From an uncultured PS1 clade bacterium (lineage in GTDB: Bacteria > Pseudomonadota > Gammaproteobacteria > PS1 > Pseudothioglobaceae): a stretch of DNA of 35,494 nt. The DNA lies in contig CALKDH010000107.1 in the NCBI GenBank assembly GCA_938086805.1, positions 1 to 35,494 of the forward strand. Reading direction: 5' to 3'. The notes below the pieces were generated by a model, which searched no databases, was not told the DNA's origin, and saw nothing but the letters and a program-made list of their open reading frames with translations. This document shows positions 1 through 35,494 of this stretch, piece by piece. The stretch's first letter is position 1. Each line of letters opens with the position of its first letter. A program made the position numbers and the translations under genes.

Positions 1-855
1 TTTGTTTTCCTCGCCAACTAGATAGCCAATTGCTCCACTTTCTTCACCATAACTCATGACGCAAGTAGGGCATGCATGAATACCAATTTTATGTTCAATT
101 GATAGAGCTTTTAAATCATTTGAATCGCCAAGCGTGCCATCATTATTGACCAATATCTTAGGCACCAAAAATAAGGAAATGCCTTTAATTCCTTGTGGAG
201 CATCAGGCAGGCGAGCCAAGACTAAGTGAATAATATTCTCGGCCATATCATGCTCACCCCAAGTGATGTAGATTTTTTGTCCACGAATTAAGTAATGGTC
301 ACCATTAGGCGTGGCTTTAGTTTTAAGCGAACCAACATCAGTGCCAGCATCACCTTCAGTAAGGTTCATTGTTCCACTCCATTCGCCTGAAATTAGTTTA
401 GGGAGGTAGCGCTCTTTAAGCTCTTCGCTTGCATTCAGAGTGATTGCTTCAACAGCTCCTTGAGTAAGCAGAGGGCAAAGACCCCAAGACATATTAGCAG
501 AGTGCCACATTTCTTGAACACTTGCAGCGACGACAAACGGGACGCCCTGACCTCCATAGGTAGGTGAGAATTGGAGTGAACCCCAGCCTCCTTCAACGAA
601 GTGCTGATAGGCTTCTTTAAAGCCAGCTGCAGTAGTAACTTTTCCTGAGTCGTCTATTTTTAAGCCTTCAGAGTCGCCAGGCTTATTGATTGGCTCTATT
701 TCCTCTTTTGCAAGCTTTCCGGCAGCTTCTAAGACGGTGTCAAGAATTTCAACTGTGGAGCCATCTAAACCAGTCTCATTACATAGTTTTTCAAGCTCAA
801 CAACTTCTTTCAATACAAAACCCATGTCTTCAACAGGCGCAGTATAGTTTGACAT
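1..855 (-). CDS. acyl-CoA dehydrogenase, DmdC/FadE-like (C-terminus lies beyond the left edge)
   Basis: Open minus-strand frame from the ATG at 855 to the window edge. Translates as MSNYTAPVEDMGFVLKEVVELEKLCNETGLDGS...GGQGVPFVV...MNLTEGDAGTDVGSLKT..., typical of the large acyl-CoA dehydrogenases annotated as 3-methylmercaptopropionyl-CoA dehydrogenase. Start overlaps the upstream stop by 1 nt (TAATG). Not in the ORF track because it runs off the edge. Confidence 0.85.
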   Translation of the reverse strand, partial: MSNYTAPVEDMGFVLKEVVELEKLCNETGLDGSTVEILDTVLEAAGKLAKEEIEPINKPGDSEGLKIDDSGKVTTAAGFKEAYQHFVEGGWGSLQFSPTYGGQGVPFVVAASVQEMWHSANMSWGLCPLLTQGAVEAITLNASEELKERYLPKLISGEWSGTMNLTEGDAGTDVGSLKTKATPNGDHYLIRGQKIYITWGEHDMAENIIHLVLARLPDAPQGIKGISLFLVPKILVNNDGTLGDSNDLKALSIEHKIGIHACPTCVMSYGEESGAIGYLVGEENK

Positions 856-2468
856 TACTCTCCTCCCAGGCTCTTAACTGAAGCCCTAAGCTCGTGCTTT
901 TGAATTTTCCCAGTTGCGGTTTTTGGAAGCGGACCAAAAACAACTTTTTTAGGCCGTTTAAACTTTGCCATATTGTCTTTACAAAAAGCTATAAGTTCAG
1001 CTTCAGAAGCTTCTTGACTAGGTTTGAGCTCAACAAAGGCACAAGGTACCTCCCCCCAGGTTTCGTCATCCATTGCAACAACTGCAGCCTCCCCAACTGA
1101 CGGGTGTTGATAAAGAACATTTTCAACCTCAACAGATGAAATGTTCTCTCCACCTGAAATGATAATATCCTTTGACCTGTCTTTAATCTGTATATAACCA
1201 TCATTATGAATGACTGCAAGATCGCCACTATGAAACCAGTCATCAGCAAAAGCCTCTTTTGTTGCCTCGGGATTATTCCAATAGCCCATCATACAGGTAT
1301 TGCAGCGTATCACAATCTCACCAATTGTTTCCCCATCATGGGGGACGCGATCACCAGTGTCCTGATCTATTACGCTAACATCCTCAGTCATAGGAAATCT
1401 AACCCCTTGTCTTGAGCTAAGTCTGGCAAGCTCTGCTGGGCTTTCATTCAGCCATGAGGCTTGTGGGGCAGCTTGAAGAATGTGACCATAGGTTTCTGTA
1501 AGGCCATATACATGCATAACGTTGAACCCAAGGGACATCATGCTTTCTAGAACTTTTGCAGGAGGAGGGGCGCCAGCGGTCATGACTTTGATTTCTCTAT
1601 CGAATGATTTTTTAATTTCCTCAGGAGCGTTGGCAAGCATATTGAGCATAATCGGAGCGCCACCAAAATGAGTCACATGATATTCATCAAGTAAGGCAAA
1701 TACTTTTTGTGGATCGAAAGATCTAAGGCAAACCACAGTGCCAGCGAGTGCAGCCATTGTCCAGGCGTGCCCCCACCCGTTGCAATGAAATAGAGGAACG
1801 GAGTAAAGGTAAATAGGGTGGTTAGGGAGGTTCCAGCCCACCACGGTGCCCATACTCATTAAATAGGAGCCACGATGATGATAGACAACGCCTTTAGGTT
1901 TTCCTGTTGTTCCAGAGGTATAGCTTAATGACAGAGGGCTCCATTCATCACTTGGCATGTTCCAGTCATAAAGTGGATCACCCTGGTCAACAAGTGACTC
2001 GTAGTCTACTATGTCACCTGAAACATCTGGAGCTGAGCCAGCAAAAGAGTCGTTAATTAAAACAATTTTTGGACTAACTGAGGCGATCGATAGCGCCTCA
2101 GAAGCAACTCCATAAAGCTCCCTATCAACAAAGAGAATTTTTGCATTGCTGTCATCAAAAATGTAGGCAATTGTTGGCGCGTCAAGCCTTATATTTATCG
2201 TGTTTAATATAGCTCCTGCCATTGGGATAGAAAAGTGCGATTCAAACATTTCTGGAGTATTGAATGCTAATACTGAAATCGTATCACCTGGCTCAACTCC
2301 AAAGCCATTAAGGCTTGAGGCAACTCTAACACATCTCTCTCTAGTCTGACTCCAGTTATATGACCTATCTTCATATATGACTGACTTATAGTCGCCATAA
2401 ATATCAGCAGTTCTATGTAAAAAAGAGATAGGAGTAAGGGGGACAAAATTAGCAGGGTTTTTGTTCAT
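855..2468 (-). CDS. AMP-dependent acyl-CoA synthetase, DmdB-like (medium-chain / 3-methylmercaptopropionate-CoA ligase family)
   Basis: 537 aa with the AMP-binding motif SLSYTSGTTGKPKGV, VYGLTETYG, GYWNNPEAT and the C-terminal PKTATGKIQKHELR. Confidence 0.85.
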   Translation of the reverse strand: MNKNPANFVPLTPISFLHRTADIYGDYKSVIYEDRSYNWSQTRERCVRVASSLNGFGVEPGDTISVLAFNTPEMFESHFSIPMAGAILNTINIRLDAPTIAYIFDDSNAKILFVDRELYGVASEALSIASVSPKIVLINDSFAGSAPDVSGDIVDYESLVDQGDPLYDWNMPSDEWSPLSLSYTSGTTGKPKGVVYHHRGSYLMSMGTVVGWNLPNHPIYLYSVPLFHCNGWGHAWTMAALAGTVVCLRSFDPQKVFALLDEYHVTHFGGAPIMLNMLANAPEEIKKSFDREIKVMTAGAPPPAKVLESMMSLGFNVMHVYGLTETYGHILQAAPQASWLNESPAELARLSSRQGVRFPMTEDVSVIDQDTGDRVPHDGETIGEIVIRCNTCMMGYWNNPEATKEAFADDWFHSGDLAVIHNDGYIQIKDRSKDIIISGGENISSVEVENVLYQHPSVGEAAVVAMDDETWGEVPCAFVELKPSQEASEAELIAFCKDNMAKFKRPKKVVFGPLPKTATGKIQKHELRASVKSLGGE

Positions 2469-2479
2469 TGGCTTAACTG

Positions 2480-4774
2480 TTAATTTCTTAGAGTAATGCC
2501 ATTATCTAGCATGGCAACAATTCTTGCTTGAGTTTCTTGAGTTTGGGCAAGCCTAATAAATGAGGAGCGTTCAGCATTTAAAATATCTTGCTCAGAAAAA
2601 ACTGTCCCTGCTGGACACTCTCCACCAGACATTATTCTTCCAATTTCAGTTCCAACAGTAACGTCATGTGGGGTAAGCATGCCTTTTTCATGGTTTACTT
2701 CAAGCCACTCTAGCATTTCTTGATAATGTTCAGATCCTGAAAGAGCAAGCGGCCTTCTTTCGCCAACTTTTTTTGTTTTATCTATTGACGCAAGAGCGGC
2801 ATTTAATATTCGATCCCGGTTCATTTGAAAAGTATCACTAGGTCTGCTCATAGATAAAGCGAAAGCCTCTTGTGGTGAGTTGGCTTTTCTTCCAAGCCCA
2901 ATATTCATAAATGATTTCCATGCACCTTTCTGAGTGTCATTAAGTTTTTCTGTCCATCGATAAAGCATCTCTTTACAGCCGCCACCTGCAGGGACTACAC
3001 CAACAAAAGACTCAACAAGGCCCATCACAGAGTTGGCATGACTGATAACATGATCTGCATGTAATACAACCTCAAAGCCACCCCCGATAGACATACCAAC
3101 AGGTGCAGCTATAACGGGTAGGCTAGAGTCTCTCATTTGAAGCATCGTGTTTTGAAAATAGGCAAGAAAATCATCAAGACCATCAAAGTCATTTTTTTCG
3201 AAACAGTTTCTAACACTCCAGAGGCTAACACCACAAGAAAAATGTTGAAAGTCATTGTGAATTATTACTCCTCTCAGGCCTTTATTTTCAGAGGAAGTGA
3301 CTGCATCGGATATCATATCTAGGCTCTGACTGTCGAGAGCGTTTGCTTTTGAGTGGAACTCCACAATAGCTGCACCCTCATATTCAAACCAACTAGCGGA
3401 CTCATTTGAGTTGATTGGAGCCAGAGTTTGCCGCGCCTCAGAGAATCGAAGAACACCTTTTGGCCTGACAATAGGCTTCAGTTCGCTAGAAATAGTTAGA
3501 GTGCTCAAGATTGAATTCGAGCTAGTATAAAACTTATTATTTAGGCTTTTTTCAAGAAAGTCAGGCACATCTTTTGAGCTAGTTTTAAGTCTTTTAACAA
3601 AGTAATTGATGCCAATTTCATCAATTAATTCAAAAGGCCCTTTCACCCAGTTATAGCCCAGCTTCATTGCGTCATCAATTTGGGTTACATCTTCAGTAAC
3701 TTCAGGCACTAGTGAGGCCGCATAGGATAAAGTTTCAGAAAGCACATCCCAGATAAAGAGGCCATAGCTGCTTTGGTCGCTAAGGATGGAAGTTACTCCA
3801 TTTTTTTCAGCATCTTCTAGGAGTGAAGTTTTGAGGCGCTTATGTTCAACATAGTTTCCAGTGGACAGATCTATTACCATTTTCTCATCATCAATCTGCT
3901 TATAAAAACCCTGATCATTTTTATTTCCAGTTTGACCATTGGCGATCATGTTGGATACAAACTCTATTGGCGCAGCATACTTATGAAATGCGTCATTTTC
4001 TGGCAAGATATTTTCGAGGCTTTTTGCCACGTCAGCCATTAGGTCAATACCAATTAGGTCGTAGAGTCCAAAAACTCCTGTTTTGGGAAGGCCAAGCGGT
4101 CTCCCAAAAAAAGCATCGGCTTCGGTTGGAGAGAGTTTGTATTCAAATGCCTTATGAAGGGCACACTGAATTGCAAAAACACCCACTCTGTTTGCAAGAA
4201 AGCCAGGCGTGTCTGAGCAAGGCACAACGCCTTTGCCAAGCTTGGTTTCGCAGAAAAAATCAAGCGTCTCCATCACATCTTCTTTGGTCTGCCCACCCCT
4301 GACTAGCTCTAGCAGTCTCATAAAGCGAACTGGATTAAAGAAATGAGTAATGGCAAAGCGCTCACAAAAGTCTTGAGGCATACCCTCAGTTAATAAACTA
4401 ATTGGAATAGTTGAGGTGTTAGAAGTAATGATGGTAGATTTTTTGCAGTTTTCATGAAGTTTTTTGTAGAGAGCTTTTTTAATGTCAAGTCTTTCGACGA
4501 CAGCTTCAGCAATCCAGTCGCATTCACTGAGCTCATGAAAATTATCTCTTGTATTGCCAAGATGTATAAGATCTTCAGCTTCTTTACTCATAATGCCTGG
4601 CATGTCGGGATCTTTGAGTCTCTCTAATCCTCTTAGGGCGAGGCTGTTTACATTTTCACCTTCAGTAGGAAGGTCTAGCAACCAAACCTCTATTCCTGCA
4701 TTAGCAACTTGGCCAGCAATGCCAGCACCCATCGTACCGGCGCCAATGACGCCAACTTTTATAATTTTATTCAT
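2480..4774 (-). CDS. 3-hydroxyacyl-CoA dehydrogenase / enoyl-CoA hydratase bifunctional protein (FadN-type domain order)
   Basis: 764 aa. N-terminal Rossmann GVIGAGTMGAGIAGQ and ITHFFNPVRFMRLLELV (HCDH). C-terminal crotonase fold with HFSCGVSLW, GGGFEVVLHADHVISHANSVMGLVESFVGVVPAGGGCKEML. Confidence 0.9.
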   Translation of the reverse strand: MNKIIKVGVIGAGTMGAGIAGQVANAGIEVWLLDLPTEGENVNSLALRGLERLKDPDMPGIMSKEAEDLIHLGNTRDNFHELSECDWIAEAVVERLDIKKALYKKLHENCKKSTIITSNTSTIPISLLTEGMPQDFCERFAITHFFNPVRFMRLLELVRGGQTKEDVMETLDFFCETKLGKGVVPCSDTPGFLANRVGVFAIQCALHKAFEYKLSPTEADAFFGRPLGLPKTGVFGLYDLIGIDLMADVAKSLENILPENDAFHKYAAPIEFVSNMIANGQTGNKNDQGFYKQIDDEKMVIDLSTGNYVEHKRLKTSLLEDAEKNGVTSILSDQSSYGLFIWDVLSETLSYAASLVPEVTEDVTQIDDAMKLGYNWVKGPFELIDEIGINYFVKRLKTSSKDVPDFLEKSLNNKFYTSSNSILSTLTISSELKPIVRPKGVLRFSEARQTLAPINSNESASWFEYEGAAIVEFHSKANALDSQSLDMISDAVTSSENKGLRGVIIHNDFQHFSCGVSLWSVRNCFEKNDFDGLDDFLAYFQNTMLQMRDSSLPVIAAPVGMSIGGGFEVVLHADHVISHANSVMGLVESFVGVVPAGGGCKEMLYRWTEKLNDTQKGAWKSFMNIGLGRKANSPQEAFALSMSRPSDTFQMNRDRILNAALASIDKTKKVGERRPLALSGSEHYQEMLEWLEVNHEKGMLTPHDVTVGTEIGRIMSGGECPAGTVFSEQDILNAERSSFIRLAQTQETQARIVAMLDNGITLRN

Positions 4775-5562
4775 GGGTTTGTTTTTAAAATAAATGATTT
4801 AATGGCGTCCAAAGTGCTCTTTGGGGCCTCTATTGGAAGCATATGCCCTGCGCCAGAAATAGTTGTAGTTTCTGCTCCTAAAAGCTCTGCAAGCTCTAAT
4901 CCAAATGTGTATGGAGTGTTTTTGTCTTCTGTTGCCACAATAACGTTTGAGGGGGCTTTAATATTTTTCGCACAGTTTATTCCGTTCTTATATTTGTTGC
5001 AAGCTAATAGGTCCTCAGCCAAAGGATTTGATGACATAATTTGACGCCCAATGCCAATTGGCTGCATTCCAGGCACTGCACTACTGCCTGAATGGGATCG
5101 AGATCCAAAGCCCCACCTCAACAGCATATCAGCAGCATCTTTTGTATTTTTCTGAGCAGTCTCAACAAGCGATTCATTCACAGGGATTGCTGAGGCACTA
5201 GCAACAGCAGTTAGAGATTTTAATTTGTCTTCTAAAAGAATAGCGGCTTCAAGGGCCACAAGAAAGCCCTGCGAATGGCCAACCAAGTGGATGTTTTCCG
5301 CTCCAGAGTGTTTAATAGCTTTAACTAGCCATTTGCCCATGCTTTCAATCGACTTGAGAGGCTCTCCTTCTGACAAGCTGTGTCCAGGCAAATCAGGCGC
5401 TAATACAGAGAAGCCATGAAATGCAAACCATCTAGCCTGGAGCGCCCATGATCTATGATCGAGACCACTTCCGTGGACAAAAACCACGGTCGGCTTTTTT
5501 GGATCAAATGCACAGCCCCCAGTGGCCACAAAAATATTTACTCCATCAACGACAATATTCAT
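4771..5562 (-). CDS. alpha/beta hydrolase
   Basis: 263 aa with VVFVHGSGLDHRSW, nucleophile elbow GHSQG and C-terminal GAGHMLPIEAP. 4-nt overlap with the next gene. Confidence 0.85.
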   Translation of the reverse strand: MNIVVDGVNIFVATGGCAFDPKKPTVVFVHGSGLDHRSWALQARWFAFHGFSVLAPDLPGHSLSEGEPLKSIESMGKWLVKAIKHSGAENIHLVGHSQGFLVALEAAILLEDKLKSLTAVASASAIPVNESLVETAQKNTKDAADMLLRWGFGSRSHSGSSAVPGMQPIGIGRQIMSSNPLAEDLLACNKYKNGINCAKNIKAPSNVIVATEDKNTPYTFGLELAELLGAETTTISGAGHMLPIEAPKSTLDAIKSFILKTNP

Positions 5563-6863
5563 TACGCAGTTGCCTTTTCTACTGCCTTTAGACCAACTTT
5601 AAAATCATTGATGATGTCATTAACAGATTCGATTCCAACTGACACTCTAATTAAGTCAGGGCTTGTTCCAGAAGCCTTCATCGCCTCATCATCTAGTCGC
5701 GAGTGAGTTGTGCTTGCAGGGTGAAGAACGAGTGTTCTTGAGTCACCTACATTAGCTAAATTTGATGCTAACTTAACAGAGTTAATAAATGCAGCCCCTC
5801 CTTCTCTTCCTCCTTTAACACCAAAGCATAACATTGATCCAGCGCCATTCGGAAAGAGCTCTTTTGCAATGTCGAAGGTAGGGTTTTCAGGAAGGTCAGG
5901 ATGGTTAACCCACATTACTGCAGACTGTTCCAGCAACCACTTTGCGAGCTTGATTGCATTTTTTACATGTTGGTTCATTCGAAGATTAAGAGTTTCAATG
6001 CCCTGAAGAAGTAAAAAAGCACTGTGAGGGCTCATGGCTGGGCCAAAGTCACGCATAGACTCCGCTCTAATTTTCATTGAAAGGGCTGAAGGTCCAAATT
6101 CCTCCCAGAAGTTTATTCCATGGAATGGCTCATAAGGCGTAGTAAGCTCAGGATGCTTGTTAGCAGCGCCCCAGTCAAAAGCCCCGCCATCAACAATGAC
6201 CCCCCCTACAGCTACTCCATGCCCCCCAATCCATTTTGTAACAGAGTGCACTACAACATCGGCTCCATGATCAAATGGCTTACAAAGCGCTGGTGTTGCA
6301 AATGTGGCGTCAATAACAAGAGGAAGGTTGTTTTGATGAGCAATATTTGAAATTTTGGGGAGGTTTGATACCTCTAATCCGGGGTTGCCAATCGACTCAC
6401 AAAAGACGAGTTTAGTGTTTTCCTGTATGGCTGCTTTAAGAGCTTTTTCGTCATTAATGGAGACGAAAGTACAGTCAATATTAAATCTTTTAAGGGTGTG
6501 TCTAAGAAGTGTCGCAGTTGAGCCATAGATTTGTGAGGCACTGACAATATGATCACCAGCAGAACAAAGGCTGACAAAAGTAACAAAAAGCGCACTCATG
6601 CCTGAGGCTGTACAAATTGCCCCAACACCTCCCTCTAGGGCAGCAATACGCTGCTCTAAAACGGCAACTGTAGGGTTGGTCATTCTGCTATAAATATGAC
6701 CGCCCTTTTCAATATTGAAAAGTGCAGCGGCATCATCAACAGTTTCGAAAACATACGAGGTAGTTTGATAAACAGGGACAGCCCTACTTCCAAATGAAGG
6801 GTCTGGCTCATATCCTGAATGAAGTGATATTGTTTCAGGGCCTAAGAACGAGGACTTTCCCAT
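5562..6863 (-). CDS. metY: O-acetylhomoserine sulfhydrylase (aminocarboxypropyltransferase), Cys/Met-metabolism PLP enzyme
   Basis: 433 aa with ETISLHSGYEPDPSFGSRAVPVYQTTSYVFE, YSRMTNPTVAVLEQRIAALEGG and the PLP-Lys region VVVHSVTKWIGGHGVAVGG. Confidence 0.9.
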   Translation of the reverse strand: MGKSSFLGPETISLHSGYEPDPSFGSRAVPVYQTTSYVFETVDDAAALFNIEKGGHIYSRMTNPTVAVLEQRIAALEGGVGAICTASGMSALFVTFVSLCSAGDHIVSASQIYGSTATLLRHTLKRFNIDCTFVSINDEKALKAAIQENTKLVFCESIGNPGLEVSNLPKISNIAHQNNLPLVIDATFATPALCKPFDHGADVVVHSVTKWIGGHGVAVGGVIVDGGAFDWGAANKHPELTTPYEPFHGINFWEEFGPSALSMKIRAESMRDFGPAMSPHSAFLLLQGIETLNLRMNQHVKNAIKLAKWLLEQSAVMWVNHPDLPENPTFDIAKELFPNGAGSMLCFGVKGGREGGAAFINSVKLASNLANVGDSRTLVLHPASTTHSRLDDEAMKASGTSPDLIRVSVGIESVNDIINDFKVGLKAVEKATA

Positions 6864-6974
6864 AACTATTTACTTAGAAAATAAAACCAATATTTTCTCA
6901 TAACTAGTAGCAGAGTTGTTTTGAAATTTCCTTGGCCTGCAGTATCAAAATTCAGGTCTTTGATTGCTCTTTTG

Positions 6975-7661
6975 TTAGCTTGCTTGTGATAGCTCAGAAC
7001 GCATTTGATCTATTGTTTTTTTATAGTCTTTTGTGTTGAAAATAGCAGACCCGGCTACAAATGTGTCAGCCCCAGCAGAGGCTATCTCTTTAATATTCTC
7101 AGTTTTCACTCCACCATCAATTTCAAGCCTTGTCTGAAGGCCTCTTGAATCAATTAAGTCACGAACAACTCTTAATTTTTCAAGAGTTTCGGGAATAAAT
7201 GATTGGCCACCAAAGCCTGGATTAACTGACATTAATAAAACCATATCAAGTTGATCAATAACATGGTCTAAGTGGTTAAGAGGTGTTGCAGGATTAAAAA
7301 CTAAGCCTGCCTTACAGCCACTTTCTTTAATCAGACTAATCGTTCGGTCAATATGCTCTGAGGCCTCTGGGTGAAAGGTTATGTAAGAGGCCCCAGCATT
7401 GGCAAAATCAGGAATAATTCGATCCACTGGCTTTACCATGAGGTGAACATCAATAGGCGCTGTAACTCCATGATTTCTTAAGGCCTCACAAACCAATGGC
7501 CCTATTGTTAGGTTTGGGACATAGTGATTATCCATCACGTCAAAATGAACTATGTCTGCTCCTGCATTCAAAACATTGTCAACCTCCTCACCAAGCTTGG
7601 CAAAGTTTGCAGAGAGTATTGAGGGGGCAATAAGGTTAGCTTGTTTCATGTCTCTATCCAC
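6975..7661 (-). CDS. rpe: ribulose-phosphate 3-epimerase
   Basis: 228 aa with [54 protein letters not shown] and [11 protein letters not shown]. Confidence 0.95.
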
Positions 7662-9187
7662 TAATTAGTTAGAAGGCTTTTTCCTGACATCTCACTGGGC
7701 TGATCAATGTTCATGAGAGACAAAAGGGTTGGCGCTAGGTCTGCCAGTGTACCAACATGAGGGCCTAATAGCGAACTTTTCTTGTCACCAATATAAATCA
7801 ATGGAACCGGATTAGTTGTGTGAGCAGTATGACTTTTCTGAGTTATAGAGTCTTTCATTTGCTCTGCATTTCCATGATCAGCAGTAATCAAAACTTCTGT
7901 TTTTGTTTCTTTAGCCGCTTGGTGAATTTTTCCAAGACATTCATCAACAGCTTCAACCGCCTGAATTGCTGCCTCAAGATTTCCAGTATGTCCAACCATG
8001 TCGGTGTTTGCAAAATTACAGACAATAAGTCTGTATTTTTGAGAATTAATCTCAGAAACAAGAGTTTCGGTGAGTTCGAATGCGCTCATCTCCGGCTGCA
8101 GGTCGTAAGTTTTTACTTTAGGCGACTGAATAAGCTTTCTGTCTTCTCCAGGAAGGCTTTCTTCAACACCGCCATTGAAGAAAAAAGTAACGTGGGCGTA
8201 CTTTTCAGTTTCTGCAATTCTAAGCTGTTTAAATCCAAGGTCTGAGATACAATCCCCTAGAGTATTTTTTACAGATATCGGAGGAAAGGCGCAATCAAGA
8301 CCAAAGTCTTTTTTATATTCTGTTAGACAAACAAAATTGCACTCAGCAAAATATTCCCGATTAAACTCATCAAATCTGGACATTGCCAAGGCTTGAGTTA
8401 TTTCTCTGGCTCTATCAGCACGATAGTTCATAAAAATCACTAGGTCGCCATCTTCTAGCCTAACAGGGCTTCCTATTGATGTTGGGGATAGAAACTCATC
8501 ATTCTCGCCTAGGCCATATGCTTCTTGAATAGCTTCTTGCGCGCTGTTTGATTGACGCTCTCCAACTCCTTGAGAAATCAGCTTATAGGCTTTTGAAACT
8601 CTTTCCCAGCGATTATCTCTGTCCATTGCATAAAAACGCCCAGCTATTGATACAATTTTGCCAACGCCAATTTCAGAAATTTGTTTCTCTAGGTCATTGA
8701 CATAAGTTGAGGCGCTTTTAGGCGGCGTGTCGCGACCATCAGTAAAAACATGGATATAGACCTTATCACAATTTTGCTGTTTGGCTAGCTTAAGGGCTGC
8801 AAAGATATGATCTTGGTGTGAGTGAACGCCTCCATCGGATACCAGTCCAAGAAGATGAACAGCTCTTCCTTTTTTGCTTGCTGAGGCAAGTGCTTTACAA
8901 AGCACATCATTGGTAAAAAAATTACCAGACTTGATTGAATTATCTATTCTTGTATAGTCTTGCTCAATAATTCTTCCTGAGCCAATAGTTAGGTGGCCAA
9001 CCTCTGAATTACCCATTTGTCCATCTGGAAGACCAACGCTAATACCTGAGGTGCCAATAAGGGTGTTAGGATAATTCTCTAAAAGATGATTCCAATTTGG
9101 AGTCTCTGCAAGGGCAATTGCATTGTTTGATTTGTCACTCGAATAACCCCAACCATCTAGGATTAAAAGTAGTTTTGTTTTTTCCAT
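7661..9187 (-). CDS. gpmI: 2,3-bisphosphoglycerate-independent phosphoglycerate mutase
   Basis: 508 aa with [42 protein letters not shown] and [11 protein letters not shown]. Confidence 0.95.
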
Positions 9188-9199
9188 CAGACTTGGTGC

Positions 9200-10291
9200 T
9201 TAAACATTAAATAAAAAATGAACTACATCTCCATCTTTGACAATATAATCTTTTCCTTCGGAGCGAAGCTTACCGGCATCTTTAGCTCCCTTTTCTCCAG
9301 AGTGCTCAATGTAGTCGGTGTATGAAATTGTTTCGGCGCGAATAAAGCCTTTTTCAAAGTCTCCATGTATTTTACCCGCGGCAACAGGGGCCGAGTCTCC
9401 AATATTAATTGTCCATGCTCTGACTTCTTTCGGTCCTGCAGTAAAATACGTCTGAAGTCCAAGAAGCCTGTATCCCGCTTTAATTAACCGATCAAGTCCA
9501 GACTCTGATTGACCCATTTCATCTAAAAAGCTCTGTTTGTCCTCGTCATCAAGTTCAGCAATTTCAGCCTCGATATCAGCGCAAACAGATACCACTTGGC
9601 TATTTTCTGAGCTTGCATAGTCTATCAATGTTGTGAGATGAGGATTATTTATAAACCCATCTTCGTTAACATTTGCAACATATAAAACAGGCTTTGAAGT
9701 TAATAGCTGAAGGCTTTTAATTAACTTAGTTTCCTCTTCATTAAACACTATAGATCTAACAGCTAAACCTTCTTCTAGTACTGGAAGAATTTTTTCGAGT
9801 AAGTTTTTTAGAGGCAAGCCCTCTTTCTGGCCCGCCTTTGAGTTTTTTATTGCTTTTTGATAGGCTTTTTCAGCACTAAAAAGGTCTGCAAGCGCTAGTT
9901 CAGTATTAATTGTTTCAATGTCATCCAAAGGACTAACTTTTCCTGACACATGAATAATGTCATCATTTTCGAAACAACGAACCAAATGAAGAATAGCATC
10001 TGTTTCCCTGATATTTGATAGAAATTGATTTCCAAGACCTTCACCCTTAGAGGCACCCTCTACCAGACCTGCAATATCAACAAACTCCATAGTGGTAGGA
10101 AGTATTTTTTCAGGTTTTGCAATTTCAGCAAGGTTTTGAAGTCGAAAGTCATTTACTGGAACAATTCCAATATTTGGCTCTATGGTGCAAAAAGGATAGT
10201 TTTCTGAATCTATTCCAGCCTTAGTGAGTGCATTAAAGAGAGTGGATTTACCAACATTCGGCAGTCCAACAATTCCACACTTAAAACCCAT
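9200..10291 (-). CDS. ychF: ribosome-binding ATPase/GTPase YchF
   Basis: 363 aa with [42 protein letters not shown] and C-terminal TGS-like [17 protein letters not shown]. Confidence 0.95.
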
Positions 10292-10307
10292 TATTTTTTC
10301 TCCAATG

Positions 10308-10874
10308 CTATGTATGAAGCGCCTTCATGGCGTCTTCAAAACTTCCTTTAACTAATAATTCAACAATATTGCTTGCCCTTAACATGCTCTCTTGAATTGC
10401 GCTCAGTTCTGATTTGCTAGGGGCATTTAAAACATATTCAACAACTTCATTTTTAGAGCCAGGATGTTCGATTCCAATTCGAAGGCGATAGAAATTTTGT
10501 GACCCGAGCGCTTTAATGATATCTCTTAGGCCATTATGGCCGCCATGTCCACCACCGAGTTTTAGTTTAACAACTCCAACAGGCAAATCAAGCTCATCAT
10601 GAACAACCAATGTCTCTTCTGGCGAAATATCATAGTAATTTAAAAAGCTTTTTATAGAGCCTCCAGAATTATTCATAAAGGTTTGAGGCTTTAGCAGAAA
10701 AACTTTGTTTGAGTTTAGGCTAATGTCTGAGGCTTCACCAAAAAATTTTGATTGATTAGCAAACTTGGAGTCATGTATAGAAGCTATTGACTCAACAAAC
10801 CAGAAGCCTGCATTGTGACGATGTTCCTGATAATTTTTTCCGGGATTTCCCAGTCCAACAATTAGTTTAATCAT
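10308..10874 (-). CDS. pth: peptidyl-tRNA hydrolase
   Basis: 188 aa with [32 protein letters not shown] and [28 protein letters not shown]. Confidence 0.95.
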
Positions 10875-10922
10875 TACAGCGCTTCATTTTACGCTTGTTG
10901 AGTCAACAAGACTGACGATACT

Positions 10923-11621
10923 TTATTCGTTGTCGTCACCATCTTTTGAGTCACCATCTGCTGAGTCCGCAGAATCTTCTGCTGAGTCCTCACCACCCTC
11001 TTCAGACTCGCCATCCTCAATGATTTCTTCCTCTTCCTCAATTACCTTCGGCTCGGATACTGAACATACAGTCTGGTCGTGTGCCTCAACATCTTCATGT
11101 TGCAACGCATTAATAGTAACACCTTCTGGCAAGACAAGGTCAGTTAACGAAAGATGATCACCAACCGCAAGATTAGTTACATCTACGTCGATACCATGAG
11201 GTAAGTCTTTAGGTAGACATGATATTTCAACTGAAACAACAAACTGATTGAGCATATTGCCCAGCCTTAGTGCCTCGTTTTCTTCAATTCCAACAAAGTG
11301 AAGCGGCGTTGTAGTGACAAGAGTTTGTTTAGCATCTACCCGCAAAAAGTCCACGTGTGTAATGGTATTTTTTGCTGGATGGCGCTGAATATCTTTTAAA
11401 ACAACTGATTCTGTTGATTTTCCTACCACTAAGTCCAATACTGAAGTGAATGTATTTTCATCTTCTAATAGGTGGGTAATTTCGTGAATGCTAAGTGTTA
11501 CCATCAGCGGATCTTTCTTTCCGCCATAAATGATACTTGGTACCTTTTCTTCTTTTCTCAGGCGGCGGCTCGCACCTTTCCCCTGATCTTCACGCTCTGT
11601 TGCGTTTACAGTAATACTCAT
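10923..11621 (-). CDS. rplY: 50S ribosomal protein L25/general stress protein Ctc, long form with acidic C-terminal tail
   Basis: 232 aa with N-terminal L25 core REDQGKGASRRLRKEEKVPSIIYGG and the CTC-type domain; ends in a Glu/Asp/Ser-rich tail. Neighbour of pth-ychF. Confidence 0.9.
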   Translation of the reverse strand: MSITVNATEREDQGKGASRRLRKEEKVPSIIYGGKKDPLMVTLSIHEITHLLEDENTFTSVLDLVVGKSTESVVLKDIQRHPAKNTITHVDFLRVDAKQTLVTTTPLHFVGIEENEALRLGNMLNQFVVSVEISCLPKDLPHGIDVDVTNLAVGDHLSLTDLVLPEGVTINALQHEDVEAHDQTVCSVSEPKVIEEEEEIIEDGESEEGGEDSAEDSADSADGDSKDGDDNE

Positions 11622-11634
11622 TTTGAGTTCTCCA

Positions 11635-11665
11635 ATAAATAAAAAAACACCACTTCAAGCGGTGT
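11635..11665 (-). terminator. Rho-independent terminator downstream of ubiB
   Basis: Minus-strand ACACCgCTTgAAGtGGTGT hairpin (arms 11647-11651 / 11661-11665) followed directly by a T7 run and an AT-rich stretch, between ubiB and rplY. Confidence 0.75.
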
Positions 11666-11745
11666 AACTAAATTTGTCTATTTTGCGACCAAACAGACAA
11701 GGAGAGATATTTTACCCGAAATTCTTTTTATATAGCCAAGTTTAT

Positions 11746-13350
11746 CTATCTAGACTTAAGCCAAAAAATAATGCTAATAATCGAGCTAGGTATGGCCCAA
11801 GCCCAAACGGATTGAGTGGCTAAAAAAGCTGAAATTAAAAGGAAAGAAATGGCAATAAAAATCGACCTTTGTTTAGAAGCATTTTCTTTTAATTGCATAG
11901 TAATTGCCTCTGTTTGTTTTTTTGAGTTTTCCGTCTTTAGGGCGCCACTTTCAATTTGCTTCAGGGCGTTAATTACTAACATTGGAATTTCTGGTAATTC
12001 TGAGACAATCTGAGGTAGCTGATCAGAAATTTTATTAAGCGTGCCTTTAAAGCTATATTTTTCTTTAGCTAATTTCTCCAGATAAGGCTTTGCTGTTGCC
12101 CAAAGATCAAGGTCTGGATATAGCGAACGCCCCAAGCCTTCTATATTAAGTAGTGTTTTATAGAGCAAAAGTAGTTGGGGTTGAACCTCCATGTCAAAAC
12201 GTTTTGCCTCCTTTAAGAGGCTGAGAAGCACCTGTCCGAAAGAAATTTCACTTAATGGCTTTTCAAAAATTGGTTCGCAGACACTTCTTATAGCATTTTC
12301 AAACTCCATTACATTTGTTCCTTCGGGTATCCATCCAGACTCCAGGTGAACTTGAGACACTCGTTTATAATCTTGATTAAAAAATGCCATAAAGTTTTGG
12401 GCTAAATAATATTGATCAGCTTCAGTCAGCGTGCCCATAATTCCAAAATCAACACCCGTATACTGATTATTTTCTCCCACAAAAATATTTCCTGGGTGCA
12501 TATCGGCATGAAAAAAATTATGATCAAAAACCTGGGTAAAAAATATAATTACTCCGTCCTCCGCAAGAGACTTAAAATCAACATTTTTCCTCTTTAAAGC
12601 TTCAATATCATTTACAGGAGTTCCATATATTCGCTCAGTTACTAAAACATTTGATCTACAAAGTTCCCAATGAACTTTAGGCACATATAAAAGATCTGAA
12701 TTATTAAAATTTTTACCAAGAAGTGAAGCGTTGGCAGCTTCAACCATCATGTTCAGTTCGTTGTATATAATTCCTTCAAACTCCTGAACAGCTTCTTGTG
12801 GCCTCAGTCTTTTCCCATCAGCATGCTTTTCAGCAAGTTTTGCTAGCGAGTACAAAAGTCGAATATCTCTTTTAATTTGTTTTTCTATGCCTGGGCGTAC
12901 AACTTTAATGATTATTTCTTCACCATCTTTGGTTACAGCAGTGTGAACCTGAGCTATAGAGGCTGATGCAAGAGGCGAGTCATCAAACGATGAAAAAAGT
13001 TTTGAAGTTTTATCGCCAAGCGCTTTTTCAATAATTTTTTTTGACTCTTCTGCAGGGAATGGAGGGCATTTGTCTTGGAGTTTTGCCAGCTCCATGCCAA
13101 TATCGTCTGGAAGAAGGTCTCTACGTGTTGATAAAGTTTGTCCAAACTTAATAAATATTGGGCCAAGCTCCTCGAGTGCTAGTCGAATCCTCTCTCCTCT
13201 GGTCAGTTTTTTGCTGGGGAAATAATGCCATGGTGTTAGGTAGATTAGAGGACTGAGGCTTTTAAGAAAAGAAGTAGAGAGTATTAAATGATCTAATCTA
13301 TATCTGATTAGTGTTCTCAGGACTCCTAAAAAACGAAATAAGCTTTTCAC
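11746..13350 (-). CDS. ubiB: ubiquinone biosynthesis atypical kinase/ATPase UbiB
   Basis: 534 aa with LGPIFIKFGQTLSTRRDLLPDD, ASASIAQVHTA, FHADMHPGNIFV and VDFGIMGTL; adjacent to ubiJ-ubiE. Confidence 0.93.
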   Translation of the reverse strand: MKSLFRFLGVLRTLIRYRLDHLILSTSFLKSLSPLIYLTPWHYFPSKKLTRGERIRLALEELGPIFIKFGQTLSTRRDLLPDDIGMELAKLQDKCPPFPAEESKKIIEKALGDKTSKLFSSFDDSPLASASIAQVHTAVTKDGEEIIIKVVRPGIEKQIKRDIRLLYSLAKLAEKHADGKRLRPQEAVQEFEGIIYNELNMMVEAANASLLGKNFNNSDLLYVPKVHWELCRSNVLVTERIYGTPVNDIEALKRKNVDFKSLAEDGVIIFFTQVFDHNFFHADMHPGNIFVGENNQYTGVDFGIMGTLTEADQYYLAQNFMAFFNQDYKRVSQVHLESGWIPEGTNVMEFENAIRSVCEPIFEKPLSEISFGQVLLSLLKEAKRFDMEVQPQLLLLYKTLLNIEGLGRSLYPDLDLWATAKPYLEKLAKEKYSFKGTLNKISDQLPQIVSELPEIPMLVINALKQIESGALKTENSKKQTEAITMQLKENASKQRSIFIAISFLLISAFLATQSVWAWAIPSSIISIIFWLKSR

Positions 13351-13352
13351 CT

Positions 13353-13868
13353 TCAGACCCTTCCTTTAAAGAATTTAGAGCGACTTGGGGCAATTAATGC
13401 TGTTGTTATTTCATCCTTTAAAGTACTAATGATTGAGCTATCATTTTTAATCGTAGCTTTCTTTATTTGTCTAAAGGCCTGTCCTAGTTGATGAGCTACT
13501 ATATCACCTGTATATTGTGAAATAAGCTCTTCAATATCAATTGAAGATGAAGACAATAGGCTTGCAAGCTGTTGTGCAGTATTGACACTTCCATTGATTT
13601 CAATGTCTTCATTTTCAAGAAGCTCTTCCAATGAGGCTCCTTTGAAAATAGCTAAAAATGATGCATTATTAGTTATTAGTGAAACATCGACCTTTTTATG
13701 TTGGGGGCTGTCAATGACAAAAATACGCGAGTTTAGGCAAAGAAAAAACAAGGTTAAGTCAATCTCATCTACTCTAAAACTGACTACTTTGTTGTCAATA
13801 TGAGTAAGGTCAGTGTTATTGGCACTAATAAAATGATTCAGAGATTTTTCAATAGTCAGGCGAAACAT
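13353..13868 (-). CDS. ubiJ: ubiquinone biosynthesis accessory factor UbiJ (SCP2-like)
   Basis: 171 aa, divergent SCP2-like protein between ubiE and ubiB (conserved gammaproteobacterial order); contains DIEINGSVNTAQQLASLLSS and DIEELISQYTGDIVAHQLGQ. Confidence 0.8.
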   Translation of the reverse strand: MFRLTIEKSLNHFISANNTDLTHIDNKVVSFRVDEIDLTLFFLCLNSRIFVIDSPQHKKVDVSLITNNASFLAIFKGASLEELLENEDIEINGSVNTAQQLASLLSSSSIDIEELISQYTGDIVAHQLGQAFRQIKKATIKNDSSIISTLKDEITTALIAPSRSKFFKGRV

Positions 13869-13873
13869 TTTGG

Positions 13874-14614
13874 TCAGGCTTTTATTGCTTTATGAAGCGC
13901 AACTATGCCCCCAGTTAAGTTGTGGTATTCACAAAATTCAAAGCCTGCATCAAGAACCATGTTTTTTAATGTTTCTTGATCTGGATGTCTGCGAATAGAT
14001 TCAGCAAGGTATTGATAACTATCCTCGTCATTGGCAAAAAATTCGCCAAACTTAGGGATTAAGTTGAATGAATAGAGGTCATAAATTTTTTCTAACATCT
14101 GATTTTCAACTTTAGAGAACTCAAGAATTAACAACGTTCCCCCTTTCTTTAAAACTCGATGCATTTGTTTTAATGCCAAATCTTTATGTGTAACATTTCT
14201 TAGGCCAAATGCTATGCTTACACAATCAAAGGTATTGTCCTCAAAGGGGAGTGATTCTGCATTAGCCTGAACAAAGTCTACATCAATGATGCCATGATTT
14301 AAAAGGTTTTTTCTTCCTTCAAATAGCATTGAATCATTAATATCTGAAAGGATGACTTTTCCTTTAGGGCCAACTTTTTTTCTAAACTTTATTGCAAGAT
14401 CTCCTGTGCCTCCAGCAATGTCAAGAACATGGTCGCCTTCTTTTACATTGCTGCTTGCAATAGTATAGTTTTTCCAAAGTCTATGGGTTCCCATTGACAT
14501 GACATCATTCATGAGGTCGTATTTTCCAGCTACTGAGTCAAATACTCCTTTTACAAGACCTTGTTTTTTTTCAATATCGACCTCTTTGTAGCCAAAGTGA
14601 GTAGTCTTTGCCAT
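13874..14614 (-). CDS. ubiE: demethylmenaquinone/2-methoxy-6-polyprenyl-1,4-benzoquinol methyltransferase
   Basis: 246 aa with [43 protein letters not shown] and FGLRNVT. Confidence 0.95.
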
Positions 14615-14616
14615 TT

Positions 14617-15753
14617 TTACTTAGCTGGATAGTCTCTGAAATCAGCGCCAGTGTATATTTGAGTGGGTCTAAATATTCTGTTGTCACTTACTTGCTCATG
14701 CCAGTGAGCAACCCATCCTGCTGAACGAGCCATGGCAAAGATTGACGTAAAGTGTTCTTTAGTAAAGTTGAAGATTTCTGAGTAAAGTATGCCTGAATAA
14801 AAGTCAACGTTCGGGTAGACTCCCTTTTGAGATAATAGTTCATTACAGATACTTTCAACTTCGAGAGCCGTTTCAAAACGGTTAGAAAGGGTAAGTCCAT
14901 TTTTCTTGATATAGGTTTTAATCATTTTTTCAAGGATGGTTGCCCTAGGATCCTTAGTTTTATACTCGCGATGACCCATGCCCCAGATTACTTGCTTGTT
15001 TTTAAGCCTGTCCTCGATCCATTTGCGTGCATTTTCAGGAGATCCAATTTCATCAAGCATTATGAGTACATTCTCATTTGCATTGCCGTGTAAGGGGCCA
15101 GCTAGGGTTCCAACTCCAGCCGCAATTGAGGCAAAAGGATTTGCAAGTGAAGAAGCTGTTACCATTGTGGAGAAGGTAGAGGCATTGATAGTGTGTTCAG
15201 CGTGTAAAATTAATGACGCATCTAAAAGGTCTACAATCTCAGGGTCGGACTCCTCTCCAAAACACATATACATAAAGTTTTCTGCATAAGACATTGTTTT
15301 GCTTGGTGGAATAGGGTCGTATCCTCTACTTATCCGAGTCCACATTGCAACCAATGTGCTCATATTCGAGATAATTTTAACAAGTGCATTTTGTGTGTAA
15401 GAGGAATCTGGTTCTTCTGCTCCAGCATCAGGATAAAAGGTAGCCATAGAAGCAATTGCTGTTTGGAGGACATCCATGGAGTGTCCGGTTGAAGGTAGAG
15501 ACCAAAGCAAGTGGCGAATTTTGCGTTTTACCTCGTTGCGTTTTTTTAAAATGTTTTTGAAGTTTGTGAGCTCTTGTGGAGAAGGAAGCTCGCCATTCAT
15601 TAGTAAAAGTGCAGTTTCTTCAAAAGAAGAGCGTTCGACAAGATCTTGAATGGAATAGCCTCGATAGGCTAGTATTCCTTTTTCACCATCTATTGAAGAG
15701 ATTGCTGATTTCGTTGCGGGGACGCCTGCTAGGCCTGGTACATATTCTGTCAT
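14617..15753 (-). CDS. citrate synthase family protein (citrate/2-methylcitrate synthase)
   Basis: ORF track starts at 15795, but the conserved N-terminus [35 protein letters not shown] starts at the ATG at 15751-15753. Also [27 protein letters not shown] and [14 protein letters not shown]. Confidence 0.88.
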
Positions 15754-15764
15754 AGTTTTTCTCG

Positions 15765-16118
15765 CTAAATTGAAAAAGAAGAGCCACAACCACAAGTAGT
15801 TTTGGCATTAGGATTACTTACAACAAATCTAGCCCCCTGTAGGTCTTCAAGATAGTCAACTGTTGAGCCCATAAGATACTGATAGCTCATAGGATCAATT
15901 ACTAATTGAACCCCTTTTTTGTTAACGCCACTGTCTCCCTCTTTAAGATTTTCATCAAAAGTGAAGCCATAAGAAAAGCCAGAGCATCCGCCCCCAGTAA
16001 TATAAACACGAAGCCTTAAGCCTGGATTTTTTTCCTCTTTAATGAGTTGAGCGACTCTGTTAGCCGCGCTATCACTAAAAACTATATCAGCTTCGTCATG
16101 TATTTCTGTTGCTTCCAT
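15765..16118 (-). CDS. erpA: iron-sulfur cluster insertion protein, ErpA-type A-type carrier
   Basis: 117 aa with [23 protein letters not shown] and the conserved cysteine tail [16 protein letters not shown]. Confidence 0.92.
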
Positions 16119-16153
16119 TGGCCACCTCTTGATCTTTACAACTCGAATTAATG

Positions 16154-17188
16154 TTAAGGCAAAAGTCCGATTTCTGAAAGACCTTCTGTTTCATCAAGCC
16201 CAAACATTAAATTCATATTTTGAATTGCCTGTCCCGCTGCTCCCTTGCCCAGATTGTCAATAACAGACATAATAATAAGCTTATTGCTATGCTCTACATA
16301 CTGAACTGAAATCTGACAATAGTTTGAAGATTTTACTGAGCGGGTCTCAGGATAGACACCTTCAGGTAGTATTTTAACAAATTCTTCGTTTTCGTAGGCA
16401 TTTTCGTAGTAAGCAAGAATATTTGCTTCAGAGCCAATTAAGTCAGCATAAATTGTCGCCTCAATGCCACGACTCATTGGTACTAAATGTGGAGTAAATG
16501 TAAGGCCTATTGGGCCTCCTGAAATAGACTCTAGCTCTTGTTTAATTTCAGGAAAGTGTCTGTGACCACTAACTCCATAAGGTTTAAAGCTCTCAGTTAT
16601 TTCACAAAGAAGGGTTGCTTGATTTGCATTTCTGCCAGCTCCACTCGCGCCTGATTTACAATCTGCGATTATATTAGACGGATCTATCAGCTTATTTTCT
16701 AGGAGGGGTTTTAATGCAAGCAGAACTGCAGTAGGATAACAGCCAGGATTCGCAATTAGTCTAGCATCTTTAATTGCGCTTCTTTTAATTTCGGGCTGTC
16801 CATAGACTGCTTCACCTAGGAGCGATTTTTGAGTATGCTCCATTTTGTACCAATCAGACCAAATATCTGGATCAGTGATTCTAAAGTCCGCCCCAAGGTC
16901 TATAACTTTAATATTTTTTTCTAAAAACAAACCAGCGTTATTCATAGCAACACCATGAGGTGTTGCAAAAAAGACTATATCACATTCAAATAGTTTTTCA
17001 TCATCAGGAAGCAAGTATGAGAGGTCTGAAATTCCATACATGCTCGGAAAAACTTCATAAAGTTTTTTGCCGTTAAGCGCTCTGGAGGTAATTGCATGGA
17101 CTTCAGCCCCCTGATGTTGGCGCAGTAATCGCAAAAGCTCTATGCCTGTATAGCCAGAGCCACCAATTATTCCAACCTTGAGTTTCAT
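16154..17188 (-). CDS. argC: N-acetyl-gamma-glutamyl-phosphate reductase
   Basis: 344 aa with [46 protein letters not shown] and [12 protein letters not shown]. Confidence 0.95.
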
Positions 17189-18537
17189 TCTTCCTCTCCA
17201 AGCATCTTTTCAAGATAATGTATGTTCATTCCACCTTTTTTAAAAACCTTGTCGTTCATTATTAGTCTCTGAAGTGGGATATTTGTTTTAATTCCATCAA
17301 TAACCATTTCATCAAGAGCATTTTGCATTTTAATGATGGCATTGTCTCGATTTTCACCATAAGTTATGACCTTTCCAATCATTGAATCATAATGGGGTGG
17401 AACATTATAGCCATTATAGATATGAGAGTCTATTCTAACTCCTAAGCCACCCGCAGCATGGTATTGAGTAATCTTTCCTGGAGAAGGCATAAATGTTTCA
17501 GGATCCTCGGCATTAATTCTGCATTCAATTGCGTGCCCTTTGATCTCAATATCTTCTTGAGTGAGCGATAGTTTTTCACCCCCTGCGATTAATATTTGTT
17601 CTCGAACAATATCAACACCAGTAATCATCTCAGTAACTGGGTGTTCTACCTGAACTCTTGTATTCATTTCAATAAAGTAGAACCGATCATTATCAAAAAG
17701 AAACTCAAAGGTGCCAGCACCCCGATATTTGATTTTTTTACATGCTTCTGCACAGATATTTCCAATTTTATCTCTTAGCTTTGGAGATATGCCAGGGGCA
17801 GGAGCCTCTTCTACTACTTTTTGATGGCGTCTCTGCATAGAACAATCTCTTTCGCCAAGGTGAATAGCGTTGCCATGTTGGTCTGCAAGAACTTGAATTT
17901 CAACATGACGAGGCGTTGTAAGAAATTTTTCCATATATACTTCACCATTTCCAAAAAAGCTCTGAGCTTCTGACTGTGTTAGCTTAATGGATTCAATAAG
18001 GTCTTTTTCTGACTCAACAACACGCATCCCTCGACCACCTCCACCACCAGATGCTTTTATGATGATGGGAAGCCCAATTTCCTTTGCAAGCTTGAAGCTT
18101 CTTTTTTCATTATCATCAAGTGCACCATCAGAGCCTGGAACACATGGTACACCAGAGCTCTTCATTGCTTCAATGGCAGCTACTTTATCGCCCATGACTC
18201 TTATATTTTCAGCTCTTGGGCCAATAAAAATAAAGCCACTTTGCTCCACTTGTTCTGCAAAATCTGCATTTTCGGAAAGAAATCCATATCCTGGGTGAAT
18301 TGCATCTGCATGAGTTACTTCGGCAGCACTAATGATTGCTGGAATATTAAGATAACTTTTGATTGATTGATGGGGTCCAATACAAACGGCCTCATCTGCT
18401 AGTCTTACATGTTTTAAATCTTTATCTGCAGTTGAATATACTGCAACTGTTTGAATTCCAAGCTCTTTACAAGCTCTGAGAATTCTTAAAGCAATTTCAC
18501 CACGATTTGCTATTAAGACTTTTTTTATTGTGCTCAT
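17185..18537 (-). CDS. accC: acetyl-CoA carboxylase, biotin carboxylase subunit
   Basis: 450 aa with [38 protein letters not shown] and [22 protein letters not shown]. 4-nt overlaps at both ends. Confidence 0.97.
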
Positions 18538-18989
18538 TCTATAATTATTATTGGTTGTCCAAATTCGACAGCTTCACCATCTTTGATTAATATTTCAATT
18601 ACTGTGCCTGACCTATCAGCTTCAATCTGGTTCATGATTTTCATAGCCTCGATGATGCCCACAGTGTCGCCTTGATTGATTTTTTGGCCAACAGTCACAA
18701 AAGGTTTGGCTGTGGGAGAAGGCGCTGAATAGAATGTTCCAACCATCGGCGAAATAATAGATTGATCATTTGATTGGGTCTCAGCTGGCGTAGCAGTTGA
18801 TGTGGCAGCAGGGGAAGCAGTTGCTAAAGGCTGTTGCTGAATGAAAGACTGTACTGGTTGCTGTAAGGCTCCTTGTGAAGCCCCAAACCTGGAGATTTTT
18901 ACAGATTCTTCGCCCTCTTTAATCTCTATTTCAGCCATCCCAGACTCTTCCAGAAGCTCCATTAATTTTTTAACTTTTCGAATATCCAT
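18534..18989 (-). CDS. accB: acetyl-CoA carboxylase biotin carboxyl carrier protein
   Basis: 151 aa with [23 protein letters not shown], Ala/Pro/Gln-rich linker and the biotinylation motif [14 protein letters not shown]. Confidence 0.96.
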
Positions 18990-19185
18990 CGATGCTCCTA
19001 TTTATTTAATTAATTATTTTTTAGCTCTAAAGCTAAATTGTTTGTAAGTGTATGTTTTGGCTTAAAAATGTTAAGCTCAAGCCTAATAAAAAGTATCATT
19101 TTAAATGTCTAAGTTTAGCATTTTACCATCCAAATAGCATAAAATAGCTTCTAAATAGAAGCATTTAGAGGAAATTGTAATTTAC

Positions 19186-21024
19186 TTATTTTAAAATATT
19201 TAGGTGGTTTGTCAGTTCTTTTGCGCTCACTTCGCCAATAATTCTATGAGATCTTATTTCTTTTCCATCTTTAAAAAATAAAATTGCTGGAGGGCCTACA
19301 AGAGAGAATCGAGACAATATAGATTGATTAGTTTGAGTGTTTTTTGTAACATCAACTGTATAAGTCACTGAATCTTTGAGAGACTCGCTAACCATTGAGT
19401 CTTTAAAGACAACCCTTTCTAATTTTTTGCATGATCTACACCATTCGGCATAAAACTTAATTACAAGTATCTTGTTATTTGAACGAGTTTTTGCAATTAA
19501 TGAATTTAGTTGCGCCTCGTCTTCTAATATCTTAAATACAACGCTATTTGTCGAATCAATCTTATCTCCATAGATTATTGTATCAAAAGGCTGTTGTATG
19601 TCTCCATCACCTTTTGCTACAAGTAGCCATAACATCAGGCCATAGATTAGGATTAAGAGAGAAGTGAGTTTAAAAAACATATTAAGCAAACTCATCGATT
19701 TATTGAGGTTTTTAAAAACACCAAGCATAATTGGAGCTATTGTAAAAAGAAGTGCCCATAATATTAATGACACCAGTGGGCTGAAGACCCTGTCTAAAAG
19801 ATAGAGCGCAACTGCAATCATTCCAAAACCAAAAACCTTCTTGACATTCTCCATCCATGGGCCAGCCTTTGGAAGTGCGTTGACCCCCCACCCACAAATT
19901 ATAATTAGTGGAACACCCATTCCTAGTCCCATGGCAAATAGGCTGGCTGCTCCTTTGGCGGCACTTCCACCAGCAATAACATAGCTTAATGCTGTTGCAA
20001 GAAAAGGAGTCACACAGGGACCTACAATTAATGCAGACAAAAAGCCCATTATGCTAACACCTACAAAGCTTCCTCCAGACTGGGAGTTACTAATGCTGGT
20101 AAGCCTAGTTTGCAGGCCAACTGGCAATTGAAGATCATAAAAACCAAACATTGATAGTGCTAGCAAAAGAAAAATCAAACTAAAAACAAACAACACCCAT
20201 GGAGTTTGCATCATTGCTTGTAAATTTATACCTGAACCAAAGTATCCTGCTGATGCGCCAATTAATCCATATGCTAGTGACATTGATAGAACAAAAGTAA
20301 TTGACATTAAGACAGCATTAAAATCACTAGGCTTTTCTTTTTGTCCAATTATAATTCCAGATAAGATTGGCACCATTGGATACACGCATGGAGTCCAGGA
20401 AAGAGCCAAGCCAGCTAAAAATGCAGCAATAAATAAGGCTAAGCCTCCTTGTTGAAACTTTTCAGAAACTATCTTTTCATTATTAGTTTCCATGTTTTGA
20501 ATTGGTATAGGGGCTTTTTTTGAACCCTCAAAGTCAACTTCAAGTCTATCAGTTTGAGGAGGGTAGCAGACTCCGCCTTCCCAACAGCCTTGATGGTCTA
20601 TAGTCACAAGCACAGAGTCTCTTTCTGAATTATTTAAATCAACTTTAACCTCTAAGGGGGTGTTAAAGACACTCACCTCTCCAAAAAATTCATCATTTTT
20701 TGTTACTGACTCTGGAAAGTTGATATTTTCGATAGAGGCATCTTCAAAAGAAAACAAAATTTTATCTTTGTAGAGATAATAGTCAGGCTGAACAAGCCAG
20801 CGAACAAGAAGAGTATTGTTGTCCAAAAGAATAGCACTTAAATTAAAAGCTTTGTCTACGGGCAAAGGGTGGCTTACCTTTTGTAATTCTTTACCGAGTG
20901 TTATGACTGAAAGATTTTGAGAGCTTTCTGAGCCAAGTTCATTAGCAACAGGGACTTTTTCTGCTGAAGATTGGGAAAATAAATTCAGCAAAATCACAAA
21001 GCTAATTAGCCAAAAACGTTTCAT
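19186..21024 (-). CDS. dsbD: thiol:disulfide interchange protein DsbD
   Basis: 612 aa: signal peptide, periplasmic domain with GCWEGGVCYPPQ, transmembrane domain with WTPCVYPMVPILSG and VGPCVTPFLATALSYV, C-terminal thioredoxin-like KFYAEWCRSCKKLE. Confidence 0.93.
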   Translation of the reverse strand: MKRFWLISFVILLNLFSQSSAEKVPVANELGSESSQNLSVITLGKELQKVSHPLPVDKAFNLSAILLDNNTLLVRWLVQPDYYLYKDKILFSFEDASIENINFPESVTKNDEFFGEVSVFNTPLEVKVDLNNSERDSVLVTIDHQGCWEGGVCYPPQTDRLEVDFEGSKKAPIPIQNMETNNEKIVSEKFQQGGLALFIAAFLAGLALSWTPCVYPMVPILSGIIIGQKEKPSDFNAVLMSITFVLSMSLAYGLIGASAGYFGSGINLQAMMQTPWVLFVFSLIFLLLALSMFGFYDLQLPVGLQTRLTSISNSQSGGSFVGVSIMGFLSALIVGPCVTPFLATALSYVIAGGSAAKGAASLFAMGLGMGVPLIIICGWGVNALPKAGPWMENVKKVFGFGMIAVALYLLDRVFSPLVSLILWALLFTIAPIMLGVFKNLNKSMSLLNMFFKLTSLLILIYGLMLWLLVAKGDGDIQQPFDTIIYGDKIDSTNSVVFKILEDEAQLNSLIAKTRSNNKILVIKFYAEWCRSCKKLERVVFKDSMVSESLKDSVTYTVDVTKNTQTNQSILSRFSLVGPPAILFFKDGKEIRSHRIIGEVSAKELTNHLNILK

Positions 21025-21196
21025 AATTCCACAATTTTATCGATTGCGCTAATTATAGTCTAATCCTGTCATCTCCTATACTGGGTTTCTTTCAAGTTGG
21101 GATGTTTTGTCTATAAAATCAAATTGAAATAGTTATCTTTGTCTTTGTACCCCATGAATAAAAACCAACTAATAAGTCTTTGAAGGCGAAACTAAG

Positions 21197-22093
21197 ATGA
21201 ACTCTAAATTAATACCTTGGATTTTTGTATGGATATGGAGTACAGGCTTTATTGCAGCAAAATATGGGCTAGCGTTTGCCGAGCCTTTTACTTTGTTGAT
21301 GTATCGGAATTTTTTGACGCTTTTACTACTATTTTTCATAATTCATGTCAAAAAAAGTCCTTGGCCAAATTCTAAGCGGCAGTTTGCTCATCTTATGGTG
21401 GTAGGTGTCCTTATTCATGGAGTTTACTTGGGCGGTGTTTTTCAAGCAATCCAATGGGGGATGCCAGCAGGTTTAAGTTCTATGGTTATTGGACTACAGC
21501 CTCTGGGTATGGCTCTTATGGCTGGAATTATTTTAAAAGAGCAGGTGTCCAAAAGGCAGTGGATTGGGCTAATTATAGGACTCATAGGCTTATACTTAGT
21601 TTTATTTGACAGGATAGATTTAACAAATGAGCTTTTATTTGATGGTTTTTCCATTTGGGCAGTATTTGCCGTCATAGCTTCTTTGCTTGCAATTTCTATT
21701 GGTGCGGTGTATCAAAAAAGATTTTGCAATGATATGGACTTAATTAGTGGGACATGGGTTCAATATTTTAGCGCTTTGCTATTATGTGCTTTCATTTCTG
21801 TTTTTTTTGAAGCTGGAGATATAGCCTGGACAAAGCCTTTTATATTGACCTTGGCATGGCAAGTGCTTGCACTTTCAGTTGGAGCAATTTTCTTGTTAAT
21901 GACAATGATTAAACAGGGCGCTGCCGCGAAGGTTGGAAGTTATTTTTATTTGGTTGCACCCTTAGTTACAGTTCAGGCCTGGTTTTTATTTGACGAGACG
22001 ATAGGTATAAGCGCTCTGGCAGGGATTATCCTAATTTCTTTTGGCGTTGCAATAACGACGTCACGAAATTTATTTAAAAATATCCAAAGTTAG
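21197..22093 (+). CDS. EamA/DMT-family membrane transporter
   Basis: 298 aa hydrophobic protein with two EamA-like repeats (IPWIFVWIWSTGFIAAKYGL...; ...QWIGLIIGLIGLYLVL...; GTWVQYFSALLLC...). Confidence 0.85.
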   Translation: MNSKLIPWIFVWIWSTGFIAAKYGLAFAEPFTLLMYRNFLTLLLLFFIIHVKKSPWPNSKRQFAHLMVVGVLIHGVYLGGVFQAIQWGMPAGLSSMVIGLQPLGMALMAGIILKEQVSKRQWIGLIIGLIGLYLVLFDRIDLTNELLFDGFSIWAVFAVIASLLAISIGAVYQKRFCNDMDLISGTWVQYFSALLLCAFISVFFEAGDIAWTKPFILTLAWQVLALSVGAIFLLMTMIKQGAAAKVGSYFYLVAPLVTVQAWFLFDETIGISALAGIILISFGVAITTSRNLFKNIQS

Positions 22094-22470
22094 AGTTCAC
22101 CAGCCTCTTCTAAAATAACTCTGGCAATTTTAAAACACTCAACGCCTTGGGGAACTCCACAATAGATTGCAATAACATGCAGGATTGATTTGATTTCACT
22201 GACGCTAACTCCATTCGTTAATGCCCCTTTTAAATGAACTTCAAACTCATCCATTTTTCCAAGAGCTGCAAGCATAGTGAGATTCATCATTGATCTAGTT
22301 TTGGCATCAATTGTGTCGTCACCCCATCCAAAACCCCAGCACCACTCAGTCATTTGTTTTTGAAAGTCTTCATTGAATTCATCGGCAGAGTCCAAATTTT
22401 TTTCTACATATTCCTTTCCAAGCGTAGCCTTCCTTTTTGATAGTCCGAGTTCAAATAGTTTTTTATCCAT
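22090..22470 (-). CDS. carboxymuconolactone decarboxylase family protein
   Basis: 126 aa with DAKTRSMMNLTMLAALGKMDEFEVHLKGALTNGVSVSEIKSILHVIAIYCGVPQGVECFK, a PcaC-like fold pattern. Confidence 0.85.
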   Translation of the reverse strand: MDKKLFELGLSKRKATLGKEYVEKNLDSADEFNEDFQKQMTEWCWGFGWGDDTIDAKTRSMMNLTMLAALGKMDEFEVHLKGALTNGVSVSEIKSILHVIAIYCGVPQGVECFKIARVILEEAGEL

Positions 22471-22502
22471 AATTTACTCCAGTCATGTAGGTTAAGAAAT
22501 TT

Positions 22503-23972
22503 TTACCTCATTATAAATGGATTACTCATAGGCTCAGAAGAGGTATTAATCCATGTTGTCTTAGTCCGGGTGTATTCATGAATTGCATCAATTCCTGCCT
22601 CACGACTTCCACCACTTTGCTTGACGCCTCCAAAAGGAGAAATTGGTGATATTGCTCTGTAGGTATTAATCCAAACAATTCCTGAGTGAATCTTTGCACT
22701 AACGCGATGGGCTCTTGCTAAGTTTTCAGTAAATACGCCAGACCCAAGACCATAGTCAGAGTCATTAGCCATGGCTATTGCCTCCTCCTCTGTGTCGAAT
22801 GCAATAACGCTGATAACTGGGGCAAAGAGTTCAGTTTTAACACAGTCAAAATCTTGGGTTGGGCAGTCTAGAAGAGTGGGCTCAAAATACCAACCTTCTT
22901 TTTGTTGGCTAGGTTTCTTGCCGCCAAAAACTAAATTAGCTCCTTGTTTCACAGAGTTGTTAATCACTTTTGAGGCTCTTTCAATTTGATGAAGTGTTGC
23001 TAGAGGCCCCACCTGAGTTTTGCTATCAAGCGGATCCCCAACAACAATACTTTTCGCTCTTTGCTTAATGAGCTCGATGACTTTTGAGTGAATCGAGCGG
23101 TGAATTAAAACTCTTGAGCCGGCAACACAGCTTTGTCCAGAAGCTCCAAAGTTGCCAGCAATGATTCCATTAACAGCACCATCAATATTGCAATCCTCAA
23201 AAATAATCATAGGTGATTTTCCACCTAACTCCAAGCTGACATGAGCAAAGTTTTCTGCACTATTCCTTACAATATGTCTGGCTACTTCTGTGCCACCGGT
23301 AAAAGCAATTCTCGCAACTTTAGGGTGTGTAGTTAGAGTTTTGCCACATGGATCTGCAAACCCAGTAATGATGTTGATTACGCCTGGTGGAAATCCACAT
23401 TCATCAACCAATTCAGCAAATTTAAATAATGCAGCTGGAGCTTGCTCTGAAGCCTTAATAACAACAGTATTTCCTGCAGCTAATGCTGGAGCAATCTTAG
23501 TAGCAGAGAGAAATAATTGTGCATTCCAAGGGACTATTGCAACAACAACACCGATAGGCTCACGTGTTGTAAATACCTGCATGTCTGGCTTGTCAATTGG
23601 GAGAACCTCGCCTTGAATTTTATCAGCTAGACCGGCATAGTAATAATAATAGTCTGCAACATAACTAGACTGGGCTCTTGTTTCAACTGCTAGCTTGCCG
23701 CTGTCTTTTGTTTCTAGTTCTCCAAGTATGTTCGCATTATCAGCGATTAAATTGCCAAGCCTATGGATTAATTTCCCCCTTTGTGTCGCATTAAGTGTTG
23801 ACCACTCACCTTCATAAAGGGCTGAGTAAGCAGACTCAATAGCTAAGTTTGATTCTTCTTGAGAGGCGGCAGGAAAGGTTGCCCATGGTTTGCCATTAGC
23901 AGGATTTATTGTTTCGAATTTTTCTGAGCCTTCAGAAAATTTTCCATTTATGTAGTGCTTGTAATGTTTCAT
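22503..23972 (-). CDS. NAD(P)-dependent aldehyde dehydrogenase
   Basis: 489 aa with IVPWNAQLFLSATKIAPALAAGNTVVIKASEQAP, LELGGKSP, catalytic Cys in ASGQSCVAGSR and PFGGVKQSGGSREAG. Confidence 0.93.
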   Translation of the reverse strand: MKHYKHYINGKFSEGSEKFETINPANGKPWATFPAASQEESNLAIESAYSALYEGEWSTLNATQRGKLIHRLGNLIADNANILGELETKDSGKLAVETRAQSSYVADYYYYYAGLADKIQGEVLPIDKPDMQVFTTREPIGVVVAIVPWNAQLFLSATKIAPALAAGNTVVIKASEQAPAALFKFAELVDECGFPPGVINIITGFADPCGKTLTTHPKVARIAFTGGTEVARHIVRNSAENFAHVSLELGGKSPMIIFEDCNIDGAVNGIIAGNFGASGQSCVAGSRVLIHRSIHSKVIELIKQRAKSIVVGDPLDSKTQVGPLATLHQIERASKVINNSVKQGANLVFGGKKPSQQKEGWYFEPTLLDCPTQDFDCVKTELFAPVISVIAFDTEEEAIAMANDSDYGLGSGVFTENLARAHRVSAKIHSGIVWINTYRAISPISPFGGVKQSGGSREAGIDAIHEYTRTKTTWINTSSEPMSNPFIMR

Positions 23973-23983
23973 AATAGACCCAA

Positions 23984-25021
23984 TTAATTAAATGCAGGCA
24001 TAACCTTTTCTATAAAAAGCTCAAGTGATTTCTTTTTTGTTTCAAAGTCCATACTGCTATCAATCCAGTAGCTATATTCATCATAACCAAGCTCTTCGCA
24101 AAATTTGATTCTTTTGATTACCTCTTCAGGAGAGCCAATGATGCTGTTTTTACGCATATTTTCTGGAGAGTACATCTCAAGGTTATCCATTTCTTCTTCG
24201 GAAAGCTTTTGCATCAAGCCCTGCTCAACAGGGCGTTCATTTTTGAACCAAGCTCCAAAGTAACAATAAAAACGTGAGATGTCTTTAGCGCCCTGCAGGA
24301 TTTCTTCTTCAGTTTCGGCTACAAAAGTATGGCGTAAAACCATAATTTTAGGTCGCTTGATATCTTTATGTTTCTTGCATGCAATATTAAATTTTTCCAT
24401 AAGGGATGAAACCTCTTCATCTCCTAACCACAGGGGCGTTACTTGAACATTGCAGCCTTCTTTTAATGCAAAATCATGAGAGTTTTGATCTCTAGCTGCA
24501 ATCCAAATTGGTGGGTTTGGAGATTGTTGCGGTTTTGGAGAGCTAGTCGTTTTTGGGAAGGACCAATGCTCACCTTCACCAGTATAATCGCCTTTCCATA
24601 ACGCTTTAATTGCTGGCACAATTTCCCTCAGCGCATTGCCTGCTGAAAAAGGATCCATGCCATCAGCTAAGCGTTCATATTCAAAAGAGTAAGCTCCTCT
24701 TGCAATTCCGAGCTCAAGTCTTCCGCCTGAAATGATATCAGTCATCGCTGCCTCTTCTGCAAGTTTAATTGGATGCCAAAAGGGAGCAATAATTGTTCCT
24801 GTTCCAAGTCTGACATTTTGGGTTTTATTTGCTAAGTCAGTCAGATTAACAAACGGGTTGGGCGCAATGGTAAAGTTCATGCCGTGATGCTCACCATTCC
24901 AAATTGTTTTAAAGCCAGACCTATCAGCTATTTGACAGAGTTCAACAAACTCATCATATAATCTTTTTTGTGACTGCTCCTCGTCAATCCTTTCCATGTG
25001 AGCAAATAAAGAAAAATCCAT
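23984..25021 (-). CDS. luciferase-like flavin-dependent monooxygenase (LLM, bacterial luciferase family)
   Basis: 345 aa with MDFSLFAHMERID, FKTIWNGEHHGMNFTIAPNPFVNLTDLANKTQNVRLGTGTIIAPFWHPIKLAEEAAMTDIISGGRLELGIARGA and IIGSPEEVIKRI. Confidence 0.92.
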   Translation of the reverse strand: MDFSLFAHMERIDEEQSQKRLYDEFVELCQIADRSGFKTIWNGEHHGMNFTIAPNPFVNLTDLANKTQNVRLGTGTIIAPFWHPIKLAEEAAMTDIISGGRLELGIARGAYSFEYERLADGMDPFSAGNALREIVPAIKALWKGDYTGEGEHWSFPKTTSSPKPQQSPNPPIWIAARDQNSHDFALKEGCNVQVTPLWLGDEEVSSLMEKFNIACKKHKDIKRPKIMVLRHTFVAETEEEILQGAKDISRFYCYFGAWFKNERPVEQGLMQKLSEEEMDNLEMYSPENMRKNSIIGSPEEVIKRIKFCEELGYDEYSYWIDSSMDFETKKKSLELFIEKVMPAFN

Positions 25022-25048
25022 ATCAATTTGTCCTATTAGTTTTTAATA

Positions 25049-25984
25049 TTATTTTTTGCTTATAGCTTCTACCTTGCCTTCGCTTTCTTTGCCAACAAAG
25101 ATTCCAAATGCATTCAATTCCCTTTCTTTAATATATCTTTTAAGCATTATTCTACTCGCTTCATCACTAAGTTTGTCAAATGGAATATCATCAAATGGAT
25201 AAAAGTAATCATCCATGTCTTCCAACGCCTCTTTAACCTGAGCACGGTAGTAAATTAAACTGGTTTTATCCTCAGCTTTTTCAAACACTGAAAAGAGATA
25301 ATGCTCATTAATTGATATTTTAAGATTTTTAAGAATTCCCAGAAGGCTATCATTGTCATCAATGTGACCTAGCCTAGAGGCCGATGGAAAGTAGAGCGAT
25401 TTATTTGTCTTATCTTTCAGTAAAAAAACTTTTTTGTGCCATTCTATTATTGCTCCAACAACTATCTTAGTATTTTCATTTTCCATCGCCAAGAGCATTT
25501 TTTGTTCAAGTCCAAGGTTGACATAGTTTCCTCTAAGATACATTAAGGGAGTCTTTGGACTGCTATCAAAGGCAATAATTTCCCCAATAAGAATCAAGTG
25601 ATCTCCCGCATCAATTACTTGCCGAGTGTTGCAATCAAACCAGGCAACTGCGTTCTCAATAATTGGACTTCCAGTATCCTCAGTCCTCCATTCCACATTT
25701 TGGAATCGATCCTCATTAGGAGTTGCAAAGGTAGTTGAAATTGATTGTTGGTCCTCAGAAAGAACGCTTACAGCGAAATGCTTAGTGATAGAGAATGAAT
25801 CAATATTGAATGATTCTTTGTCAATGCAAATTGAAATAAGCTGAGGATCTAAAGAGACAGATGTAAATGAATTAGCTGTAAAGCCTAAAGGGTTTTTATT
25901 TTTATCTAGACAAGAAACTACTGTAACTCCAGTTGGGAAAGACCCTAATGCTTGCCTTAAATTTCTTGTTTTGTCTTTATTCAT
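25049..25984 (-). CDS. flavin reductase (FMN-binding split barrel) with extra C-terminal Nudix-like domain
   Basis: 311 aa. Residues ~1-160 are flavin reductase-like (LRQALGSFPTGVTVVSCLDKNKNPLGFTANSFTSVSLDPQLISICIDKES...FDCNTRQVIDAGDHLILIGEI). Residues ~170-300 form a separate domain. 8-nt overlap with the upstream gene. Confidence 0.88.
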   Translation of the reverse strand: MNKDKTRNLRQALGSFPTGVTVVSCLDKNKNPLGFTANSFTSVSLDPQLISICIDKESFNIDSFSITKHFAVSVLSEDQQSISTTFATPNEDRFQNVEWRTEDTGSPIIENAVAWFDCNTRQVIDAGDHLILIGEIIAFDSSPKTPLMYLRGNYVNLGLEQKMLLAMENENTKIVVGAIIEWHKKVFLLKDKTNKSLYFPSASRLGHIDDNDSLLGILKNLKISINEHYLFSVFEKAEDKTSLIYYRAQVKEALEDMDDYFYPFDDIPFDKLSDEASRIMLKRYIKERELNAFGIFVGKESEGKVEAISKK

Positions 25985-26852
25985 TTTCTTCTAAAAAGTT
26001 TTTAATTAACATGTTTACTTTTTCAGGCGCAATGAATGCCATCATATGCGCCTCATTTTCTATACTTTTTGAGAGGCCCTTGGGAGATTCTTTCGCCATT
26101 TCACTGGACATTTTTGAATTAGAGTTTGGATCATCACCTCCAGTTAAGTATAGTACAGGCATGCTTAAATTGCCAAGCAAATTTTCAAAGATATAATCCG
26201 ACTTTGCAAACAGTTTATAAGCGTCCCCATAGCCTTTGGGAGAAGCGCCCAGTAAAAGTTGACGAACCATATTTACTTTTATGATTTGATCAGGTTGAGT
26301 TTTATTTTTAAACCACCTACTCAATGTTTGCTCAATATTACCTATTTGCCCTGTCGTTAAAATCTTGTTTGCACGCTCTAAAACCTCTTTTCTTGCATTT
26401 AAAGACCTTTTGTAAACAATATTTAAGGGAATTAAGCATTTAACTTTATCTTGATATTTAAGACCAAATGCCACAGAGATAATTGCCCCCATAGAGTGTC
26501 CAATTAGAGAGAAAGAAGAGATGCCTAGTGATTCAACTAAATCATTTAGTTGCTCGACATAGTCTTTGATTGTAGGCGTTTGGCTAGAAGGTGGTGTTAG
26601 GCCATGACCCAGAAAGTCGTATGTGACAACCATATATTTCTTAGAAAAGTATTCAACTTGGGGGTGCCATATTTCACTGCATAAGCCGACGCCATGAATA
26701 AAAATAAGACAGTGGCCTTCTGAGCCATAAACAGAATAATGTGTGTTTGTCTTAGTAAAAAGACTGGTTGATCGGTCTGAATTATTGATTCTCAAGTCGC
26801 TCATAGGGTAGCTAGGTATTAATGTTATTAGATTAACCTTATGGGCACACAC
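25977..26852 (-). CDS. alpha/beta hydrolase
   Basis: CLIFIHGVGLCSEIWHPQVEYF, nucleophile elbow LIGHSMGAI and C-terminal ENEAHMMAFIAPEKVN. The track start is a GTG at 26852; the ATG at 26804 (MSDLRINNSDRS...) may be the true start. Confidence 0.88.
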   Translation of the reverse strand: MCAHKVNLITLIPSYPMSDLRINNSDRSTSLFTKTNTHYSVYGSEGHCLIFIHGVGLCSEIWHPQVEYFSKKYMVVTYDFLGHGLTPPSSQTPTIKDYVEQLNDLVESLGISSFSLIGHSMGAIISVAFGLKYQDKVKCLIPLNIVYKRSLNARKEVLERANKILTTGQIGNIEQTLSRWFKNKTQPDQIIKVNMVRQLLLGASPKGYGDAYKLFAKSDYIFENLLGNLSMPVLYLTGGDDPNSNSKMSSEMAKESPKGLSKSIENEAHMMAFIAPEKVNMLIKNFLEENE

Positions 26853-26889
26853 CTTTTTTTCTCACTGCCTGCCGACTTGAGCTAGGAGG

Positions 26890-26918
26890 AATATAGAGTA
26901 TTAGCTCTTTGCTGTCAA
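26890..26918 (-). promoter_or_regulatory. Predicted sigma70 promoter of the hydrolase/LLM operon (TTGACA-N17-TATATT)
   Basis: Minus strand: TTGACA (26918-26913), 17-nt spacer, TATATT (26895-26890), just upstream of the operon's first gene. Confidence 0.7.
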
Positions 26919-27151
26919 GCAAAGTAAGTAATGGCTTTAGTGTTAAAGGATAGAAAAAACATCAATTTCATCGTTTTTCTGAAAAATTATGATGAATTTT
27001 TAATTTTTTAAAGCTTTTTATTCAATTTTTAGTAAAAATTAACAAAAAATTACTATTTTTTGAATAAAAACTTACTTTTTATTAATATTTTTAATAAAAA
27101 TGCACGATTTTAATCAAAAAAATACAATTTTATCTAGTTTATAGAGTCTTT

Positions 27152-27694
27152 CTACTGAACAACAATTACCAGGGCCGGTCTAACCAGTCTTCCGTTGAGA
27201 GTAAACCCTGTTTGAACTACCTCTAGGACAGTGTTAGGTTTTTTATCTGGCATTGGTACCATGGTTACAGCCTCATGAAGGTCTGGATCAAATTTTTCAT
27301 CAATTGGATTAATAGACTCAACCCCAAACTTTTCCAGTGTGCTATTAAAAACTTTCATAGTTAGTTCAAGGCCTTCGGTTGTATTTTCCAATGTAGCTTT
27401 TTCATCTTGAGCTGACTTAAGACCCATAGTAAGAGAATCACTGACTTCTAGAAGTGCTTTAACAAAACCTTCTAGTGCAAACTTATGTGCATTTTCTAGA
27501 TCTTTTGTAGTTCGTCTTTTTAAATTTTCCATTTCAGCTTGCGAGCGCAACAATTTATCCCAATTGTCCTTGGCAGATTGTTGTGCCTCTTCAAGCTGAG
27601 ATTCTAAATCTTCAATTTTTGAGCTATCTATCAAGTCATCTTTAGCTTTAGTAGAAGCGCTTTTTTGAGCTTTTTGTTCCTTCTTTTTTGTCAT
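27152..27694 (-). CDS. grpE: nucleotide exchange factor GrpE
   Basis: 180 aa with coiled-coil N-terminus, [39 protein letters not shown] and C-terminal [23 protein letters not shown]. Confidence 0.95.
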
Positions 27695-27759
27695 TGTGTT
27701 GTTAAACTAATGTATATTTAATGTGATATTTAGTTACTCTTTAGTTAATTTCAAGGCCT

Positions 27760-28578
27760 ATGTTTAATTCAGTTGGCATTATCTGTAAACCAAATGATTT
27801 TACCAGTCAAAAAACTGCTTTGGAGCTTGGTGTGCTCCTCAAGAATCTTGGCGCTAGTGTTCTGGAGGATGTTGGGCAAATTACTAATGAGGCAGATCTC
27901 ATAATCGTAGTTGGTGGTGATGGTACTATCCTAAACACAGCCAGGACCTATGTTGATTCAAATATACCCATTTTAGGGGTCAACTTAGGTAGGTTGGGTT
28001 TTTTGGCCGATGTTTCAGTTGACTCAATGGCATCTGCGGTAACTGAGATTCTTAATGGTGAGTTTATTAAAGAACAGCGATCTTTATTAAATTGTCAAAT
28101 AGAACAAAACGGTAAAGTACTTTCTGAGCATTTGGCTTTTAATGAAGTAGTTATTCATCGTAATGAAACCCCTAGGATGATAGAGTTTGAGCTTCATGTT
28201 GATGAGGACTTTGTAAACAATCAAAGAGCTGATGGAATAATTGTTACTACACCAACTGGATCAACTGCTTATGCTTTATCAAGTGGTGGTCCAATTATGC
28301 ATCCAAGCACAAATGCGATTTGCCTTGTTTCAATCAGCCCTCATACCATGAGCCATAGGCCATTTATTTTGCATGGCGAAAGTGAAGTAATTATTTCATT
28401 GTTGGATTGTGATGAAAGAGCCACTATTAGTTTTGATGCTCAGTCTTCAGTTTCTGCGTCTGAGGGTGTCTCACTTAGAGTGAAAAGACATGATAATTTT
28501 GTTCATCTAATTCATCCTAAAGGTTACGACTATTTTGAAATTATTCGGTCAAAACTGCACTGGGGACAAAAAGTTTAA
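27760..28578 (+). CDS. nadK: NAD kinase
   Basis: 272 aa with LIIVVGGDGTILNTAR, GVNLGRLGFLADV, VTTPTGSTAYALSSGGPI and SPHTMSHRPFIL; divergent from grpE. Confidence 0.95.
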   Translation: MFNSVGIICKPNDFTSQKTALELGVLLKNLGASVLEDVGQITNEADLIIVVGGDGTILNTARTYVDSNIPILGVNLGRLGFLADVSVDSMASAVTEILNGEFIKEQRSLLNCQIEQNGKVLSEHLAFNEVVIHRNETPRMIEFELHVDEDFVNNQRADGIIVTTPTGSTAYALSSGGPIMHPSTNAICLVSISPHTMSHRPFILHGESEVIISLLDCDERATISFDAQSSVSASEGVSLRVKRHDNFVHLIHPKGYDYFEIIRSKLHWGQKV

Positions 28579-28590
28579 AAACTATATAGT

Positions 28591-30252
28591 ATGCTTGATA
28601 GTCTTAATATTAAAAATCTAGTTGTTGTTCAAGATTTAGATATTGACTTTAAGTCAGGAATGACAGTCATTACGGGTGAAACAGGCGCCGGAAAATCAAT
28701 TATTGTTCAGGCTTTAGATATGATTTCTGGCGGACGTTCAGATGCCTCACTTGTCAGAAATGGTGCGACTAAAGCAGAAATAAGTGCTTCATTTATTATT
28801 GAACCAGACTCAAATGTATTGTCATATCTTGAGAGCCAAGATCTAGAAAACGACCTTGAGTGCATTTTAAGGCGTGTTATTCTTTTAGATGGCAAGTCAC
28901 GCTCATATGTCAATGGAAGAAAAGTGCCATTATCAGTTCTAAGAGAGACTGGAAGTTTTTTGATTGATACTCATGGTCAAAATGAGCATCAGCTTTTGCT
29001 AAAGGCTAGCCATCATAGGACTCTTCTGGATGACTATGCAGGATCTCAAAAACTATGCAATAAAGTTAACGATATTTTTAATAAATATCAAAAAGTCAAA
29101 GATAAGTTATTTAATTTAAAAAACAACAACTCACTTCTTTCTGCACAGAAAGATTTGTTAATTCATCAACTGGATGAACTTCATCAAGCTGAACTATCTA
29201 AAGAAGAGCTCAATAGTATCGAGGATGAATATAAGGCTTCAAAAAATTCGAGTCAGATAATTGAGAAAATATCAAAATTGTTGAGTGCATTAAATGATGA
29301 AAACGGAGCAAACAATATCCTTATAGAAGGAGAGAGCATCCTGAATCAATCTAAAGAAATTGATTCGCGACTTGACTCTATAAGAGCATTAATTGCTAGT
29401 GCTCAGTTGCAGGTTCAAGAGGGCATTTATGACCTAACAGACTATCTCAGTAGAATAAGCAATCAAGAAGATTATTCTGCACAATTGGAGCAAAGAATTA
29501 ACCTGTTTCATGATTTGGGAAGAAAGCATAATTGTCAAATTATTGAGCTTGTTGATATACAAAACTCATTAGAGAGTAAGTTGAGTGCTTTAGATAATTC
29601 AAATGAAACACTTGATCATTTAAATGAGGAGCTCACAAAAATTGAAATAGACTATTTCAATCAATCTGAGGCACTATCAGCTAAGAGACAAATAGCTAGC
29701 AAGTCGCTCTCAAAAGAAGTCACGACTCTTATGCAAAACCTTGGAATGCCAGGTAGTGAAATTATATTTAAGATGATTGATTTAGAAAAAGAAGTCAAGC
29801 CTAATGGTGCTGAAGATATCAATATTTATGTTAAAACAAATGCTGGCCAAGATTTTAAGCCACTTAATAAGGTTGCTTCTGGTGGAGAGCTTTCAAGGAT
29901 TTCCTTGGCGCTTTCGGTTTCGGGAAGCAATACAGAGCTGACCCCTTCAGTAGTTTTTGATGAAGTTGATGTAGGTATTAGCGGATCAGTTGCTGAGATA
30001 GTTGGCCAAATGCTTAAAAAGCTTTCAAAACATTATCAAATTATTTGTGTAACTCATTTGGCTCAAGTCGCAGCGCAAGGTAAAGAGCACCTAAAAGTTC
30101 AAAAAACACAAAAAAATGAAATGACTTTCACTGATGTGATCTTATTAAACAAGGACCAGAGAGCAGATGAGATTGCAAGAATATTAGGAGGAATTAATAT
30201 CAGTGAAAAGACACGAATCGCTGCAGAAGAAATGATTAGTTCAAGCTCGTAA
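28591..30252 (+). CDS. recN: DNA repair protein RecN
   Basis: 553 aa with MLDSLNIKNLVVVQDLDIDFKSGMTVITGETGAGKSIIVQALDMISGGR, DTHGQNEHQLLL, ASGGELSRISLAL and FDEVDVGISGSVAEIVGQ. Confidence 0.96.
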   Translation: MLDSLNIKNLVVVQDLDIDFKSGMTVITGETGAGKSIIVQALDMISGGRSDASLVRNGATKAEISASFIIEPDSNVLSYLESQDLENDLECILRRVILLDGKSRSYVNGRKVPLSVLRETGSFLIDTHGQNEHQLLLKASHHRTLLDDYAGSQKLCNKVNDIFNKYQKVKDKLFNLKNNNSLLSAQKDLLIHQLDELHQAELSKEELNSIEDEYKASKNSSQIIEKISKLLSALNDENGANNILIEGESILNQSKEIDSRLDSIRALIASAQLQVQEGIYDLTDYLSRISNQEDYSAQLEQRINLFHDLGRKHNCQIIELVDIQNSLESKLSALDNSNETLDHLNEELTKIEIDYFNQSEALSAKRQIASKSLSKEVTTLMQNLGMPGSEIIFKMIDLEKEVKPNGAEDINIYVKTNAGQDFKPLNKVASGGELSRISLALSVSGSNTELTPSVVFDEVDVGISGSVAEIVGQMLKKLSKHYQIICVTHLAQVAAQGKEHLKVQKTQKNEMTFTDVILLNKDQRADEIARILGGINISEKTRIAAEEMISSSS

Positions 30253-30338
30253 TATTTAAAAATATTGTCATTGAATTAAACCCCTCAAAAAGTTGAATTT
30301 TTTTTAACTTTGTACAAGATATATTGGGATTTCAAAGC

Positions 30339-30366
30339 TTGACTATTAAACATTAAATTGTATAAT
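30339..30366 (+). promoter_or_regulatory. Predicted sigma70 promoter of the ATP synthase operon (TTGACT-N16-TATAAT)
   Basis: TTGACT at 30339-30344 and TATAAT at 30361-30366, 38 bp upstream of the atpI start. Confidence 0.7.
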
Positions 30367-30403
30367 GTTGCGTTTGTGCACAATCAGGGTGGTTAAGTAG
30401 CAA

Positions 30404-31569
<1,166 letters not shown>

Positions 31570-31596
31570 TTTTTTTTAAATAGTTTTAATAAGTAG

Positions 31597-31839
<243 letters not shown>

Positions 31840-31874
31840 ATCGTAAGCTTTTTCAATAAACAAGGGTATTAGTT

Positions 31875-32345
31875 ATGAATATTAACCTTACGCTAATTGG
31901 ACAAACAATAATGTTTGCCATGTTTGTCTGGTTTTGCATGAAGTTTATTTGGCCTCCATTAGTTGAGGCAATGGCAGCTCGCAAAAAAGCTATTGAAGAT
32001 GGACTTAAGGCGGCAGAACTTGGGAAAGAAGAGCATGCATTAGCGCAAAAAAATGCAGAAGACTTAATAGAAACTTCAAAAACTCAGGCGGCTGAAATTA
32101 TTGCAAATGCCGATAAACAAGCAAGCGTAATGATTGATAATGCCAAGGGAGCTGCATCTGAAGAAGCAGACAAAATTAAGGCTCAAGCAAAGTCTGAGCT
32201 TGATCAAGAAGTTGTTAAAGCACGCAATGAGCTTAGAGATCAGGTTTCTACATTAGTCATGCAGGGTGTTAATTCTGTACTGGATAAAGAAGTCGATTCT
32301 AAAACTCATAAAGACATGCTTTCTAAGCTTTCACAGTCACTATAG
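31875..32345 (+). CDS. atpF: F0F1 ATP synthase subunit b
   Basis: 156 aa, single N-terminal transmembrane segment ([29 protein letters not shown]) then a long charged helix. Confidence 0.96.
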
Positions 32346-32354
32346 GGCGATAAA

Positions 32355-32903
32355 ATGGAATTATCATCAATTGCCAAGCCATACGCTCAAGCGATTTTTG
32401 AAGTTGCAGAGCAAAGTAACTCTGTTTCTTCATGGAGCTCTTTTCTCTCAGCAGCAAGCGCTGTAATGAGTGACGAGAGTACGAAAGCTTTTATTGCTTC
32501 GCCAGGCAAAAGCAAAACTCAAAAATATGATTTGATTGCTGCATTAATTGCTAAAGCTTCATCAAAAGAGGTTAGCAAACAGGAATCAGCATTGATTGGA
32601 CTTATTTTGAAGAACGATCGATCAGCTGCTATTGAGAGTATTGCAGGTGCATTCGAAATGGCTGTTTCTAATGCTAATAAAAGTAAGAACTTTAAAGTTA
32701 TAAGCGCATTTGAATTGAGTGAAAGCGAGACAAAAGCAATTATTGATGATTTAACAAGTAAACATAAAACAACAGTATCAGTAGAAACTAAAGTTGATGA
32801 AACTCTTAAAGGTGGCATCATCATAAAAGATGGCGACAAAGTTATTGATACATCAATTAAGGCAAGGGTTGACGCTTTGAGCGTCTCATTGTCTGTAAAT
32901 TAA
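32355..32903 (+). CDS. atpH: F0F1 ATP synthase subunit delta
   Basis: 182 aa with SSIAKPYAQAIFEVAEQ and C-terminal VDETLKGGIIIKDGDKVIDTSIKARVDAL. Confidence 0.96.
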   Translation: MELSSIAKPYAQAIFEVAEQSNSVSSWSSFLSAASAVMSDESTKAFIASPGKSKTQKYDLIAALIAKASSKEVSKQESALIGLILKNDRSAAIESIAGAFEMAVSNANKSKNFKVISAFELSESETKAIIDDLTSKHKTTVSVETKVDETLKGGIIIKDGDKVIDTSIKARVDALSVSLSVN

Positions 32904-32924
32904 TTTTATATAGAGAGGTTTGAT

Positions 32925-34466
32925 ATGCAATTAAACGCTTCTGAAATCAGTGATTTAATTAAGAAAGAAATAGAGGGCTTTGATTTTTCAGCAGAAGCTC
33001 GAACAGAAGGCACAGTAATCAGTGTTAGTGATGGTATCGTGCGTATTCATGGTCTAGCAGACGCTCAATTTGGTGAAATGTTAGAGTTCCCAGGAAATAC
33101 ATTTGGCCTAGCACTTAACTTGGAGCAAGATTCTGTAGGTGCTGTTGTCTTGGGAGATTATCTTCATATTTCAGAAGGCGATACTGTTAAGTGTACAAAC
33201 CGAATCATGGAAGTTCCAGTTGGAAATGAGCTGCTTGGTCGTGTTGTTAACCCATTAGGTGAAGATTTAGAGGGCAAGGGAGATATTAAGGCCTCTGCAA
33301 CAAGACCGATTGAGGTTGTTGCTCCTGGCGTAATTGACAGACAATCAGTAGATCAGCCTATCCAAACTGGTATTAAAGCTATTGATGCAATGGTGCCAAT
33401 TGGCCGTGGTCAACGCGAGCTTATTATTGGCGACCGTCAAACTGGAAAAACTGCTGTAGCTATTGATGCGATTATCAATCAAAAAGATACAGGTGTTAAG
33501 TGTATTTACGTTGCGATTGGACAAAAAGCATCATCAATTGCTGCTGTTGTCCGTAAGCTTGAAGAGCATGGCGCTTTAGCCCATACAATTATTGTATCTG
33601 CTTCAGCTTCTGACTCTGCAGCGCTTCAGTATATTGCCCCTTACGCTGGTTGTGCGATGGGTGAATATTTCATGGAACGTGGAGAGGATGCGTTAATTGT
33701 TTATGATGACTTAACAAAGCAGGCCTGGGCTTATCGTCAGGTTTCACTTCTTCTGAAGAGACCACCAGGGCGTGAAGCGTATCCAGGTGATGTATTCTAT
33801 CTTCACTCACGTTTACTCGAGAGAGCTTCAAGAGTTAACGCTGATTATGTTGAAAAGGTAACAAATGGAGAGGTTAAAGGTAAGACGGGTTCTTTGACTG
33901 CTCTTCCTATCATTGAAACTCAAGCTGGTGACGTATCAGCTTTTGTTCCAACAAATGTAATTTCAATTACTGATGGTCAAATCTTCTTAGAGACAGATTT
34001 ATTTAACTCAGGTATTCGTCCTGCGATTAATGCCGGTCTTTCAGTATCAAGAGTGGGCGGTGCAGCACAAACTAAAGCTGTTAAGAAGCTAGGAGGTAGT
34101 ATTCGTCTTGACCTAGCACAGTATCGTGAATTGGCCGCTTTTGCTCAGTTTGCATCTGATCTAGATGCTGAGACTAAAGCTCAGATCGATCGAGGAATCC
34201 GTGTAACAGAGCTAATGAAGCAAGCGCAATACTCACCATTAAATGTTGCTGAAACTGCAACTTCACTTTTTGCTGCTAACTCAGGAGCACTTGATGATGT
34301 TGAGGCAAATAAAGTCGTGGCATTCGAGGCGGCACTTTTGGCATATATGAATACAAGTCAGAAAGATTTGATGGATTCTATTAACGAGTCTGGTGACTAC
34401 AATGATGATATTGCGGCAAAACTTCAGGCAGCGATTGATGACTTTAAAGCTAATAATACTTGGTAG
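32925..34466 (+). CDS. atpA: F0F1 ATP synthase subunit alpha
   Basis: 513 aa with the Walker [16 protein letters not shown] and [15 protein letters not shown]. Confidence 0.98.
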
Positions 34467-34472
34467 ACAGAG

Positions 34473-35336
34473 ATGGCAGTAGGCAAGGAAATTAGGACCC
34501 AAATAGCGAGTATTAAAAATACTCAGAAGATTACTTCGGCTATGGAAATGGTTGCAGCATCTAAGATGAAGAAGGCACAAGATAGAATGCTTGCATCTAG
34601 ACCATACTCTGAAAAAATCCTTAATGTTATTGGTCACTTAACCCATGCAAATTCAGAGTTCAAGCACCCTTACATGACTGCTTCTGAAGAAAATAAGCGT
34701 GTTGGAATTATTATAATTTCAAGTGATAGAGGTTTGTGTGGAGGCCTTAATACAAATCTATTTAGAAGTCTTCTAAAAGATATCGCGGCTTGGCAATCAG
34801 ATAAGGTTGATGTTGAGCTTTGTACAATTGGTAAAAAAGCTACCTCATTCTTCAAGAATACTGGATTAACAATCAACTCTGTACTCACGGATTTAGGGGA
34901 TACGCCGCATTTTGATGACCTTTTAGGTGCAATTAAGGTAATGTTGGACCGCTATGATGCTGGTGAGATTGACCAGATTATGATTGCTTACAATAGATTT
35001 GCAAGCACTATGTCACAAGTTCCGACTGTTAAGCAAATTGTTCCAATGGAGGTTACTGAAGAAGAAAGTATGGACCACTACTGGGACTATATTTATGAGC
35101 CAGATGCAGAGAGTGCGCTAAGCGCATTATTGGTTCGTTATATTGAAGCGTTAGTTTATCAAGGAATTGTAGAAAATATTGCTTGTGAGCAATCTTCAAG
35201 GATGATAGCAATGCATAGTGCTACAGAAAATGCTGGAGATATGATTAATGATCTTCAATTGATTTATAACAAGGCAAGACAGGCTGCTATTACTCAGGAA
35301 ATTTCTGAGATTGTAGCGGGTGCTGCGGCTGTTTAA
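34473..35336 (+). CDS. atpG: F0F1 ATP synthase subunit gamma
   Basis: 287 aa with [33 protein letters not shown] and C-terminal [33 protein letters not shown]. Confidence 0.97.
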
Positions 35337-35359
35337 AGATTTAAAATAAGGAAAAGCAA

Positions 35360-35494
35360 ATGAGTATAGGCAAAATTACACAAATTATTGGCGCTGTTAT
35401 CGATGTCGAATTTCCATCTGACGCAATACCTAAGGTATATAACGCACTTCATGTTACTAAAGCGAACCTTACTTTAGAGGTTCAGCAACAGCTT
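35360..35494 (+). CDS. atpD: F0F1 ATP synthase subunit beta (5' part only, cut by the right edge)
   Basis: ATG at 35360; translates [45 protein letters not shown]. Not in the ORF track because it runs off the edge. Confidence 0.93.

Follow-up and report, generated by a model that had tools for sequence, protein, structure and literature searches.

The window analysed here, a stretch of 35,494 nt from the genome of an uncultured bacterium whose assembly (1.13 Mb) is 70% complete, carries five closely spaced minus-strand genes, which encode, in the order of transcription, an alpha/beta hydrolase, a flavin reductase, a luciferase-like monooxygenase (LLM), an aldehyde dehydrogenase and a carboxymuconolactone-decarboxylase-like protein (CMD), and which are preceded by a predicted promoter and a conserved 38-nt element (Table 1). 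Within the SUP05 clade of marine gammaproteobacteria, the host is assigned, in part from named gammaproteobacterial relatives, to the PS1/Arctic96BD-19 lineage. Members of this lineage occur widely in the ocean, and a cultured representative is 'Ca. Thioglobus singularis' PS1 (PMC4616169). All five open reading frames were present with the coordinates and order given in the initial annotation, and the families named there were borne out, all of them exceeding the Pfam cut-offs: PF00561 (alpha/beta hydrolase), PF01613 (Flavin_Reduct), PF00296 (Bac_luciferase), PF00171 (Aldedh) and PF02627 (CMD). As for the span of 22090-26852 assigned to the block, the gene positions held but the hydrolase start did not, since in close relatives nothing upstream of ATG 26804 could serve as an in-frame start, and this ATG is thus the probable start instead of GTG 26852. 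The hydrolase gene shares 8 nt with the reductase gene. On the plus strand lies an EamA-type transporter gene (21197-22093), which overlaps the CMD gene end to end and is found beside the operon in many, not all, congeners. Elsewhere in the window, a single minus-strand run (1-6863) encodes an acyl-CoA dehydrogenase, an acyl-CoA synthetase, a FadB-like protein, an alpha/beta hydrolase and an O-acetylhomoserine sulfhydrylase; methylthiopropionate use was considered for this run, but the corresponding ligase model scored far under its cut-off.

Table 1. Position of the operon genes and upstream elements in the window, with the basis of each assignment
Feature	Position	Strand	Basis
Promoter TTGACA-17-TATATT	26890..26918	-	11/12 consensus matches; hexamers and spacing kept across the genus
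38-nt leader element, CTCAAGTCGGCAGGCAGTGAG-A-rich-GGTGTGTGCC	26844..26881	-	On the predicted transcription start or immediately downstream of it
Alpha/beta hydrolase, TgnD-like (putative step 3)	25977..26804	-	37% to A. baylyi-cluster hydrolase
Flavin reductase, TgnA-like, with extra C-terminal domain	25049..25984	-	PF01613; 3rh7 match; 34% to A. baylyi
LLM flavin-dependent monooxygenase, TgnB-like putative ring-opening oxygenase	23984..25021	-	67% to A. baylyi; tree
Aldehyde dehydrogenase, TgnC-like	22503..23972	-	56% to A. baylyi; catalytic Glu and Cys motifs
CMD (PcaC-like) protein, subfamily known from tgn clusters	22090..22470	-	45% to A. baylyi-cluster copy

With proteins of Acinetobacter trigonelline clusters the LLM shares 66-67% identity, 67% being the value for A. 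baylyi, whose reference locus here is that of the type strain DSM 14961 and not of strain ADP1 itself; one Acinetobacter plasmid record among the matches carries the names tgnA, tgnB and tgnC. Comparison with tgnB-type proteins gave about 480-520 bits, as against at most 86 bits with solved luciferase-like proteins, and all 25 NCBIfam LLM models among the matches listed scored below their curated cut-offs, by which alkanal luciferase, sulfone/DMS and F420-dependent identities were ruled out. In the tree, whose final version was built without long-branch joins, the genus and two alphaproteobacterial MAGs grouped together as sister to the tgnB proteins, that of A. baylyi included (support 94/95), and both groups together excluded the 58% and 40% relatives. 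The test set in the initial annotation, namely whether the LLM would fall with the alkanal, DMS or F420 families, therefore came out negative, and the suggestion that the operon may open a pyridinium betaine or N-heterocycle ring is supported and sharpened, the four Tgn-type enzyme genes being all adjacent. Nevertheless, the columns at least 97% constant among tgnB proteins do not pin the substrate, since the window LLM keeps 138 of these 152 and the full-length 58% relative still keeps 133 (92-94 in the 40% relatives). Genus-specific changes were found at the nearly invariant tgnB positions 42, 89, 120 and 125. The tgnB-like LLM genes of the two alphaproteobacterial MAGs that group with the genus (L065:9965-11832, and L070) have no reductase, dehydrogenase or PF06684 neighbours. 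A second LLM in the window's own genome (contig C111, 8734-9705), 26-28% identical, lies beside another alpha/beta hydrolase gene, and in one congener (L132:3235-6369, genome G008) genes for another LLM, a GST, a SnoaL-like protein and a hydrolase follow directly after the operon.

The intact catalytic motifs initially noted in the dehydrogenase and the hydrolase were confirmed. The aldehyde dehydrogenase, 56% identical to the TgnC-type protein of A. baylyi, keeps ELGGK (Glu) and GQSC (Cys), and the hydrolase triad S104/D225/H253 (numbered from ATG 26804) is invariant in a 14-member alignment. The hydrolase is 37% identical to that found at the same gene position in the A. baylyi cluster and the reductase 34% to its counterpart, each forming a lineage of its own in the respective tree. 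Median identities to the tgn clusters were 38% for the reductase and 34% for the hydrolase, compared with 51% and 55% within those clusters. The reductase carries the PF01613 domain in its N-terminal half and matches the solved protein 3rh7, which we take to be of S. meliloti type, over its full length, C-terminal domain included. As regards the hydrolase, its profile matches the alpha-(N-acetylaminomethylene)succinate hydrolase 3kxp, whose substrate closely resembles the one proposed below, although the best solved relative is a 3-oxoadipate enol-lactonase.

The CMD had at first been placed outside the tgn logic, a view which does not hold at the genomic level: a CMD gene lies near the LLM gene in 21 of the 84 comparison clusters, that of A. 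baylyi (45% identity to the window protein) among them. CMD is thus a recurrent member of tgn clusters, and its presence as a foreign gene was ruled out. Its gene follows that for the succinic-semialdehyde dehydrogenase (SSADH) in Acinetobacter, Xanthomonas and Lampropedia, while in marine Rhodobacterales, where the protein is 66-73% identical to that of the window, it lies upstream of the GntR gene. The score against the PcaC model TIGR02425 was 118.8 bits, below the cut-off of 155.7. The protein may possibly decarboxylate a formylsuccinate-like intermediate, and its linkage to tgn genes points to a decarboxylation step that is either missing or accelerated.

Beyond the window, the LLM is present in 24 of the 28 other congeners and in two sister-genus genomes, the four congeners without it being 54-89% complete. 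The gene order hydrolase, reductase, LLM, dehydrogenase, CMD was constant in all 20 genus or family loci inspected, two of which are cut by contig ends. Since this order is kept while the flanking genes vary, the arrangement is more than chance; the synteny comparison proposed in the initial annotation thus finds the block retained through the genus in differing surroundings. In the wider class, an LLM match at 1e-100 occurred in only 4 of 368 other genomes.

As to the rest of the pathway, a relative of the Acinetobacter-cluster SSADH (57-61% identity) is encoded, unlinked to the operon, in 7 of 8 genus genomes, and was not found in the window's own assembly, 70% complete. The PF06684 protein, present in 81 of the 84 comparison clusters, is likewise encoded by an unlinked gene in all eight genus genomes (63-75% identity to type-1 tgn-linked copies) and is absent from 14 control genomes; at L174:2562-4387 this tgn-type gene sits with cupin and phytanoyl-CoA-dioxygenase-like genes, away from the operon. 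A glutamine-synthetase type III/GmaS-like gene exceeded its cut-off in seven of the eight genomes, that of the window included, and in one of them (G006) its neighbours are consistent with N-methylglutamate synthase. The absence of a dedicated transporter or regulator next to the operon, as initially described, stands for the neighbourhood, with the converging EamA-type gene as noted above. No GntR (TgnR-like) regulator, which is a regulatory and not a catalytic feature of the Tgn pathway, adjoins the operon in the loci inspected; genome-wide, the best matches were of 21-27% identity, with none at 1e-8 in the two single-contig genomes. Moreover, no good counterpart of the cytosine-permease transporter of tgn clusters was found in the genus, and their ABC binding protein has relatives there of only 31-35% identity.

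Homology, synteny, conserved catalytic residues and the downstream genes of congeners were all observed, and it is from these that we infer each reaction, the substrate and the role of the CMD. Judged by sequence, this is probably a trigonelline-type (Tgn-like) catabolic operon of PS1-clade marine gammaproteobacteria, with trigonelline, a metabolite of plants and algae, or a close pyridinium betaine as the likely substrate. In the proposed pathway, the LLM oxygenase would receive reduced flavin from the reductase and would cleave the N-methylpyridinium ring directly; the aldehyde dehydrogenase would oxidise the resulting hydroxybutyrolactone to N-methylformamido-methylene succinate, and the hydrolase would split the latter into methylamine, formate, CO2 and succinic semialdehyde, a step in which the CMD might assist decarboxylation. 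Succinic semialdehyde would then reach the TCA cycle through the unlinked dehydrogenase, and methylamine would be assimilated through a GmaS-type pathway. The steps after ring opening are reportedly those described by Perchat et al. in 2018. The marine relevance is illustrated by Ruegeria pomeroyi, which grew better on trigonelline than on homarine (PMC8269262). The divergent reductase and hydrolase, the lack of a TgnR-like regulator and of a cytosine permease, and the SSADH missing from this assembly count against the model.

The same divergence, together with the genus-specific changes in the LLM, would also suit an operon applying this chemistry to a different N-heterocycle, be it homarine, another N-methylpyridinium carboxylate or unmethylated pyridine, and a related cluster whose LLM is only 40% identical has the same five gene kinds. 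For homarine in particular, its abundance far outweighs that of trigonelline in North Pacific samples (PMC8269262). Against this stand the high identity of the LLM to tgnB and the steric argument by which TgnA and TgnB, which open the trigonelline ring, are unlikely to open that of homarine (PMC8269262). A substrate of this other kind is considered unlikely. Far less probable still, to the point of being hardly tenable, is that the operon forms part of a beta-ketoadipate-like aromatic route, with a hydrolase and a CMD resembling PcaD and PcaC. Both proteins do match PcaDC-type models, and the enol-lactonase relationship of the hydrolase profile points the same way, but the scores lie under the curated cut-offs, the operon has no dioxygenase or cycloisomerase, and the LLM, reductase and dehydrogenase are tgn-like. 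The trigonelline-type assignment is thus preferred.

Upstream of the hydrolase gene, the TTGACA-17-TATATT promoter is common to the genus, with the same hexamers and spacing in the alignment, while by count alone promoter-like sites show no excess in the region. About 8 nt after it begins the leader element, in which CTCAAGTCGGCAGGCAGTGAG is joined to GGTGTGTGCC by 7-9 nt of A-rich linker. It was found in 23 of 23 assembled genus leaders, as one copy per genome and solely before the Tgn-like operon (the contigs of genomes G011 and G018 stop short of it), and the four congeners without an LLM match also lack it. Mean pairwise identity in ten-base windows was 0.92-0.97 within the element and mostly 0.38-0.66 outside, the promoter excepted, with 0.38-0.55 for most of the flanks. 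The leader reached 0.96, compared with 0.55, 0.70, 0.91 and 0.93 for the best 38-nt stretch upstream of dsbD, eamA, nadK and grpE, respectively (12-genome subsets for the last three); the values of nadK and grpE imply that strong upstream conservation alone is not unique to the leader. A short coding ORF was ruled out, since linkers differing by 1-2 nt would put it out of frame, and a general genus repeat by the single copy per genome. Searches of the other tgn clusters and, under strict filters, of a further 368 genomes of the class and about 398 of the phylum gave no convincing match, the sole partial one scoring 21.8 bits, and none was found in viral contigs.

The leader was unmatched by the Rfam 15 covariance models even at a permissive threshold, and the only match listed for the window was a chance-level sRNA match outside the leader. 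Two structures can be drawn. In the hairpin, GGCA and GCA pair with UGU and UGCC; the alternative is an H-type pseudoknot with CUCA/UGAG and GGCA/UGCC. Pairing is kept in 96.6% of cells for the hairpin and 98.9% for the pseudoknot; neither is backed by covariation, because no pair changes on both sides and the columns hardly vary. The isolated 38-mer folds better than its shuffles (z -2.84), and an 82-nt stretch no better than shuffles.

Control of the operon probably acts via this element instead of a linked GntR repressor. The element may be a leader RNA and, possibly, a riboswitch. In its most specific form, the proposal is that the genus possesses a new metabolite-sensing RNA of its own, folded as a small pseudoknot or as a hairpin, with an A-rich segment joining its parts. 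Its ligand would be trigonelline, a different pyridinium betaine or an intermediate of the pathway, and in this streamlined ocean bacterium the RNA would have taken over from the GntR repressor; thus detailed, the proposal is doubtful. A DNA operator bound by a transcription factor, to which we give somewhat less than an even chance, concerns regulation only and is independent of the enzymology. The position at the predicted transcription start, a frequent repressor site, the lack of compensatory base changes and the conserved stretches before grpE and nadK in 12 loci all agree with it; nevertheless, a linker varying between 7 and 9 nt would shift the helical phase of the two conserved blocks, no full dyad is obvious, and the 38-mer folds better than shuffles, though longer leader stretches do not.

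Homology and synteny thus give good support to a putative variant of the Tgn-type operon, which is accompanied by a leader element specific to the genus. What is new is the combination of no linked TgnR-like regulator or typical transporter with a near-invariant 38-nt element before the operon, a compact candidate for RNA control in place of a repressor. The nearly genus-wide occurrence of the operon predicts that a pyridinium betaine supplies PS1 bacteria with carbon, nitrogen and C1 units; a literature search outside subscription journals found no paper joining the PS1 clade with trigonelline.

Compared with known systems, the tgn cluster of A. baylyi has the hydrolase, reductase, LLM oxygenase and dehydrogenase in the same order as the PS1 operon, and also a CMD, while its SSADH and PF06684 counterparts are unlinked in PS1 congeners. 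In PS1, by contrast, no gene for a GntR regulator, a PF06684 protein, an SSADH or a permease is linked to the operon, the CMD lies inside it, the reductase and hydrolase have diverged, and there is a genus-specific leader element. The order hydrolase, reductase, LLM (63%) and dehydrogenase is also that of the Sinorhizobium meliloti pSymA cluster beside noeA/noeB (L182; also L181) which, unlike that of PS1, has GntR, PF06684, NIPSNAP, ABC transporter and SSADH genes, with no CMD seen. In a Mesorhizobium ciceri locus (L136:6205-8004), the hydrolase and flavin reductase are fused in one gene, adjoining an LLM 58% identical to that of the window. Finally, the cluster of M. ciceri WSM1284 (L137) contains the same five gene kinds as the PS1 operon, CMD included, but with an LLM of only 40% identity, a different gene order and an amino-acid-type ABC transporter.
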